NCBI GenBank assembly: GCA_902537215.1
Contig: CACBAM010000002.1
Coordinates: forward strand, 1 to 64,000
Direction of reading: 5' to 3'
DNA length: 64,000 nt
From: an uncultured Alphaproteobacteria bacterium
GTDB taxonomy: Bacteria > Pseudomonadota > Alphaproteobacteria > Rhodobacterales > Rhodobacteraceae
The position numbers and the translations under genes were made by a program. Every line of letters begins with the position of its first letter. Position 1 is the first letter of the stretch. Below are positions 1-64,000 of this stretch, in pieces. The notes below the pieces were generated by a model. The model did not search any database. It saw only the letters and a list, made by a program, of their open reading frames with translations, and was not told the DNA's origin.

Positions 1-594
1 AAAAAAAATTCCAAGGGAGAGCATAACAAAAAATTGCTCTACATTTCCGAAGCCTCGGATATTTTTCCCAGAAAAAATTTTTTCAATCATAATTTCTGTA
101 TTTTTTAGTTCCAAATTGCCTTGATTTAAATTTTTTAAAAATCTTGTTTTCTCGAACGTTTTACGAGTTGCAGATTTTTCTTTATAAATTGGAATTAAAG
201 TTGAGTTTAATAAACGCGTGCTGTTGTTGAGTGGTAATTCGATAGGTTTCTTTAACCTTACAAACAATAGTATCATTTCTACATTTGTGCTAACCAACCA
301 AGACTTCTTACCACTTACTGACAATATATTTTTTTTATTATCGAAAGTCGCTTTTACGGGAGCATCAGAGGTTTCTCTAACTGCTAGAGAAATAGTCGCA
401 TTAATTTTTTGGTTAAAGTGATGTCTTATAGCACATTGATAGGCAGAAAAAAAAATCCATGACAGATTATTTGCAACAGATGCAACGGTAACCAATGTTC
501 TTATATAATCGACTTTTGATAAATCTTTTTCATTCCAAAAGTGTAGAAAACGCTCCTCTTTTTGGAGTCGCGAAGATAGGATTTTTTTATCCAC
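1..594 (-). CDS. Partial protein, weakly acyl-CoA-dehydrogenase-like, running off the left edge
   Basis: The reverse strand is open from an in-frame stop at 636-634 to base 1, about 198 codons from the first common start, GTG at 594. The only codons before it that could start are ATC or ATT, so the true start is uncertain. A central stretch (SVSGKKSWLVSTN) followed by a hydrophobic strand resembles the beta-domain of acyl-CoA dehydrogenases, where a G-K-K/W pattern precedes a strand ending in an LLFVR-like motif. No catalytic base or FAD contact can be confirmed because the C-terminus lies outside the window. It is divergent from the SulP gene. The coding call is moderately supported by length and composition; the function is only suggestive. 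Confidence 0.5.
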   Translation of the reverse strand, partial: MDKKILSSRLQKEERFLHFWNEKDLSKVDYIRTLVTVASVANNLSWIFFSAYQCAIRHHFNQKINATISLAVRETSDAPVKATFDNKKNILSVSGKKSWLVSTNVEMILLFVRLKKPIELPLNNSTRLLNSTLIPIYKEKSATRKTFEKTRFLKNLNQGNLELKNTEIMIEKIFSGKNIRGFGNVEQFFVMLSLGIFF

Positions 595-714
595 TAGCTC
601 ATCAATTGAGGGTATTTTTAACTGGCAAGTGATTTAATCAGTCCCAACAAAGTTTTTATATTCTACCTAAATAGAGAAAACAGGCTTTACATATTTCTCT
701 AAAGTCCATATTAA

Positions 715-2352
715 GTGGTACAAATTTTTTTTAAACCATTAAAGAGGCAGGCAGTGATAAAAACAGCAATTTCGTTATTAGCTGAGCGCTATCAAAATAA
801 TTCTCTTAGTAATCAGCTCTCTATCTCACTATTGAGAGTTGAGATACTCGCTGGACTTACGGTAGCTATAGCGTTAGTTCCTGAAGCAGTTGCATTTGCT
901 TTTGTAGCTGGAGTAGAGCCTCTGGTTGGATTATATGCTGCTTTTATTGTTGGTTTGGTTACCGCTCTATTTGGAGGAAGGCCGGGGATGATCTCGGGTG
1001 CAACAGGCGCCTTGGCCGTAGTTATGATTTCTCTTGTATCAGAGCACGGTGTTGAATACCTATTTGCGACTGTAATCCTAATGGGTATACTTCAGATACT
1101 TGCTGGTGTTTTTAAGTTAGGAAAATTTATTAGGATGGTTCCTCAGCCAGTGATGTTGGGTTTTGTTAATGGGCTCGCAATAGTAATTGGTCTTGCCCAG
1201 ATAAGGCAATTTCAATATGAAACTGCAGATGGCAATTTGGATTGGATGAGTGGTATGCTATTAAGCACTTCGGTTCTAATAGTCTGCATTACAATGGTTT
1301 TAATTTGGCTTACTCCAAAAATCACACGACTATTGCCTGGACCTTTAGCAGCAATAATAATTGTCAGCCTAGTTGTTATTTATTTTGATATTCCTGTTCC
1401 ATCCGTGGGAGATCTCGCTCCTGTAGCTGGTGGGTTGCCACTTTTTTCTATTCCGATGGTTCCTCTTAACTTAGAAACTATATATATTATCTTTCCTTAT
1501 GCGATAGTGCTGTCTGCTATCGGATTAATTGAAAGTCTTTTAACTCTGAACCTTGTTGGGGAAATCACGAATAAAAGAGGTGGAACGAGACAGGAGTGCA
1601 TGGCGCAAGGCGCTGCAAATACCATTACCGGGTTTTTTGGTGGCATGGGCGGATGTGCGATGATTGGTCAGTCTATGATTAATGTTAAATCAGGAGGAAG
1701 AACAAGAATTGCTGCTACGGCAGCTTCCCTTTTTCTACTTTTCTTTATTTTGTATGGTAGCGCTCTCATCGAGGCAATACCAATAGCTGCTTTAGTAGGC
1801 GTTATGTTCATGGTGGTAATTGGTACCTTTGCTTGGAACTCTATCAGCTTAATCACAAAAATTCCAAAATCAGATGCTCTTGTTATCGTCTTGGTAACTG
1901 TTGTCACAGTTCTCGAAGATTTAGCTGTTGCTGTTTTGGTGGGTGTTATTGTTTCTGCTTTAGTATTTGCCTGGAACTCCGCTATAAGGATACGAGCTGT
2001 TGAACGCCCCTCTATAAGAACAAAGGGAGCTAAGGTTTATGATATTGAAGGACCTCTTTTTTTTGGATCCGTCGAAAGTTTTGTTGAAATTTTCAAACCA
2101 GATGATGACCCGAAAACAGTTATTCTAGATTTTGCTAAGTCAAAGGTAGTTGATCAATCAGCATTGAAAGCTATTGAAGATATTGCTGAAAAATATCAAA
2201 GTTCTGGAAGAGAGGTGAAATTACGTCACTTAAGCCGTGATTGTCATGACCTTTTGACAAAGACAGGCCAGCTTATGGTAGACAGTGATGACGATCCAAC
2301 TTACCAGATAGCTGTTGATTATAATGTAAAAACAGGCGTCCTAGCTAAATAA
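715..2352 (+). CDS. SulP/SLC26 family anion transporter with C-terminal STAS domain
   Basis: This is an inner-membrane anion transporter or channel of the SulP family, whose substrates include sulfate, bicarbonate and dicarboxylates. The 545-residue length is normal. Residues about 40-420 hold many hydrophobic helices, including the family signature around ALVPEAVAFAFVAGVEP near residues 54-70 and the glycine-rich GGRPGMISGATGA segment. A cytoplasmic STAS domain follows at about 440-535, with the core VILDFAKSKVVDQSALKAI. The start is GTG at 715; no strong ribosome site is visible. It stands alone, convergent with the M20 gene, so the substrate cannot be guessed from neighbours. Family assignment is firm. 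Confidence 0.9.
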   Translation: MVQIFFKPLKRQAVIKTAISLLAERYQNNSLSNQLSISLLRVEILAGLTVAIALVPEAVAFAFVAGVEPLVGLYAAFIVGLVTALFGGRPGMISGATGALAVVMISLVSEHGVEYLFATVILMGILQILAGVFKLGKFIRMVPQPVMLGFVNGLAIVIGLAQIRQFQYETADGNLDWMSGMLLSTSVLIVCITMVLIWLTPKITRLLPGPLAAIIIVSLVVIYFDIPVPSVGDLAPVAGGLPLFSIPMVPLNLETIYIIFPYAIVLSAIGLIESLLTLNLVGEITNKRGGTRQECMAQGAANTITGFFGGMGGCAMIGQSMINVKSGGRTRIAATAASLFLLFFILYGSALIEAIPIAALVGVMFMVVIGTFAWNSISLITKIPKSDALVIVLVTVVTVLEDLAVAVLVGVIVSALVFAWNSAIRIRAVERPSIRTKGAKVYDIEGPLFFGSVESFVEIFKPDDDPKTVILDFAKSKVVDQSALKAIEDIAEKYQSSGREVKLRHLSRDCHDLLTKTGQLMVDSDDDPTYQIAVDYNVKTGVLAK

Positions 2353-2366
2353 TTTAACCTTATAAA

Positions 2367-3533
2367 TCAATTGGTGGGCAGTTGCTTTTCTACTAGCCTA
2401 GCTAAAACTGATGCACCCACTGGAATTATATCTGGATCTAGTGTGAACTTAGGGCTATGAAGTGGTTGAGTTCCACTGTGGCCTATCCTACAATATGCTC
2501 CTCTAACATGTTTTAACATATCGGCAAAGTCTTCAGAGCCAGTAGCTGGCCGCGCAGCTCTTATAATATTTTCTTTTCCAACAATTTCTTCTGCGGCATC
2601 CATATAACAATCACTTAGTTCATTATCATTATATAAAACATCAAAAGTATTTCGAAGATCAGGAATTACTTCAACATTATAGGTTGCTTCAAGCCCTCTG
2701 CATATCGCTTTTACACGATCTTCAACTAACGCATAAACTTCTTCGGAAAAATACCGTATCGTTCCACAGAGGGTAGCTTCCTCAGGAATTACATTGTACG
2801 CCGAGCCAGAATGAATCTGAGTTATTGATAAGACAACGCTTTCTAAAGGTGGCGTATTTCTTGAAACTATAGCCTGCATTTGATCAATCATGTTTGCGCA
2901 AATAATAATCGGATCTATTGATTGATGAGGCATAGCGGCATGACTTCCTTTTGCCTTTATTGTGATATCAAAAAAAGAAGCACCAGCCATGGCTTTGCCT
3001 TTGCATATTGAAATCTCACTATGTCTTCCATTTGGAGAATTATGTATTCCATAAATTTCAGAGCATGGAAATTTTTCAAATAAACCCTCTTTTAGCATAA
3101 GTCGCGCTCCTCCCAGGCCTTCCTCAGCTGGTTGAAAAATTAAGATAGCCTTGCCTTTAAAATTGCGGGTTTCACACAGATACTTTGCTGCCCCCAGCAA
3201 CATTGTAGTATGCCCATCGTGTCCACAAGCATGCATTTTGCCTGGGTTCTTTGATGCATAATCAAGATTAGTGGTTTCCTCAATTGGAAGCGCATCCATG
3301 TCTGCTCTTAACCCAATTTGATTATCACCTTTTTGCTTGCCATTTATTACAGCTACCACTCCTGTTTTCCCAATATTTGTATGTATCTCATCTACCCCAA
3401 AATCTTGAAGCCTTTTTTTTACTATTTCAGATGTTCTAACCTCTTCAAACCCTAATTCGGGATGCTGGTGAAGGTCTTTAAAGATTTTTTTTAGTTCATT
3501 GGATATTTTGTCTATTTCTGGTAAAATATTCAT
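2367..3533 (-). CDS. M20D-family amidohydrolase (hippurate hydrolase / IAA-amino-acid hydrolase type)
   Basis: This is a metal-dependent cytoplasmic amidohydrolase that would cleave N-acyl amino acids or similar amides. Its 388 residues match the M20D group. Visible motifs are HPELGFEE (24-31), RADMDALPI (76-84), the metal-binding HACGHDGH (101-108) with its bridging cysteine, and QPAEEG (134-139) containing the catalytic glutamate pair. The SHAAMPH loop marks the dimerisation (lid) domain. The C-terminal GSEDFADM and HSPKFTLDP motifs complete the set. The gene is convergent with SulP and divergent from the quinone-reductase operon, about 95 bases apart. Substrate is unknown. Confidence 0.92.
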   Translation of the reverse strand: MNILPEIDKISNELKKIFKDLHQHPELGFEEVRTSEIVKKRLQDFGVDEIHTNIGKTGVVAVINGKQKGDNQIGLRADMDALPIEETTNLDYASKNPGKMHACGHDGHTTMLLGAAKYLCETRNFKGKAILIFQPAEEGLGGARLMLKEGLFEKFPCSEIYGIHNSPNGRHSEISICKGKAMAGASFFDITIKAKGSHAAMPHQSIDPIIICANMIDQMQAIVSRNTPPLESVVLSITQIHSGSAYNVIPEEATLCGTIRYFSEEVYALVEDRVKAICRGLEATYNVEVIPDLRNTFDVLYNDNELSDCYMDAAEEIVGKENIIRAARPATGSEDFADMLKHVRGAYCRIGHSGTQPLHSPKFTLDPDIIPVGASVLARLVEKQLPTN

Positions 3534-3629
3534 ACATTAATTCCTGCTTTAAAAAATTGCGATAACTAGCATGCAAAGAATATGAGCTTAAATTATTTAT
3601 AAATTTTAACAAGCTAATTGGAGAAAAAA

Positions 3630-4604
3630 TTGTCAAAGGCAATCATCGTAAGTGCATATGGTTCCTCTGAAGTCTTGTCCCACCAGGAATTGGACATCAG
3701 TGAACCTTCTGCTAATGAAATTAGAATTAGAAATACGGCAATAGGTGTAAACTATCATGACGTATATGTACGATCGGGACTTTACAAGACATTGACTTTA
3801 CCCGGCATTCCAGGGTGCGAAGCTAGTGGTATAGTCGAAAAGATTGGGGATAATGTCCAAGGCTTTGTGATTGGAGAAAGAGTAACGTTTTGCACAAGAG
3901 AATATGGGGCTTACGCAACCCACATAAATATATCACATGATAAAGTAATTAAGATCCCTGATTTTTTAAGTGATGAATTAGTTGCGACAAATTTCCTAAG
4001 AGCGATGACAGTAGAAATGCTTATAAATCGAATAACATCAGTTGACTCATCAAAGACAATTTTGGTAACAGCCGCGTCTGGGGGCGTTGGTCGTTTACTT
4101 TGCCAATGGGCAACCGCAATGGGTGTGAAGGTAATAGGTAGTGTAGGATCACAAGAGAAAATTGAGGAAACGAAATTAAATGGATGTATTGAAACTTTTG
4201 TTTCAGGTGACGAAAAATTTAGTAAAAAAGTATTAGATATTACTAATGGAAAAGGTGTTGATATCGTTTTCGATTCTGTCGGGAATGACACCTTCGAGTC
4301 TTCTTTATCATCATTAGCGCATTGTGGATATTTGATTAATTTTGGTCAATCATCAGGTCCCGTCCGACCTGTATTAATGAGTACATTAGCTGAGAAATCA
4401 CTATCTATTGCTCGTCCTATACTTTTCCATTATTTTGGAAATCGAAAAAACTACGAAAATATGGCAGCTTCTGTATTTAAAGCTTTTGAAGATGAAATAA
4501 TAAAGGTTTCAGAATTTTTGCCATTTGATTTGAAAGATGCATCCAATGCGCATGATACTCTAGAATCTAGAAAGGGTGGGGGAAGTATATATTTAGTCCC
4601 TTGA
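3630..4604 (+). CDS. Quinone oxidoreductase-like zinc-independent MDR alcohol dehydrogenase family protein
   Basis: This is a medium-chain dehydrogenase/reductase of the quinone oxidoreductase (Qor) branch, expected to use NADPH to reduce quinones or enones. I place the start at TTG 3630 because GGAGA at 3620-3624 sits five bases upstream and the product then begins LSKAIIV, typical of the family; a TTG at 3618 would include the ribosome site in the coding region. An N-terminal GroES-like domain with NYHDVYVRSGLY is followed by a Rossmann dinucleotide motif AASGGVG at about 148-154. No structural zinc cysteines are seen. It is first in a forward run with a sulfurtransferase, a GST and a hydratase. 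Confidence 0.85.
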   Translation: MSKAIIVSAYGSSEVLSHQELDISEPSANEIRIRNTAIGVNYHDVYVRSGLYKTLTLPGIPGCEASGIVEKIGDNVQGFVIGERVTFCTREYGAYATHINISHDKVIKIPDFLSDELVATNFLRAMTVEMLINRITSVDSSKTILVTAASGGVGRLLCQWATAMGVKVIGSVGSQEKIEETKLNGCIETFVSGDEKFSKKVLDITNGKGVDIVFDSVGNDTFESSLSSLAHCGYLINFGQSSGPVRPVLMSTLAEKSLSIARPILFHYFGNRKNYENMAASVFKAFEDEIIKVSEFLPFDLKDASNAHDTLESRKGGGSIYLVP

Positions 4605-4613
4605 TGCAATAAA

Positions 4614-5504
4614 ATGGAAAAAATAGAAATAGGCTGGAAGTATCCTGAGGCTATAATATCATGTGAATGGCTCCAAAGAAATTTAGGAAATAAGAATTTA
4701 CGGATTTATGATTGTACAACATTCTTGCACTACACGGATGATCATCCTTCTAAACCCTATGACGTTGAGAGCGGCCATCAGAATTATTTAAGGGAACATA
4801 TTTCTGGAGCGTCATTTCTAGATCTTCAAATCCAGATTTCAGATCCTGAAAGTCAATACAAATTTACCTTGCCTGACATTGAGCGCCTAAGTAATAGTTT
4901 TGGTAAGTTAGGAATTGGTGACCCATACCATATTATTTTGTATTCAACAAATGGTCTTCAGTGGTCCACTAGGGTTTGGTGGATGATTTACATGCTGGGA
5001 TATAAAAAAGTTAGCGTTTTAAATGGTGGTTTAAGAGAGTGGAAACGAAATAATTATGATCTTGAGTCTGGAGAAAATTTTTATTCTAAAACAGAATTTT
5101 CAAATTCCAAAAATCAAGGCTTTTTTGTGGGCAAGGAACAAACACTAGATGCCATGGAAGATAATAGGTGTATTTTAATTAATGCACTAACTAGTGATAT
5201 TCATAATGGAGAAAGTACGCGTTACGGGAGACCAGGTAGGATCCCGGGTAGTATAAATATTCCATTTAGTGACCTTATGGATACAAATACGCATATGTTA
5301 AAATCACCTAAAGAAGCATTGTCGGTTTTTGAAAAACATAATATTACAAAAGATATTGAGATACTTAACTACTGTGGAGGAGGTATTGCAGCCACATTGA
5401 ATGCTTTTGTCTTGTACCAACTTGGTTTTCAGAAATTGAAAGTTTATGATAATTCTCTGAGTGAATGGGCTATGGATAAAAGTCTTCCTATGGAAATAGA
5501 TTAG
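4614..5504 (+). CDS. Two-domain sulfurtransferase (3-mercaptopyruvate / thiosulfate type)
   Basis: This is a tandem-rhodanese protein of 296 residues. Domain 1 (about 10-150) is the inactive fold with the family motif HISGASFLDL; domain 2 (about 160-290) carries the active-site loop CGGGIAAT with Cys254. The loop resembles the CG(S/T)GVTA loop of mercaptopyruvate sulfurtransferases more than the CRKGVT loop of thiosulfate rhodanese, so a mercaptopyruvate-like donor is the better guess (inference). GRPGRIPGSINIPF precedes the loop, as usual. It lies nine bases after the quinone reductase and 36 before a GST. A paralogue with the same CGGGIAAT loop lies at 12700-13566. Confidence 0.9.
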   Translation: MEKIEIGWKYPEAIISCEWLQRNLGNKNLRIYDCTTFLHYTDDHPSKPYDVESGHQNYLREHISGASFLDLQIQISDPESQYKFTLPDIERLSNSFGKLGIGDPYHIILYSTNGLQWSTRVWWMIYMLGYKKVSVLNGGLREWKRNNYDLESGENFYSKTEFSNSKNQGFFVGKEQTLDAMEDNRCILINALTSDIHNGESTRYGRPGRIPGSINIPFSDLMDTNTHMLKSPKEALSVFEKHNITKDIEILNYCGGGIAATLNAFVLYQLGFQKLKVYDNSLSEWAMDKSLPMEID

Positions 5505-5540
5505 GTGTTGATTATATAATGTAAAATCAGAGAGGTTTTT

Positions 5541-6173
5541 TTGGGTAAAGACGTTCCAATACTATATAGTTTTCGTAGGTGTCCATATGCCATAAGAGCC
5601 AGGTGGGCCCTTCTTTCATCAAATATTGAAGTGGAATTAAGAGAAGTTGTTTTGAAGGATAAGCCACATGAATTCTTGAAGGCTTCAAACTCTGGCACAG
5701 TTCCATGCCTACAATTAAAGGATCAAATAATTGACGAGAGTATTGATATAATGATTTGGGCTTTAAGAAAAAATGACCCAAAGGGCTGGTTAGATATGCC
5801 TGATGAAGGATACCGGTTAATTGAAGAGGTTGAGAAAAAATTTAAACCTAACTTAGACAAAACAAAATACGCTACACGGTATCCCCAAAATGATAGTAAA
5901 GATAGCAAGAATTTGGCCATAGAATATTTGATTAATCTAGACAAAAAAATAAAAAGCGAATTCATTTTTGGTAAGCAACCAAAATTAGCTGATATAGCTA
6001 TATTTCCATTCGTTAGACAATTTGCAAACATTGATATAAATTGGTTTAATCAATTTGGGTGGCAAAAGCTTCAAAATTGGCTAAAAGCTTTTGTTGAATC
6101 GAATATGTTCGATGAATCGCAAAAGAAATTTGTTAAATGGAGGCCGGCGGCTGACCCGGTATTTTTCCCTTGA
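5541..6173 (+). CDS. Glutathione S-transferase family protein
   Basis: This is a 210-residue soluble protein with an N-terminal thioredoxin-like domain. FRRCPYAIRARWALL at about 11-25 puts Cys14 at the position of the catalytic cysteine in glutaredoxin-like or omega/beta-type GSTs. GTVPCLQL with a cis-proline and a DES motif for the glutathione gamma-glutamyl group follow. The C-terminal half is an all-helical GST domain with KLADIAIFPFVRQF, the conserved N-capping box aspartate. The start is TTG 5541, preceded by GAGAGG. It overlaps the start of the hydratase gene by four bases (TTGA). Glutathione-dependent conjugation or thiol exchange is likely; the substrate is unknown. Confidence 0.85.
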   Translation: MGKDVPILYSFRRCPYAIRARWALLSSNIEVELREVVLKDKPHEFLKASNSGTVPCLQLKDQIIDESIDIMIWALRKNDPKGWLDMPDEGYRLIEEVEKKFKPNLDKTKYATRYPQNDSKDSKNLAIEYLINLDKKIKSEFIFGKQPKLADIAIFPFVRQFANIDINWFNQFGWQKLQNWLKAFVESNMFDESQKKFVKWRPAADPVFFP

Positions 6174-6973
6174 TCACCAGAAAAGATCTTTCAAATTACT
6201 TAGTTGAATGCTTAGAAAATATGTCTCAAGCACAATTACCAAGTAAAACTATTCCCAACTTCTCTCTGTCAGATGCCTACAGGACCGCTTTAGAAATTAA
6301 AGAAATTCGTGAAAATAAAAAGGAAAAAGCTTCTGGCATAAAAGTAGGTTTTACAAACAAAACAATTTGGGACAAATACTCTGTAAACGCACCAATCTAT
6401 GGATTTATGTATTCCTCAACGGTTCTAAACACCAGGCAATCATTTTCACCAGAAAAATTTCTTGAACCGAAGTTTGAGCCTGAGATCTTTTTCAGACTTA
6501 GCAAAAAACCACATAGTGAAATGAGTGATATTGAACTAATCGCTTGCTGTGAGAGCTTTGGAATTGGCGTCGAGTTAGTTCAGAGTATCTATAAGGGATG
6601 GACTTTTAAGTTACCGGATACAGTTGCGGGATTTGGTTTGCATGGCCAGTATAAAATTTTAGAAGAGATGGCAATCCCATCCAATGAAAACAATAGAGTT
6701 GCTCTTATCGATGAATTAAAAAACTTCAATCTTAACTTGAGGAAAAACTCTAAAATACTAGAGCAGGGAAAGTCAAAGAATATATTAGAAGAAAGCCCTT
6801 TAGCTGCCCTGAGATCTTACATAGAATTTTGTGAAAAAAATTTAGATTGGTTAGTCCTTGATGGGTTAATTACAACTGGTACAATTACAGACGCTTACGA
6901 TATAAATAAGGCTGATGTTTTTTCCTGTGAACTTGATCGCTTATTTGAAAAGAAGTTTGTTGTTAAGTTTTAA
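6170..6973 (+). CDS. 2-keto-4-pentenoate hydratase / FAH-superfamily protein
   Basis: This 267-residue protein is related to MhpD-type 2-hydroxypenta-2,4-dienoate hydratases, members of the fumarylacetoacetate hydrolase superfamily. These enzymes act on the five-carbon product of aromatic meta-cleavage or on related 2-keto acids. Visible are GIKVGFTNK near residue 55, PKFEPEIFFRL with the metal-binding E-x-E near 107-109, and GIGVELVQS with a further glutamate. TTG 6170 overlaps the GST stop codon, giving translational coupling. No ring-cleavage dioxygenase lies beside it, so the true substrate is open. The four-gene run 3630-6973 looks like one transcript. Confidence 0.78.
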   Translation: MITRKDLSNYLVECLENMSQAQLPSKTIPNFSLSDAYRTALEIKEIRENKKEKASGIKVGFTNKTIWDKYSVNAPIYGFMYSSTVLNTRQSFSPEKFLEPKFEPEIFFRLSKKPHSEMSDIELIACCESFGIGVELVQSIYKGWTFKLPDTVAGFGLHGQYKILEEMAIPSNENNRVALIDELKNFNLNLRKNSKILEQGKSKNILEESPLAALRSYIEFCEKNLDWLVLDGLITTGTITDAYDINKADVFSCELDRLFEKKFVVKF

Positions 6974-6975
6974 AG

Positions 6976-8037
6976 TCACCAGACTTTACCTCTTGCGATA
7001 ACTTTAACTTTTTTTATTTTTTTCTCTTCAGTGATAAGATTTACTTCATTAAGCATGTTCGTTACTACGCATGCATGATTAGGGATAATTTCTATTTTTT
7101 GTCCAATTACTAAATTTGTGTTTGGTTCGCTCACAATCGTGCCATGCTCTTCTGTTAATTGTGTAATTCTGAGTTCAGGGTAGTTTACTATAGAACCATG
7201 ATCATTCATTCCAAAGAGGTCAGACGTTAATACTTTTGACCCAGCATCAATTATGGCTCTGTTTTTTGTCGGAGTTGACACTACAGTTGCTAAAACGGTC
7301 AAAGCGACTTTTTTTTCTGAACAAATCTTGTTTTCAACAAGAGATCTATCATTAAATATGTAAGTTCCAATTCTATACTCTGTTGCAACCGGAATATCTT
7401 TGACTTTCCACATGTCAGGCGAGCCACCGATAGAAACTGTATTTACAGCAATATTTTTTGCTTCAATTAGTTTTTTTGCGTCAGTTAAAAAGCTGTTAAT
7501 TTTTTGAGCTTGAGAAGTAGGAGGGTAGGTCATTAACCCACCGAAAATTAGTCCAGGGCTTCTATTAATCAATTCTGCCAATTCACATGCTTCTTGAGGA
7601 CTTATGACCCCGCAACGGTTGGCTCCAGTATCACACTCAACTAACACAGGTAAAGCTTCCTTAGCCCCTTCAAATGTCTTTGATAAGCCCTTTATGCAAA
7701 AAGAGCTGTCAGCTACGACGGAAACTTTAACTTTCTCACATAGATTTCGAAGAGCCCTTAATTTTTGTTCTCCTATTATATTGTAGGTGATAAGAACATC
7801 ATCAATACCACCCTCGGAAATTATCGCTTCGGCCTCACTTATTTTTTGAGCCGTAATTCCAACCGCTCCAGCTCCAATTTGTAATTTAGCTAAGGCTGGG
7901 ATTTTATGTGTTTTAATATGAGGTCTTAATTTTATCCCTATATCATCACAATATCTTTGATATGTATGTATATTTTCTTTGACAATATTTAAATCCACAA
8001 TAATTGCGGGGGTATCAATCTCTTTGATCAGACTCAT
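6976..8037 (-). CDS. D-threonine aldolase-like PLP enzyme (alanine racemase fold)
   Basis: This 353-residue protein matches metal-activated D-threonine aldolases and the related D-serine dehydratase family. The N-terminal TIM barrel contains RPHIKTHK, where Lys42 is the expected PLP Schiff-base lysine. The C-terminal beta domain ends with PNHACVVTNM, where His321 and Cys323 sit at the usual metal-binding site. It would split D-3-hydroxy-amino acids to glycine and an aldehyde, or dehydrate them. It is last in a reverse-strand run behind an epoxide-hydrolase-like gene, 31 bases away. A PLP-dependent L-type threonine aldolase lies at 49590-50627. Confidence 0.85.
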   Translation of the reverse strand: MSLIKEIDTPAIIVDLNIVKENIHTYQRYCDDIGIKLRPHIKTHKIPALAKLQIGAGAVGITAQKISEAEAIISEGGIDDVLITYNIIGEQKLRALRNLCEKVKVSVVADSSFCIKGLSKTFEGAKEALPVLVECDTGANRCGVISPQEACELAELINRSPGLIFGGLMTYPPTSQAQKINSFLTDAKKLIEAKNIAVNTVSIGGSPDMWKVKDIPVATEYRIGTYIFNDRSLVENKICSEKKVALTVLATVVSTPTKNRAIIDAGSKVLTSDLFGMNDHGSIVNYPELRITQLTEEHGTIVSEPNTNLVIGQKIEIIPNHACVVTNMLNEVNLITEEKKIKKVKVIARGKVW

Positions 8038-8068
8038 TTATTTACTCAGTTAGTAACTTTCATTTCTT

Positions 8069-9052
8069 TTATAGTCGTGAGAGAAATTCTAAAATGAACT
8101 TATTGACTTCTTTAGGTTTTTCTTGTTGAACCCAGTGCCCCGCATCATCCAGCAGGCATGCTGATAAGAGGTTTTCATAATTTTTACCAATTCTGTTCCT
8201 TAGATCTTCACTGCTTTTATAATTAGATCCTGTGAATAAATTTACAGGATCATACTTCCCTGTTAAGAAAGCAGAGGGTTGTTTAATTTTTGCATCTGTG
8301 AGCTCAAGTAAGTCCTCAAAATCAATTTGTTGCGCTCTATATCTATTGAGAGGCCCTCGCATCCCACTATTCTCAAACTCGCTGACTAGATAGTCCATAT
8401 CTTCATTAGTCATCCATGAGGGATAAGTGTCGAATTCAGGTATACCATCTAGATATCTCGCATTAGGGCCTTTCGAGCTAGCATTTATAGCATTCTCTTT
8501 CTGAAACCGCATTCCTCTCGCATCGATCGAAAAATAGGTTAGCTCCAAATATCTTCGTATATTTTCTTCAAATTCTACTTCAGCAACACCTTCTTTCTGA
8601 AAATAAAGCTGATAGAAAAACTTACCCTGATATATTTTTTTAAATAAATCGATTGTGGAAATTTTTCCTCTTGGGAAAAATGGTACTGAGAGGCCTAAAA
8701 CAGCAGATATTCTACTTTCATTTAAAGCAGCAGTATTCCAGACAATTGGTCCACCCCAATCTCGACCCATTAAGATGGCCTTTTCAAAGCCAAGAGCATC
8801 TATGACACCAATTACATCGTTAGTGAGTTCTCTCATGCTATAGGCTTTAATTTCGTATGGCTTTGATGAGCCTCCATACCCTCTTACGTCAATGGCAGCA
8901 ACGGTGTAGCCCTTCTCTGATAGCAAAGAGATTTGATGTCTCCAACTATACCAGCTTTCAGGACATCCATGAACTAAAACGATTAGTGGTCCTGATCCTT
9001 CTATTTTTGCTCGTATATTTATGTTATTTGATTTTAACATTTTGAAAGTCAT
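8069..9052 (-). CDS. Alpha/beta hydrolase, epoxide-hydrolase-like
   Basis: This 327-residue protein has the alpha/beta hydrolase fold. HGCP (28-31) supplies the oxyanion hole, GRDWGG places the nucleophile Asp98 (aspartate, not serine, so an epoxide hydrolase or dehalogenase type), and DDAGHW carries the base His306. The HGCPESWYSWRHQ stretch is characteristic of soluble epoxide hydrolases, in which a cap tyrosine pair activates the epoxide. The gene is seven bases after a small ABM-like gene and upstream of the D-threonine aldolase. The substrate is unknown; a dehalogenase is less likely because the oxyanion motif is HGCP rather than HGNP. Confidence 0.87.
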   Translation of the reverse strand: MTFKMLKSNNINIRAKIEGSGPLIVLVHGCPESWYSWRHQISLLSEKGYTVAAIDVRGYGGSSKPYEIKAYSMRELTNDVIGVIDALGFEKAILMGRDWGGPIVWNTAALNESRISAVLGLSVPFFPRGKISTIDLFKKIYQGKFFYQLYFQKEGVAEVEFEENIRRYLELTYFSIDARGMRFQKENAINASSKGPNARYLDGIPEFDTYPSWMTNEDMDYLVSEFENSGMRGPLNRYRAQQIDFEDLLELTDAKIKQPSAFLTGKYDPVNLFTGSNYKSSEDLRNRIGKNYENLLSACLLDDAGHWVQQEKPKEVNKFILEFLSRL

Positions 9053-9059
9053 TTCAGCT

Positions 9060-9311
9060 TCACCTACTTCCTTCTAAAACCGACACTTTTGCCATAGCCT
9101 GCTCTTTTAAACCTTGCATAGCTTTTAATACGTCAAGATTAGAGCCCGCAACTTGTTTTGAGGGAAATATTTCAATTATAAAACCCGTATTATCACTTGA
9201 TTTAAAGAGGTTCCTTTTTAAGTCTTCAGTATCAATAGGTTGGGCTACTGCTTCGACTACAGACCATAAGGATGGTGCCAATAGGGTGAAATTAATTGCT
9301 CTTCCATACAT
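9060..9311 (-). CDS. Small uncharacterised protein, possible ABM-fold paralogue
   Basis: This 83-residue protein is read from ATG 9311, which overlaps the upstream stop by one base (TGATG); a TTG at 9314 is possible but less attractive. I do not recognise it as a named family. Its ends resemble two other small proteins in this window: YGRAINF at the start compares with VARINM and VARISM, and GFIIEIFPSKQ compares with AMSVSIYPDEK and GMSVAIFKDEQ. Such beta-alpha-beta-beta patterns fit ABM-type ferredoxin folds, often found beside oxidoreductases. The similarity to the other two is weak. It sits between a GYD-like gene and an epoxide-hydrolase-like gene. Confidence 0.68.
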   Translation of the reverse strand: MYGRAINFTLLAPSLWSVVEAVAQPIDTEDLKRNLFKSSDNTGFIIEIFPSKQVAGSNLDVLKAMQGLKEQAMAKVSVLEGSR

Positions 9312-9661
9312 CAAGAAGTCTCGGCGGCTTGCATAGTTGTTACATAAGAGGCCATGCCGTCTTTAGCTTTTTCATAGATCTTCATATGTTCTAATGAGTC
9401 GAATGCTCTGGACCAATATAAGTTAGTCCAAGTTCCTGAGGCTCTCGCGATATTCATTCCCGCCTCCATATCTTCATCGCTCTTAGCATCTACTACACAA
9501 AAAAAGGTGAAACTTTCAGTATGTGTAAAAAGAAACTCTCTTATATTCATGTCAAATTGATCTGTTAGATTTTTAACAATTGGTAGCCTATCTTGGGGTT
9601 TGTTAAGCATACCGCTGGCATATTCTGAATTCGTTTTTCCGTAAATTATGTAAGTTTTCAT
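9311..9661 (-). CDS. Small GYD-domain-like protein
   Basis: This 116-residue soluble protein has an ABM-like pattern. It starts MKTYIIYGK, has a helix around residues 24-36, then IREFLFTHTESFTFFCVVDAK (a strand-turn-strand that resembles the family's L-G-x-Y-D-x-V-x-I segment), an acidic helix, and a TWTNLYWSRAF strand like the V-x-T-x-T-x-R-A-F end of GYD proteins. No catalytic residues are known for this family. It is the first gene of a reverse run 6976-9661 and overlaps its follower by one base. Family assignment is tentative. Confidence 0.65.
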   Translation of the reverse strand: MKTYIIYGKTNSEYASGMLNKPQDRLPIVKNLTDQFDMNIREFLFTHTESFTFFCVVDAKSDEDMEAGMNIARASGTWTNLYWSRAFDSLEHMKIYEKAKDGMASYVTTMQAAETS

Positions 9662-9792
9662 ATTTAACCTTCATCTTAGAGCTTTTAAAGTGTCAGCAAT
9701 ATCATTTTAAAATTCTTAAAATTTTTATTACTATATTATATGATTAAGATACATCAAACCTACGCAAAGTTAAATAATGTTGAGTCTGTTTT

Positions 9793-10446
9793 ATGAAACT
9801 TAAGCTTATTGTAGCTCGATGGATCCATAAATTTCTCCAACACACCGAATTGATGACAGAAAATATGAGGTCACCAAAAACGATAGGGCTGGCCTGGGTA
9901 GCAAGAACATTAATGAATTATTCAAATGCGCAAGTAAGCATTGATATTGTAAGTAGAATGAAACTAAAAAAAGCCGATCATGTACTGGAGATGGGAGTAG
10001 GTAACGGATTGGCAATAAAGGAAATTGCAAAGATTATTGGAAATAAAATCATTGGAGTAGAAATAAGTGCAGAGTTTAGAAGAAATTTGCTCAAAATGAA
10101 ACTGCCTAAAAATATAGTAATTTTAGAAAATGATGCAAAAGATTTGAGCAATAAAGTTCCAGATGGGTCTATAGATAAACTCCTAGCGATTAATGTAATA
10201 TATTTCTTAAAGCCAATAGAAGAATATATCCTTGAGTTCAAAAGAATATTAAAAAAGGGGGGTATTGGTTATTTGGGATGTAAATTTGAAAGTATAAAGA
10301 ATTTTGACATTGAAGTTGCCCCCAATAGAGATGAAAAAGCAATCATAAGTCAGCTATCAAACCTTGGTTTTAGTGCTTCAAGTGAGTTTATAGATTTAGG
10401 TGAGGATAGATCGCGCTACACTCTTATTAAATTTGAAAAACTATAG
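9793..10446 (+). CDS. Class I SAM-dependent methyltransferase
   Basis: This 217-residue cytoplasmic methyltransferase has motif I VLEMGVGNG at 64-72, an acidic motif II (IIGVEIS) and DAKDLSNKVPDGSIDKLLAINVIYFL as the motif III/IV region. The GGIGYLGCKF strand follows the post-I loop. A 22-residue N-terminal stretch precedes the Rossmann fold. Substrate cannot be assigned. It is followed 12 bases later by a MaoC-like hydratase on the same strand. The upstream region 9662-9792 is AT-rich with no clear operator. Confidence 0.85.
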   Translation: MKLKLIVARWIHKFLQHTELMTENMRSPKTIGLAWVARTLMNYSNAQVSIDIVSRMKLKKADHVLEMGVGNGLAIKEIAKIIGNKIIGVEISAEFRRNLLKMKLPKNIVILENDAKDLSNKVPDGSIDKLLAINVIYFLKPIEEYILEFKRILKKGGIGYLGCKFESIKNFDIEVAPNRDEKAIISQLSNLGFSASSEFIDLGEDRSRYTLIKFEKL

Positions 10447-10458
10447 AGAGGAAAAAAG

Positions 10459-10905
10459 ATGGAAAAGCGATATGCAGAGGATTTTAAAAAGGGGGACATT
10501 TTTGATCTTGGGGAGTATGCTTTTTCAGAGGATGAAATAATAGATTTTGCAAAAAAGTATGATCCTTTTCCTTTTCATATTAACAAAGATGCAGCTGAAA
10601 AAACTGTATTTGGCGGTATTATATCAAGTGGATGGCTGACAGCTCTTATTTGGCTTGGAATGATGCATAAAAGTTTTTTATCCTACGATACGATAATGGG
10701 ATCACCGGGGCATGAGGAAATGACCTGGCCAAAACCAGTAAGACCTGATGACAAAGTGACCGGTCAATTAGAAATATTGGATAGTAGAAACTCAAAAAGC
10801 AAACCCGGACTTGGTTTTGTTAGATATGAGGCGAAGTTGTTCAATCAAGACAATGAAATAGTGTTTCTCACTAAAAGCACCTTGATGATTAAGTCTCGAA
10901 TTTAA
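10459..10905 (+). CDS. MaoC-like (R)-enoyl-CoA hydratase-type hot-dog protein
   Basis: This single hot-dog-fold protein of 148 residues matches MaoC-like dehydratases. FAKKYDPFPFHINKDAA contains the D-x-x-P-x-H catalytic Asp/His pair, and FGGIISSGWLTALIW is the usual helix following it. HEEMTWPKPVRPDDKVTG forms the next strands. It probably hydrates 2-enoyl-CoA or a related thioester. GAGAGGAAAA before ATG 10459 is a good ribosome site. It is convergent with the ABC1 kinase gene, with stop codons one base apart. Confidence 0.88.
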   Translation: MEKRYAEDFKKGDIFDLGEYAFSEDEIIDFAKKYDPFPFHINKDAAEKTVFGGIISSGWLTALIWLGMMHKSFLSYDTIMGSPGHEEMTWPKPVRPDDKVTGQLEILDSRNSKSKPGLGFVRYEAKLFNQDNEIVFLTKSTLMIKSRI

Positions 10906-10906
10906 T

Positions 10907-12226
10907 TTAGATATATTTTGTGACTAATTTGGAAAAGTTTTTTCTTGCACCAAATTTTCGACCTAGAAGAAAAATACCTCCTAATTTTCTTTGAATAAAG
11001 AGGATTTGAGGATCGGGTAGCTGAAATTTATCTTTTTGGTTTATCAGTGTTGATGAAAGCAAGTTCAAATCCTCTGTTGAAATGCAATTTAGGAAATCAA
11101 ATTCCTTATTTTTCCGTAAAGGCAAAGATAAGTTCCAGATTATGTCTAGAAGATACTGCTTTACCGAATTACTGGCGTTAGGACTGAAGATCTTCAAAGT
11201 TATAAGAGCTTTTTCAACCATTTCCTTTCTATCAAGCGCTAAGCCGTTAAGAATATCTTTAAAGACTTGGATATTTTTTTTAGAGACTTTACTGGTTGCA
11301 CCAAAGTCCAGTAAAACAATTTTTTTCGATGTATCATCAAATAGAAAGTTAGCAAAATTTGGATCTGTTTGAATTAAATTAAATTCAAATATCTCTTTGA
11401 AGGCAAGTTCTACTAAATTATTTATTATTGAATTTTTTGTTTTTTGATCATGATGTGCGACCTGATCAATTGTTATCCCATTATGATACTCCATTGCCAA
11501 AATTCTTGTAGTGGTAAGTTTTTTATTAATCTTTGGTACAACAAATTTTTTATCTGTTTTAAGTAGACGATGAAAATTTTTTTGGTGCGCTGCTTCGAGC
11601 AAGTAATCGGTTTCGTTTAGTAACTGTGTTTTCCCAGCTTCAAGTAGTTTATCAAAATCAAAGGATTTTGGTAAGATTCCAAGGTTTTTAGTCACTAGTC
11701 TAATATTATTAATATCACTTTCTATGCTCTCTCTAATTTTTGGGTATTGAATTTTTAATATTAACTCCTTATTGCCGTATTTACACTTGTGCACTTGACC
11801 AATTGAAGCAGCAGCGATTGGCGTTTCATTGAATTCGGAGAAGATATCTAAAAAATCATCACCATAATTTCCTCTCAAGACCTCACCAAGTTGATAATTT
11901 GGCATATGAAAGTTTTTATTTCTTAAGTCACCAAGCATTTTACTAACTTGTTCTGGCAAAAAGTCATTTGCTTCAAGAGATAATAATTGCCCAATTTTTA
12001 ATGCTGCACCTCTTAATTTAGCGAGTTCTTCTATAAAGGTAAGGATATTTTTTTCCTGAACGAGAAGGTTTTTTATTGATGGAGACCTGCCACCCAATAA
12101 TTCCTTTGTTCCATCAAAAACAAAAGATCTAGCAAATTTAATTGCTATTTTGCCAAAACTTGATGCCCTACTAATTCTACCTTTGGGCACTGGTAACGAT
12201 TTAGATACACTATTTTTCTGATCCAT
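10907..12226 (-). CDS. ABC1/AarF/UbiB-family atypical kinase-like protein
   Basis: This 439-residue protein belongs to the ABC1 (ADCK/UbiB) atypical kinase family, linked to ubiquinone biosynthesis or lipid homeostasis. The KxGQ motif appears as ALKIGQ (77-80), followed by the alanine-rich loop AAASIGQ (138-144) that replaces the kinase glycine loop. ILKIQYP carries the lysine, and VLLDFGAT is the DFG metal-binding motif. The HRD-like segment reads IQTDPNFANF. No obvious C-terminal membrane pair like that of UbiB is apparent. It is a paralogue-type member rather than certainly UbiB, because no ubiE or ubiJ lies nearby. Confidence 0.88.
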   Translation of the reverse strand: MDQKNSVSKSLPVPKGRISRASSFGKIAIKFARSFVFDGTKELLGGRSPSIKNLLVQEKNILTFIEELAKLRGAALKIGQLLSLEANDFLPEQVSKMLGDLRNKNFHMPNYQLGEVLRGNYGDDFLDIFSEFNETPIAAASIGQVHKCKYGNKELILKIQYPKIRESIESDINNIRLVTKNLGILPKSFDFDKLLEAGKTQLLNETDYLLEAAHQKNFHRLLKTDKKFVVPKINKKLTTTRILAMEYHNGITIDQVAHHDQKTKNSIINNLVELAFKEIFEFNLIQTDPNFANFLFDDTSKKIVLLDFGATSKVSKKNIQVFKDILNGLALDRKEMVEKALITLKIFSPNASNSVKQYLLDIIWNLSLPLRKNKEFDFLNCISTEDLNLLSSTLINQKDKFQLPDPQILFIQRKLGGIFLLGRKFGARKNFSKLVTKYI

Positions 12227-12265
12227 TAATGATCTGGTTTAAAGATGAAAGTTGTTTCCCTATTA

Positions 12266-12625
12266 CTATTTAGAGTTGCTATACATGAAGCATACCAGTT
12301 TCAGAAAGTAACCATAGAGTACCGTTAAAAAAGCAACACCAAAAGCTGGTCCAATAGCGTCATTGGCCAAAAGATTTTTAAGATCACCTGCCATTAAAAC
12401 TAAGCCAATAAGAAAACCCAGCCAACCTACTATGACGGCTGCATCTCCAGTTAGTGAAATTGTTCTTTCATCAAATTTTCCTTTGCTCATAGCCAGTGCA
12501 GCAAAGAATGATGCGACAACAACTACTACAAGAGAAGGAAGGTCTATAAATGCACCAGGGTTTCCACCTGTGACTGCCGCATACATCATTACGCCAAACA
12601 CCCCAATTAGTCCTAAAAAAAACAT
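12266..12625 (-). CDS. Compact MotA-like four-helix membrane protein
   Basis: This 119-residue integral membrane protein has two N-terminal helices with GGNPGAFIDLPSLVVVV, closely like the MotA start (GG...FID.PS), and two C-terminal helices ending AIGPAFGVAFLTVLYGYFLK, close to the MotA/TolQ/ExbB pore helix. The large cytoplasmic domain between helices 2 and 3 that binds the flagellar switch is missing; only about 15 residues lie there. AGGAG seven bases before ATG 12625 supports the start. No motB or other flagellar gene is near, so this is probably not a flagellar stator. The function is unknown; it could be a proton or ion channel-type homologue. Confidence 0.75.
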   Translation of the reverse strand: MFFLGLIGVFGVMMYAAVTGGNPGAFIDLPSLVVVVVASFFAALAMSKGKFDERTISLTGDAAVIVGWLGFLIGLVLMAGDLKNLLANDAIGPAFGVAFLTVLYGYFLKLVCFMYSNSK

Positions 12626-12699
12626 GAAATATCTCCTGAAAAATTTTTATCAACGGTAGCACTCAAAAAATAATTGGCAAGCATAAAGATTTTAAACTT

Positions 12700-13566
12700 T
12701 TATTTCTGGTCCAGCTCCATTGGGCAGTTGGGATCATTGGACCATTCGAGAAGCGAGTTATCATATAGAAAGAGTTTTTCAATGTTGAAAATCTTGGCAA
12801 CAAAAAAAACAGTCGTGGCCGCTATACCACCTCCACAATAGCTAACTATTGACTTATCAGTATCAATGAGAGGTTTTATCATAGCATGCATTTCGGATGG
12901 AGGAAGGAATTTGCCGGTATCATGATTAAGTAAATTTAGTGCAGGAATATTTATGCTTTTTGGTATTCTTCCAGGCCTGCCGTAATGAGTTCCCCCACCA
13001 AAAAATTGTTTACGTGTTAGGGCATTTACAAAAATAAATTCGTCATCTTTAAGAGCTTCTTTCATTTTATTTTTATCAAAAATTGTTTCTTGACTGCGAG
13101 CTCCTTGAAAATTTCCTTTCGTAAACACCTCTTTTCCTGTTGATAGAGGAAAATTCTGTTGTTGCCATGAGGCCAACCCGCCGTTCATAATTTTTACATT
13201 CTTGGCCCCAGACATTGTTAACACCCACCACGCTCTTGTAATAGCCATGTGAAACCCAGACCCATAAAGAATAATTTCATCTTCATTATTAATCCCAATG
13301 CTCGACAGTTTTTCATTTAATTTTTCTTGCGAGACAATTGAAAAAGGTATGGGATTATCCTTTTCGGATAGATCATCAACCATATGTAAATAAGCCGAAC
13401 GAGGGATATGCCGTTTTAAATAATCTTCATATCCACTGTGTATCGTTGAGGCGCCTACTTTTTTAAGTTCAAAGTAGACGGTGCAATCAATCACTTTGAA
13501 ATTTTTAGCGTCCAGTTTCTCATAAACATACTTGGGATCTACAATATTTTTTTGATAATTCTCCAT
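12700..13566 (-). CDS. Second two-domain sulfurtransferase, paralogue of 4614-5504
   Basis: This tandem rhodanese of 288 residues is similar to the sulfurtransferase at 4614. Shared features are the HYGRPGRIPKSINIP strand, the active loop CGGGIAAT with Cys244, the YDNSL(L/S)EW segment and the PMELD C-terminus. The N-terminal domain has HIPRSAYLHM. The cysteine lies in a CGGG loop as in mercaptopyruvate-type enzymes. It is divergent from the amidohydrolase at 13616, about 50 bases away. Two such paralogues in 64 kb suggest separate donors or acceptors; which is which is not visible. Confidence 0.9.
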   Translation of the reverse strand: MENYQKNIVDPKYVYEKLDAKNFKVIDCTVYFELKKVGASTIHSGYEDYLKRHIPRSAYLHMVDDLSEKDNPIPFSIVSQEKLNEKLSSIGINNEDEIILYGSGFHMAITRAWWVLTMSGAKNVKIMNGGLASWQQQNFPLSTGKEVFTKGNFQGARSQETIFDKNKMKEALKDDEFIFVNALTRKQFFGGGTHYGRPGRIPKSINIPALNLLNHDTGKFLPPSEMHAMIKPLIDTDKSIVSYCGGGIAATTVFFVAKIFNIEKLFLYDNSLLEWSNDPNCPMELDQK

Positions 13567-13615
13567 TACTTTATTTTATCCTTTATTATTTTTCTGTCAC
13601 TCATAGAATGACTTT

Positions 13616-14656
13616 ATGAGTGCGTATACTGTAGATTTGGATTGGCTTAAAAGGGTAAGGGAAGATATAATCGACCCCGATCAGAGGATCATTGATCCTC
13701 ACCATCACTTGTGGCCAAAGACCGTTGCAGGTTCCTCAAATGTTAGGCGACCTCGTCTTTATAACTATATGCTTGAAGACTTTTGGGAAGATACTAGCTC
13801 AGGACATAATGTGACAGATAGTGTTTACATTGAGTGTTCAGAGTTTTTTTGGAATTCTGAAAATGAGCATTTTAATCCAGTTGGAGAAACCGAGTACATA
13901 AAAGGATTAGCACAACTTTCTCTGGAAAATAGTAAGAAGACAACAATTTCAGGAATAATTGGTCACGCTAATATGTTACTAGGGAAAGATGTAGATGAGG
14001 TTCTAGAGAGGCACCTTGATATTGGAGGAAACTTATTTAAAGGTATCCGGCATGCGGGGAGCTGGGATCCCAGTGACATGATAAATAATTCACATCACAA
14101 TCCACCAAAAGACATGTATCTAATGAAAGAATTTGGGGAAGGGCTAAAAGTTTTATCGGACAAAGGACTTGTTTTTGAGGCATGGCAATATCATCATCAA
14201 CTACTCCAAGTAGCCCATTTGGCAAGGAATAACCCTGATCTTATAATTGTTTTAGATCATTTTAGTGGTCCGTTGGGGATCGGCTCTTATGCCACAATAA
14301 AAGAACAAGTTTATAAAAATTGGAAGAAAGATCTAAAGGAATTATCCCAGTATAAGAATGTCTTTGCTAAATTAGGGGGGTTAGCTATGCCAATAAATGG
14401 TCTTGGTTTTGAAGCAAGCCCAAATCCCCCTGCTTCCGATCAGTTTATGGCACTTCAGAAACAATTTTATTTAACGACTATAGATTTTTTTGGATCAGAA
14501 CGATGCATGTTTGAAAGCAATTTTCCCGTAGATAAGTATTCGGTATCCTATCAAGTTTTATGGAATTCCTTTAAAAATCTGGTGAAGGATTTTAGCGAAA
14601 CAGATAAGAATAATCTTTTCTTTAAGACAGCAAGTAATGTTTACAGTATTCCATAA
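13616..14656 (+). CDS. Amidohydrolase-superfamily TIM-barrel hydrolase
   Basis: This 346-residue metal-dependent hydrolase has IIDPHHHLWP with the H-x-H pair (29-31) that binds the first metal. NLFKGIRHAG carries a further metal-site His, and IIVLDHFSGPLG the barrel-end motif typical of amidohydrolase-2 proteins (lactonases, decarboxylases, 2-pyrone-4,6-dicarboxylate hydrolase relatives). CMFESNFPVDK near residue 300 is the family C-terminal signature with the catalytic aspartate. The substrate is probably a lactone or a carboxylated compound; no neighbour identifies it. Confidence 0.85.
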   Translation: MSAYTVDLDWLKRVREDIIDPDQRIIDPHHHLWPKTVAGSSNVRRPRLYNYMLEDFWEDTSSGHNVTDSVYIECSEFFWNSENEHFNPVGETEYIKGLAQLSLENSKKTTISGIIGHANMLLGKDVDEVLERHLDIGGNLFKGIRHAGSWDPSDMINNSHHNPPKDMYLMKEFGEGLKVLSDKGLVFEAWQYHHQLLQVAHLARNNPDLIIVLDHFSGPLGIGSYATIKEQVYKNWKKDLKELSQYKNVFAKLGGLAMPINGLGFEASPNPPASDQFMALQKQFYLTTIDFFGSERCMFESNFPVDKYSVSYQVLWNSFKNLVKDFSETDKNNLFFKTASNVYSIP

Positions 14657-14662
14657 AGGCAT

Positions 14663-15556
14663 TTAAACTTTTTCAAAATCGGTGCTCTCACTAGTTTGTT
14701 TGGGTTGAACAAGGAATATTCCCATCATTATCATAGCTAAAGATATCCACACAAAAACGGAGTGGCTTTCACCTAGAATAATTATTCCCCATAAGACCCC
14801 AAAAAACGTCACAAGATATCCTACTTGAGATGAAAAGACCGATCCTGCTCTTCCAATGAGATAAATAAATATTGAGTATGCAGTAGCGCTGATGAACCCT
14901 AGACCTAAAGTTGAGATAAACAAATATAGATTTGTTGGCTGCAGCATAAAAAATTGATCCATTACTAAAGAAAGAAAAAAGGTGATTATTGCGGAGACAA
15001 AGGAAACTGCACAAACTAAGCGGATAGGTCCAAAATTTTGTAAGGCTAATCTATCAATGTAGATATTTTCCAGGGCATAACAAAGAGCGCAATTAAGAGC
15101 CAGTAAGACCCAGGGAATGTCTCTTTTATCTGGCAAACTGTTTTCTGGAAGTATCAAAATTAGAAGAGCACAGAAACCAGTGATAAGGCCTATCACTCTT
15201 CTTACCTTAAACTTATCCATTCTTAGTCCCAAGGCGATTAAATAGGTAAAGAGGGGAATTACTGACACTGAAATCGACAATACACCAGCGTCAAGGTGTT
15301 CAACACATGCGTAAAAGATAATATTGGGGATAACTACAGATAGAAAAGTAATTATAACTATAGGAAGAAACATTTTTTTTGGGATAATAATTTTTCCGTG
15401 CCTAAAAAATACATAAGCTAATAGAACGAGGCCACTAAAAAGACTTTGCCAGAAGGTCAAACCAATGGGAGTTCCACCAGCTGTTATAGCAATTTTACCA
15501 AGTGTAAAGCTCAGGCCCCATCCGAGACCGAGAATAATTAAAATTAAAAAGTTCAC
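14663..15556 (-). CDS. EamA / DMT-family drug or metabolite exporter
   Basis: This 297-residue inner-membrane protein has about ten hydrophobic helices in two EamA repeats (about residues 1-137 and 148-284). The first repeat starts with ILGLGWGLSFTLGKIAI, whose G-x-x-W-G-x-x-F pattern is family-typical. It would export a small metabolite. It ends a reverse cluster of kynU, a LysE exporter and an unknown gene, ten bases downstream of the unknown gene. Co-transcription with kynureninase suggests a kynurenine-pathway product as cargo, but this is inference. Confidence 0.9.
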   Translation of the reverse strand: MNFLILIILGLGWGLSFTLGKIAITAGGTPIGLTFWQSLFSGLVLLAYVFFRHGKIIIPKKMFLPIVIITFLSVVIPNIIFYACVEHLDAGVLSISVSVIPLFTYLIALGLRMDKFKVRRVIGLITGFCALLILILPENSLPDKRDIPWVLLALNCALCYALENIYIDRLALQNFGPIRLVCAVSFVSAIITFFLSLVMDQFFMLQPTNLYLFISTLGLGFISATAYSIFIYLIGRAGSVFSSQVGYLVTFFGVLWGIIILGESHSVFVWISLAMIMMGIFLVQPKQTSESTDFEKV

Positions 15557-15566
15557 TGCCTATATT

Positions 15567-15998
15567 TCATAAGTTAGTTTTTATTCTTGGGGGCTGGGGA
15601 TTATTTCTTGGGTTTGAGTCAATCATCTTAATCTCCTCAATTTTATTTTTATCATTAGATTCTACTAAATCATTGTATAGAGAAACAGCGCGTTCCTTGT
15701 CATATATCTGTTCATCCCCGAAGTAAAAAGCGAATGATTTTGAGTGTTTAATCTGTTTATCCGGATCTTGTACTACTGACTTAGTCCAATGGTATAATGG
15801 ATAATCTTTAATATCGTTTTTTTCAGCCTCTTTAACATAATCTAAAAATCCATCGAGCGTACACACTGGTCTAGTCTGATGTTTTCTTGCGATCTTATTA
15901 ATTTTCTTAGATATATCCAAATTGCTCTCACTCCTTAAATCATCCGCTAAGTCTTGTGGAAGCTTTATTCTTACTTGGTACAACCATTCATTATTCAT
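15567..15998 (-). CDS. Uncharacterised 143-residue soluble protein in the kynureninase operon
   Basis: I do not recognise this protein. It is hydrophilic, without membrane segments or a signal peptide. It starts MNNEWLYQVRIKLP with an alternating strand pattern (a possible ABM-like beta strand), has an acidic/lysine-rich middle with YPLYHWTKSVVQDPDKQIKH, and ends in a proline-asparagine-rich tail. It lies ten bases after the LysE exporter stop and ten before the EamA gene, so it is probably translated from the same mRNA. No catalytic motif is clear. Confidence 0.75.
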   Translation of the reverse strand: MNNEWLYQVRIKLPQDLADDLRSESNLDISKKINKIARKHQTRPVCTLDGFLDYVKEAEKNDIKDYPLYHWTKSVVQDPDKQIKHSKSFAFYFGDEQIYDKERAVSLYNDLVESNDKNKIEEIKMIDSNPRNNPQPPRIKTNL

Positions 15999-16008
15999 GC
16001 TTTAAAAC

Positions 16009-16605
16009 TCAAATTTTTGTCATTGAAAGAAAGCTGAGAACAGCAACTACTAATAATGAAGAACCCATTATTATGTTGATATATTTTTGCGTGCTAGGTT
16101 TCATATTTACTTTTTCTATCGTTGAACCCAAAGCCAACCAAGCCACATGTAGAGGGATCCAGATTAAGTTCATAACAATAAATTTCCACGTTGTCTCTAA
16201 GACAAAATTATCTGGAAAGACCGCGAAACCAGTCAAAAGGATCGAGTGAAAGGCATACGCTTTAGGATTTACCAACTGGAGAAAAATGCCTTCGACCAGT
16301 GTAGGTTCTTTTTGAGGACTTACGAAAGCAATTTCAGAGCCTCTAAACATAATTTTTAGTGAGAGATAGACTAGGTATCCTGATGCAATAAAAAGAAAAA
16401 TAGTTCTCATTACTGGAATAGAAAAAATTACTGAAGCAAACCCTGTAATAACGAGAGCCCAAACTGACAGATAACCTATCGTTAATCCAATTAGAAACTT
16501 TAGACCAACTTTAAAAGAGTATGCTGCACCTACTCCTGCTAGCGCTAATACTGCTGGTCCAGGGGTAGCAATCATAAAAAAAACGGCAAAAGCAAAGGCT
16601 ATCAT
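16009..16605 (-). CDS. LysE/RhtB-family amino-acid exporter
   Basis: This inner-membrane amino-acid exporter of 198 residues has about six hydrophobic helices. The N-terminus FMIATPGPAVLALAG carries the family signature PGPA, and LVNPKAYAFHSILLTGF holds the NPK motif found after helix 3. The length fits RhtB-type homoserine or threonine exporters. It is 22 bases after kynureninase. A link to alanine or anthranilate overflow from kynurenine cleavage is an inference from position only. Confidence 0.92.
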   Translation of the reverse strand: MIAFAFAVFFMIATPGPAVLALAGVGAAYSFKVGLKFLIGLTIGYLSVWALVITGFASVIFSIPVMRTIFLFIASGYLVYLSLKIMFRGSEIAFVSPQKEPTLVEGIFLQLVNPKAYAFHSILLTGFAVFPDNFVLETTWKFIVMNLIWIPLHVAWLALGSTIEKVNMKPSTQKYINIIMGSSLLVVAVLSFLSMTKI

Positions 16606-16627
16606 TTTAGGTACGTATTTCTCAAAA

Positions 16628-17818
16628 TTAGGTTACTTTTTTTCTATTTAAATATGCTGGGGTATCCCAAAGTCTATTGGATAGTATATCCTTTAAGACC
16701 TCGACCGTTCGGATTATATCTTCTTGACTGATATAGAGTGGAGTTATGCCAAATCTAATAATATTAGGAGCTCTAAAATCTCCAACTATATTTCTGTCTA
16801 TTAATGCCTGCATTATCGCATAACCAGATGGATGAGAAAAAGACACCTGTGACCCTCTTTCAGAGGACTTTATAGGACTCTCTAAATGAAGATCTGAACA
16901 TGTTTGTTCAACCATATTAATGAATAAATCTGACAGCTTTATGCTCTCTTCTCTTAGTTTATGAAGGTCGAGGTCCCGAAAAATATCTAAAGATTTTTCT
17001 AAGATTGACATTTGAATAACAGGAGGTGTACCAACACGCATCATTTCAATTGAAGGTGATTTCTCAAATGTATTATTGAAATCAAATGGTGCCTTATGAC
17101 CAAGCCAGCCTCTGATTATTGGGTAACACTTTTCTATCAAGTCAGGTCTTACATATATGAAGGCAGGCGCGCCTGGCCCACCATTTAAATACTTGTATGT
17201 ACACCCGACAGCAAAATCGCAATTATTCGCTTTAAGATTTAAAGGAACAGCTCCCGCGCTATGTGCTAAGTCCCAAATTATGGTTGAGCCATTTTGATGA
17301 ATTTTATTAGTAATAGTGTCTAAATCAAACATTGACCCAGTCCGATAATCGACATGGGTAAGTAATACCGTGTTAACCTGCTCATTTAGAGACGATATAA
17401 GCTCATTTCTTTTTACTTTCTTAAGCTCGAAATTTGAGTTCAAACTATCAACAAGGCCTTCAGCTATATAAATGTCCGAGGGAAAATTATCAATATCAGT
17501 AAGTATTATATGTCTTTTGGAATTTAGTTTTATAGCTGCTGCCAAAGCTTGGTAAGTCTTTATGGAAAGAGTATCTCCGGCTACTACCGAACCTTTATCC
17601 ACACCGATTACATTAGCGATTTTATTACCAACAGTTATTGGCTGTTCCATCCAATTAGATTCATTCCAACCTTTTATCAGTTTTCCACCCCATTCTTTAG
17701 CAATTACGTCCTCTGATATAGACTCTATCCCTTTCAGCGGAGGGCCTAAGGAGTTACCGTCTAGATAGATCATACCTGATGGGATATTGAATAGTGATTT
17801 TCTATATATTGAGTTCAT
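16628..17818 (-). CDS. kynU: Kynureninase (kynU)
   Basis: This PLP-dependent hydrolase cleaves L-kynurenine to anthranilate and alanine, or 3-hydroxykynurenine to 3-hydroxyanthranilate. Its 396 residues agree with bacterial KynU. Visible are GMIYLDGNSLGPP near the start, the WDLAHSAGA segment with the PLP-binding aspartate, the Schiff-base lysine in GCTYKYLNGGPGAPAF, and RGWLGH and PPVIQMSILE later. RFGITPLY marks the C-terminal domain. It is the first gene of a four-gene run (lysE-type exporter, unknown, EamA). No kynA or kynB appears in the window, so upstream steps are elsewhere or kynurenine is imported. Confidence 0.95.
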   Translation of the reverse strand: MNSIYRKSLFNIPSGMIYLDGNSLGPPLKGIESISEDVIAKEWGGKLIKGWNESNWMEQPITVGNKIANVIGVDKGSVVAGDTLSIKTYQALAAAIKLNSKRHIILTDIDNFPSDIYIAEGLVDSLNSNFELKKVKRNELISSLNEQVNTVLLTHVDYRTGSMFDLDTITNKIHQNGSTIIWDLAHSAGAVPLNLKANNCDFAVGCTYKYLNGGPGAPAFIYVRPDLIEKCYPIIRGWLGHKAPFDFNNTFEKSPSIEMMRVGTPPVIQMSILEKSLDIFRDLDLHKLREESIKLSDLFINMVEQTCSDLHLESPIKSSERGSQVSFSHPSGYAIMQALIDRNIVGDFRAPNIIRFGITPLYISQEDIIRTVEVLKDILSNRLWDTPAYLNRKKVT

Positions 17819-17888
17819 GTTAGTTGAAGCTAAAAATATGATCTACCTCTTATATAAAATCAAACTATTCTTGGATAGCGAAATCTAT

Positions 17889-17917
17889 TTGAAACAGTAA
17901 ACTTATGGATTTATAAT
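17889..17917 (+). promoter_or_regulatory. Near-consensus sigma-70 promoter for phzF-arginase-pepT
   Basis: A TTGAAA -35 (17889-17894) and an exact TATAAT -10 (17912-17917) are 17 bases apart, with the GTG start of the phzF gene 27 bases beyond. It lies between divergent kynU and phzF genes and reads toward the latter. No operator palindrome is evident, so strong constitutive transcription is plausible but unproven. Confidence 0.7.
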
Positions 17918-17943
17918 TTTACAATGAGAAAGATCCTATTATC

Positions 17944-18744
17944 GTGAAATCTATTCCAATATACCAAGTAGATGCATTCTCAAAGAAAGTATTCTCGGGT
18001 AATCCGGCAGCGGTTTGTATCCTTGATAATTGGTTATCCGACAGAGTAATGCAGGCTATAGCATCTGAAAATAATTTATCTGAAACTGCATTTATAAACA
18101 TGAACACAAAACCCATCGGCATTAGGTGGTTTACTCCCGAATGTGAAATGGGGTTATGCGGCCATGCAACATTGGCAAGTGCTCGGATTTTGTTCGATGA
18201 ATATATGGATAGAGATCAAAAAGAGATTACTTTTTCCGCACAGAGAGGCGTTCTAAAAACAATTAAAAAAAGCGAACAAATCTTTTTAGACTTTCCCGCC
18301 GATAAACCAATCGAACAGAACATTAATAATGTTATAAGAGAGAGTGTAGGGGCTAATATCCAGCAATTTTTTAAGGGCCGTGATGATTACTTAGCAATTT
18401 TAGATAATGAAGCAAGTATTAGAAATATATCCGTAAACATGAGCAAAGTATCCGAGCTAGACGCAAGAGGATTGATTGTCAGTGCTCAGGGTGATGAGTA
18501 TGATTTTGTTTCACGATGTTTTTACCCAAAATCAAAAATAGATGAGGACCCAGTAACTGGCTCGGCTCATACTCTGCTCATTCCTTATTGGGCAGATATT
18601 TTGAAAAAGAATAATTTAAAGGCCTATCAATGTTCCGAAAGAGGAGGAGCGCTAATTTGTGAGCTTAAAGGGGAAAGGGTATTTATTGGAGGCTATACGG
18701 CGCGCTACTTAGATGGGAATATATATTTAAATAGTAAAGATTGA
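17944..18744 (+). CDS. PhzF-family isomerase
   Basis: This 266-residue protein has the PhzF fold (diaminopimelate-epimerase-like, two similar halves). The N-terminal VDAFSKKVFSGNPAAVC is the family hallmark with its G-N-P-A-A-V core; NNLSETAF contains the catalytic glutamate, ECEMGLCGHATLAS the second signature, and EDPVTGSAH the third. The family isomerises small hydroxy-acid or enol-like metabolites. No phenazine genes are present. The start is GTG 17944, with GAGAAAG upstream. It is 12 bases ahead of the arginase-family gene and shares its transcript. Confidence 0.87.
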   Translation: MKSIPIYQVDAFSKKVFSGNPAAVCILDNWLSDRVMQAIASENNLSETAFINMNTKPIGIRWFTPECEMGLCGHATLASARILFDEYMDRDQKEITFSAQRGVLKTIKKSEQIFLDFPADKPIEQNINNVIRESVGANIQQFFKGRDDYLAILDNEASIRNISVNMSKVSELDARGLIVSAQGDEYDFVSRCFYPKSKIDEDPVTGSAHTLLIPYWADILKKNNLKAYQCSERGGALICELKGERVFIGGYTARYLDGNIYLNSKD

Positions 18745-18756
18745 TAAGGCAATTCA

Positions 18757-19569
18757 ATGAAGCCAGCCATAAAAGTACTTGGGGTTCCTGATGATATAAA
18801 CTCCTCTTTTATGAGAGGGTCGAGTGCTGCTCCACCTTTAATTAGAGAGGCACTGTATTCTGCCTCTTCTAATTTGTTTTCTGAATCAGGTTTGAACTTG
18901 GATCAAGAAGGTATCTGGGATGACCTGGGCGATCTCGAATTCACAGGTGAGGTGGCAGTAGAAAACTTTAAAAAGATAAAAACTTTTGTAAAAGATGTTT
19001 TGGTTTCAGATCAAAAACTTGTTTCCATAGGAGGAGATCATTCGGTTTCGTGGCCTATTCTAGACGCTCATTTGGATATATGGGATACTCTAGATATTCT
19101 CCATATTGATGCACATCCAGATCTTTATGATAGTTTATCGGGGAATAAACTCAGTCATGCATCACCTTTTGCTAGAATAATGGAAGCGGGTAGAGCGAGT
19201 AGACTAGTTCAAGTAGGCATTAGAACGTTAAATAAACATCAGCGTGAACAGGCAGAAAAATTTGGAGTCGAGATATATCAAATGAAAGACCTTACTAAAC
19301 TCAGTTCATTAAGCTTTTCAAAACCTGTTTACTGCAGTATTGATATCGATGCTTTAGATCCAGCATATGCTCCAGGAGTTTCTCATTTTGAACCGGGTGG
19401 CCTATCTACGCGACAGTTAATAGATTGTCTTAATGGCTTTAAGGGACGGCTGATTGGTGCCGATATTGTGGAGTATAATCCAAAAAGAGATTTTCATAAT
19501 TTGACGGCAATGGTTGCCGCAAAATTATTGAAGGAAGTAATTGCGCGTATTTATCGTGATAATAGCTAA
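18757..19569 (+). CDS. Arginase/agmatinase-family ureohydrolase
   Basis: This 270-residue manganese enzyme cleaves a guanidino compound to urea and an amine. All ligands are seen: the GGDHS motif, HIDAHPDLYD (D-x-H-x-D) and SIDIDALDP (S-x-D-x-D-x-x-D-P). Whether it takes arginine, agmatine or another guanidino compound cannot be told from motifs alone. It lies in one run between phzF and pepT, suggesting intracellular peptide and amino-acid breakdown. A guanidino-oxopentanoate-decarboxylase-like enzyme is at 51951. Confidence 0.9.
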   Translation: MKPAIKVLGVPDDINSSFMRGSSAAPPLIREALYSASSNLFSESGLNLDQEGIWDDLGDLEFTGEVAVENFKKIKTFVKDVLVSDQKLVSIGGDHSVSWPILDAHLDIWDTLDILHIDAHPDLYDSLSGNKLSHASPFARIMEAGRASRLVQVGIRTLNKHQREQAEKFGVEIYQMKDLTKLSSLSFSKPVYCSIDIDALDPAYAPGVSHFEPGGLSTRQLIDCLNGFKGRLIGADIVEYNPKRDFHNLTAMVAAKLLKEVIARIYRDNS

Positions 19570-19586
19570 AAAGATAAGGAGTACCA

Positions 19587-20828
19587 ATGGAAAATGGATT
19601 TAAAGACGAGCTAACAGAAAGGTTGATGCGGTATACTGCTATAGACAGCCAGAGTGACGAGCTTTCCAATAAATCACCGAGTACGGATCAACAGCTTGAT
19701 ATGCTGAACTTATTGAAGGAAGAGCTTATTGCTTTAGGAGCTGAAGACGTTAAGCTAACGGACTATGGAGTAGTTACAGCGACAGTGCCCGGAAATATAT
19801 CAGCACCATCTGTTGGATTTTTAGCGCATGTGGATACAGCACCACAATTCAATGCTTCAGGTGTTAAGCCGAGGTTAATTAAAGGCTATAATGGGGGAGA
19901 TATCACATTTCCTGATGATCCGGAGCTGACCCTTTCGCCAAATGAGTTCGAATACCTAAAGGAAAAAAAGGGTGATGATATCATTACCGCGTCCGGAACT
20001 ACATTACTTGGAGCTGATGATAAAGCTGGTGTCTCGATAATAATGACAGCAATTAATCACCTGTTACAAAATGCTGAACTAAAGCATGGTCCCATCAGGG
20101 TGGCATTTACTCCAGATGAAGAAATAGGTCGTGGTGTAAAAAAACAATTGGCCACTGATCTCGACGTAGACACGGCATACACCTTTGATGGGGGTAAAAT
20201 TGGAGACTTGGAATATGAAACCTTTTCTGCAGATAAAGCGGAGGTCAAAATTAAAGGTGTATCGATACACCCTGGTTTAGCTAAAGATAAGTTGGTAAAC
20301 GCTATCCACATTGCAGCAAAACTTATTAGTACTTTGCCTCAAACCACTCTTACTCCAGAAACTACGGAAGATAACGAAGGTTTTATCCATGCTACAGATA
20401 TGGTTGGAGGGTCCTCTGAAATGACGCTTCGCTTTATTTTACGTGATTTTGAGCTTGCAGGCTTAAAAGAGAAAGGTGATCTTTTGAAGCAGGTATGTGA
20501 GGTGATAAACGCGTCAGAGCCCAGAGCAGAAATTACCTGCGAAATTACACCACAATACAGAAACATGCGTTATTGGCTTGAGAAGAATATGAGGCCTGTC
20601 GAGATAGCTAAGAAAGCTATGGAAAACTTAGATATTGTTCCTTTCTCAAAAGCTATTAGAGGTGGCACAGACGGATCGTTGTTAACTGAGTTGGGTATAC
20701 CTACGCCAAACCTATTCACGGGCATGCAAAACATTCATGGCCCTTTAGAGTGGATTTCCGCTCAAGATATGGAAAAAGCTACACATTTATGTTTGGAAAT
20801 CATAAAGGAATTTTCAAAAGAAAATTAG
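19587..20828 (+). CDS. pepT: Tripeptide aminopeptidase T (pepT)
   Basis: This zinc peptidase of the M20B family removes N-terminal residues from tripeptides. Its 413 residues equal the usual PepT length. FLAHVDTAPQF supplies a zinc histidine and the nearby Asp; TTLLGADDKAG supplies the bridging aspartate and AFTPDEEIGRG the catalytic glutamate pair. A dimerisation lid with SIHPGLAKDKLVNAI follows, then RGGTDGSLLTELGIPTPNLFTG with further ligands and NIHGPLEW. AAGGAG six bases before ATG 19587 supports the start. It is convergent with the Rieske gene at 20854. Confidence 0.95.
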   Translation: MENGFKDELTERLMRYTAIDSQSDELSNKSPSTDQQLDMLNLLKEELIALGAEDVKLTDYGVVTATVPGNISAPSVGFLAHVDTAPQFNASGVKPRLIKGYNGGDITFPDDPELTLSPNEFEYLKEKKGDDIITASGTTLLGADDKAGVSIIMTAINHLLQNAELKHGPIRVAFTPDEEIGRGVKKQLATDLDVDTAYTFDGGKIGDLEYETFSADKAEVKIKGVSIHPGLAKDKLVNAIHIAAKLISTLPQTTLTPETTEDNEGFIHATDMVGGSSEMTLRFILRDFELAGLKEKGDLLKQVCEVINASEPRAEITCEITPQYRNMRYWLEKNMRPVEIAKKAMENLDIVPFSKAIRGGTDGSLLTELGIPTPNLFTGMQNIHGPLEWISAQDMEKATHLCLEIIKEFSKEN

Positions 20829-20853
20829 CTGTTTTTAAAAAATGAAGGAGTAC

Positions 20854-22008
20854 TTAGCTTGCTTTTAATCGTCCCTCTAGAGCATCATCTATAGCTTGCT
20901 GTCCCCAATGCAATCCACATTCATATTTGCCAAAAATAAAGTTATCATTTGCATTCGTTGACAAGCCTGCCTGAATGGCCTCGCCAATCTCAAAATCCTC
21001 ATTAAACACTTCTTTGACAACATTGTAATTTTTTTCCCAATATTGTTTAGCCTTATCTGTATTTGCTGGTTCAGATATAAGCATCATACATTTAAATACA
21101 CAAGTGCCTGGACCCGTTGGCATTATTGAATGCACATAGACATGATCTGTCATAATTTGGACAAAGTTACAGGGAAATAAATAATTTTGTGTCATAAAAT
21201 ATTTTCTATATGTCCATTCTTCTTGTGGTTTGCCTTTAAGCTCCCCTATATTCCATAATGGAACTGAGTGACGCACGTGAGGATAGTGATTGGTAAAAAC
21301 GCTTTGATTATCTAGGTACCCAGAACACGCAGTATGTTCGTGTGCTGAGCAAAAATGATAATTTTCTTGAAAGCCCTCCAAAGCTAATCGCCAGCTCATG
21401 TTTCTCGGCAGTGTCCATTTTTTGTAAATTATATGATTATCTAAGTTCAAAGCATCAAATTGACTCTCCATTGGAGCCAACCATTTTGCCATATCTACCC
21501 GCTTTGCGTCTGCAGATGGTCTAACCCACACCATTCCAAAATGCTCGTATACTGGTAATTCCTTGAGTCCATATTTGCTTTTATCTAAATTATCAAATCC
21601 AAATGGTTGTGGCATTCCTCTTAATTTTCCATTGAGGTCATAGGTCCAGCTATGATATGGACATGAAAAAGTCTTAGCTTTTCCACACTCACGCCCTTCG
21701 ACTTTTGCGCCCCTATGTCGGCAAACATTCATGAAAGCTTTTAGCTCATTGTTATTATTTCTTGTAACTAATATTGGTACACCGGTATCATTGTGGGTGA
21801 TGAACTGTCCGGGTTCCGATAATTCACTTACATGCCCAACAATAATTGGAAACTCGCGAAAAAGCGTATTGATTTCAGCATTTAATTTTTTTGGATCATT
21901 GTAATTAGAAACGGGATTATGCATTATTTCATCAGTCATAGAAGTTTTACCGGTTTCACAATACTCAAGTATTTGCTCAATAATTTGTTTTTCTTCTTTT
22001 GTTACCAT
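20854..22008 (-). CDS. Rieske non-heme iron oxygenase, alpha subunit
   Basis: This 384-residue protein begins with a Rieske [2Fe-2S] domain using Cys96, His98, Cys116 and His119 (pattern C-x-H-x17-C-x-x-H). The catalytic domain carries the mononuclear iron site in FQENYHFCSAHEHT, where two histidines and a later Asp act. It resembles ring-hydroxylating and quaternary-amine-oxidising alpha subunits; exact substrate is not visible. No reductase or beta subunit is adjacent. It stands between convergent pepT and, 98 bases upstream on the same strand, a nitronate monooxygenase. Confidence 0.9.
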   Translation of the reverse strand: MVTKEEKQIIEQILEYCETGKTSMTDEIMHNPVSNYNDPKKLNAEINTLFREFPIIVGHVSELSEPGQFITHNDTGVPILVTRNNNNELKAFMNVCRHRGAKVEGRECGKAKTFSCPYHSWTYDLNGKLRGMPQPFGFDNLDKSKYGLKELPVYEHFGMVWVRPSADAKRVDMAKWLAPMESQFDALNLDNHIIYKKWTLPRNMSWRLALEGFQENYHFCSAHEHTACSGYLDNQSVFTNHYPHVRHSVPLWNIGELKGKPQEEWTYRKYFMTQNYLFPCNFVQIMTDHVYVHSIMPTGPGTCVFKCMMLISEPANTDKAKQYWEKNYNVVKEVFNEDFEIGEAIQAGLSTNANDNFIFGKYECGLHWGQQAIDDALEGRLKAS

Positions 22009-22106
22009 TTTTTATTCTTTAAGCCTAATCTTCAACTTAGATAATATCATAACTTACATTTTATTTGAAACTACAAATCATAAGCTTCAAGTATCAAATA
22101 AATACT

Positions 22107-23060
22107 CTATAAATATTGACTCCCTTTAGATTGAAGCTCAACTGATGTTTCATACTCTTTTTTCAAAATGTCTATAATTTCTTTAATTGTTTCTGGTTTT
22201 TTAACGTTTCCAACGCCTTGCCCAGCACTCCACACTGTTTTCCACGCTTTTGACCCTGCATGCATATCTCCTGAAAAGTCAATTTTTGCAATTTTCTTTG
22301 TATCGTCAAGAGATAGCCCAGAAGCTTCGACGCTTGCTTTCATCCAGTTTCCAAGTGCTCCCGTGATGGCACGTGATTGGATCAAGTCTTCCATTTTACT
22401 GTCCCAGACCATTTGTCTGTAGGCATCGGATATTAAAGTTTCTTGAGCTGCCAGAAATCTTGTACCTATATAGGCAAAATCAATACCAAGGGTTTCAGCA
22501 GCACGTATGCTCCTGCCATTGCTAATTCCACCACCTACCATTATAGGGCCATCAAAAAACGATCTTACTTCATCGAGGAAGGGCATCAAGGCATACTCGC
22601 CAGTGTGGCCACCAGCACCGGTACAAACAAGCACCAAGCCATCGGCACCCCTATCAATTGCCTTTTTTGCAAAAGAAGGAGAGTTAACATCCGCAAATAC
22701 TAGACCACCATATGCATGAACCTGCTGTGTCACCCTATGGGGTCCTCCAAGAGCTGTGATAACTATTTTTGGTTTAAATTCTTCAACAAGTGTAATTTCC
22801 TGATCAAAGCGTCCATAGCTGTTGTGGGTTATCATATTAAATGCCCATGGGGCATCTTCTTGGTTTAATTTAGTATCGATTATTTCAAACCAACTTCTTA
22901 AATCATCAATAGTACGGGCGTTTGGGCCAGGAAAAGATCCCATAAGACCTTCTTTGCATGATTGGATCACAGCGTCAGGCCCTGAAACAAGAAACATTGG
23001 AGCTACTACCGCCGGTAGCTTTAAGCGCTTTTTAATTGAGACAAGTATTTCATTAGACAT
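22107..23060 (-). CDS. Nitronate monooxygenase / 2-nitropropane dioxygenase family
   Basis: This FMN-dependent TIM-barrel protein of 317 residues is of the NMO family, which oxidises nitronates such as propionate 3-nitronate. RLKLPAVVAPMFLVSGP is the N-terminal motif, CTGAGGHTGEYALMPFL is the FMN-phosphate glycine loop with the His of NMO class I, and VGGGISNGRSIRAAETLG then FAYIGTRFLA are the phosphate-binding motifs. KTVWSAGQGVGNV marks the C-terminus. The divergent NUDIX gene is 116 bases away. Confidence 0.9.
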   Translation of the reverse strand: MSNEILVSIKKRLKLPAVVAPMFLVSGPDAVIQSCKEGLMGSFPGPNARTIDDLRSWFEIIDTKLNQEDAPWAFNMITHNSYGRFDQEITLVEEFKPKIVITALGGPHRVTQQVHAYGGLVFADVNSPSFAKKAIDRGADGLVLVCTGAGGHTGEYALMPFLDEVRSFFDGPIMVGGGISNGRSIRAAETLGIDFAYIGTRFLAAQETLISDAYRQMVWDSKMEDLIQSRAITGALGNWMKASVEASGLSLDDTKKIAKIDFSGDMHAGSKAWKTVWSAGQGVGNVKKPETIKEIIDILKKEYETSVELQSKGSQYL

Positions 23061-23164
23061 CGGTTGCTCTTAAAATTTACCTTTTCGTTTAGTAAATTCG
23101 GATGTGTAGTACAACAAATACTTTAATATTTAACAAATTTATAGTTATTTTTACTTAGTATGTA

Positions 23165-23170
23165 TATAAT
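23165..23170 (+). promoter_or_regulatory. Exact TATAAT -10 immediately before the NUDIX gene
   Basis: TATAAT at 23165-23170 lies six bases before ATG 23177, so the transcript would begin at or near the start codon. The same stretch contains AGTAT (23157-23161) and ATACT (23169-23173) as a weak inverted pair, which could be an autoregulatory operator. No Shine-Dalgarno sequence is seen. The -35 region is poor (TAGTTA at 23142-23147). Confidence 0.45.
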
Positions 23171-23176
23171 ACTTAC

Positions 23177-23860
23177 ATGGCCTTCTTTGAATCAAATTAC
23201 TGGCATCCCTCGGTTGCAGCAGACATTGTTTTATTGTCGCTAAGACAAAAAAAACTCTCAGTTTTACTTGTCAAACGGTTGGATCATGAAAATGGATGGG
23301 CACTGCCTGGCGGTTTTTTAGAAAAAGGTGAAGATCTTGATCAATGCGCACAAAGAGAATTATACGAAGAAACAGGAATCCGAGTTCCCTACATTAGTCA
23401 TTTTGCTAATTATAGCGATCCAAGTAGAGACAATCGACATCAAGTAATTTCAATTGCCTATTTAGCGGTACATCCTTCAGGGAAGTTAAGGATTAGGGCA
23501 AACTCAGATGTTTTTGATGTTAATTGGTTTAATGTGGATAGCTTGCCAGACTTGTGTTTTGATCATAATAAAATTTGTAGTGATGGGATTAAATATTCAC
23601 GGTTATTAATAGAGAGAAAGCCCTCTCTAGCTTTTGCTTTTCATAAAGATGGTTTCACGTTGACTGAGTTACAGCAAACATTTGCTGCTTTTGGGGGACA
23701 AAAATTTAGTCCTGAGAACAAAAGGAATTTTCGTTTATGGCTGAAAAATTATTCAGACGGTAAGGGATTGGTTATAGAAACGGACACGTTTAGAGAAGGT
23801 AATCACAGACCTGCCAGAATTTATAAGCCAAATCTCGAAGCGTTGATTGAACAGAATTAA
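23177..23860 (+). CDS. NUDIX hydrolase with C-terminal winged-helix domain (NrtR-like)
   Basis: This 227-residue protein joins an N-terminal NUDIX domain to a C-terminal winged-helix DNA-binding region (FTLTELQQTFAAFGG to LVIETDTFREGNHRPAR), the architecture of NrtR regulators of NAD metabolism. The NUDIX box fits G-x5-E-x7-R-E-L-x-E-E-x-G-I exactly from GFLEKGE through RELYEETGI, so it may keep hydrolase activity. NrtR usually binds ADP-ribose and represses NAD genes; no pnc or nad gene is adjacent. The gene seems to lack a ribosome site and may be translated leaderless. Confidence 0.87.
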   Translation: MAFFESNYWHPSVAADIVLLSLRQKKLSVLLVKRLDHENGWALPGGFLEKGEDLDQCAQRELYEETGIRVPYISHFANYSDPSRDNRHQVISIAYLAVHPSGKLRIRANSDVFDVNWFNVDSLPDLCFDHNKICSDGIKYSRLLIERKPSLAFAFHKDGFTLTELQQTFAAFGGQKFSPENKRNFRLWLKNYSDGKGLVIETDTFREGNHRPARIYKPNLEALIEQN

Positions 23861-23898
23861 GAATAATTATTTTATATGCCTTTGAACTACTTTTCCTT

Positions 23899-24150
23899 CT
23901 AAATACCAAGCCTCTCGTGGCTGTATTTCTGCGGTTTTAAAATGTTTATCCTTCGGATAAGAGCTTTCTCAGCAGATTTCTCGTCCGGATAGATAGAGAC
24001 CGACATTGCTGTGGTTGGGCCTGTTTTTATAGTCAATAGGATCTCAGCATTTGGAAAAAGCGTAGGCGCATCCTTTTCATACAATCCAGCTCTTTTACTT
24101 AGGTCATCCTCTGTCTCAAATTCCAACATATTTATTCGTGCAACACTCAT
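23899..24150 (-). CDS. Small ABM-like protein, paralogue of 63542-63754
   Basis: This 83-residue protein is read from ATG 24150, set by GGAGAAGGGA directly upstream; the longer reading adds a poor N-terminus. It aligns well with the 70-residue protein at 63542: MSVARINMLEFETED against MTVARISMVEYVSKE, and AMSVSIYPDEKSAEKAL against GMSVAIFKDEQTAENAL. The strand-helix-strand pattern fits a small ABM-type ferredoxin fold. No named function is known to me. It is divergent from the VanA-like Rieske gene and convergent with NUDIX. Confidence 0.75.
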   Translation of the reverse strand: MSVARINMLEFETEDDLSKRAGLYEKDAPTLFPNAEILLTIKTGPTTAMSVSIYPDEKSAEKALIRRINILKPQKYSHERLGI

Positions 24151-24300
24151 TCCCTTCTCCTTAAATAAATTAATCATATCTAATAACAATTGAGTTTATA
24201 TTCTCGCCGATATTTTAAAATCTATTTTTCAGCAAATCCAATTCAGCTCTTTGTCTTTTTATGTTATTATAGAAATAGATTTTTAGACTGGGATAAAATA

Positions 24301-25386
24301 TTGAAAGATTCTAACGAGCAAAAGTTTATAGGACAAAGAATACCAAATGGTATGTTGGAGGATAACTATCCAAGAAATATGTGGTGGGTTGCAGCGCACT
24401 CAGACGAGATAAACAAAAAACCGATTTCGCGTTGGCTGCTCGAAACTCCAGTTGTACTATATCGCTTGGAGGACGGCACTCCTGCAGCGTTATATGATCG
24501 ATGTCCACATAGGTGGGCACCTCTATCTGAAGGACATGTTGAGGGCGATAAAATTATTTGTCCTTATCATGGGATGCAATTTAATAGTGAAGGTCATTGC
24601 ACAAAAGCACCAACTCAAAAGATGATGCCAAAGACTGCCCAAATACCCTCATTCAAGGTTTTGGAACGCGGCGCTTTTCTTTGGATTTGGATGGGTGATC
24701 AGGACGCAATAGATTGTGAGCCCCCAGATGTTAGCTATCAAACGGATAATGATTGGACCTTTTTAGGCGGCTACTATGATGTAAAAGCAAATTGGGTTTT
24801 AATAAGAGAAAATGTCATGGATTTAACACACATTGCTTTTCTCCATAAGAATACTTTTAAGCAAAATGACTGGATAACAGCTCCGGATAGTTATTTAGAT
24901 GGTGAAACAATCTGTTATGAACAAGAATTTGATTTAGCACCTCTTTCCCCTTTGTTTTGTGCTGGAATGGGCCTGGCAGAGGATAAGCCAATTTTGCGAA
25001 AGCAAGTAGGTAGAATGCCTACCTTGGCCATATCATTTTCTGATTGGAACGTGACCGATCCTAATCCAGAAGAAGGGGCTAGATCAAAGTTTATTATGCG
25101 TGGTTGCCATATAGTTACTCCCGGGAAAAAAGGAGAAACACATTATTTTTGGGGGGCAGCGTTTGATGTGCCTCAACTAAACGAAGATGTTATTAATAAG
25201 ACAAAAAATAGCGTTACAGCTGCATTCGATGAAGATAAGCACCTATTAGAAATAATGCAAAAGCAAATTCAGGATGATCCTACCGGCATGAACTATCTTG
25301 AGGTAACTCTTGGAGCAGATGGTGCTGGTATATTGGTAAGAAAGCTACTAAATAAAAAACTTTCTGAGGAGGGACGAAGTTTATAA
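24301..25386 (+). CDS. Rieske oxygenase, vanillate O-demethylase (VanA) type
   Basis: This single-component-type Rieske oxygenase alpha protein has about 361 residues from TTG 24301; ATG 24352 is also possible. A longer reading from TTG 24190 would add an aromatic N-terminus with no family resemblance. The Rieske domain uses Cys68, His70, Cys87 and His90 in CPHRW and CPYHG. The iron site is in NVMDLTHIAFLH (D-x-x-H-x4-H). The MWWVAAHSDE start resembles VanA. It would demethylate a methoxy aromatic or hydroxylate a similar compound with a separate reductase, none of which is visible here. Confidence 0.87.
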   Translation: MKDSNEQKFIGQRIPNGMLEDNYPRNMWWVAAHSDEINKKPISRWLLETPVVLYRLEDGTPAALYDRCPHRWAPLSEGHVEGDKIICPYHGMQFNSEGHCTKAPTQKMMPKTAQIPSFKVLERGAFLWIWMGDQDAIDCEPPDVSYQTDNDWTFLGGYYDVKANWVLIRENVMDLTHIAFLHKNTFKQNDWITAPDSYLDGETICYEQEFDLAPLSPLFCAGMGLAEDKPILRKQVGRMPTLAISFSDWNVTDPNPEEGARSKFIMRGCHIVTPGKKGETHYFWGAAFDVPQLNEDVINKTKNSVTAAFDEDKHLLEIMQKQIQDDPTGMNYLEVTLGADGAGILVRKLLNKKLSEEGRSL

Positions 25387-25465
25387 AGGTAATAATCTGC
25401 TGAGCCCAAAAACATTAACTTTTAGATAGTTTTCAATTTCATCTAATGTCTTCAAAGTCTCTGTT

Positions 25466-27313
25466 TTAGTATTTAAAAGAATCTAAAGTTGTAATGGCAT
25501 CATCTCTTATGTCTTTATTATAAATTGCCTGTGCCAGTATATTTTTTGAGTATCTATTTGCCTTAGCTTTTGAAAAATAATATTTAGCAGCTTCCTCATC
25601 TCCATTTTTAAGTTTGTCGTAAGCTAACAAAGCTAGTATTGAAACTGGTACATCAACGGCTTCTGTAACTCTTTCTAATAGTGAATACATTTCTTCTATT
25701 TGATTATCTTCGTAAAGCCTGAAAGCTAAACGAGTAGTGGCACGCCAATTGGTGTCTACTTGTAATAAGTCAAAAGCATTTCTTGCATTTTCAGCAGCTT
25801 TTTTTGAATCGCCACACCTCCCGTACACAAAACTTGCATAACCGTAACTATCCGCATTCCCTGCTTTTCTGTGCGCTAATTCCAAGTCTTGAAATGCTTC
25901 TTTACAATTTATCATTTGCATACCAAGGCTAAGGAATGCTCTACTAGCGTAATTTTCTGGACTAGGTTTGATCTCGATTGTTTTATCAAGCTCTCTTTTG
26001 AGTTTTGTTAAGTTGTCCTGATTAATAGGAATTTTTTTCTTGGCCATTCCGTAAAAATTCAACCAAGTATCTTGTACTAGCCAATCCTCTGGTTTGCTGG
26101 GGCCAGGCCATTTTTTCATTTCTGACAAAATGGTACTTGCATTGACAAATCCCTCTTCTGTCCATTTTCCCATTTCTGAACGAAAATTAACATATTGAAC
26201 TAATTGCTGGGTAGAGATTGGTGTTTCTCTCCAACTAAAGTAGCTCTCATACAAACCTTTTTGATTCAATATATTAACTAGAAATTCACTCAAAATGATT
26301 TCGCCAAATTTATCTTGAAACTGAAAAATGCTTGTCAATTTAAGATCTTTAATAGATGAGATTACTATTTGCTTTTTTTCTAGATCGGAAATTTCGATAT
26401 TAACGCGCGCGTCACTATCAACGATTTGTAAAGAAGATGAAACAAGGAATTTAACACCGTGTGTTTTGAATAGTTCTTCACTACCTATTTCATTTTTCTC
26501 AAAACTTTGGACTGTTTTTGTAGGAACTAGCCTGATGGACTTTGACTTGGATAACGAAGATATTACGTTTCCGGTGATACCCTCTACATATTTTTTATCA
26601 TCATCGGATAAACGTGAACTATCTATGCTTGAAACAAAGACGAGTGGTTTTGAAGAGATTACTCCCTTTTTTGTAGTTACTTCTTCAGATGTACTAAAAT
26701 AAAACACTCCCACCATTACAACCAAAGCCGCAGCAACAGCCCCCAGGATAGGTAGCATAGAACTAGACTTTGTTTTTAGTGTTCTCTTTTGCGATGGATC
26801 AAGCAGGATATCAAAAGCATGGAACTCATTTTGCTTTACCTTCTGCACGCCTAAATCATTAAACGTCATCTTGGTCTTAGGAACAACGAGGTCATAGACG
26901 CTTTTGGATATAGATATCCCATTCGGTTGAGAAAGTGCCTCTAATCGTGCAGCAATGTTTACTCCATCACCAAAGAGATTACCCTCTTTCTTAACCACAT
27001 CTCCCATATTAATACCAATGCGGAACTCGAGCTTTACTTCTGTTTTGTCGGATGCATTTCTTTTCTTAATATCATTTTGGAAAGCAACACCGCATTCAAC
27101 GGCATTTACTGCACTTGGGAACTCCGCTAAAGCGGAGTCACCCGCTGTATTAAAGATAGAGCCTTTATATTTCTTAAGACATGCTTTGAGTATTTTCTCA
27201 CACTCGGCATAGGCTTTAAGCGTGGCATTCTCATCTCTTTCCATATGCTTGGAATAACCAACAACATCAGCTACCAAGATCACGGCTATTTTGCGGTCTA
27301 TTTCGGTGTTCAT
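25466..27313 (-). CDS. Class III adenylate/guanylate cyclase with TM segment and C-terminal repeat domain
   Basis: This 615-residue protein starts with a class III nucleotide cyclase domain (about 8-170). AVILVADVVGYSKHM gives the first metal aspartate and NTAGDSALAEF the second. A single hydrophobic helix, MLPILGAVAAALVVMVGVFYF, lies near residues 185-208. The region after it (about 225-345) is like the TolB-type domain of related cyclases, and the C-terminus has TPR-like helices (AFLSLGMQMINCKEAFQDLELAHRKAGN). Substrate specificity is not fixed. It is divergent from a methyltransferase 93 bases away. Confidence 0.88.
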   Translation of the reverse strand: MNTEIDRKIAVILVADVVGYSKHMERDENATLKAYAECEKILKACLKKYKGSIFNTAGDSALAEFPSAVNAVECGVAFQNDIKKRNASDKTEVKLEFRIGINMGDVVKKEGNLFGDGVNIAARLEALSQPNGISISKSVYDLVVPKTKMTFNDLGVQKVKQNEFHAFDILLDPSQKRTLKTKSSSMLPILGAVAAALVVMVGVFYFSTSEEVTTKKGVISSKPLVFVSSIDSSRLSDDDKKYVEGITGNVISSLSKSKSIRLVPTKTVQSFEKNEIGSEELFKTHGVKFLVSSSLQIVDSDARVNIEISDLEKKQIVISSIKDLKLTSIFQFQDKFGEIILSEFLVNILNQKGLYESYFSWRETPISTQQLVQYVNFRSEMGKWTEEGFVNASTILSEMKKWPGPSKPEDWLVQDTWLNFYGMAKKKIPINQDNLTKLKRELDKTIEIKPSPENYASRAFLSLGMQMINCKEAFQDLELAHRKAGNADSYGYASFVYGRCGDSKKAAENARNAFDLLQVDTNWRATTRLAFRLYEDNQIEEMYSLLERVTEAVDVPVSILALLAYDKLKNGDEEAAKYYFSKAKANRYSKNILAQAIYNKDIRDDAITTLDSFKY

Positions 27314-27406
27314 GAAACTTTAAATAGTATTGAACTTGAACTTCAATTGTATACCCTTAAAGTATCACTATCAATTAATACTTTCTGTTTTATGAGGGGA
27401 CCTAAT

Positions 27407-28468
27407 ATGAGTACCAAATTAGAAAATGAAACACAGGAACTTCTTGGGAAAGTTGTTCAGGATTTTACAGGAGCTATTGCTACAAGAATGTGTGCGATTG
27501 GAATAGACCTTGGTTTATTTGTTGATCTTTCAGAGAATGGCGCTTCGACCAGTCAAGAAATAGCTGAAAGAAAATCTTACCAAGAACGGTATGTAAGAGA
27601 ATGGATCTACGGCACGCATAAAGTTGGATATCTGAATTTTGATAAGGAAACTAGAAAGGCAAGTTTATCAAAAGCAGCTATAAATGTCTTAGTATCCAAG
27701 GGTGAGAAATTTTCACAACAGGGTGCTTTTAAACTAATTAATAATATGATGCTACCCTATGATGAACTGCTTTCCTCATTCAAAGAGGGTGGGGGGGTAA
27801 ATTTTGAAGATTACAGATCAGGACTATGGGAAGGATTAGATCTAACCGGATGTACCCGATATAGATCTTTTCTTGTTATAGATTGGACTGATAAAATACC
27901 AGAGATTACAGAGAAGCTTGAAAAGGGAGTTACCTTTGCCGATTTCGGTTGTGGAACGGGAAGATCAAGTATTGAACTTGCAAAAAAATATCCCAACTCA
28001 AAATATTTTGGTTTCGATGTTTTCCCTCCAAACATTGAGAAAGCAAAAGAAAATGCAACCGAAAGGGGCGTCTCTGATATTTGTCATTTTCAAGTTTGGG
28101 ATGCAAAAAGTGGTGCCCCCGGTAAGTTCGATATTGTTGCGGCTTTCGATCTTATACATGATTTACCGCATCCGGGTGAAGGAATTCAAGCAATAAAGAA
28201 TGCCATGAAAGATGATGGATTGTTTCTATTAATGGATATTAAATGTACTGACGATCCGATAGATAATGAGGGCCCTATGACAGCTTTTAAGTTCGGAGCG
28301 AGTCTTCATTTTTGTATGACTACATCATTGGCAAATGATGGAGAAGGTTTGGGCACTGTCGGATTGCCTAAATCCAAGGTTGAAGAATTAAGTGCTGCGG
28401 CGGGGTTTAAAAGCGTCAAAGAAATAGATATTAATCATCCATTAAATTCGCTTTTTATAATTCAATAG
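27407..28468 (+). CDS. SAM-dependent methyltransferase with N-terminal winged-helix dimerisation domain
   Basis: The start is ATG 27407 because AGGGG (27395-27399) precedes it by seven bases; the open frame further upstream overlaps the cyclase and is not used. The 353-residue product has an N-terminal winged-helix-like region of about 150 residues (SQEIAERKSYQERYVREWI), then a Rossmann methyltransferase domain with motif I TFADFGCGTGRSS and FGFDVFPPNIEKAKENA. The late DLIHDLPHPGEGI segment is motif IV-like. The N-terminal domain places it with small-molecule O- or N-methyltransferases; the substrate is unknown. Confidence 0.87.
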   Translation: MSTKLENETQELLGKVVQDFTGAIATRMCAIGIDLGLFVDLSENGASTSQEIAERKSYQERYVREWIYGTHKVGYLNFDKETRKASLSKAAINVLVSKGEKFSQQGAFKLINNMMLPYDELLSSFKEGGGVNFEDYRSGLWEGLDLTGCTRYRSFLVIDWTDKIPEITEKLEKGVTFADFGCGTGRSSIELAKKYPNSKYFGFDVFPPNIEKAKENATERGVSDICHFQVWDAKSGAPGKFDIVAAFDLIHDLPHPGEGIQAIKNAMKDDGLFLLMDIKCTDDPIDNEGPMTAFKFGASLHFCMTTSLANDGEGLGTVGLPKSKVEELSAAAGFKSVKEIDINHPLNSLFIIQ

Positions 28469-28482
28469 TCCAAAAGCTGAAA

Positions 28483-30114
28483 TCATCTGTGAAGATCCAT
28501 AATCATAGTAGCACACTTTTCGCCAATCATTATTGTAGGAGCGTTGGTATTGCCTGAGGTAATAGTTGGCATAATAGATGCGTCTGCTACTCGGATATTA
28601 TTAAGCCCTCTTATTTGCAATGAACTATCAACAACAGCTAAAGGATCTTTACCCATTTTACAGGTCCCAACTGGATGATAAATTGTGTCAGCACGATTTC
28701 TAATATGCTGTTCCCACTCTTTATCTGTAAGATTACTATGAACCCCATAAATTTCTCTCTTTTGGTATTTTTTAAGAGGTGGGGTGTTTAAAATATTTTG
28801 AGTAATTTTTGCACCCTTTATTAAGGTGTCTACGTCTCGATTATCATTTAAGAAATTAGGGTTTATCAAGGGGGCATCATTGTATTTAGCTGACGCTAAA
28901 GAAACTGTGCCTCTCGAATATGGTCTAAGCAGACAGACGTGGCATGAATAACCATATCCATAGTGTAGTTTCCTAAGATGATCGTCGATAAGACCTATAA
29001 CAAAATGATGTTGTATGTCGGGTCTTTCCAAAGATTGGTCAGTTTTCAAAAATCCTCCAGCCTCTGAGAGAGTGGAGGAAATCATAGAGTTCCCGTGGGT
29101 TAGCCATTTTGCCATTTCTTCTAAAATTTTCAAAAAGCCACCTGGAGAAAATCCTAGGGTATTTTTATCATAAGTTTTAAAGCAGAAGTTAAAGTCAATA
29201 TGATCCTGCAAATTCTTTCCAACTCCTGGTAGTTCATGGATTAACTCGATTCCATGAGGTTTTATATCCTCTAATGCGCCAATTCCAGAACGCTGTAAAA
29301 TTGTAGGTGACATCAAAGATCCTGCCGAAAGAATTACCTCTTTATGTGCCCTGATTTTCTTTTTTTTACCTTGATGCATATATTGTAAGCCAACTGCTTT
29401 TTTCCCACTAAAAATTATTCTCACGACATTTGCCTTAGTAATAATCTCTAGATTTTTTCTATTTTTTACATGGGGCAAAAGGTAAGCCGCAGCAGTGGAG
29501 CATCGTTGGCCATTTTTGTTTTCTGAATGGAAAATTGTTGATTGCCAAAAACCTGCACCTTCGTTATCCCCTGTATTGAAGTCGTCTCTAATTTTCACCT
29601 GATAGTTCGAACAGGCCTTAATATATGCGTGTGAAATTGGTTTTGCTGCTTTTTGATTGGATACTTCTAAAGGCCCAAAGTTTCCATGAAACTCTTTACT
29701 TCCATTTTCATTATTTTCAGCCTTTTTAAAAAATGGAAGTACTTCATTCCAGCTCCAGCCATTATTTCCTTCGTTTGCCCAACTGTCGTAGTCTTCTTTC
29801 TGTCCCCGGATATAGATCATAGCATTTATTGCGCTTGATCCACCGAGTGCCTTGCCTCTAGGTTGATAACCTCTCCTATTATTCAGACCTTTTTGCGGTA
29901 TTGTATGAAAAGCCCAATTATTAAATTTGGGCTTGTCTCTTAGCATCAAAAGTCCACCGGCAGGGGCTCTAAATAGCAAATTGCTGCCCCAGCCACCAGC
30001 TTCTAATAGACAAACTTTATATTTGCTTTTTTCACTCAATCGGGACGCGATTACTGCCCCTGCTGACCCGCCACCAATTATTACGAAATCTACTTCTTTC
30101 AAAATTCTATCCAA
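28483..30114 (-). CDS. GMC-family FAD oxidoreductase (choline/alcohol dehydrogenase type)
   Basis: This FAD enzyme of 543 residues oxidises an alcohol. The N-terminal VIIGGGSAGAVIASRL is the FAD dinucleotide fold, PRGKALGGSSAINAMIYIRG is GMC signature 1, and GALEDIKPHGIELIHELPGVGKNLQDH lies in the signature-2 region. YHPVGTCKMG provides the active-site His480, with the Asn-rich GNTNAP at the C-terminus. It overlaps the ALDH stop by eight bases (TTG start 30114), and follows two acyl-CoA synthetases and ALDH on one transcript, so it probably begins an alcohol-aldehyde-acid-acyl-CoA route. AlkJ and PEG dehydrogenase are analogues; choline is also possible. Confidence 0.88.
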   Translation of the reverse strand: MDRILKEVDFVIIGGGSAGAVIASRLSEKSKYKVCLLEAGGWGSNLLFRAPAGGLLMLRDKPKFNNWAFHTIPQKGLNNRRGYQPRGKALGGSSAINAMIYIRGQKEDYDSWANEGNNGWSWNEVLPFFKKAENNENGSKEFHGNFGPLEVSNQKAAKPISHAYIKACSNYQVKIRDDFNTGDNEGAGFWQSTIFHSENKNGQRCSTAAAYLLPHVKNRKNLEIITKANVVRIIFSGKKAVGLQYMHQGKKKKIRAHKEVILSAGSLMSPTILQRSGIGALEDIKPHGIELIHELPGVGKNLQDHIDFNFCFKTYDKNTLGFSPGGFLKILEEMAKWLTHGNSMISSTLSEAGGFLKTDQSLERPDIQHHFVIGLIDDHLRKLHYGYGYSCHVCLLRPYSRGTVSLASAKYNDAPLINPNFLNDNRDVDTLIKGAKITQNILNTPPLKKYQKREIYGVHSNLTDKEWEQHIRNRADTIYHPVGTCKMGKDPLAVVDSSLQIRGLNNIRVADASIMPTITSGNTNAPTIMIGEKCATMIMDLHR

Positions 30115-31516
30115 GCTTTTTCATAATTTTTGAAAGTAAACTAAAGGCTTTGCCTCTCGGTGGCCGTGTTATGGCCAGAATAAAATCTATACTGGTTTGA
30201 TGATAAATAGACTTTAAATGTGAAAAATTTAAAAATCCTTCATATCCATGAAAACACCCATGCCCTGACTGACCAACTCCTCCGAAAGGAAGTCTGGACT
30301 GTAAAATGTGAAACATTGTATCGTTCACAGTCACTCCTCCAGATCTTGTGTTATTTATAACAAAGTTTTGTTCAGATTGGCTTCGGCCAAAATAATATAG
30401 TCCTAGAGGGTTATCGTTTTTATTTATGTAGTCAACAACATCACTAATACTGTCATAAGTCATTATAGGAAGGACTGGGCCAAAAATCTCATGTTTCATA
30501 ACATCCATTCCATCATTAACTTCAGTGACGATTTTTGTTGAAATCATATTTTTATCAAGATCATCATTCTTGCCTAAGCTTTCAACTGTCGCTCCCTTTT
30601 TAGTAGCATCCACCAAATAAGTGTTCATTCTTTTCAAATGGTGTTTATTAACCATTGAGGTTTGATTAAGGCTATTCGGTTCAGGAAAAAATTTTGAATA
30701 AGCTTTTTGTAATTCTGAAATCAAGTTTCTTTTCTCATCTTTTTTAACGAAGATATAATCAGGTGAAAGGCAGATTTGACCTGCATTTAGTGTTTTTGAA
30801 AATAATATGCGTTCTGCAGCTAGCGCCATGTTGGCATTAGTTCCAATTATGGTTGGGCTCTTGCCTCCGAGTTCAAGCGTTGTTGGCACAAGGTTTTTTG
30901 CCGCTTGAGCTGCTACCTTTTTTGCAACTCTATTACTTCCTATAAAGAGTAGATGATCGAGTTTTAGGCCACTGAACTGTTCCCCGACCGATGGCCCGCC
31001 AGTTATCACGGCAAGTTCAGAAATATCAAAATATTTTTCAACACCCTCTTTAATAATATTGGCGGTTGCAGGAGTGATTTCTGACGGTTTTACCATAGCG
31101 CGATTACCTGCAGCGAAAATTGATGCAAGTGGATAAAAAATTAAACCCACAGGAAAATTCCAAGGAGCAATTATACCCACTGTTCCTAATGGCGATGGTT
31201 GTAAAAAACTCTTTGCTCCTAGTATATCTGTTCCAAGTGATGAAAATCGCCTCTGTGGCTGCATCCACTTATTTAGTTTTTTTATAGTAAAAAGGATATT
31301 CCGTACCGTTTGGTCAATCTCCGAAATCTTAATTTCATCAACGGATCTATTTTGAAAATCTTGATTTAATGCTTTTATAATTTTATCTTGATGTGTCTCA
31401 ATTAATGCAACACATCTCTTTAAAAGATCTGTTCTTTTTTCTAAAGAAGGTGGCCCCTCTTTCAAAAATGCTTTTTTTTGAACCTCTAAGATATTTTCCA
31501 TAGCCGGGGTACTCAA
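30107..31516 (-). CDS. Aldehyde dehydrogenase, coniferyl-aldehyde-dehydrogenase (class-3) type
   Basis: This NAD(P)-dependent aldehyde dehydrogenase of 469 residues lacks the long N-terminal extension of most ALDHs, as class-3/CalB-type enzymes do. The glutamate motif is LELGGKSP and the catalytic cysteine lies in LNAGQICLSPDY. LGTVGIIAPWNFP is the cofactor region. GVTVNDTMFHILQSRLPFGGVGQSG and a basic, weakly hydrophobic tail end the protein. The start is TTG 31516 in a TTGA overlap with the acyl-CoA synthetase stop, though ATG 31501 is an alternative. It would oxidise the aldehyde made by the GMC enzyme. Confidence 0.88.
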   Translation of the reverse strand: MSTPAMENILEVQKKAFLKEGPPSLEKRTDLLKRCVALIETHQDKIIKALNQDFQNRSVDEIKISEIDQTVRNILFTIKKLNKWMQPQRRFSSLGTDILGAKSFLQPSPLGTVGIIAPWNFPVGLIFYPLASIFAAGNRAMVKPSEITPATANIIKEGVEKYFDISELAVITGGPSVGEQFSGLKLDHLLFIGSNRVAKKVAAQAAKNLVPTTLELGGKSPTIIGTNANMALAAERILFSKTLNAGQICLSPDYIFVKKDEKRNLISELQKAYSKFFPEPNSLNQTSMVNKHHLKRMNTYLVDATKKGATVESLGKNDDLDKNMISTKIVTEVNDGMDVMKHEIFGPVLPIMTYDSISDVVDYINKNDNPLGLYYFGRSQSEQNFVINNTRSGGVTVNDTMFHILQSRLPFGGVGQSGHGCFHGYEGFLNFSHLKSIYHQTSIDFILAITRPPRGKAFSLLSKIMKKLG

Positions 31517-33078
31517 TTTTTCACAATCTTGTTACTACCTCGCCCCCAGTATTCATCACGTAAAAGTCGTTTATATAGCTTACCAGTGGGAAGTCTTGGT
31601 ATTTTATCTATGTAGTCAATCGAACGCGGTATTTTCTGTCGTGATAGATGCTCTGAAAGATAATCAAGTAACTCCTTTGTAAGCGCTTCATCTCCCTTAA
31701 TTCCATCAATGGGTTGCACCACAGCCTTTACCTCCTCCCCCAAATCCTCATTCGGAACTCCAAAAACAGCAGCATCAAAAACTTTTGGGTGTGGGATTAG
31801 CAGGTCTTCACATTCTTGAGGGTAAATATTCACACCTCCTGAAATAATCATAAATGTTTTTCTATCCGTTAGATATAGATATCCATCGCTATCGGTATAA
31901 CCAACATCCCAAACAGTGGTTAGTTGTTTATCTTCGGAGTACGCCTCTGAAGTTCTTTCGGGATCATTAAAATATTCAAATTCTGAAGTTGGTTTAAACC
32001 ATAAAGTGCCGGGCTCTCCCCTAGGAAGTTCCTTCATATTATCGTCCAGAACTGCCAACTCACCGGAAACAATCTTTCCTACGGTGCCTGGGTGTTCAAG
32101 CCACTCTTCGCTATTACAATATGCAAAGCCAAAAGCCTCTGTAGCCCCATAGTACTCATATATGATTGGCCCCCACCAATCTATCATTTGATACTTAACT
32201 TTCTCAGGGCAGGGCGCAGCGCCATGAATGGCATATTTATGGGACGATAGGTCATACATACCCTTTTCTTTTTCTGATAGTTTTAACATTCTGGAAAACA
32301 TAGTTGGAACTAGTTGGGAATGGGTAACTTTATACTTTTCAACGAGCCTAAGGAATTCTAATGGATCAAATTGTTCCATTATTATAGTCGTTGCGCCGGT
32401 ACTTATTGCAAAACTAGCAGCGGCTAAAGGTGCGGAGTGATACAAAGGTGCTGGTGAAAGATATATGACATTATCTTGGTCAAAAGACCATAATTTCATA
32501 AGAAAATTGAATACGGGTAACCGTTCATCTGGTTTTTGAAATGGTAGTGGTCTTAATATACCTTTTGGACGTCCAGTTGTTCCCGAAGAATATAGCATTG
32601 AAGTTCCCAGACATTCATCATCTATTGGATGGGTCGGAAAATTCGAAATAGTCTCTTCATAATCTAATATTTTTTTGGATAAAGATTGCTTTTCTGCCCC
32701 GACGACAAGAATCTTCTTAAGACCGGGACAAGAGTCTTCCGCTTCAATCACTGTTGGAAGCATTTTCGAAGATGTTATCAATACCTGGGATTCTGAGTTG
32801 TTTAGTATATAGGAGACCTCACTTGCGGTTAAATAAGAGTTTATGCATGTGTAGTATAATCCTGCACGTTCACCAGCAGAGGTTGCTTCTAAAAACCTGT
32901 CATTATTTTCCATAAAGATTGCATAATGATCCTTGAATTTCAGATTAATTGATCGCAGGTAGTGGGCAAGTTGATTTGCTCGACCCTCAAATTCTGCATA
33001 TGTGACTTCTTTTCCAGTCGATGCCATAATAAAAGCAGGACGATCAGCATACTTCTTTCCCAGTTCCCCTGGATACAT
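31513..33078 (-). CDS. Acyl-CoA synthetase (AMP-forming), copy 2
   Basis: This adenylate-forming ligase of 521 residues activates a carboxylic acid as acyl-AMP and then the CoA thioester. TSMLYSSGTTGRPKGILRPL is the ATP-binding P-loop, EYYGATEAFGF the A5 motif, YLYLTDRKTFMIISGGVNIYPQECEDLL the hinge and A8, and PTGKLYKRLLRDEYW the A10 lysine. AGGAG eight bases before ATG 33078 supports the start. Its neighbour 33100-34662 is a tandem paralogue, sharing the MYPG(E/K)L start and whole-length similarity. Confidence 0.92.
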   Translation of the reverse strand: MYPGELGKKYADRPAFIMASTGKEVTYAEFEGRANQLAHYLRSINLKFKDHYAIFMENNDRFLEATSAGERAGLYYTCINSYLTASEVSYILNNSESQVLITSSKMLPTVIEAEDSCPGLKKILVVGAEKQSLSKKILDYEETISNFPTHPIDDECLGTSMLYSSGTTGRPKGILRPLPFQKPDERLPVFNFLMKLWSFDQDNVIYLSPAPLYHSAPLAAASFAISTGATTIIMEQFDPLEFLRLVEKYKVTHSQLVPTMFSRMLKLSEKEKGMYDLSSHKYAIHGAAPCPEKVKYQMIDWWGPIIYEYYGATEAFGFAYCNSEEWLEHPGTVGKIVSGELAVLDDNMKELPRGEPGTLWFKPTSEFEYFNDPERTSEAYSEDKQLTTVWDVGYTDSDGYLYLTDRKTFMIISGGVNIYPQECEDLLIPHPKVFDAAVFGVPNEDLGEEVKAVVQPIDGIKGDEALTKELLDYLSEHLSRQKIPRSIDYIDKIPRLPTGKLYKRLLRDEYWGRGSNKIVKN

Positions 33079-33099
33079 ATTAAATTCTCCTAATAATTA

Positions 33100-34662
33100 C
33101 TATTCTTGAATTATCCGGCTTTTACCTTCGCCCCAGTATTTATCCCTCAATACCCTTTTATATAACTTGCCCGTTGGAAGTCTTGGAAGTTCTGTGACAA
33201 AGTCAATGGAACGAGGAACCTTTTGCCTTGATAGGTTAGCATGTAAATATTCTAATAATTCTCCCTCTAGATCCTCTTTGGGCGTAGAGTTCTCAACAGG
33301 TTGAACAACTGCTTTTACTTCTTCTCCCAAATCTTGATTTGGAACTCCAAAAACAGCAGCATCAAAAACTTTTGGGTGAGATATAAGGAGGTCTTCACAC
33401 TCTTGAGGATAAATATTAACACCTCCAGATATAATCATAAATGCTTTTCTGTCTGTTAAATAAAGAAATCCATCTTCGTCTAAATAACCAACATCGCCCA
33501 CTGTTGTTAGGCTTTTATCTGCAGAATAGGCTTCTGCAGTTTTTTCAGGCTCCTTGTGATAGTTAAATTCGGAAGCAGGTTTAAACCAAAGAGTACCAGG
33601 TTCGCCCACTGGCATTTCCTTCATTTCGTCGTCCATTACTGTTAGCTCCCCGATCATTATTTTTCCTACTGTTCCGGGGTGCTCTAACCATTCCTCAGTA
33701 TCACAATAAGCAAAACCAAAGGCCTCTGTAGCTCCATAATACTCACAAATAATTGGTCCCCACCACTCAATCATTTGTCGTTTTACTTGTTCTGGGCAAG
33801 GAGCAGCTGCATGAAGTGCATATTTTAGTGAGGAAAGATCAAATCTGTTTTTTTCTTCATTACTGAGCTTAAGCATTCTGCTAAACATTGTTGGCACTAA
33901 CTGTGAATGTGTTATTGAGTATTTTTCTATTAAACTTAAATATTCAAGCGGCTCAAACTTTTCCATTATTACAGTTGTTGCGCCCTTTCTTATTGCTAGG
34001 CTGTTCGCAGCTTGAGGCGCTGAGTGGTATAGTGGGGCAGGGGAGAGATAAATCATATCCTCACTGTAATTCCATAAATTAGACAAAAAACCCATTATAG
34101 GAAGTGGTTCATCAGGTTTTTGATCGGGCAACGGGCGCAAAATACCTTTTGGTCGTCCGGTTGTGCCTGAGGAATAAAGCATAGCTGCGCCAAGGCTTTC
34201 GTCTGGAATTGGAGATGTGGGAAATCGAGAGATGGCTGTCACAAAATCATACATGCCATCCGGTAACTTTTCTCCCTCTGCCCCAACAACAAGTATTTTT
34301 TTCAATATAGTGCACTGTTTGATCGCTGTTTCAACAATGTCTAATTTTGATATCGATGTAATTAGAATTTTGGCGTCGGAGTTCACCAATATGTAAGCCA
34401 ACTCTTCGTCTTTAAGATAAGAATTAATACATGTATAAATTAACCCAGCTCTCTCACCTGCTGAATTTGACTCAAGATACCTGTTATTATTTTCCATAAA
34501 AACCGAGTAGTGGTCTCCTTTTTTTAAGCCCTCTTCTCTAAAAAAATGGGCAAGTTGGTTTGATCGCGCCTCGAATTCTTTATACGTGACGATTTCTCCC
34601 GTTGAAGCCATTATAAAGGCTGGTCGATCTTCATACTTTTTAGCTAGTTTTCCTGGGTACAT
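33100..34662 (-). CDS. Acyl-CoA synthetase (AMP-forming), copy 1
   Basis: This 520-residue acyl-CoA synthetase is a tandem duplicate of the next gene. The start is ATG 34662, giving MYPGKLAKKYEDRPAF, because it matches the copy's MYPGELGKKYADRPAF; the longer frame overlaps the DUF1330 gene. The motifs are GAAMLYSSGTTGRPKGILRPL, EYYGATEAFGF, FLYLTDRKAFMIISGGVNIYP and PTGKLYKRVLRDKYW. GAGGGA is its ribosome site. The start follows the DUF1330 stop by one base, so the pair is translationally coupled. Confidence 0.92.
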   Translation of the reverse strand: MYPGKLAKKYEDRPAFIMASTGEIVTYKEFEARSNQLAHFFREEGLKKGDHYSVFMENNNRYLESNSAGERAGLIYTCINSYLKDEELAYILVNSDAKILITSISKLDIVETAIKQCTILKKILVVGAEGEKLPDGMYDFVTAISRFPTSPIPDESLGAAMLYSSGTTGRPKGILRPLPDQKPDEPLPIMGFLSNLWNYSEDMIYLSPAPLYHSAPQAANSLAIRKGATTVIMEKFEPLEYLSLIEKYSITHSQLVPTMFSRMLKLSNEEKNRFDLSSLKYALHAAAPCPEQVKRQMIEWWGPIICEYYGATEAFGFAYCDTEEWLEHPGTVGKIMIGELTVMDDEMKEMPVGEPGTLWFKPASEFNYHKEPEKTAEAYSADKSLTTVGDVGYLDEDGFLYLTDRKAFMIISGGVNIYPQECEDLLISHPKVFDAAVFGVPNQDLGEEVKAVVQPVENSTPKEDLEGELLEYLHANLSRQKVPRSIDFVTELPRLPTGKLYKRVLRDKYWGEGKSRIIQE

Positions 34663-34663
34663 T

Positions 34664-34954
34664 TTATAGTCCCTCGAATACTCTACAATCTCTGTTAGCA
34701 CCTCCATCAAGAGCTGATAAAGCGTCTTGGTATTCTTTGCTATCAATACATTCCGCAGCTTTTTCAAATGATTCAAACTCTATTAAAACGGTTTGTTCTA
34801 CTTTCCCATCTTCAAAAACTTTGATTTTATTCGTACTCGCTAGTATTTTCCCATTATATTTTTCGATAGCAGGCCCAGCCAATTTGAGATACGCAGCTCT
34901 TTTCTCGGGATCGGCGGTACTTCTATGTGCGCTTATAAAATAACCTTTGGGCAT
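34664..34954 (-). CDS. DUF1330-family small protein
   Basis: This 96-residue protein fits DUF1330, an ABM-type ferredoxin fold of unknown activity. Typical features are the GYFISAHRSTADPEKRAAYLK start, an AIEKYNGKILAS strand, TVLIEFESFEKAAECIDSKEYQ in the middle and a C-terminal RVFEGL. It is the first gene of the alcohol-to-acyl-CoA cassette, with acyl-CoA synthetase starting just after its stop. Confidence 0.88.
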   Translation of the reverse strand: MPKGYFISAHRSTADPEKRAAYLKLAGPAIEKYNGKILASTNKIKVFEDGKVEQTVLIEFESFEKAAECIDSKEYQDALSALDGGANRDCRVFEGL

Positions 34955-35071
34955 CGTTTACTCCTCTTACATTTATATTCATAGTGTAAGTTATCTTTCT
35001 CAAGACAACAATATATAAACTATTTAAAAAGCGAGTGTTACGTGGTCTAATTAATGAACATTTACAACTTA

Positions 35072-36889
35072 TTAGCTTGCGATTTTTTGACTTCTTTTTC
35101 TTTCAACTGAGGTGAGTATTCGTTTTCTCAAGCGAATATGATTAGGTGTAACTTCAACTAGCTCGTCATCATCGATATAAGCGATTGCTTGCTCGAGACT
35201 AAGCTTTGTCGGAGGTGTCAATCGTACTGCTTCGTCATTACCAGAGGCTCTAATATTGGTTAATTTTTTGCCTTTAAGAGGGTTGACTTCTAGATCATTG
35301 TCTCTGTTATGTTCACCAATAATCATCCCTTCATAAACTTCTTCTCCGGAACCAATAAAAAACTTTCCTCTTTCTTCAAGGTTAAAAATAGCATAAGCAA
35401 CTGAGCTTCCGTTTTCCATGGAGATTAAAACACCCTGGCGGCGCCCTGCAATTGAGCCTTTGTGCGGGCTCCAAGAGTGGAACACACGGTTTAATATTCC
35501 TGTTCCCCTTGTATCAGTCATAAATTCACTGTGATATCCAATTAATCCGCGCGATGGGACAAATGCAATAATTCTTGTTTTTCCGGAGCCTGAAGACTTC
35601 AAGTCAACCATTTCTCCTTTCCTAGATGATAATTTTTCTATCACAGCACCAGAGAATTCTTCATCGACGTCAATAGTAACTTCCTCTATGGGTTCATTTT
35701 TAACACCATCCACGTCCTTATAAATAACGCGTGGTCTTGAAATAGAGAGCTCAAATCCCTCTCTCCTCATATTTTCAATCAAAACACCCATTTGTAATTC
35801 ACCTCTTCCCGAGACATCAAAGGCTTCACCGCCTGGTGTGTCCACCATCTTGATTGCGACGTTACTTTCGCACTCTTTTAGCAAACGGTCTCTAATTACT
35901 CTGCTCTGAACTTTTTTGCCGTCTCTACCCGCTAAGGGGCTGTCATTAATTCCAAATGTGACTGTAATAGTTGGAGGATCTATTGGTTGCGCTGGAATTG
36001 GGTCTTCAACTGATTGGTCTGCTATTGTATCTGCAACAGTTGCCTTGCTCATTCCAGCTAGGGATACTATATCTCCTGCTTCAGCGGTATCTATTGCTTG
36101 CTGTTTTAATCCTCTAAATGCCAAAATTTTATTTACACGAAAATTTTCTATGAGCTCATTATTGATGCTTATAGCTTTCAAATTTTGCCCTGTTTTGAGC
36201 GTACCTGACTCAATTCGTCCAGTAAGAACTCTTCCGAGAAAACTATCCCCACCTAGTGTTGTGGCCAGCATCTTAAATGGTTCGTCACGTTTCACAATTT
36301 GACTTGGTTGAGCAACATGTGTGGAAATTAATTTAAAAAGGCTATCAAGATTTTTTCTTGGCCCTTCTAAGCTTTCGTCCGCCCAACCGGAACGTCCGGA
36401 TGCATATAAAATGGGAAAATCCAATTGATCGTCATTTGCACCTAAATTAGCAAAAAGGTCGAAAACCTCATCTAGCGCTCTATCTGGCTCGGCATCTTGC
36501 TTATCAACTTTGTTTAATACAACTATAGGTTTGAGCCCAAGTGAAAGAGCTTTCGAAGTAACAAATTTTGTCTGAGGCATTGGACCCTCTGCTGCGTCAA
36601 CTAACAGCACTACTCCGTCTACCATTGAGAGTATACGCTCAACTTCGCCTCCAAAATCCGCATGTCCTGGCGTATCAACTATATTAAATCGAATATCGTT
36701 CCAAACAACTGAAGTCGCTTTTGCTAATATTGTGATACCTCTTTCACGTTCAAGATCGTTACTATCCAAAGCGCGTTCAACTGTCGCTTCATTCTCTCTA
36801 AAAGCTCCAGATTGCTTCAGTAACTCGTCTACTAATGTCGTTTTCCCATGATCAACGTGTGCGATGATCGCAATGTTTCGTAATTCCAT
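35072..36889 (-). CDS. typA: GTP-binding protein TypA/BipA
   Basis: This ribosome-associated translational GTPase of 605 residues is involved in 50S assembly and stress adaptation. G1 is AHVDHGKTTL (10-19), the effector loop ERERGITI, G3 DTPGHADF, G4 NKVD. Domains II to V follow, with the EF-G-like beta barrel, the BipA-specific GRGELQMGVLIENMRREGFEL segment and a basic C-terminal domain. It is a conserved chromosomal gene and is not part of the catabolic operons on either side. It has its own leader of about 90 bases with a short hairpin GTTCC/GGAAC at 36915-36931. Confidence 0.97.
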   Translation of the reverse strand: MELRNIAIIAHVDHGKTTLVDELLKQSGAFRENEATVERALDSNDLERERGITILAKATSVVWNDIRFNIVDTPGHADFGGEVERILSMVDGVVLLVDAAEGPMPQTKFVTSKALSLGLKPIVVLNKVDKQDAEPDRALDEVFDLFANLGANDDQLDFPILYASGRSGWADESLEGPRKNLDSLFKLISTHVAQPSQIVKRDEPFKMLATTLGGDSFLGRVLTGRIESGTLKTGQNLKAISINNELIENFRVNKILAFRGLKQQAIDTAEAGDIVSLAGMSKATVADTIADQSVEDPIPAQPIDPPTITVTFGINDSPLAGRDGKKVQSRVIRDRLLKECESNVAIKMVDTPGGEAFDVSGRGELQMGVLIENMRREGFELSISRPRVIYKDVDGVKNEPIEEVTIDVDEEFSGAVIEKLSSRKGEMVDLKSSGSGKTRIIAFVPSRGLIGYHSEFMTDTRGTGILNRVFHSWSPHKGSIAGRRQGVLISMENGSSVAYAIFNLEERGKFFIGSGEEVYEGMIIGEHNRDNDLEVNPLKGKKLTNIRASGNDEAVRLTPPTKLSLEQAIAYIDDDELVEVTPNHIRLRKRILTSVERKRSQKIAS

Positions 36890-36980
36890 ATGCTTTCCAG
36901 TTTTTTGATAAAAGTTCCTGCTCGTGGAACGGATTTACACTTAAAATGAAAAAACGCAAGTAAAATTAATGAATTTACCT

Positions 36981-37886
36981 TTATTCAGAGTTACAGGGAT
37001 CACCATTGGGCCAAGCAATACCGTCGCCTCTATCCATAGTGCTTATTTCTTTCATATCGGTATCATCAATTTGGAAGGAAAGATCAAAGTTTTCTCTTAT
37101 TCTGTTTTTATCCGAAGATTTCGGTAAAATCACAAAGCCCATTTGAAGTCCCCACTTGAGCAATATCTGTGCCTCAGACACGCCATACTTTTTTGACATT
37201 CTCTTAAATGCAGAAGAATTATCAGCCCCATCCTTTTTCATGCTTTGAGATTTTGCACTATCTTGATTGGGCTTTGCCCTCCATCCCTCAAGGGGAACTA
37301 ATGAGCTGTAGGCTACTACCCTTATATCTTTCTCTTTCAAAAAAGAAACTAATTCTTTCTTCTGGCACCAAGGGTGTAATTCTATCTGATTATATTCAGG
37401 AACGTCTAGTCCTTCATTAATTATCTCCTGAATATGTAACTGACTATAGTTTGAGACACCTATAGTTCTCGTTTTCCCTTCCTTTTTGAGATCACATAAT
37501 GCTTTCCATTGTTCTAGTCTTAAGTCCTTACAGAAAGGTGCATGAATTAGATAACAGTCAAGATAGTCAAGATTGAGCCTTTTAAGACTGCTGTCACAAG
37601 CCTCAATACACATCTTATAATTTTTTGCCTCTCTGCCCCAACTTGGATTTCCAGGAAAAACCTTACTGGTAATGAAAACGTCATCTCTTTGAAGAGAAAG
37701 TTGAGTGAATATGTCTTTAAGACCTAACCCAATACCCACTTCATTTCTGTAAACCTCAGCAGTATCAATATGCCTATATCCAATTTTGAGTACTGTATTT
37801 ATAGTTTTTTGTGCCTCCTCATTTGGGATTAAATAAGTTCCAAAACCAATGGGTGGCATATTCACTAAAGTTTGATCGACATTCAT
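36981..37886 (-). CDS. Aldo/keto reductase
   Basis: This NADPH-dependent TIM-barrel oxidoreductase of 301 residues is of the AKR superfamily. The catalytic tetrad can be read: Asp and Tyr in HIDTAEVYRNE, Lys in VFITSKVFPG, His in YLIHAPF. GVSNYSQLHIQEI and EIKPSS-like LPKSSDKNRIRENFD bind the cofactor. It is the last gene of the reverse seven-gene run, 31 bases after the FAD oxidase. It would reduce an aldehyde or keto intermediate; which one is unknown. Confidence 0.9.
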   Translation of the reverse strand: MNVDQTLVNMPPIGFGTYLIPNEEAQKTINTVLKIGYRHIDTAEVYRNEVGIGLGLKDIFTQLSLQRDDVFITSKVFPGNPSWGREAKNYKMCIEACDSSLKRLNLDYLDCYLIHAPFCKDLRLEQWKALCDLKKEGKTRTIGVSNYSQLHIQEIINEGLDVPEYNQIELHPWCQKKELVSFLKEKDIRVVAYSSLVPLEGWRAKPNQDSAKSQSMKKDGADNSSAFKRMSKKYGVSEAQILLKWGLQMGFVILPKSSDKNRIRENFDLSFQIDDTDMKEISTMDRGDGIAWPNGDPCNSE

Positions 37887-37917
37887 TTATTCTTCCTCTC
37901 ATCTATTCTCTTAATTT

Positions 37918-39246
37918 CTAAAGTTCTTTCCCTGCCAGCAATTCCCCCAACTTTATCCGGGAGGATACCGCGATTTTCGTCAAAGGTTTAAACGGCAGCT
38001 TTTTTGGCTTAGGGTTATTCAACAATTGTTCAACTAGGGCTGTTTTTTTTCCCATAGCCAAGTCAGCAGCAGCTAACCCATGAAGTGTCCCCTTGACAGT
38101 ACCTAACCCATTTTGACAACAGGCAGAAAAAAGACCAGGTTTTAGTTCGCCAAAAGCTGCTACATTATTTCTTGAAAGGGTTAAGTGCCCACCCCATGTT
38201 TGGCTGAGTTTTATATCCTTTAGCATGGGAAAACGGTCCGAAAAGCTTTTGACATGACTTCTCAACACATTATCAAGTATCGATTTGTTAGGGCTCATGT
38301 TTGGGTTATAAGTGAAGCGATTACGAATTACAATTCTATCCCCTCCAATCCCAGATATACGTCTTACCGTGGTGCCTAAAGGGTCTGCTGGAGTTATCCC
38401 CCACTCTTTTTTGCCTCCAAGGGTTTTAATTTGGTCGGGCGTAAGTTTTTGTGTGATGGAGCCATAAGTGTAGATATGAAGAAGTGAGTTGTGGAAATAA
38501 CCAAAGTTCTCTATGTTTCCGTTAACCGCAAGAATTACTTTAGAGGCGGTAACAAGACCTTTAGGTGTTTTTGCTTGCCAATCAGAGCCAATTTTATTTA
38601 GTTCTTCAACAGGTGAACTTTCATATAATCGAACTCTATTGGAGAGGATTTTTTCTCCCAAAGCCCTGATATATAGAGCTGGTTGTATCATTACAGTTCC
38701 TGGTGTAAATAGTCCCCCTTTATAATAATTTGTTCCGGTAATATTTTTCATCGAATTTGCATCTAGGTACTCATAATTTTCGCCAAGTTTTGAAAGATGC
38801 TTTGCATAATCATTATTATGACGTATGCCTTTGGTGGTTGCTGCACCATTTATTTTCCCAATTTCTTTAAAACATTCCGTAGGTAGCCCCAAAGCCTCAA
38901 CAGTCTCTTTTGCAAAGTTTATAGCAGACCGATTTTGCCTTATAGTTTTACGATCATTTTCTATTTGTCCTCCGTAATCATCGCTCGCCAAATCATGCGG
39001 TAAATCGATCATAAAGCCAGAATTTCTTCCTGCTGGTCCTGAGGCAAGTCCTTGAGCATCTAGTATGACAATACGGTCATTTGGCGCTTCTTTTTGAACC
39101 CTTCTTGCTGCTGATAACCCAGCAAAGCCTGCTCCTACAATAAGCCAATCAGATGTTAAGTTGCCTAAGAGGCTAGGAAGTGTTTTCCTATTGGGAAGTA
39201 ATTCGTTCCAAGCAGAAGGGCCAGGGTTTTGGGAAACACTTATCAT
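37918..39246 (-). CDS. FAD-dependent oxidoreductase, DadA/glycine oxidase-like
   Basis: This 442-residue flavoprotein has the dinucleotide motif DWLIVGAGFAGLSAARRV near residues 34-51 and an ILDAQGLASGPAGRNSGFM second segment with the GRNSG of the DAAO/OrdL group. Members deaminate or demethylate amino or N-methyl amino compounds. The C-terminus has a typical LTLSRNNVAAFGEL and CCQNGLGTVKGTLHGLAAADL region. It follows the SDR by one base. In an MttB-containing operon an N-methyl amino compound is a plausible substrate, by inference. Confidence 0.87.
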   Translation of the reverse strand: MISVSQNPGPSAWNELLPNRKTLPSLLGNLTSDWLIVGAGFAGLSAARRVQKEAPNDRIVILDAQGLASGPAGRNSGFMIDLPHDLASDDYGGQIENDRKTIRQNRSAINFAKETVEALGLPTECFKEIGKINGAATTKGIRHNNDYAKHLSKLGENYEYLDANSMKNITGTNYYKGGLFTPGTVMIQPALYIRALGEKILSNRVRLYESSPVEELNKIGSDWQAKTPKGLVTASKVILAVNGNIENFGYFHNSLLHIYTYGSITQKLTPDQIKTLGGKKEWGITPADPLGTTVRRISGIGGDRIVIRNRFTYNPNMSPNKSILDNVLRSHVKSFSDRFPMLKDIKLSQTWGGHLTLSRNNVAAFGELKPGLFSACCQNGLGTVKGTLHGLAAADLAMGKKTALVEQLLNNPKPKKLPFKPLTKIAVSSRIKLGELLAGKEL

Positions 39247-39247
39247 T

Positions 39248-39979
39248 TTAAGGTAAACTCAATTTTGCGGTTCTACCCCCGTCAACAGTTAGGACTTGAC
39301 CAGTTAAAAAAGATGCCTTCTCAGATGCAAGCCAAACAATTAATTCAGCCACTTCAAGAGGTTCTCCACTTCGCTTCAAGGGATGAATTTCACCAATTTT
39401 ATTTTTAAAAACTTTGGGATCTGATAAAGATTTTATGAACTTCTCATTCAACTCAGTATTAATCCAGCCAGGAGCAACAGCATTACAGCGTACGCCTTCA
39501 GGTCCATGGTCAACTGCGACCGCCCGCGTTAATGCATGAAGTCCCCCCTTAGAAGCACAATAAGCAGGATGGCGAGGATTGCTTCCTAAACCTTCTATAG
39601 ATCCTACATTAATAATGGAGCCCCTTCTTACCTTTAACATTGGAAGAGCATATTTTATAAGAAGAAAGGGAATCGTTAAATTAATTTGAAGTTGCTCAAA
39701 CCAATCAGTTTCAGTTGTTTCTTCAGCATTCCCCTCACGCATAATGCCTGCATTATTTACTAAAATATCAAGGTGTCCTTCTAAGTCTCGTATCTGAGAC
39801 ATAATTTTTTTTGGCATTTTCAAGTCATTAAAGTTAGCCTCAAGCCAAAAATGTTCCCCTTTACTTCTTTGCGCTGTATAAACCTTAGCACCTTTTTCGG
39901 TTAAGAGCTTTGCTGTGCTAAGCCCGATTCCGCGTGATGCCCCAGTAACTAAAGCAATCTTTCCTTCCAGTTCTCTCAT
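39248..39979 (-). CDS. Short-chain dehydrogenase/reductase, second of a pair
   Basis: This 243-residue SDR has GASRGIG at the cofactor site (about 12-18), NNAG at the strand-4 position, and an S-Y-K catalytic set in IINVGSIEG and YCASKGG. The start is ATG 39979 in an ATGA overlap with the previous SDR; the longer frame from 40021 runs through that gene. A GQVLTVDGG C-terminus is typical. It would oxidise or reduce a hydroxyl/keto group in the seven-gene operon. Confidence 0.9.
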   Translation of the reverse strand: MRELEGKIALVTGASRGIGLSTAKLLTEKGAKVYTAQRSKGEHFWLEANFNDLKMPKKIMSQIRDLEGHLDILVNNAGIMREGNAEETTETDWFEQLQINLTIPFLLIKYALPMLKVRRGSIINVGSIEGLGSNPRHPAYCASKGGLHALTRAVAVDHGPEGVRCNAVAPGWINTELNEKFIKSLSDPKVFKNKIGEIHPLKRSGEPLEVAELIVWLASEKASFLTGQVLTVDGGRTAKLSLP

Positions 39980-40707
39980 GATACGGGTTTTCCTCCGTTT
40001 ACTTCGACAAGAGATCCACACATGTATCGGGCTGCATCAGAGGCTAAAAACAAAATTACATCTGAAATATCATCAGGTTCAGCTATGCGGCCTAGGGGAA
40101 CGGTCTCATTAAGTTCTTTTATAGCCCTCTCTGGATCAAGACCACGAATAGAAAAACCAGTGCGTATCATAGGTGTATTTACCTCATTTGGACAAACAGC
40201 ATTTACCCGTATGTTTTGATGTGCGTGATCACGACCTAAACACTGTGTAAATGAAGCTAAAGCGGCTTTTGACATTATGTAAATCGGATGATCAGGACCA
40301 GGACTTAAACCCCAGCAGCTAGCTGTATTTACAATTGATCCACCTCCATTTTTTTCCATAATTGGGATTGTAGATCGACATAACCTAAACGGAGCTTCTA
40401 TGTTTACGGCCATGGTTGATTTAAAGTCGTCATCTGTAGCTTCAGTAATTTTTCCTCTTCGAATGATGCCTGCATTGTTTATCAGAATATCTAGCCCCCC
40501 CAAAGCATCTGTTGCTTTACTAGGCAATTCGTCACAAAATTGAGCAACAGAAAGGTCGCCTGGGAAGTGAGCTTCCGCTTCAAAATTACTAACATTTATA
40601 TCTGTTATTGCAACTGATGCTCCTTCGGCCCTTAATTTTTCTACAACCGATTCGCCGATTCCACCAGCAGCACCTGTTACAAGAGCTTTTTTCCCTTGAA
40701 ATCTCAT
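39976..40707 (-). CDS. Short-chain dehydrogenase/reductase, first of a pair
   Basis: This 243-residue SDR has the cofactor motif GAAGGIG, NNAGIIRRGK, and the catalytic Ser, Tyr and Lys in IVNTASCWG and YIMSKAAL. RVNAVCPNEVNTPMI follows and the C-terminus is GSLVEVNGG. It is five bases after the MttB-like gene. The two SDRs differ clearly in sequence, so they are separate enzymes rather than a fresh duplication. Confidence 0.9.
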   Translation of the reverse strand: MRFQGKKALVTGAAGGIGESVVEKLRAEGASVAITDINVSNFEAEAHFPGDLSVAQFCDELPSKATDALGGLDILINNAGIIRRGKITEATDDDFKSTMAVNIEAPFRLCRSTIPIMEKNGGGSIVNTASCWGLSPGPDHPIYIMSKAALASFTQCLGRDHAHQNIRVNAVCPNEVNTPMIRTGFSIRGLDPERAIKELNETVPLGRIAEPDDISDVILFLASDAARYMCGSLVEVNGGKPVS

Positions 40708-40712
40708 TTTTA

Positions 40713-42263
40713 TTAAAACTCCTGATTAAGGGAGTCAGTGGCGGGAATTTGCGACTCTCTCAGAGCAATAAATTCCAATAACTCATCATTGATTGCTTCA
40801 TTCATTTTTGGTTCTTCATAATCTGCCAAAAGAGATTTTGCGTGCTTAAGCGCTCTTTCAGTAATCTCTGTTGAGCCTTCGGCTTGCCATTGCTCAATAG
40901 AGTTATTATCAAAAAGCTCAGGCATAAAGAAAGCTCGTTGAAAGTTTTCTAGCGTGTGGGGATGACCGAGATAGTGACCGCCGGGTCCAATGTCATTGAC
41001 TGCTTTTAGGCCCTCATCAAAGTCGTCCCAATTAATGCCTTGAGCCATTCGATATGCCATCGCGCATTGCTCTGCATCAACTATAAACTTAGCTGTACTA
41101 CAGTGCATACCAGCCTCATTCCATCCAGCTGAATGCCAAATATAATTTGCACCAGACATCATGACAGCCATCAGTGTTGTTGCACTCTCATAACCTGCTT
41201 GCGCATCAAAAGTCTTTGCGCCTCCTAATGTATTTGATGTTCTCCACGGTACTTTATAATAACGCGCCAGTTGACCAATCATAAAATTCATTAAACTGAT
41301 CTCGGGTGTTCCTGCCATCGGAGCTCCTGACTTCATTGATACTGTAGAAAGATAATGACCATAAATTGCAGGTGCACCCTTTTGAATAACTTGTGTATAC
41401 GCCAGAGCCGATAACGCCTCAGCATTAAGTTGTGCAACTGTTGGAGCTACCGATGCCGGGGTGTTTGCTCCTCCTAAAACGAAAGGAGAGCATAATACAG
41501 GTTGGTTTCTTTTGCAAAAAGCTCTCATTGCGCCAAGCATCGTTTCATCCCAAACTAAAGGAGAGTTTCCGTTGCAGTTACCTGTAACTACTGGATGACT
41601 GTCAATAAAACCAGGGCCAAACAAAATATCGCACATTTTAATCACATCTTCTGCATTTTTGGGGCTTGTTGTCATCCCCATAAATGTTTTGTCGGAGTAT
41701 CTCATGGATGAGTATGTGATACGTAAATGACGTTGGCTTATAGGATGATCGTAGGGCTCTACGATATGATGTGCACTTGAGTGCATAGAGGGAAGCATGT
41801 GTGATAATTTATGAAAATTGGCTAAATCTTCTAAGGTTGGATTACGACGTTTGTCTTCTAGGTCTCTTAGGTATGGAGCTCCCGTCATCGGTACAAACAT
41901 GCAGTAGCTTTTTCCAAAATCAAGATTATTTTTTGGGTTTCTTGCATGATATGTAAATGTCTCTGGTATAGATTTAATAAGATCTTTCACGAGGAATCTA
42001 TCCAGAAAAACAGTTTCTCCAACAATCTTTGCCCCAATGGATCTCCAATCTTGAAGAGCAATTTTATCTCGAAAATGAATGCCAGTATTTTCCAAAATAT
42101 CCATAGAGGCGTTATCAATTCGTTTGATTTGATCTCGATTTAATGGTTCTGTGAGCGGAAGGCTGTGCTGTAATGCTGGCAGCATTGTAAAACTTCTTGT
42201 CTGGCTCTTTAGCCGTCTAGAGCTACGCCCCTTTCGTATTGTTCCTACAGCTTGCACCGTCAT
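40713..42263 (-). CDS. Trimethylamine-methyltransferase (MttB) family protein, non-pyrrolysine
   Basis: This 516-residue TIM-barrel protein is of the MttB superfamily; members without pyrrolysine demethylate glycine betaine, proline betaine or carnitine to a corrinoid protein. Family marks include ENTGIHFRD, VPMTGAPYLRDLEDKRRNPTLEDL, and TGNCNGNSPLVWDETMLGAM. No in-frame amber codon is present, so pyrrolysine is absent. It starts in an ATGA overlap with ALDH. No corrinoid protein (MtgC-like) or MtgA partner lies in the window, so they would have to be elsewhere, or the protein does something different. Confidence 0.87.
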   Translation of the reverse strand: MTVQAVGTIRKGRSSRRLKSQTRSFTMLPALQHSLPLTEPLNRDQIKRIDNASMDILENTGIHFRDKIALQDWRSIGAKIVGETVFLDRFLVKDLIKSIPETFTYHARNPKNNLDFGKSYCMFVPMTGAPYLRDLEDKRRNPTLEDLANFHKLSHMLPSMHSSAHHIVEPYDHPISQRHLRITYSSMRYSDKTFMGMTTSPKNAEDVIKMCDILFGPGFIDSHPVVTGNCNGNSPLVWDETMLGAMRAFCKRNQPVLCSPFVLGGANTPASVAPTVAQLNAEALSALAYTQVIQKGAPAIYGHYLSTVSMKSGAPMAGTPEISLMNFMIGQLARYYKVPWRTSNTLGGAKTFDAQAGYESATTLMAVMMSGANYIWHSAGWNEAGMHCSTAKFIVDAEQCAMAYRMAQGINWDDFDEGLKAVNDIGPGGHYLGHPHTLENFQRAFFMPELFDNNSIEQWQAEGSTEITERALKHAKSLLADYEEPKMNEAINDELLEFIALRESQIPATDSLNQEF

Positions 42264-43750
42264 TCGATCTTATCCTGCGATGCTGGGTCGGTAAGATCGA
42301 TCCATATCGTTTTCACTTCACAGTATTGTTCATGGGCATGAACACCATTATCCCTTCCACCAAATCCAGATTGTTTATATCCCCCAAAAGGGGTTGTAAT
42401 ATCGCCTTCGCCATAGCTATTTACTGTGACAGTGCCAGCCCTAAGTTCTCGTGCTCCTCTCAGGGCATTTCTTGTATTAGCGCTAAAAATAGATGCGGTT
42501 AATCCATATTCTGTTTTATTTGCTATTGATATTGCCTCTTCATTTGTTTGTACCTCTAGAACACTTAGAATTGGCCCAAATATTTCATCTCTTACTTTTT
42601 TATCATCTGTCGATGTTTCATAAATTGTAGGTGCAACAAAGCTGCCGTCCATCTTTCCCCCAATAACTGCTCCCTCACCTAGATAGCTAGAAACTTTTTT
42701 GCAATGCTCTTTATCAATTAGTGCTCCTAAGTGATTTTGTGGGTCTAGAGGGTCACCAGTTTTCCAATCTCTTAATCGATCAACTATTTTCTTAAGTAAT
42801 TCCGATTTGATATCTTTATGAACGATCAGTCTAGAGATAGCACTACAGTTTTCACCCATATTCCAAAAAGCTCCATTGACTATATGCTCTGCTACAAGGT
42901 CGAGGTTTTCTGCATCATTAAAGACAACGGCTGGGTTTTTGCCACCACATTCTAAAACAGTTTTCTTTAAATTACTTTCTGAGGAGTATTTTAAAAAAAG
43001 CCGTCCTGTTTCTGTTGATCCCGTAAAACTGACCATATCAACAGCCATGTGACGCCCAAGTTTTTCGCCAACTATCGGCCCAGAACCTGGTAGCACCTGT
43101 AAAACTCCTCGAGGAATTCCTGCCTCAGCAGCTAGCTCAGCAACTCTAAGAGCAGTAAGAGAGGTTTGCTCGGCAGGCTTTACAATAACCGAGCAACCAG
43201 AGGCAAGAGCAGGGCCTATTTTCCAGGCAAGCATCAACAATGGAAAATTCCATGGAAGAATTGCTGCAACTACACCTATTGGCTCTCTCATTATAATAGA
43301 TAATGCTTCGTCACCACTTGGAGCAGTTTGGTCATAGATTTTGTCAATTAGCTCAGCATGCCACTTAATAGTATGGATTGTTTCTGGCAAATCGATTTGA
43401 ACGCAGTCTCGTATTGGTTTCCCACTGTCTAGGCTCTCCATCACGGCCAGTTCTTTTTGATTTCGCGTTAACAACTTGCATAACTTTATTAGTATATCTT
43501 TTCTTTCAGACGGGTGGAGGCGACACCAACGACCTTGATCAAATGCCTCCCTTGCTTTTTCAACTGCAAGATCCACATCTTCATCGCCAGCGGTAGTTAT
43601 ACTTGTTATTTCCATGCCCGTGGAGGGGTTTATTGTGGTCATTAGTTCTCCTGAACCTTTGTGATACTTCCCATCAATAAATGGGCTTTGTGGAAAATCT
43701 AATGATGCTCCAAGACTTGTATATTCTTCATTTGTCAAAAGCTTACTCAT
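42260..43750 (-). CDS. Aldehyde dehydrogenase, betaine-aldehyde/semialdehyde type
   Basis: This NAD(P)-dependent ALDH of 496 residues has the catalytic Cys in MGENCSAISRLIV, the base glutamate in VLECGGKNP and the cofactor motif SFTGSTETG. AAILPWNFPLLMLAWKIGPALA is the family helix. It resembles gamma-glutamyl-gamma-aminobutyraldehyde / betaine aldehyde dehydrogenases. It overlaps MttB by four bases and follows the DapA-like gene by two. An alpha-ketoglutarate semialdehyde or betaine aldehyde substrate would fit that context. Confidence 0.9.
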   Translation of the reverse strand: MSKLLTNEEYTSLGASLDFPQSPFIDGKYHKGSGELMTTINPSTGMEITSITTAGDEDVDLAVEKAREAFDQGRWCRLHPSERKDILIKLCKLLTRNQKELAVMESLDSGKPIRDCVQIDLPETIHTIKWHAELIDKIYDQTAPSGDEALSIIMREPIGVVAAILPWNFPLLMLAWKIGPALASGCSVIVKPAEQTSLTALRVAELAAEAGIPRGVLQVLPGSGPIVGEKLGRHMAVDMVSFTGSTETGRLFLKYSSESNLKKTVLECGGKNPAVVFNDAENLDLVAEHIVNGAFWNMGENCSAISRLIVHKDIKSELLKKIVDRLRDWKTGDPLDPQNHLGALIDKEHCKKVSSYLGEGAVIGGKMDGSFVAPTIYETSTDDKKVRDEIFGPILSVLEVQTNEEAISIANKTEYGLTASIFSANTRNALRGARELRAGTVTVNSYGEGDITTPFGGYKQSGFGGRDNGVHAHEQYCEVKTIWIDLTDPASQDKIE

Positions 43751-43752
43751 AA

Positions 43753-44655
43753 CTATCTCCCCATTATTCTATCAATCGTAATATTCATTGTATTTACTAC
43801 TTGTTCGAAAATACGTTTTTCATCTTTATTTAGGGGCTGTAAAGGCTTCCGAGGAGGTCCGGCATCAATCCCTCTTAAATTCAGCCCATACTTAATGCAT
43901 TGTACAAATTTTCCTCCCTGCTCTAGCACCCGCATCAGAGGAAGCATGGCTGACATTACAGCTCTACCTTTGGTGAAATCCCCTTGTAGCACACATGTTT
44001 TATAAAGAGCTAAATGTGCTTCAGGTGCAAAATTGGAACCAGCACATACCCAGCTTTTAGCACCCCATGCAAAAAATTCTAATGCCTGATCATCCATTCC
44101 ACAGCTTAAAGATATGTGAGGATAATCTCGTGCTAACATATGTAATCGGTTTGGATCTCCTGAACTTTCTTTTATTGCACAAAAGTTTTTTGAGCGACCT
44201 AATCGATCAAGTGTCTCTTCATCCATATTAACGCTCATTCGCCCTGGATAATTATATAGAATTACAGGTAAATTTGCTGCCCTATCGATTGCTAAGGCAT
44301 GCAGTGCAATCTCTCGTCCAGTTGGATAAGCATAAGGTGGTGTAGCAATCATAATTGCATCAGCTCCGGCAATTCTTGCTTGCTTTGCATATTCGATGCT
44401 GTCCTCTGTCCGAATAGCTCCCGTTCCAACTATCATAGGTAAACGATCATTAAGTAATTCTTTTACTCTATTCATTAAGAATACACGCTCTTTCATACTC
44501 ATGGCGTAATATTCACCTGTAGTACCAGCTACTATTATTCCGTGAACACCTGTATCCACTAATAAGTCAATTGCTGAAGCCATAGCTACTGAGTTGAGTG
44601 TAAAGTCACTATTAAAAGGGGCTATTAAAGGTGTATAGATCCCCTCAAATCTCAT
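43753..44655 (-). CDS. Dihydrodipicolinate synthase / N-acetylneuraminate lyase family protein
   Basis: This class I aldolase or dehydratase of 300 residues has the Schiff-base lysine in FCAIKESSGDP and the proton-relay tyrosine in LYNYPGRMSVN. GTTGEYYAMSMKERVFLM is the pyruvate-carboxylate loop. It is the first gene of the seven-gene reverse operon. In catabolic settings such proteins are often 2-keto-3-deoxy-sugar-acid dehydratases or 1-pyrroline-4-hydroxy-2-carboxylate deaminases that yield alpha-ketoglutarate semialdehyde. The association with ALDH suits this, rather than lysine synthesis. Confidence 0.9.
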   Translation of the reverse strand: MRFEGIYTPLIAPFNSDFTLNSVAMASAIDLLVDTGVHGIIVAGTTGEYYAMSMKERVFLMNRVKELLNDRLPMIVGTGAIRTEDSIEYAKQARIAGADAIMIATPPYAYPTGREIALHALAIDRAANLPVILYNYPGRMSVNMDEETLDRLGRSKNFCAIKESSGDPNRLHMLARDYPHISLSCGMDDQALEFFAWGAKSWVCAGSNFAPEAHLALYKTCVLQGDFTKGRAVMSAMLPLMRVLEQGGKFVQCIKYGLNLRGIDAGPPRKPLQPLNKDEKRIFEQVVNTMNITIDRIMGR

Positions 44656-44778
44656 TTTTTACCTTGTATGTAGAGACTTTTATTGACTTGTATGAAAGGT
44701 TTAACTTGGAAACGGACAAAAGAACCACCATCATTTTCATCTATTTTGAATGTGGATAGTAGCAGAGTCAATGATTAG

Positions 44779-44812
44779 AAAAACAGAGGGATATTAATAA
44801 GACCCCTCTGTT
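44779..44812 (-). terminator. Rho-independent terminator after the 117-residue membrane protein
   Basis: On the reverse strand AACAGAGGG and CCCTCTGTT form a 9-bp stem (44812-44804 with 44790-44782) around a 13-base loop and run into five T residues. It lies 17 bases beyond the stop of the membrane-protein gene at 44829. It separates that gene from the seven-gene catabolic operon that begins at 44655. Confidence 0.8.
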
Positions 44813-44828
44813 ATATATGAGCTAAAAT

Positions 44829-45182
44829 TTAGTAAATCGCTACCAGCTGGAAAATCGCGATTATTACAAAAACCCCAGCAAAAACAAATTTTAATATATT
44901 AAGTGGAATAGCTTTTACCTCTTTACCATAATTCGTTTTTGAAGTCTTATCATCCATCTCATCAACTAGCAGCTTAATAGTACTCATTTGTCTTATAATA
45001 CCAAATGAGCCAATGAAGGCCATCAATACAACCGATGCCGCAACCACATTTTCTTTCCCTGAAAGATCGCCAAAAACTATGGCCATTAACGTAACTGATT
45101 GACTTATTGCTGTTATAAATACGACAAATGCAAACATGTAAAAAGCACTTATCTGTAGAGACGCTCGTATATTTTGATCCAT
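44829..45182 (-). CDS. Uncharacterised three-helix membrane protein
   Basis: I do not recognise this 117-residue protein. The start is ATG 45182, preceded by AAGGGGG, rather than the 45224 frame. Three hydrophobic helices are seen: about 12-33 (ISAFYMFAFVVFITAISQSV), about 43-62 (NVVAASVVLMAFIGSFGII) and a C-terminal one (about 95-115, LKFVFAGVFVIIAIFQLVAI). A charged loop MDDKTSKTNYGKEVK lies between the last two. It may be a small membrane subunit; a good terminator follows it. Confidence 0.75.
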   Translation of the reverse strand: MDQNIRASLQISAFYMFAFVVFITAISQSVTLMAIVFGDLSGKENVVAASVVLMAFIGSFGIIRQMSTIKLLVDEMDDKTSKTNYGKEVKAIPLNILKFVFAGVFVIIAIFQLVAIY

Positions 45183-45255
45183 GTCAAAATCCCCCTTGTT
45201 AAAATTAAAAAAATGGTAAACCAATTCTTCTTAGTTCAAAAGGAAAACTTTTAAT

Positions 45256-46197
45256 TCAATGAAAAGACTTCAAAAGTTTAACTATCTCTTTAAAAATTCT
45301 ATTTCCTAAAGGGCTTTGGTCACGACATCTAATGAATCCATGAATTAGTGATTGCGCCTCCTTATGAAATACAGGTACTCCATCATCTATAAGCTTTTTA
45401 GCTAGTTTTTTACCTTCTGTAGCTAAGGGATCTAATTCTGCATTTAATATTACCGTTTTTGGCATTCCAGAAAAACTTTTATCTAAAATTGGAAATGCCA
45501 ATGGATTTAAATAGTCGTCAGGTCCGTTCAGATATGTATCAAAAAACCAAAGCATCATTTTTTTTGTAAGAAAAGGCGCTTCTGAATGCTTCAAGTAAGA
45601 GTAACTATTAAAATCTTTGTCTACACATGGATAGATTAGAAATTGATATAAAGGGAGAGGGCCACCATTTTTTATAAGAAGGAGATTAGTCGATAGGGCT
45701 AGATTTCCGCCTGCGGAGTCACCTCCTATCGAGAGTCGATTTTTATCAATATTAAAAGTATCAGCATTTTCGAAAACTTCATTAAAGATCTCATGGCATT
45801 GATATAACGCTGTTGGAAACTTATTTTCTGGAGACAAGCCATAATCAAGAGAAATTACTTGGCAGTCTCCACCTAAAGCTATGTCGACACATACGCCATC
45901 ATGAGAGTCAAGATTTCCAATGATCCAACCTCCTCCATGCATGTATATTAAACAAGGAAGTCGTGTATTGTCGCCCTTCCGTCGGTAGATCCTGGAATTT
46001 ACTGTGCCGTTTTTCGTGTTAAATAAATGTTCTCGAACATCCAATGTTGTAGGCCTATTGAGAGTAGTCATAGCTACTTTGCTTTTCATTGACTCTCTGA
46101 AGGCTTGAGGAGCGTAATTATATGGCATGTTATTCTTTTTCGGTGCCATTGTTTCAACAAAGTTATTCAGCGAGGGGTCCATATTTGGGTAAACCAT
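45256..46197 (-). CDS. HSL-family alpha/beta hydrolase (acetyl esterase type)
   Basis: This 313-residue esterase is of the hormone-sensitive-lipase family. HGGGWIIGN is the oxyanion motif, GGDSAGGN gives the nucleophile serine, LDPLATEGKKL the aspartate and LIHGFIR the histidine. It would hydrolyse short acyl esters or carboxylesters in the cytoplasm. It stands 74 bases beyond the membrane-protein start and is divergent from the aminotransferase. Confidence 0.9.
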   Translation of the reverse strand: MVYPNMDPSLNNFVETMAPKKNNMPYNYAPQAFRESMKSKVAMTTLNRPTTLDVREHLFNTKNGTVNSRIYRRKGDNTRLPCLIYMHGGGWIIGNLDSHDGVCVDIALGGDCQVISLDYGLSPENKFPTALYQCHEIFNEVFENADTFNIDKNRLSIGGDSAGGNLALSTNLLLIKNGGPLPLYQFLIYPCVDKDFNSYSYLKHSEAPFLTKKMMLWFFDTYLNGPDDYLNPLAFPILDKSFSGMPKTVILNAELDPLATEGKKLAKKLIDDGVPVFHKEAQSLIHGFIRCRDQSPLGNRIFKEIVKLLKSFH

Positions 46198-46289
46198 TTA
46201 CATCTGTCTTTCTATCGAAATAATTTTAATGACTTCATCTTATTTAAAAGTTAGCCTTTAAAAATTGGTTTTACAAGTGGTGGCTTTTT

Positions 46290-47639
46290 ATGAGACTTGA
46301 AAGGGGAGGCCCGATACAAACCTTTTATATTGGCAACAAAAACATGCCTGTAGTTGAAAGGGGTGAGGGAGTTTATCTATATGATGAAGAGGGAAAAAAG
46401 TACTTTGATGCCTCGTCAGGTCCTATTACCTGCAATATTGGGCATGCAAACCCAAAAGTATTGGAAGCTATTAAAAATCAATCCGGAAAAGTATGCTTCG
46501 CAAGCCATGCATTTTTTGAAAATAGACCCAATAGAGAATTAGCGAAGAGCTTAGTAAATTTAACGGGCAATAAGTATGATCAAGCATTTTTTGTATCAGG
46601 AGGCTCTGAGGCAATCGAGGCATCATTTAAGCTTTCAAGACAATATGCACTTGCTTGTGGAGAAACTAAGAAGCATAAAATAATAGCCCGAGCGCCTAGT
46701 TATCACGGATCAACAATGGGAGCTTTTTCAGCATCTGATGACTCTGAGATGAAGGATAACTTTCAAAGTTTGACAAAAGTATCGATCAAAGTGCCGGCTC
46801 CCCTTTCTTACAGAGTGCCAGATAATTTTGATACGTCATCCTATGCTAGATTTTGTTTAGATGAGCTTGAAAGAACTATAATTGATGAAGATCCGGAAGA
46901 AGTATTAGCTTTTATAATGGAGCCCGTTGGGGGACTTTCTACTGGTGCATTGGTGGCACCTGACTTTTACTACAAACAAGTTAGAGAAATTTGTGACCGG
47001 CATGGGGTGCTCTTGATTTACGATGAGGTTATGAGCGGGGCTGGTCGAACAGGAAAATTTCTTGCTGCCGATCATTGGGAGGGATCCGATCCAGACTTAG
47101 TCATCTTAGCAAAAGGCTTATGTGCCGGATATTCACCATTAGGCGCTTTATTGGCTCCCAATAAGATAGTTGAGCCGGTAGTTTCCTCTGGTGGGTTTTT
47201 GCATGGACACACTTATGCCTCAAACCCTCTGTCATGCGCAATAGCAAATGCCGTGCTTAATGAGGTTATCGAAAATAATCTTATTGAAAATGCCCGAATT
47301 GTTGGAGATTATTTAAAAAAAGGTTTAGAGCGTCTAGCGTCAAAACTATCAATTATTGGTGATGTAAGAGGAAAAGGACTGCTTCTCGCAGTGGAGATAG
47401 TTCAAGATGTAAGCACTAAATCTATGTTCAATATGGATCAAAGGGCTATTTATCGAATAAGCGAGCTTGGAATAAAAAATGGAATTCTTCTCTATACTCG
47501 AAAAACGGCAAAAGGTGAAAATGGGGAGTGGTTAATGATAGCACCTCCGCTCATTTCAACTACAGATCAGTGCGACGATTTTTTATCTAGACTAAATGAA
47601 ACTCTCAAGGTTTTCCAAAAGGAGCAAGGGATAATTTAG
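46290..47639 (+). CDS. Class III PLP-dependent aminotransferase
   Basis: This 449-residue omega-aminotransferase has YFDASSGPITCNIGHANPKV near the start, VSGGSEAIEASFKLSRQY, LIYDEVMSGAGRTG with the PLP aspartate, and the Schiff-base Lys in DLVILAKGLCAGYSPLGA. HGHTYASNPLSCA supplies the second-subunit contact. A pyruvate-, GABA- or taurine-type donor is possible; no neighbour decides it. It is followed 73 bases later by the convergent TPR-sulfotransferase. Confidence 0.9.
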   Translation: MRLERGGPIQTFYIGNKNMPVVERGEGVYLYDEEGKKYFDASSGPITCNIGHANPKVLEAIKNQSGKVCFASHAFFENRPNRELAKSLVNLTGNKYDQAFFVSGGSEAIEASFKLSRQYALACGETKKHKIIARAPSYHGSTMGAFSASDDSEMKDNFQSLTKVSIKVPAPLSYRVPDNFDTSSYARFCLDELERTIIDEDPEEVLAFIMEPVGGLSTGALVAPDFYYKQVREICDRHGVLLIYDEVMSGAGRTGKFLAADHWEGSDPDLVILAKGLCAGYSPLGALLAPNKIVEPVVSSGGFLHGHTYASNPLSCAIANAVLNEVIENNLIENARIVGDYLKKGLERLASKLSIIGDVRGKGLLLAVEIVQDVSTKSMFNMDQRAIYRISELGIKNGILLYTRKTAKGENGEWLMIAPPLISTTDQCDDFLSRLNETLKVFQKEQGII

Positions 47640-47712
47640 GCATTATTCCCATTCAAAAGCAATACAATTTATTTTGTGGCATAGCAGATATACTGCATGC
47701 CTAATATTTGGG

Positions 47713-49380
47713 TCAGTTGCTCAAGGCAGCATAGTGGTCTCTAAATAAACTTTCATATTCAAAGTTAGCAAGATTTTGCGTAAAATCACCAACCCTAAGA
47801 CCAATACCTATAAGCCTACTAATGCGGGCAACTACATCTTCCGGAGATTGAACAATATCCTTAAAAGATACCGAAAGGCATCTATCGGGGACCGTTAATA
47901 CTAAAGTTTCAAAGAGCTGATAATAAACATCCAAATATTTTTTTATTTCGTTTACATCATATGAGTAAAAGTTTTCCTTGTTGTACTCTGAAGTAAATAT
48001 TTCTGGTGAGATATCCCGAGGATCTCTTTTAACAAGTATGAAATAGGCACTCGGTAACATATCTAGCAGATAATCAGAATAAAACATGCTCCCTGGATTG
48101 GTTGAGGTTATTATCTTATACCCCTCATCAAAAAGGTTACCTTCACTTTGGGAAAAAATTTTTTCAAACAATAATTCACTTGCAGATTTCTTGAAGCCCT
48201 CGTTCTTTAAAAGCTCATCATGTTTAATTATCTCACGCAGTGTTTTAACCTGTGAACTTTCTGCAAGAATATGTTCTAGCAGAGACTTTCCAGATCTTGA
48301 TGGACCCATTATGAATAATTTCGCTAATATTTTTTCCGAAAACTTTGGAAGGCTTGGCACCCAACTGTCTATTCTTTTTAAACTGGCAATATTTTTCTTA
48401 GAGTCAACAGTCATCTCATTTTTACTAATTTCTAATTGTAATTTATTAGCTTTACAGAATACCTTAAACGATCGCTCGATAAGTCCCTGGTGCTTGAACA
48501 AGTTTCCTTGAGCGAAGAGGTATTTTATTTGATTTTCTTGAGAACTATCCATAGAAGCTAATGCTTTTTCACACAAATTTATTGCATCGGCCTCTAATTG
48601 TCCCACTGGTAGTTTTACTAAATTTCGTACTCCATCAAAAAAGTTAGGTTTCAATAAAAGCGATTGTTCCCACCTTTCTTTAGCTTCTTCTAATCTACCC
48701 AATTCTTGTAGTGTGGTGCCCAAATTGTTATGAGCTTCAGCTAAGTTAGGTTCCAAAGCTATCGCCTGGTTATAGCTTGCTTCAGCCTCCTCCAAACGCC
48801 CTAATTCTTTCAGCATATTGCCCAAGTTGCTGTGGGCTTCAGCATAGTCCGGACTTAATTCTATTGCCTTGTTATAGCTAGCGTCAGCCTCTTTTAATTT
48901 ACCTGCCTCTTGTAGTGTGATGCCTAAGTTGCTGTAGGCTTCAGGGAATTCAGGTTTCAATGCTATCGCTTGTCTATAGCTGGATTCAGCTTTGTCCAAT
49001 TTCCCATAGTGATGAAGTATGATACCCAAGTTGCAGTGGGCTTCAGCATAGTCAGGTTTTAACACTAGTGCTTGATTATAGCTTGCTTCAGCTTGGTCCA
49101 ATCTTCCCAGTTCTTTGAGTGTATTACCTAAGTTGTTGTGGGCTTCCGGATCTTGAGGAGATAATTTAACTGCTGTTTTATTTGCATTCAAGGCTCCAGA
49201 CTTTCGACCTGTTGCTTCAAATATTACCCCCAAAACTTTCCACGCAAATTCATGCTTGGGAAAGTCTCGAGTAATTTCTACAGCAAGCTTTTCTGCATCA
49301 TTGAGTCGTCCGTTCTGATAGTGCTCTAAAAGGCTATAGATAAGTTCATTAGATGGGCTTCCTTTGTCAGAATTATTCAT
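47713..49380 (-). CDS. TPR-repeat protein with C-terminal sulfotransferase-like domain
   Basis: This 555-residue protein has several near-identical 34-residue TPR units (about 70-240, each with NLGxxLxxxGxLxxAExSYxxAIxLxPxxxEAHxN), then a sulfotransferase-type region starting at LFIMGPSRSGKSLLEHIL, whose GPSRSGKS is the PAPS 5'-phosphosulfate loop. ILVKRDPRDI is the 3'-phosphate loop with its conserved RDPRD. It would transfer sulfate from PAPS to an unknown acceptor. Its ATG overlaps the DUF1289 stop by eight bases. Confidence 0.88.
   Translation of the reverse strand: MNNSDKGSPSNELIYSLLEHYQNGRLNDAEKLAVEITRDFPKHEFAWKVLGVIFEATGRKSGALNANKTAVKLSPQDPEAHNNLGNTLKELGRLDQAEASYNQALVLKPDYAEAHCNLGIILHHYGKLDKAESSYRQAIALKPEFPEAYSNLGITLQEAGKLKEADASYNKAIELSPDYAEAHSNLGNMLKELGRLEEAEASYNQAIALEPNLAEAHNNLGTTLQELGRLEEAKERWEQSLLLKPNFFDGVRNLVKLPVGQLEADAINLCEKALASMDSSQENQIKYLFAQGNLFKHQGLIERSFKVFCKANKLQLEISKNEMTVDSKKNIASLKRIDSWVPSLPKFSEKILAKLFIMGPSRSGKSLLEHILAESSQVKTLREIIKHDELLKNEGFKKSASELLFEKIFSQSEGNLFDEGYKIITSTNPGSMFYSDYLLDMLPSAYFILVKRDPRDISPEIFTSEYNKENFYSYDVNEIKKYLDVYYQLFETLVLTVPDRCLSVSFKDIVQSPEDVVARISRLIGIGLRVGDFTQNLANFEYESLFRDHYAALSN
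48680..49175. repeat. Tandem ~102-bp direct repeats encoding TPR units
   Basis: The plus strand shows five imperfect copies of a 102-base unit with common blocks such as CCCAAGTTG, GTGGGCTTCAGC and TTATAGCTTGCTTCAG. They encode the near-identical TPR motifs of the sulfotransferase gene on the reverse strand. Similarity at base level suggests recent unit duplication or gene conversion. Confidence 0.85.
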
Positions 49381-49570
49381 TTGAGGAATTTGTCTTTAAC
49401 CTTTCCATGATTTCTTCTCTTTGACTGTTGGTCATGATTACCCATTCTCGGATCTCATCTTGAGTTCTGCCGCATCCTATACAAACTCCATTCTCCAGTT
49501 TGCATATTTTAACACAGGGGCTTTCGATATTTTCCCACCGAATTCTGTTTCTCTGTCCTCTTCTTACCAT
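49373..49570 (-). CDS. DUF1289-family small cysteine-rich protein
   Basis: This is a 65-residue protein read from ATG 49570; a longer frame would overlap threonine aldolase. The motif SPCVKICKLENGVCIGCGRTQDEIREW has the four conserved cysteines of DUF1289 (C-x3-C-x6-C-x2-C), likely a metal or Fe-S site. It is 20 bases after the threonine aldolase stop and its own stop overlaps the TPR gene. A paralogue is at 53617. Confidence 0.85.
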   Translation of the reverse strand: MVRRGQRNRIRWENIESPCVKICKLENGVCIGCGRTQDEIREWVIMTNSQREEIMERLKTNSSNE

Positions 49571-49589
49571 AAAACTTAAGATGAGTATT

Positions 49590-50627
49590 TTATTGATAGA
49601 AGGTCTTAAAACCCGTGATAGCCTTCTCAAGGCTTTCATCTGAAATATCACGATGTAAGACCATTCGTATTGACGGGTTTTGGTCACCAATCTTGACGCT
49701 ATATTTTTCTAAGTGCGATCGAAGCTTTTCGGTTTGCCCGTCCGTAGGCGTAAAAAATACCATGTTTGTTCCGCTATCTACATTCCCTATATTCATTTCT
49801 CGAAGCTCATTAGCGAAATATTCGGCTCGTTTATGATCCTCAGCAAGCCTAGATATATTATTGTCTAAAGCGTAATGCCCTGCCGCGGCTACAACACCAA
49901 CTTGTCTCATTGACCCGCCAAGAATTTTTCTATTTCTTCTTGCTTTTCGGATAAATTTTGATGAACCAACAAGTACAGTACCCAGTGGTGTCCCAAGCCC
50001 TTTTGACAAGCATATTGATACACTGTCTGCAAAACTTGCCAGTTGCTCTGGTTTGCAACGCAATGCAGTCACCGCATTAAAAAAACGTGCACCATCAAGA
50101 TGAATGCTTAAGTTGTTTTTTCTTGCTGTTTCAGACACATCTTGCATCTTTTTTAATGATATTGCTTTCCCACCAACGGTATTTTCTAGGCACAGTAATC
50201 GACTAGATGCATGATGGGGATCGTCTTCTTTGATAGCCCCTTCAACCGTTGATGGTGAAATGGATCCGTCGTTTTCCGTTTCAACCGGCCATAACGATAT
50301 TCCAGCTAGCACCGACGCCCCGGACGCCTCGTCCCAGTATACATGGTAATTTTTTCCAACAATTATTTCTTCGCCTCTACCGCAATGAGCCATAACAGCT
50401 GATAAATTGCTTTGGGTTCCTGAAGGGAAAAAGACGCCTTCTTCTTTTCCTAAAAGTGATGCAAGTCGCTTTTCTAACAAGTTCACGGTTGGATCTTCAC
50501 CGTACACGTCGTCACCAACCACAGCAGTTGCCATCGCGGTTCTCATACCTTCATCAGGAGAGGTAAACGTATCACTTCTGAGATCGCATTCCCATGTTTG
50601 ATTTCTGATTGCATTATGCTTGTTCAA
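49590..50627 (-). CDS. ltaE: L-threonine aldolase (low-specificity)
   Basis: This PLP enzyme of 345 residues is expected to split L-threonine or L-allo-threonine to glycine and acetaldehyde. DLRSDTFTSPDEGMRTAM is the amino end, VVGDDVYGEDP the conserved loop, PSGTQSNLSA the PLP phosphate site, IHLDGARFFNA a PLP contact, and the Schiff-base Lys sits in CLSKGLGTPLGTVLVG. It is divergent from no neighbour: genes before and after lie on the same strand. Confidence 0.9.
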   Translation of the reverse strand: MNKHNAIRNQTWECDLRSDTFTSPDEGMRTAMATAVVGDDVYGEDPTVNLLEKRLASLLGKEEGVFFPSGTQSNLSAVMAHCGRGEEIIVGKNYHVYWDEASGASVLAGISLWPVETENDGSISPSTVEGAIKEDDPHHASSRLLCLENTVGGKAISLKKMQDVSETARKNNLSIHLDGARFFNAVTALRCKPEQLASFADSVSICLSKGLGTPLGTVLVGSSKFIRKARRNRKILGGSMRQVGVVAAAGHYALDNNISRLAEDHKRAEYFANELREMNIGNVDSGTNMVFFTPTDGQTEKLRSHLEKYSVKIGDQNPSIRMVLHRDISDESLEKAITGFKTFYQ

Positions 50628-50648
50628 ATGTAAACCTCTTTATTTATT

Positions 50649-51032
50649 CTATGAATCCTTAGGGTGATTTATTCCATCAAAGTTTTTTATAGATCCCTTA
50701 TAATCTGCGACATTGAAACCATCAATGCAAGCAACATTTACACAAATATTACCAGGGTTATTCCTACTTTTGTGGTGGGTATGCGTACCGCATATTATAC
50801 AAAAAAAATGTGGAGCCTCCGCAGTGTTAAACACATATTCTGTAACAGACTCAAAGCCTTCAACCACAGTTATATTTTCTTGAGGCGTATAAAGCATCCC
50901 GAACCCCTTACTTTTACTACATAATGAGCAATTACATCTTACAATATCTGAAAGAGGTTTCTCCAAATTGATGGTCAGTCTTATTGAGCCGCAGTGACAT
51001 GAAGCATCTAGATTTTTAAATTTTTCGTTCAT
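50649..51032 (-). CDS. GFA-family protein (glutathione-dependent formaldehyde-activating type fold)
   Basis: This 127-residue protein is of the GFA/CENP-V fold. It has zinc cysteines in SCHCGSIRLTI, VRCNCSLCSKSKGFG and FFCIICGTHTHH. The pattern Cys-x-Cys at the start, Cys-x-Cys-x-x-Cys in the middle and Cys-x-x-Cys at the end is complete. Members are Zn-binding with varied or unknown activity, and formaldehyde activity is not shown. It lies 21 bases upstream of threonine aldolase on the same strand. Confidence 0.87.
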   Translation of the reverse strand: MNEKFKNLDASCHCGSIRLTINLEKPLSDIVRCNCSLCSKSKGFGMLYTPQENITVVEGFESVTEYVFNTAEAPHFFCIICGTHTHHKSRNNPGNICVNVACIDGFNVADYKGSIKNFDGINHPKDS

Positions 51033-51136
51033 TCATTGTCCCAATTATTATAATAAACAGCCATAAAAATTAAACAATGACTCTAGATAATTTTGCTTTT
51101 TCTAACAGTAAAATTTAACATATTCTGGGGTTTACT

Positions 51137-51847
51137 TTAACTATTTGGTTTTCTCCACCCATTTTCTTGAGCTTCTTTTTCAGAACAAAACCATCTTTCA
51201 CCCTTTGAAGATGAGATTTTTGTTTTTAGGTAATTTTTAGAGTTCGGAAGGTGATAAATTTTTTCGCCACGGGATGAAATATTCCCTTTAATTTTACAAA
51301 CAATCTTTTTAGCTTCGTAAATGCGCACTCCTCTCCGCCAATTCCAAGGTTCTATAAATTCGCCTTGCCAAATGCCTACTTTCTTTTTTGATGCTAATTT
51401 TTCATTGTCAATAAAATCTTTAGAGTATTCTCTGTACGCTAAAGCCCAGCCATTTTCTACCAAATTTCTATTTATGTTCTGATCTTCAAGATAGCATACA
51501 CCTATCGATCTACCATAACGGTCCTTGGACGATATCTTGCAAATCAATGAGGAAGGAGAAACGTCTTTTAATAAATTTATTAAATATTTAGTTGCATGTT
51601 TGCCGCATGGCCAAGCTTTTCTATTTACATAACAATATTGATTTGTTTCTGGTGCATCTATTCCGTAAAGGCGAATTTTTTCCTTGTTAAAGACAATTGT
51701 ATCAGCATCAACAACTTTTATTTGGCCAAAAGTGATAGAAACGAAAAAAAAATAAGTAACAATACCAACTATACTGTTAAGAAACGAAATATATGCCCAA
51801 ACAATTTTTTTCACGATTATTAATTTAAACCTTTTTAAAGAATACAT
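51137..51847 (-). CDS. Membrane-anchored thermonuclease (SNase) family protein
   Basis: This 236-residue protein has an N-terminal hydrophobic helix (about 20-41) and a staphylococcal-nuclease-like domain. VVDADTIVFNKEKIRLYGIDAPE contains the calcium-binding D-x-D and R residues; YGRSIGVC gives the catalytic R of the second motif. The C-terminal extension has CKIKGNISSRGEKIYHLPNS, seen in many bacterial SNases. I take ATG 51847; GTG 51850 is possible. It would degrade nucleic acids at or outside the membrane. Confidence 0.87.
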   Translation of the reverse strand: MYSLKRFKLIIVKKIVWAYISFLNSIVGIVTYFFFVSITFGQIKVVDADTIVFNKEKIRLYGIDAPETNQYCYVNRKAWPCGKHATKYLINLLKDVSPSSLICKISSKDRYGRSIGVCYLEDQNINRNLVENGWALAYREYSKDFIDNEKLASKKKVGIWQGEFIEPWNWRRGVRIYEAKKIVCKIKGNISSRGEKIYHLPNSKNYLKTKISSSKGERWFCSEKEAQENGWRKPNS

Positions 51848-51882
51848 CACATCGAAATTCGAAATAATGGATGCTTTGATTT

Positions 51883-51911
51883 TTTAGATTTTATTATTTT
51901 GAGAATATAAT
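51883..51911 (+). promoter_or_regulatory. Candidate sigma-70 promoter for the ThDP enzyme
   Basis: TTTAGA (51883-51888) and an exact TATAAT (51906-51911) are 17 bases apart, 40 bases before ATG 51951. The -10 is exact but the -35 is poor, so this is only a candidate. Confidence 0.4.
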
Positions 51912-51950
51912 CTACTGTGTTTTTAATACAAATTTGGGACAAAATAGTCT

Positions 51951-53567
51951 ATGACGAAGAACTGCGCTGAAGCAACTATTGAGCTTTTATCAAAGTACGG
52001 AGTAACAACTATCTTTGGGATACCCGGTGTGCATACTCTAGATTTTTGCCGTGCTTTAACGAATAAAGCTGATGATCCAAATAAAATACGGCATGTTCAG
52101 GCTAGAAATGAGCAGGGGGCTGGATTTATGGCAGAAGGTTGGGCGAGAGCTACGGGTGATGTTGGTGTCGCACTAGTTATATCTGGCCCAGGCGTAACGA
52201 ATGCATCCACCGCATTAGGCCAATGCTATGCTGACTCTCTGCCTTTGCTTTTGATTTCAGCAGAACCTAAAAGTGAAAGTTTAGGAAAGGGAGAGGGTGT
52301 TTTACATGAAATAACAGAACAAAAAAAGGTTACAGAACCTCTTACAGCTATTTCTGAAACCGTTAAAACTCCTAATGATGTACCAATCTTATTAGAGCAA
52401 GCCTTTACTATTTTTCGAAGTAAAAGACCTAGACCCGTTCACATATCAATACCAATTGATATTCAGGCAAAACCAGTTAACACCAATTGGGTACCCATCC
52501 AGGTCCCTCCTTATCCCAAGGCTAGCGAAGACGAGTTATTGAAAGCGATAAGTTTAATAAATGAAAGCAAAAAAATTGTATGCATATTAGGTGGAGGGTC
52601 CAGTTACGCAGGAAAGGAAGTCAGCAAATTGGTGGATAATCTTGGAGCCGTAGTGATCACCACAACAGCTGGGAAAGGTGTGATTAATGATAACCATCCA
52701 CTTGTGATTTCTGGTGGTACGGTTAGGGCTGAGGCTAGAGAATATCTATCAAAAGCTGATTTAATCCTCGCAATAGGCACTGAAATGGCGGAAACAGATA
52801 ACTATGTTGGAAAATACTCGATCAATGGAAAAATAGTAAGAGTAGATATAGATGACAAAAAAATAGATGATAATTACAAGGCAACTGTGGGACTTGTGGG
52901 TGATGCCAAAGAAATAGTCAAGAAGCTAAACGCTAAACTAAGTAACTCTGTCTCTCTTGAACACCAAGAAAGTGTCAAGAACGAGGTTATTGAGATAAAA
53001 AGACAGATAGAAAAAAACCTAACAATAAGTGAGAAGAGACACAGGAAACTATTAGCAGTATTACGGAAAATTGCCCCTTCAGAAACAATATTTTCGACTG
53101 ATGCGTGCCAGTTGTCTTACACGGGTGTTTTTGATTTTAATGTTCCCTCATCACGAAAGTGGTTTCATCCTGTGGGATTTTGTGCGCTTGGTAACGCCCT
53201 GCCTAACGCGATAGGAGCAAAAATGGCACTGCCTGCAATACCCGTAGCCGTTTTAGTTGGGGACGGAGGATTTATGTTTTCGATGCCAGAGCTCCTTACT
53301 GCAAAAGAACAAAACTTATCTCTTCCAATTATCATATGGGAGAATGGAGGTTACAAACAGATACAAGATGATATGGGATTAATGAAAATTGATCGAGTAG
53401 GAGTAGATGGACTCAACCCTGATTTTATTCAGCTCGCAAAATCCTGTCACTGCCAAGCAGTTTATGCTGACAGTGTGGAGATATTTATGGACGCATTTAA
53501 GAATGCTTTATCTACCAACAGTCCAACTATAATTCTCGTAAAGGAAAACGATCAATGGCTGAACTGA
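51951..53567 (+). CDS. ThDP-dependent decarboxylase, acetolactate-synthase-like (5-guanidino-2-oxopentanoate type)
   Basis: This 538-residue three-domain ThDP enzyme has the catalytic glutamate in ARNEQGAGFMAEGWARATG and the diphosphate motif GDGGFMFSMPELLTAKEQ with the ENGG end. The IFGIPGVHTLDF start and the overall pattern look closest to 5-guanidino-2-oxopentanoate decarboxylase (AruI) of the arginine transaminase pathway, but acetolactate synthase or sulfopyruvate decarboxylase-type relatives are possible. It stands alone, divergent from the SNase gene, and is followed by a DUF1289 gene. Confidence 0.8.
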   Translation: MTKNCAEATIELLSKYGVTTIFGIPGVHTLDFCRALTNKADDPNKIRHVQARNEQGAGFMAEGWARATGDVGVALVISGPGVTNASTALGQCYADSLPLLLISAEPKSESLGKGEGVLHEITEQKKVTEPLTAISETVKTPNDVPILLEQAFTIFRSKRPRPVHISIPIDIQAKPVNTNWVPIQVPPYPKASEDELLKAISLINESKKIVCILGGGSSYAGKEVSKLVDNLGAVVITTTAGKGVINDNHPLVISGGTVRAEAREYLSKADLILAIGTEMAETDNYVGKYSINGKIVRVDIDDKKIDDNYKATVGLVGDAKEIVKKLNAKLSNSVSLEHQESVKNEVIEIKRQIEKNLTISEKRHRKLLAVLRKIAPSETIFSTDACQLSYTGVFDFNVPSSRKWFHPVGFCALGNALPNAIGAKMALPAIPVAVLVGDGGFMFSMPELLTAKEQNLSLPIIIWENGGYKQIQDDMGLMKIDRVGVDGLNPDFIQLAKSCHCQAVYADSVEIFMDAFKNALSTNSPTIILVKENDQWLN

Positions 53568-53616
53568 TAATAAAAGTATAAAACACTTTAATTGATCTAC
53601 TAAAAAGCAATTAATC

Positions 53617-53799
53617 ATGAAACGCAAAAATAGTACATGTATAGATATTTGCCAATTCTCTGGGAAAACCGGCTGGTGTAGAGGTTGCGGTCGCACGCGT
53701 GATGAGGCCAGGAGATGGAAATCAATCAAACCTTTTGCTAAAACAGCTATACTTAAAGACCTAACGAGAAGAATTGCTATCATTAAAAGAGAACAGTAA
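53617..53799 (+). CDS. DUF1289-family small protein, second copy
   Basis: This 60-residue protein has TCIDICQFSGKTGWCRGCGRTRDE with four cysteines spaced as in the 49373 paralogue (C-x3-C-x8-C-x2-C) and RRW after it. It is shorter and basic at the C-terminus. It is 49 bases downstream of the ThDP gene on the same strand. Confidence 0.82.
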   Translation: MKRKNSTCIDICQFSGKTGWCRGCGRTRDEARRWKSIKPFAKTAILKDLTRRIAIIKREQ

Positions 53800-53928
53800 C
53801 GCAGATATTTTTTCTACTATTTGGCGTGAAAAAATTCAAAATATGAACTTCTTTACAAGAGCTATCAATTCAAATAAAGGTTAATAAAAAAAAACGAGCA
53901 TACAAATTTGTCAGGTAAGAACCTTTAC

Positions 53929-55125
53929 ATGAGCCAGAGCCATTTTTTGGATCGTAGCTCTCCTCCCCACATTTCTACTCTAGCTATTCTAGCCGGGGTA
54001 TCGGCTATGAATATGAGCATATTCCTGCCAAGTTTACCGAGTATGGCTAAAGACTTTGATGTAGATTACGGAACTATGCAAATCTTTATTTCGGGATACT
54101 TTTTGTCGCTTGCTTTTTTTCAACTTATTATAGGCCCAGTATCGGATAGGATTGGAAGAAAGCCAACTATGATAGCGGCGTTTCTTTTATTTACCGCGTC
54201 AACTTTAATATGCGAAATAACCACAAATTTTTATTTATTTTTGTTCTTTAGAATGCTTCAAGCTGGAGTTGCAGCTGGCTTTGTTTTAGGGCGCGCAGTT
54301 ATTAGAGACATTGTGCCAATGGAACACGCAGCTTCGATGATTGGCTATGTAACCATGGCTATGACAATAATGCCGATGTTAGCTCCTGCTTTAGGTGGGA
54401 TTTTGGAGGAACAACTAAATTGGCGCTATAGTTTGAGATTAATGTATTTGATGGGAATTATTTCTCTATTACTGATTTGGTTTGATCAGAAAGAAACTCT
54501 CAACAAAAATGAGATATCGAAGGCAAAATTGAGTGACGATTATAAAGAGTTGTTTTTAAACAAAGATTTTTGGTTCTATGTTTTTGTAATGGGCTTTTCA
54601 GTGGGGTCTTATTTTAGCTTTTTAACCGGAGCACCAGTAATATCAGCGGAATATTTTCAGTTAGCGCCATCTGTTCAGGGGTACTTGTTTGCTATTCTGG
54701 GGATTGGATTTTTCTTAGGAAATTTTCTTACGGGTCGCTATGCTATGAAAATAAAACCAAACAGGTTTATGCTTTGGGGTTGTTTTGTTGCGCTCACAGG
54801 GCCGGCATTACAAGCTCTTATTTATTTAAATTTTACTTTTGGCCCACTTAGTTTTTTTATCCCAATGTTCTTGGTTGGCTTAGGTCAAGGCTTAATAGTT
54901 CCAAATGCTGCAGCAGGAATTGTTTCCGTAAATCCTAAATTAGCGGGTAGTGCTTCTGGCTTAGGTGCAACTATACAGGTAATGATTGGGGGTATCTTAG
55001 CATATGCAACAGGTTACATAATCGCTGACTTTATTTCGCCTTTACCATTGATTGGCATTTTATTTTTTACAATTTTAGTAACATTATTTTTCTCAATTAA
55101 ATTGCAGAAAAACAGTATCGTTTAA
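53929..55125 (+). CDS. MFS multidrug/metabolite exporter, Bcr/CflA type
   Basis: This is a 398-residue inner-membrane protein from ATG 53929 (a TTG at 53908 is also possible) with twelve probable helices. MSIFLPSLPSMAKDF follows helix 1, GPVSDRIGRKPTMIAA is the helix 2-3 loop signature of MFS, and QAGVAAGFVLGRAVIRDIV is the helix 4 region of the Bcr/CflA group. The substrate is unknown. It is convergent with the enoyl-CoA hydratase. Confidence 0.9.
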   Translation: MSQSHFLDRSSPPHISTLAILAGVSAMNMSIFLPSLPSMAKDFDVDYGTMQIFISGYFLSLAFFQLIIGPVSDRIGRKPTMIAAFLLFTASTLICEITTNFYLFLFFRMLQAGVAAGFVLGRAVIRDIVPMEHAASMIGYVTMAMTIMPMLAPALGGILEEQLNWRYSLRLMYLMGIISLLLIWFDQKETLNKNEISKAKLSDDYKELFLNKDFWFYVFVMGFSVGSYFSFLTGAPVISAEYFQLAPSVQGYLFAILGIGFFLGNFLTGRYAMKIKPNRFMLWGCFVALTGPALQALIYLNFTFGPLSFFIPMFLVGLGQGLIVPNAAAGIVSVNPKLAGSASGLGATIQVMIGGILAYATGYIIADFISPLPLIGILFFTILVTLFFSIKLQKNSIV

Positions 55126-55159
55126 AATAGGAAATATTTCTTGAAAGGTTGATTGAATT

Positions 55160-56008
55160 CTACTTCCCAACTCCTCTAAAACGGGGAGCACGATTTTCCA
55201 CAAAACTTTCAACGCCCTCTTTGAAATCATCTTGTTCAAAACTTAGAAACATTTCTTTATCAGCAATTTCCAAAGACTTTGAAAATGTCTGACTATATCC
55301 GGCTCTTATTTGTCTCTTCATAATTGTTATTGATCTAGGCGACACTTTTTCAGCTATATGCTTCGTGTAATTGTTAACAAAATTTTCGAGTTCCTCTACA
55401 GGAAGGCTTTTATTAACTAACCCCAAACTCTCAGCTTCAGCTCCTTTAAAAATTCTAGCGGACAGTAAAAGGTCCAAAGCTTTAGCTTCTCCGATTAGTC
55501 GTGGTAATAACCAGGCAATGCCATGTTCTGCAATTAAGCCTCTCGACGCAAAAGCGGTGGTGAATTTGGCTTCATTAGTTGTAAATCGCAAATCTGCGTA
55601 CAAAGTAAATATTAGACCAATGCCTGCACAAGCGCCATTGATCATTGCAATTATGGGCTTTGGACAATTATACATATATGCAAAGCGTCCTTCGAAGTTT
55701 TCTAAAATCTGAGGACCTAAATTTTTGTCTGCTTGGTATGGTTTTATCTTGATATCGACTTCAATCTCTTTTCCGATTTCTCCATCAGATATATCTTGAA
55801 GGTTACCCATATCGGCGCCTGCACAAAACCCCCTGCCTGATCCAGTAACCACAATACATCTACACTCTTTATCTTGTCCTGCTATTTCAATAGCTTCCTT
55901 AACTTCATTCCCCATTACCGTGGTCCAAGCATTTAACTTATCAGGTCTATTAAGAATTATTTTTGTTATTCCGTTGGCCTTAGTAACTATAATTTCTTTA
56001 AAGTTCAT
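55160..56008 (-). CDS. Enoyl-CoA hydratase/isomerase family protein
   Basis: This 282-residue crotonase-fold protein has GSGRGFCAGADMGNL as the oxyanion helix and INGACAGIGLIFTLYADLRFTT holding the crotonase signature. The catalytic glutamate of the second helix is replaced around AEHGIAW, where a Glu follows IA, so hydratase activity may hold. It would act on an enoyl-CoA. AGGAG before ATG 56008 gives the start. Confidence 0.9.
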   Translation of the reverse strand: MNFKEIIVTKANGITKIILNRPDKLNAWTTVMGNEVKEAIEIAGQDKECRCIVVTGSGRGFCAGADMGNLQDISDGEIGKEIEVDIKIKPYQADKNLGPQILENFEGRFAYMYNCPKPIIAMINGACAGIGLIFTLYADLRFTTNEAKFTTAFASRGLIAEHGIAWLLPRLIGEAKALDLLLSARIFKGAEAESLGLVNKSLPVEELENFVNNYTKHIAEKVSPRSITIMKRQIRAGYSQTFSKSLEIADKEMFLSFEQDDFKEGVESFVENRAPRFRGVGK

Positions 56009-56129
56009 AAAAACTCCTAAAACATTTTTATATTAAGGTTATAAATCGCTGGCTCTTAAGTCAATATTGGGTGATCAAGTAAATTTAAATGAATACAAAA
56101 CAAAAAACTGTGAAATGTTACACAGAGGT

Positions 56130-57089
56130 TTATTTGGATGCTAAAATACTTTCGATTAAAACTTGAACCCTTAGAGCTTCATCTACTGTAGCTAGTTTGT
56201 TTGGATGACCATTATACGCTTTTTCTAAATCGTCTAGTTGACCTTTGAGACTTACGGCTCGAGGGTCCTTTGGTTCTTCCCTTAAAGGAATGAATTCCAA
56301 GCCATTACTCTCGCTGTCTTTATAAAATTCAGAAATCCTTCGACTTTTAGTTGTACCACGTACTGTCATCTCCTGCCTATCAGGCTGAGCTCCACCCACA
56401 CTGGCCAGAATGTTTACACATTTTCCATCTTTAGTTTCAAGTCGTGCAAGCACATCGGTTTCGCACAGTAACTTATCTTTGGGGTAAATAACTTTGGCCC
56501 ACTTCAATTCCAGAAACCCTAGCACCCTTTCAGAAAAAAATATAAAATGAGATATAACTTCTCTAGTCATTCCGCCTTCTTTATTAAATCTAAGCCAATC
56601 TGCTTCTTTTTGCCATTCTCTTGGCCACTTTGGATAAGTAACAATAATGTCAACGCCAATCATTTCTCCTAACTGACCAGCGGACTTGGCTTTGATCAAA
56701 TCATTTAGCGCGAGGCCAGCTGCCTGTGTAAAGTTTACAGCTAATGGAACATTGAAGCCTTTAAGTTTATTGATAAGTGACTTGCTGTGATCGATGTCTA
56801 TACCCAGTGGCTTTTCTAAAAAAAGAGCTTTACCTTTTTGAGCGGTTTGAATGGCGTAAGCTTCTCGTACCTGCGGTGGACAAGCAAGGTAAACTAAGTC
56901 TGCACCATCGATTGCTTCCTCAGGGCTATTCATAATTTTAGCTTCACTGTCAATTTCGATAGCTTTTTGGCATGCGGTTTTATCAGGATCCCAGAGATAG
57001 TTAGGCTCAAACTTTTCATGGATACGCATGTGCTGAAGCATTCTGCGTCCCATTATTCCGAGTCCTATAATTGCTACCTTAATCATCAA
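56130..57089 (-). CDS. Gfo/Idh/MocA family NAD(P) oxidoreductase
   Basis: This 319-residue dehydrogenase has an N-terminal Rossmann motif VAIIGLGIMGRRML (about 5-18), the conserved EKPLGIDIDHS with the catalytic lysine, and a C-terminal alpha/beta domain with GGMTREVISHFIFF. Family members oxidise sugars, polyols or related compounds. It lies 21 bases after the deoD stop on the same strand. Confidence 0.9.
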   Translation of the reverse strand: MMIKVAIIGLGIMGRRMLQHMRIHEKFEPNYLWDPDKTACQKAIEIDSEAKIMNSPEEAIDGADLVYLACPPQVREAYAIQTAQKGKALFLEKPLGIDIDHSKSLINKLKGFNVPLAVNFTQAAGLALNDLIKAKSAGQLGEMIGVDIIVTYPKWPREWQKEADWLRFNKEGGMTREVISHFIFFSERVLGFLELKWAKVIYPKDKLLCETDVLARLETKDGKCVNILASVGGAQPDRQEMTVRGTTKSRRISEFYKDSESNGLEFIPLREEPKDPRAVSLKGQLDDLEKAYNGHPNKLATVDEALRVQVLIESILASK

Positions 57090-57110
57090 AATTTCCTAAC
57101 TATTTTCAAT

Positions 57111-57815
57111 TTACAGAAATGCAGCTTCAAGAGCTATTTCCAGCATATCGCTAAAACTGCTTTCACGATCTTTTGAGCTTAATGCTTTCCCTGTTTGAAG
57201 GTGGTCACTTATTGTGAGGATTGAAAGCGCTCTTCGTTTATATCTCAAAGCCAAATTATACAATTCTGCAGTCTCCATCTCAACTGCCAGGATCCCATGT
57301 CTCGTTAGCTCTTTATTGAGGTCTGATCTTTCATCATAAAAAGTATCAGAGGAATATATTCCCCCCACATGTGTCGATCTCTTTTTAGTTTCAGCAATCA
57401 TTGCCGCGTTTTGTAATAGACCAAAGTCCGCACAGGGTGCAAAGTTTAGTTCCTTGAATATTGAACTTGAAGGAGTTGAAACGCTAGTGGCTGTCATAGC
57501 AATAACTACATCTCTCAGTTTGACTTTTTTTTGCATGCCTCCAGCTGATCCAATACGTATTAATGTTTGTGCGTTATAATTTTTTATTAGCTCATTTACA
57601 TAAATCGAGAGAGAGGGCATTCCCATTCCTGAGCCGTGTACCGTTACCTTGTTTTTTTTCCAAGTCCCGGTGTATCCAAGCATTCCTCTGACAGTATTTA
57701 CTTCCATAACATTTGATAGAAATCTTTTTGCAGCCCACTTTGCTCGTAATGGATCACCTGGTAGTAAAACAGTATCAGCAATTTGGTTTTTTTTTGCTCC
57801 TATGTGGATCGTCAT
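57111..57815 (-). CDS. deoD: Purine nucleoside phosphorylase, DeoD type
   Basis: This 234-residue hexameric phosphorylase cleaves purine nucleosides with phosphate. [24 protein letters not shown] is the N-terminal signature, GSAGGM the phosphate site, [12 protein letters not shown] the ribose-binding M-E, and LTISDHL the Asp that protonates N7. MTIHIGA starts it. It lies upstream of the Gfo/Idh/MocA gene. Confidence 0.93.
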
Positions 57816-57963
57816 GTGGTGTCTCTTTCAAAAAATATTTTGGCCATTAAAGGCCTAACTTACTAGACTTATTCTTTTCTCAAAATAATATTTAAAGTTA
57901 TAAAATATAATAACATAATTTAAGACGCTAACTGTAAATTGATTTTGAAGAAAGTAGGGTGCT

Positions 57964-58596
57964 GTGTCCGATAACAAAGGATTAGTAAATTATAGCCATC
58001 TTAATTTAGATGATCTGCAAAATGATAATAAGTTGAAGGAAGTCTATAAGGAGTGGGCACCTGATTATGATTTTGACAATGATAATAAGCTTGGCACCGT
58101 TTCACAGCCAACAAGCGTGAAACTCCTTTTGAGTAAAGTAAAAGACAAAGCGGTTAAAATTATAGACATTGGGTGTGGTACCGGTTTGGTAGGGAAGCAT
58201 TTAAAGTCAGAGGGATTTAATAATTTTGATGGTCTCGATATTTCTGATGAAATGCTACAAATAGCCCGTCAAAGGGGATATCAAAAATTATATTCAGGCA
58301 GTTTAAATAAGAAGTTACCAATAAATGATAATGCGTATGATTGTGTGATGTGTGTGGGTGTCTTTACACATGATCACGTATCTTCTGCTGGATTTAATGA
58401 GCTTTGTAGAATTGCTAAGCCCGGAGGATATGTATGCTTTACTATCAATGAGGAAGTATATCGAAAGTATGGATTTGACGAAACTATAAAAGAATTTGAA
58501 ATCAATAGTAAGTGGAGTGTTCTCTCATTGTTTAAAGACGATTATATGAAGTTAGAAAACGTAAAAGGATACTATTGCTTGGTTTCCATAAAATAG
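57964..58596 (+). CDS. SAM-dependent methyltransferase
   Basis: This 210-residue protein is of the class I methyltransferase fold. Motif I is IIDIGCGTGLVGKHL, followed by FDGLDISDEMLQIARQRGY and the acidic VMCVGVFTHDHVSSAGFNEL. YKEWAPDYDFD precedes it, as in UbiE-type or cyclase-like methyltransferases. The start is GTG 57964, with TAGGG upstream. It is convergent with the DMSP lyase, 16 bases away. Substrate is unknown; a role in methylated-sulfur metabolism is speculative. Confidence 0.88.
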   Translation: MSDNKGLVNYSHLNLDDLQNDNKLKEVYKEWAPDYDFDNDNKLGTVSQPTSVKLLLSKVKDKAVKIIDIGCGTGLVGKHLKSEGFNNFDGLDISDEMLQIARQRGYQKLYSGSLNKKLPINDNAYDCVMCVGVFTHDHVSSAGFNELCRIAKPGGYVCFTINEEVYRKYGFDETIKEFEINSKWSVLSLFKDDYMKLENVKGYYCLVSIK

Positions 58597-58612
58597 CCGC
58601 ATTTTATAAAAT

Positions 58613-59182
58613 TTAATTGTCCATTTTAGCTAAATGATCTAGGCCTTTCCCACGCCAGAGGATAAAAGCAAGTAAAGGGTCCTCTAATGTCTCCATTGCA
58701 TGGCTCTCCCAACTTTTATGAAATTGTGTCTCATTGGCTTTTAATACTTTTGTCTCCTTTTTTGTCTTAAAGAGTGCTTTACCCCCTAAAACGCAATAAA
58801 TCTCCTCCGCCTCATGACTGTGCCATTTATAATTTAAATTTTCTCCCCAAAAGGCAATAAACCCTCTTATTGATTCGCTATAAAAATGACCATTAGGCCC
58901 AATCAGTTCAAGGTAGCAATGACGATTTGCAAAATCTTTCCCCACCTCAGATAAAGAATAGGTTTGGCGCCACTGTGCTTCATCGGCATGCTTTTTAATA
59001 GCTTCTACCATAGGGAAGGTTTCATCTGAGCTTTTAAAGTCCAACGTTCTTACTAATGAAGAGCCGGAAGTTGTTTTTGGATCAAGATTTTTATTTCTTA
59101 AACTTATATTTAAATCGCAAAAATTCCGAAGCTCTTGATTATTTTGGCAAATTATTTGGGCGTATTGAAGTATCGTTTGCAT
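58613..59182 (-). CDS. dddQ: DMSP lyase, DddQ-type cupin
   Basis: This 189-residue cupin matches DMSP lyases that cleave dimethylsulfoniopropionate to DMS and acrylate with a divalent metal. HSHEAEEIY at 121-129 places His123, Glu127 and Tyr129, and His161 lies in the second cupin motif. These have the same spacing as the DddQ residues H125, E129, Y131 and H163 known from the family (two residues less each). NYKWHSHEAEE and a C-terminal FILWRGKGL agree. It is divergent from the haloalkane dehalogenase. DddL and DddW are related, so the exact subclass is less certain than the activity class. No acrylate or transport genes are beside it. Confidence 0.82.
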   Translation of the reverse strand: MQTILQYAQIICQNNQELRNFCDLNISLRNKNLDPKTTSGSSLVRTLDFKSSDETFPMVEAIKKHADEAQWRQTYSLSEVGKDFANRHCYLELIGPNGHFYSESIRGFIAFWGENLNYKWHSHEAEEIYCVLGGKALFKTKKETKVLKANETQFHKSWESHAMETLEDPLLAFILWRGKGLDHLAKMDN

Positions 59183-59281
59183 TTCAAGATTTTGTTTTGA
59201 AAATCGTAAATTTGTAATAATTCTAAAATTCAGAAAATAATACCGCTATCTGGTAATAAATAGAAGTTGTATAAACTTTTT

Positions 59282-59309
59282 AAACTTAATACTCTTGAGT
59301 ATTAAGTTT
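59282..59309. promoter_or_regulatory. Perfect 13-bp inverted repeat upstream of haloalkane dehalogenase
   Basis: AAACTTAATACTC (59282-59294) and its reverse complement (59297-59309) are separated by TT, ending 19 bases before ATG 59329. The stem overlaps a possible -10 (TACTCT, 59290-59295) set 17 bases from TTGTAT (59267-59272). This suits a repressor operator of the TetR or MarR kind. As RNA it is a strong hairpin just before the ribosome site GGAG, so translational control is also possible. Confidence 0.6.
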
Positions 59310-59328
59310 GAACTTGGAGCTTTTTTAA

Positions 59329-60216
59329 ATGAGTTTAAGTACTAAACCATATGCAGATAAGAAAAAAATAACCATTAATAACAAGACAATGTCTTATATT
59401 GATGAAGGGGAGGGTGACGCTATCATATTTCAACATGGTAATCCTACGTCCTCCTATCTTTGGAGAAATATTATGCCCTATCTTGAGGGACAAGGACGCT
59501 TAATTGCTTGCGACTTAATTGGTATGGGTGACTCTGAAAAAATTACAAATTCTGGATCGAAAAGTTATAGCTATTTTGAACATCGTGAATTTCTATTTGA
59601 ATTACTCGAAAAATTAAATATCGGAAAGAATGTTGTATTTGTTATTCATGATTGGGGATCAGTACTAGGATTTGATTGGTGTTTTCAAAACCAGGACAGA
59701 ACTCAAGGCATTGTATATATGGAAGGGATCGTAAAGCCTGTAACATGGGAGGAATGGCCTGAAGGAGGTAAAAAGGTTTTTCAGGGATTTAGGTCTGAGG
59801 CAGGAGAAAGCATGGTGCTTGATAAAAATATTTTTGTTGAAAGGGTTTTGCCCTCGTCCATTATACGAGAGCTGTCAGAGCAAGAGATGAATGAGTATCG
59901 ACGCCCATTTTTGAATGAGGGAGAAGACAGAAGACCAACTTTGAGTTGGCCTCGACAAATCCCTATAGATGGAGAACCAGAGGACGTAACGCAGGTCGTA
60001 CAAGAATACAGTTCTTGGCTATCTCAAAGCAAAACTCCGAAGCTGTTCATCAATGCAGAGCCTGGCTTTTTCTCAGAAAACCAAAGGGAATTTTGTAGGT
60101 CTTTACCTGCTCAGAAAGAAGTTACGGTTAAAGGGCTTCATTTTTTACAGGAAGACTCACCAAAGGAAATAGGTGAGGCAATTTTAGATTTTGTTTCTCA
60201 GTTGAGAACAAATTAA
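59329..60216 (+). CDS. dhaA: Haloalkane dehalogenase (HLD-II, DhaA-like)
   Basis: This 295-residue alpha/beta hydrolase carries the full dehalogenase set: Asn38 in [11 protein letters not shown] (halide binding), nucleophile Asp108 and Trp109 in VIHDWGS, Glu132 in YMEGIV and base His271 in LHFLQEDSP. These agree with the DhaA-type group, in which the acid follows strand 6. It would release halide from haloalkanes by hydrolysis, yielding an alcohol. It is followed 23 bases later by an HD-domain gene. The real substrate is not known from sequence. Confidence 0.92.
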
Positions 60217-60239
60217 ATTAATGATTTAAGAAACTTTTT

Positions 60240-60845
60240 ATGAAAAAGGAAGTTAATAAGGTTAGCTTTACCCAAATGAAATATGGTAATTATGAGGATT
60301 ACCAACTTTTAAAAAAATTAGAAAAGCCTTACTTAAATCTAACTGCTAGTCGAATACTTGATGAGCTTAAAAGACAGGGTGAGTCAACTCTTGAAGGCTA
60401 CCGAATTACGCGGCTTGATCACGGTTTGCAGTCTGCAACAAGGGCTGAGGCAGATGGCGTGGATATTGATTGGATTGTTGGGGCATTATTACACGATATT
60501 GGAGATGGTCTAGCCCCTCAAAATCTCGATAAATTTTCTGCAGAAGTGATCAGACCCTTTGTTCGCTGGGAAGTTACTTGGACAGTGGCACATCATGGCC
60601 TCTTTCAAATGATCTATTATGCCCATCACTACGGATGGGATAAAAATGCAAGAGACAGATATAAAGACCACCCTTGTTTTGATATGTGTTCAAAGTTTTG
60701 TGAAAGATGGGATCAAAAATCTTTCGATCCTAATTATCCCTCAAAGACAATAGAATACTTCGAACCTATGGTTGAAGAAGTTTTTTCTAGAAAGGCATTT
60801 TCTCCGGAAGTAATTAGAGAAAACGAAGCTATTGGATTTAATTAA
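60240..60845 (+). CDS. HD-domain protein of the MIOX/PhnZ-like di-iron oxygenase group
   Basis: This 201-residue HD-domain protein has His61 in RLDHGLQ, the His85-Asp86 pair in LLHDIGDG, His118/119 in TVAHHG, His129/130 in YYAHHYGW and Asp158 in CERWDQK, a set like the metal ligands of myo-inositol oxygenase and PhnZ. That order (H-HD-H-H-D) fits a mixed-valent di-iron oxygenase better than a phosphohydrolase. A phosphohydrolase remains possible. It follows the dehalogenase on the same strand and may act on its product (inference). Confidence 0.75.
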   Translation: MKKEVNKVSFTQMKYGNYEDYQLLKKLEKPYLNLTASRILDELKRQGESTLEGYRITRLDHGLQSATRAEADGVDIDWIVGALLHDIGDGLAPQNLDKFSAEVIRPFVRWEVTWTVAHHGLFQMIYYAHHYGWDKNARDRYKDHPCFDMCSKFCERWDQKSFDPNYPSKTIEYFEPMVEEVFSRKAFSPEVIRENEAIGFN

Positions 60846-60898
60846 CCTCTACGTCGCCATTAATAAATACATAAAGATTTTAGGGTGTTTGTTCTAAA

Positions 60899-61498
60899 TT
60901 ACAGTCTATTCCTTAATTCATCTTCAACAAATTCCATTCTGTCTTTCCCCCAAAACATCTCATTGCCTACAAATATACTCGGTACTCCAAACACACCCCG
61001 TTTGATACCCTCATTAGTACTATCAATCAGTGATTGTCGTATTTTATCGCTTTCACATAATTCTTCGAATTCCTCTGCGCTTACTCCTAATCTTTTTACT
61101 ATAGGCGCCATTCCTTCATAGTTCTGAATGTCAGAATTGTTGTTTTCCCAATATTCACAAAAAATTGCCTCAATAAATGGAATCTCCAGGTTAAATTCAC
61201 GCATTGCTAATGCACCCCTCAGCGTGCGACTTGTTTTTATTGGAAATTCGCTAGGAAACTTGAAATTTAAGTTATATTTTTTAGCCCACCTTGCTAGATC
61301 AACCTTACGATTTTCAATCTTTATTGCAGGCTCTTCCATCAGAATGTAGTTTCTAGATCGGAACGCGAAGCCCAGATTATATGGGTGTAAAGTTAGTTCA
61401 CTATTTGTTCGTTTTAAAATTGGTTTTATCAAGTGAAGTGCAAAATAGGCATTTGTACTACCAATATCCCAAAACATTTCAACATTTTTTTTGGTCAA
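60899..61498 (-). CDS. 2-hydroxychromene-2-carboxylate isomerase-like DsbA-fold protein
   Basis: This 199-residue protein is of the HCCA isomerase / kappa-GST type. FWDIGSTNAYFA holds Ser14 where glutathione is activated, in place of the DsbA CxxC. FGVPSIFVGNEMFWGKDRMEFV is the family C-terminal motif with the cis-proline. The known reaction is glutathione-dependent isomerisation in naphthalene breakdown. No naphthalene genes are here, so another aromatic substrate is likely. Confidence 0.88.
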   Translation of the reverse strand: MTKKNVEMFWDIGSTNAYFALHLIKPILKRTNSELTLHPYNLGFAFRSRNYILMEEPAIKIENRKVDLARWAKKYNLNFKFPSEFPIKTSRTLRGALAMREFNLEIPFIEAIFCEYWENNNSDIQNYEGMAPIVKRLGVSAEEFEELCESDKIRQSLIDSTNEGIKRGVFGVPSIFVGNEMFWGKDRMEFVEDELRNRL

Positions 61499-61553
61499 TG
61501 ATTACCTCATAAAGTTATGCTCAAGAAAAAGTTCTTATGCTTTCAGTCCAATA

Positions 61554-61940
61554 TTAACAAGCCGCTATAAAGTCGATCTCCACAGAAGCTCCCACTGCTA
61601 AGCCCGTTACACCAATACAAGTACGTGCGGGAAGCTTATCTGTTGCAAAATATGATGCATAAACGTTATTCATTTTATCAAAATCACCAAAGTTGACTAA
61701 ATAAACGCGTGCAAAAATTACCTTTTCAAGTGATGAACCCGCAGCATTTAAAACCTCTAATAGGTTTTTCATAACCTGATGGGTTTGTGCCTCAATTCCA
61801 CCAGTCACAAGTTTAGTATTGTCGTTTTTAAGTGTTGGCATCTGACCAGTAACAAACAAATAATCTCCAGCCCGAACAGCGTGACTAAAGGGTGCAACTT
61901 TTTGAGGACCCGAGGAAAAAGATAAATGTTCAATGTCCAT
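61554..61940 (-). CDS. RidA/YjgF-family enamine/imine deaminase
   Basis: This 128-residue trimer-forming protein hydrolyses reactive enamine or imine intermediates or acts on similar substrates. AVRAGDYLFVTGQMP is the N-terminal strand, and the catalytic arginine lies in ARTCIGVTGLAVGASVEIDFIA. A gene-poor 99-base stretch separates it from the divergent rhomboid gene. Confidence 0.92.
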   Translation of the reverse strand: MDIEHLSFSSGPQKVAPFSHAVRAGDYLFVTGQMPTLKNDNTKLVTGGIEAQTHQVMKNLLEVLNAAGSSLEKVIFARVYLVNFGDFDKMNNVYASYFATDKLPARTCIGVTGLAVGASVEIDFIAAC

Positions 61941-62039
61941 AGCTTAGCTTAAATATTAAATCTATTTTTGTAAACTAGGACTGATCTAAATTTTATATTG
62001 CGTAAAATGATATATACTAGAGAAAATATTTGATAAGAA

Positions 62040-62684
62040 ATGCAAAATACTCCGATCCGAAATAAACGAGAACCTTTTTTTAATGATGTGCCACCGGGGG
62101 TATTGGCAGTAGGTAGCTTGTTAGTTGTCATAGAAATCTTATTACAAATACTTGGGTTAGAATGGAGAAGTGGAGCATTTCTTCTTTTTGCTTTTTTCCC
62201 AATAGAATTAAGTACACCTTACAAAGAGCTTTTCTTTGGACAGAATTTACTTATGTTTTTTTCTTACTCTCTTTTACATGGAAACTTTTTTCATATGATA
62301 ATTAACGTCGCTATCTTGTTTGCTTTAGGGAAGCAAATTGAAGATCGAGTAGGTATGATTAATTTCATTTTAATATTTGTGTCAACAGCCATAACAGGAG
62401 CTGTTGCTTATCAGATTCTTGCCTCGGGAAATGCAGCGCCGATGGTAGGGGCCAGTGGGGGCGTATTTGGTTTTTTTGGCTTTTTAAAAGGTAAGGAGCT
62501 ATTCTTTCGTCTTAAGAACCACTTAACAATTTTACCATTTCTAAATTTGGTTTTTGGATTAGTAGTATTACATATCGTCCTCATTTTACTTCACCCTTCA
62601 ATTATCCCATTCCAAATAGGGTGGCATGGCCATCTTGGGGGATTTGTTTTCGGGGTGTTATTAGCAGGCGTCATAAAAGAATGA
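62040..62684 (+). CDS. Rhomboid-family intramembrane serine protease
   Basis: This 214-residue protein has about six hydrophobic helices. HGNFFHMIINVAILFALGKQIED is the helix 2 segment, MVGASGGVFGF contains the nucleophile Ser139 (G-x-S-G) and GWHGHLGGFVFG the catalytic His196 with a second His. The dyad is complete, so an active protease is likely. Its stop codon overlaps the next ATG (ATGA). Confidence 0.9.
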   Translation: MQNTPIRNKREPFFNDVPPGVLAVGSLLVVIEILLQILGLEWRSGAFLLFAFFPIELSTPYKELFFGQNLLMFFSYSLLHGNFFHMIINVAILFALGKQIEDRVGMINFILIFVSTAITGAVAYQILASGNAAPMVGASGGVFGFFGFLKGKELFFRLKNHLTILPFLNLVFGLVVLHIVLILLHPSIIPFQIGWHGHLGGFVFGVLLAGVIKE

Positions 62685-63445
62685 ATAAAGATGTTTCAAA
62701 GTTTCGACTTGATGGAAAAGCAGCCTTAGTAACAGGTTCAACTCGGGGCATAGGGTGGGCAATAGCGAGAGGAATGGCTGAATCTGGTTCCACAGTATAT
62801 GTAAATGGTCGTGATGGAAAGGTCTTAGCAGCTCGATGTAAAAACCTTATTGATTTCGGCTATGATGCTAAACCTGCGTTTTTTGATGCCACAAATATAG
62901 AAGCCATAAATAGATTTTTAGACTATACTGAAACTCCAATAGATATTCTTGTAAATAATGCGGCAATTAGGCTTCGAAAACCATTAAATGAAATTTCTCC
63001 AAAGGCTTTTTCTGAAGTTTTAGAGGCTAACTTAACTTCCGTTTATGCAATTTCTAGGAGCTTTGCTGCTAGGTTCGAGGATCAACAAACAAAAGGATCT
63101 TTAATAAATATCACCTCTATTGCTGGTCCGCGAGCGAGGCCAGGTGACCCAGCATATACGGCTGCAAAAGGCGGGTTGGAGGCCTTAACGAGATCATTGA
63201 CTGTAGAGCTAGCACCCAAAGTTAGGTGTAACGCTATAGCACCAGGCTACTTTGCCACTGATGCCAATGCGGCGTATCTCCATAATGAAGAGGTTAATCA
63301 ATTTGTTGAAAATCGGATCCCGTTAAAAAGATGGGGTCAACCCGAAGAGATTGCAGGAGCAGCAGTTTTTCTAGCCTCTAATGCCTCTTCTTATATTACT
63401 GGGCATACACTGGTTATTGATGCGGGTCTGACCATCCTGTTTTAG
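62681..63445 (+). CDS. Short-chain dehydrogenase/reductase
   Basis: This 254-residue SDR has the cofactor motif GSTRGIGWAIA, NNAAIRLRKP, catalytic Ser in ITSIAGPRARPGD, and Tyr-Lys in YTAAKGG. The C-terminus has SYITGHTLVIDAGL. ATG 62681 overlaps the rhomboid stop (ATGA). The family oxidises or reduces hydroxyl/keto groups; the substrate is not known. A weak terminator follows. Confidence 0.9.
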   Translation: MNKDVSKFRLDGKAALVTGSTRGIGWAIARGMAESGSTVYVNGRDGKVLAARCKNLIDFGYDAKPAFFDATNIEAINRFLDYTETPIDILVNNAAIRLRKPLNEISPKAFSEVLEANLTSVYAISRSFAARFEDQQTKGSLINITSIAGPRARPGDPAYTAAKGGLEALTRSLTVELAPKVRCNAIAPGYFATDANAAYLHNEEVNQFVENRIPLKRWGQPEEIAGAAVFLASNASSYITGHTLVIDAGLTILF

Positions 63446-63452
63446 CTGTTGT

Positions 63453-63474
63453 CTAAGCCTAGCTTTAGTTTTTT
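63453..63474 (+). terminator. Weak Rho-independent terminator after the SDR gene
   Basis: CTAAGC (63453-63458) and GCTTTAG (63462-63468) pair with one bulged T over a three-base loop and are followed by six T residues (63469-63474). It lies eight bases beyond the SDR stop. Confidence 0.45.
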
Positions 63475-63541
63475 ATTGATGAAGTTTAGCTGACTGGCCC
63501 CTGCAAGTGCCAATAATCCTTAAAAGTATTTGGGAATGAGT

Positions 63542-63754
63542 CTAACATTTTTTTCTATTCTCTAGAGCGTTTTCAGCAGTTTGTTCATCTTTAAAGATTG
63601 CAACAGACATCCCAGAGGTTTCTGCGGTTCTAACTAGTATTAAGTTATCTGCTTCCGGAATCGCTTTAGGGGCACCATGAGAATATTTAGGTTCAAAATC
63701 GTCAGCGGCTTCTTTTGATACATATTCAACCATTGATATTCGCGCTACAGTCAT
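63542..63754 (-). CDS. Small ABM-like protein, paralogue of 23899-24150
   Basis: This 70-residue protein has MTVARISMVEYVSKE and a GMSVAIFKDEQTAENAL segment that match the 23899 paralogue. A strand, helix, strand and strand-like LILVRTAE follow. No named function is known to me. GGAAAGGAACG lies just before ATG 63754, which supports the start. It is upstream of no gene on the same strand except the truncated NUDIX gene. Confidence 0.72.
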   Translation of the reverse strand: MTVARISMVEYVSKEAADDFEPKYSHGAPKAIPEADNLILVRTAETSGMSVAIFKDEQTAENALENRKKC

Positions 63755-63819
63755 TAATATCGTTCCTTTCCTTTAGTATAATTGACCTTTTTAAATTCTC
63801 GCCCTAATTAGAATTAAGA

Positions 63820-64000
63820 TCACCAGTTAGAATATTTTTTTCTTAGCCTGTTTCTATTTTTTGACAACCATAATCCGAGTAATATAAGCGGTCCCAGTTT
63901 GGCCTTTCCACTATTAATCATTTCAAAAAATTGCTTATATTCAAAAATGTGAATTCGTATATCTTCGTTTTCACTTGATAAACCAGCAATAAGGTTGGAG
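63820..64000 (-). CDS. C-terminal part of a NUDIX hydrolase (ADP-ribose pyrophosphatase-like), partial
   Basis: The reverse strand is open from base 64000 to TGA at 63822-63820, about 60 codons. It reads IRIHIFEYKQFFEMINSGKAKLGPLILLGLWL, which resembles the end of NudF-like ADP-ribose pyrophosphatases, where an ENIRVF-like strand is followed by a D-G-x-I-x-N helix. The NUDIX box itself lies outside the window, so the family call is an inference. Confidence 0.55.
   Translation of the reverse strand, partial: SNLIAGLSSENEDIRIHIFEYKQFFEMINSGKAKLGPLILLGLWLSKNRNRLRKKYSNW

Follow-up and report, generated by a model that had tools for sequence, protein, structure and literature searches.

DddQ is a known bacterial enzyme that cleaves DMSP, a sulphur compound of algae, to dimethyl sulphide (DMS) gas and acrylate, and the question raised by the present locus is whether an open reading frame in the window (the whole 64,000-nucleotide stretch of DNA analysed, taken from the 2.1 Mb genome, assembled in 44 contigs and 92% complete, of an uncultured member of the Rhodobacteraceae) encodes a genuine representative of this enzyme. 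The original prediction had named it a DddQ-like lyase from the spacing of four active-site residues. As judged from sequence, the gene is probably (roughly 87%) a genuine dddQ, the product of which would serve as a second, accessory lyase in addition to DddP, an assignment that is carried by homology and tree position, and for which the active-site residues are weak evidence. The relevant features of the locus, with the basis of each, are as follows.

57964–58596, forward strand: SAM-dependent methyltransferase (Pfam Methyltransf_11, synteny)
58613–59182, reverse strand: dddQ, predicted cupin DMSP lyase (PF16867, phmmer, tree, residues)
59183–59328: divergent intergenic region of 146 bp between dddQ and the dehalogenase gene (synteny)
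59282–59309: 28-bp palindrome, AAACTTAATACTC-TT-GAGTATTAAGTTT, candidate operator (sequence, genome pattern search)
59329–60216, forward strand: predicted haloalkane dehalogenase, LinB/Rv2579-like, 295 aa (NF002938, PDB 7pw1)
60240–60845, forward strand: HD-domain protein, distantly PhnZ/TmpB-like (weak profile and PDB matches, synteny)

The reading frame at 58613–59182 starts with ATG and specifies a protein of 189 amino acids with a single cupin domain, which scored 72 bits (E = 6.3e-20) against the Pfam DMSP_lyase profile (PF16867), above the curated cut-off of 27 bits. A phmmer search of the whole PDB returned DddQ (4la2/5jso) as the top match at 1.4e-50, homology that extends over the full length of a characterised DddQ and lies well below a threshold of 1e-30; the alignment with this Ruegeria lacuscaerulensis enzyme was free of gaps over residues 2–188 (187 residues) at 43.3% identity. 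Subsequent matches were the DMSP lyases 4b29 (3e-36) and 5cu1 (2e-20), followed by a sharp fall to the first non-lyase, an oxalate-decarboxylase-like cupin with an E-value of 0.024. A profile search across the DddQ, DddL, DddK and DddW families had been proposed as a check on the original prediction; family membership was upheld by the PF16867 score, and the PDB matches were to DddQ-type lyases only, in a comparison set that held no labelled DddL, DddK or DddW sequences. None of the NCBIfam models makes a call for the protein, a result counted against the assignment, and the AlphaFold model generated with the five closest sequences (pLDDT 36.6) was too poor for use.

A phylogeny, the other computational check proposed, placed the protein with DddQ. 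In a tree of 50 proteins, the window protein grouped with its nine orthologues from the genus in one clade supported at 100/100, and R. lacuscaerulensis DddQ branched next to this clade as its sister (98/97). Both lie within a larger clade (98/94) of 17 rows, consisting of the ten genus proteins, R. lacuscaerulensis DddQ, 4b29, 5cu1 and four others, so that all three PDB DMSP lyase (DddQ) anchors fall inside it, and the window protein groups with known DddQ apart from the other PF16867 cupins. The protein resembles R. lacuscaerulensis DddQ (PDB 4la2, 4la3 and 5jso) in size, in its essential residues and in its gap-free length, but belongs to a separate clade and has a different genome setting, with dehalogenase and methyltransferase genes as neighbours. 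Relative to 4b29, which the PDB names only 'DMSP lyase' and which we take to be Roseovarius nubinhibens DddQ, the identity was 43% over the C-terminal 131 residues with the same active-site residues, whereas the N-terminal 50 residues were unaligned and 4b29 lay farther out in the tree. The protein 5cu1, likewise named only 'DMSP lyase' in the PDB and presumably Ruegeria pomeroyi DddQ, was 40% identical over the cupin core but fell in a different DddQ branch (100/99), together with proteins from two other genera of the window's GTDB family.

Full-length dddQ orthologues, with identities of 62–90%, were detected in nine of 21 congeners. Very divergent PF16867 cupins were also recorded in congeners lacking dddQ, two in one genome (L035, G021:C2:17169; L048, G021:C2:71635) and two in another (L045 and L049, G008). 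The plasmid collection yielded two PF16867 proteins, both remote.

Both the reading frame and the four residue positions of the original prediction proved exact: His123, Glu127, Tyr129 and His161 correspond to DddQ H125, E129, Y131 and H163, each offset by +2. Tyr118 and His121 are present too and align with two catalytic residues of R. lacuscaerulensis DddQ, Tyr120 and His123; the window protein consequently has counterparts of all six residues (Tyr120, His123, His125, Glu129, Tyr131 and His163) reported as essential in DddQ (PMC4437653). The cupin His-X-His, Glu and distal His are all accounted for, the predicted metal ligands H121, H123, E127 and H161 aligning with DddQ H123, H125, E129 and H163, and every essential residue was conserved in the alignment of all ten orthologues, the window protein included. 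When seven positions (Tyr118, His121, His123, Glu127, Tyr129, His161 and Trp176) were checked in an alignment of 52 proteins, all seven were retained in 48, and the full set was present in 31 of the 35 PF16867 proteins that lie outside the DddQ clade. The motif 1 tyrosines, Y118 and Y129, are similarly non-specific, both being found in most remote PF16867 proteins. The residue set was consequently rejected as sufficient proof of DddQ: the residues would assign the protein to the DMSP-lyase cupin family without telling which member it is. Many PF16867 proteins share them without proven DMSP activity, so the family may span several functions, a point that counts against the assignment, and textbook active-site residues are insufficient on their own for identifying DddQ. 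The identity originally proposed is thus retained on the ungapped full-length homology and the tree, and the residue spacing on which it had been based is set aside as non-specific among PF16867 cupins.

In all ten dddQ-bearing genomes, the gene is flanked by the convergent methyltransferase gene and the divergent dehalogenase gene, and in nine of the ten the HD-domain gene adjoins the dehalogenase gene; the outer flanks vary, with enoyl-CoA hydratase and purine nucleoside phosphorylase genes on one side in some genomes and transporter genes in others. The product of 59329–60216 is, on its profile score (NF002938, 414.7 bits against a cut-off of 241) and its match to PDB 7pw1 (6e-138), clearly predicted to be a LinB/Rv2579-like haloalkane dehalogenase. 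The HD-domain protein scored 36.5 bits with TIGR03276, far under the cut-off of 214.6, and matched PDB TmpB/PhnZ at 5.6e-5. Within the genus (22 genomes), exactly the ten with dddQ carry a dehalogenase orthologue (77–97% identity), which is absent from the 12 congeners without dddQ; the methyltransferase gene also occurs in two genomes that lack this dddQ. Much of the co-occurrence of dddQ and dehalogenase may be explained by the shared ancestry of the ten genomes and, since the genomes are moreover mostly incomplete, it constitutes a lead and no proof of a functional link. A literature search returned no paper on dddQ together with a haloalkane dehalogenase, none on AEGEAN-169 with DMSP or ddd genes, and none on dddQ in single amplified genomes.

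The spacer between the two divergent genes was best conserved, among orthologous spacers, in a block on the dehalogenase side, and it contains the palindrome, which comprises 13-base arms separated by a 2-base gap. The site is conserved in relatives, where it is palindromic in part only. Allowing up to three mismatches, its single other match in the genome lay in a broken copy of the dddQ/dehalogenase cassette, and the reversed control gave none; a role as a genome-wide regulon site was rejected, there being two sites only, both in such cassettes. With some 20 bases between the palindrome and the dehalogenase start, as against some 100 to dddQ, the candidate operator would more likely control the dehalogenase than dddQ. 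The wider proposal that dddQ and the dehalogenase gene make up a co-regulated cassette, with a shared control region and palindromic operator, joint gain and loss, movement and recombination, is regarded as rather unlikely.

The broken copy is a second divergent dddQ/dehalogenase pair located outside the window, 12 kb to the right of dddQ (G000:C2:70718–71968; L025:10719–11969). Its dddQ is cut to about 65 codons, its dehalogenase gene is frameshifted near the start, and its surroundings look like surface-polysaccharide genes. The window dddQ was nearest to that of congener G014 (90%, dS 0.25) and the window dehalogenase to that of congener G003 (97%, dS 0.22); conversely, the broken dddQ and its spacer resembled G003, while the second dehalogenase resembled G014 (91%). 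These crosswise affinities suggest that the two cassette copies have recombined, with reciprocal exchange of alleles.

Genes of DMSP metabolism were located elsewhere in the genome. DddP, an M24-type DMSP lyase that catalyses the same reaction as DddQ with an unrelated fold, is encoded at C7:56715–58028 (NF043017 equivalog, 617.7 bits against a cut-off of 600; PDB 4b28/4rzy, 7e-149); it is widespread in the genus, being kept in 16 of 22 genomes and 86–99% identical in most of them, as against 62–90% for dddQ. Two DmdA-type demethylases scored 499.9 and 470.8 bits with NF009133 (cut-off 410) and matched PDB 3tfh at 1e-94 and 1e-102, and ProV- and ProW-like genes together with one for an OpuAC-type binding protein, plausibly a DMSP or betaine importer, lie about 12 kb from dddP. 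With DddP, the two demethylases and this betaine-type ABC transporter encoded in the genome, dddQ would be an accessory second lyase, and the tie to DMSP cycling that had been drawn from the lyase gene is strengthened by these genes.

The absence of dddT, acuI and prpE from the neighbourhood had been noted originally, correctly so for the immediate flanks, in which no prpE adjoins dddQ. Across the 22 genomes of the genus, no BCCT transporter of the DddT type was matched by PF02028 and the best TIGR02823 score for AcuI was 110 bits against a cut-off of 297, both counted against the assignment; with NF051456, the best AcuI candidate reached 84 against a cut-off of 440, to be read with the 92% completeness of this genome.

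Two further loci were recorded. A gene for Xsc (sulfoacetaldehyde acetyltransferase; L103:18004–19779, on G000:C7; 889 against 676 bits) lies about 2 kb downstream of dddP and suggests that taurine-type sulphonates are used. Within the window, 40713–42263 encodes an MttB-family methyltransferase (PF06253, 687 bits; trimethylamine equivalog, 293 against a cut-off of 525) and adjoins aldehyde dehydrogenase, SDR and DAO genes, perhaps as a betaine-type demethylation cluster.

Three other explanations of the window gene were weighed. That it is a decaying or non-functional remnant is very improbable indeed: the second cassette copy in the same genome is broken, and dddQ evolves faster than its neighbours (mostly dN/dS 0.03–0.16), which also counts against the DddQ assignment, but the window copy is intact and of full length, its pairwise dN/dS against the nine orthologues (0.12–0.23) indicates that dddQ is under purifying selection, and the same holds for the nine orthologues. 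It is improbable, to a lesser degree, that the protein, though a DMSP-lyase-like cupin, no longer acts as a lyase and has taken on another role, possibly tied to its dehalogenase and methyltransferase neighbours. These neighbours, instead of DMSP genes, are its constant partners and remote family members share its residues; against this, the tree places the protein beside proven DddQ, the essential residues are intact in all ten orthologues, and DMSP pathway genes are present in the genome.

The remaining alternative, possible if somewhat unlikely, retains the DddQ fold and assigns the protein a different main substrate in this lineage, either DMSOP or some other sulphonium or sulphoxonium propionate substituted at the beta position, DMSP being cleaved only weakly. 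DMSOP is also a substrate of DddQ enzymes (PMC10686828); DddQ, DddK and DddU are 2- to 83-fold more efficient with DMSOP than with DMSP, and the preference differs among DddQ enzymes (PMC10686828). DddQ, moreover, has a Km for DMSP of tens of mM (PMC5395565), and a conserved DddP is already encoded in the genome. No sequence feature was found, however, that separates the two activities, and all tested DddQ genes gave DMS from DMSP (PMC10686828). We infer the activity of the window protein on DMSP or DMSOP from its sequence relationships, and the window DddQ may, by analogy, cleave DMSOP as well.

With the gene read as a genuine dddQ, a mechanism can be proposed from the characterised DddQ enzymes. 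The single-domain cupin would bind a divalent metal through His121, His123, Glu127 and His161, and either Tyr129 or Tyr118 would take the alpha proton of DMSP, whereupon beta elimination would free DMS and acrylate. DMSP would probably enter through the ProXWV/ChoXWV-type ABC transporter, and the dddQ product would act alongside DddP; the host, a marine alphaproteobacterium with a small genome, can probably also demethylate DMSP via DmdA.

Understanding of DMSP lyases is unchanged by these findings, and a role for the gene in marine sulphur cycling is credible. Were the co-regulated pairing with the dehalogenase gene real, a DMSP lyase would be expressed together with an enzyme for halogenated alkanes, acting for example on methyl halides or organohalides encountered in the same algal blooms. 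Uncultured marine alphaproteobacteria of a streamlined lineage would join the carriers of DddQ, with DddP and DmdA encoded alongside, and in this lineage dddQ appears to be an accessory, exchangeable gene adjoining a haloalkane dehalogenase.
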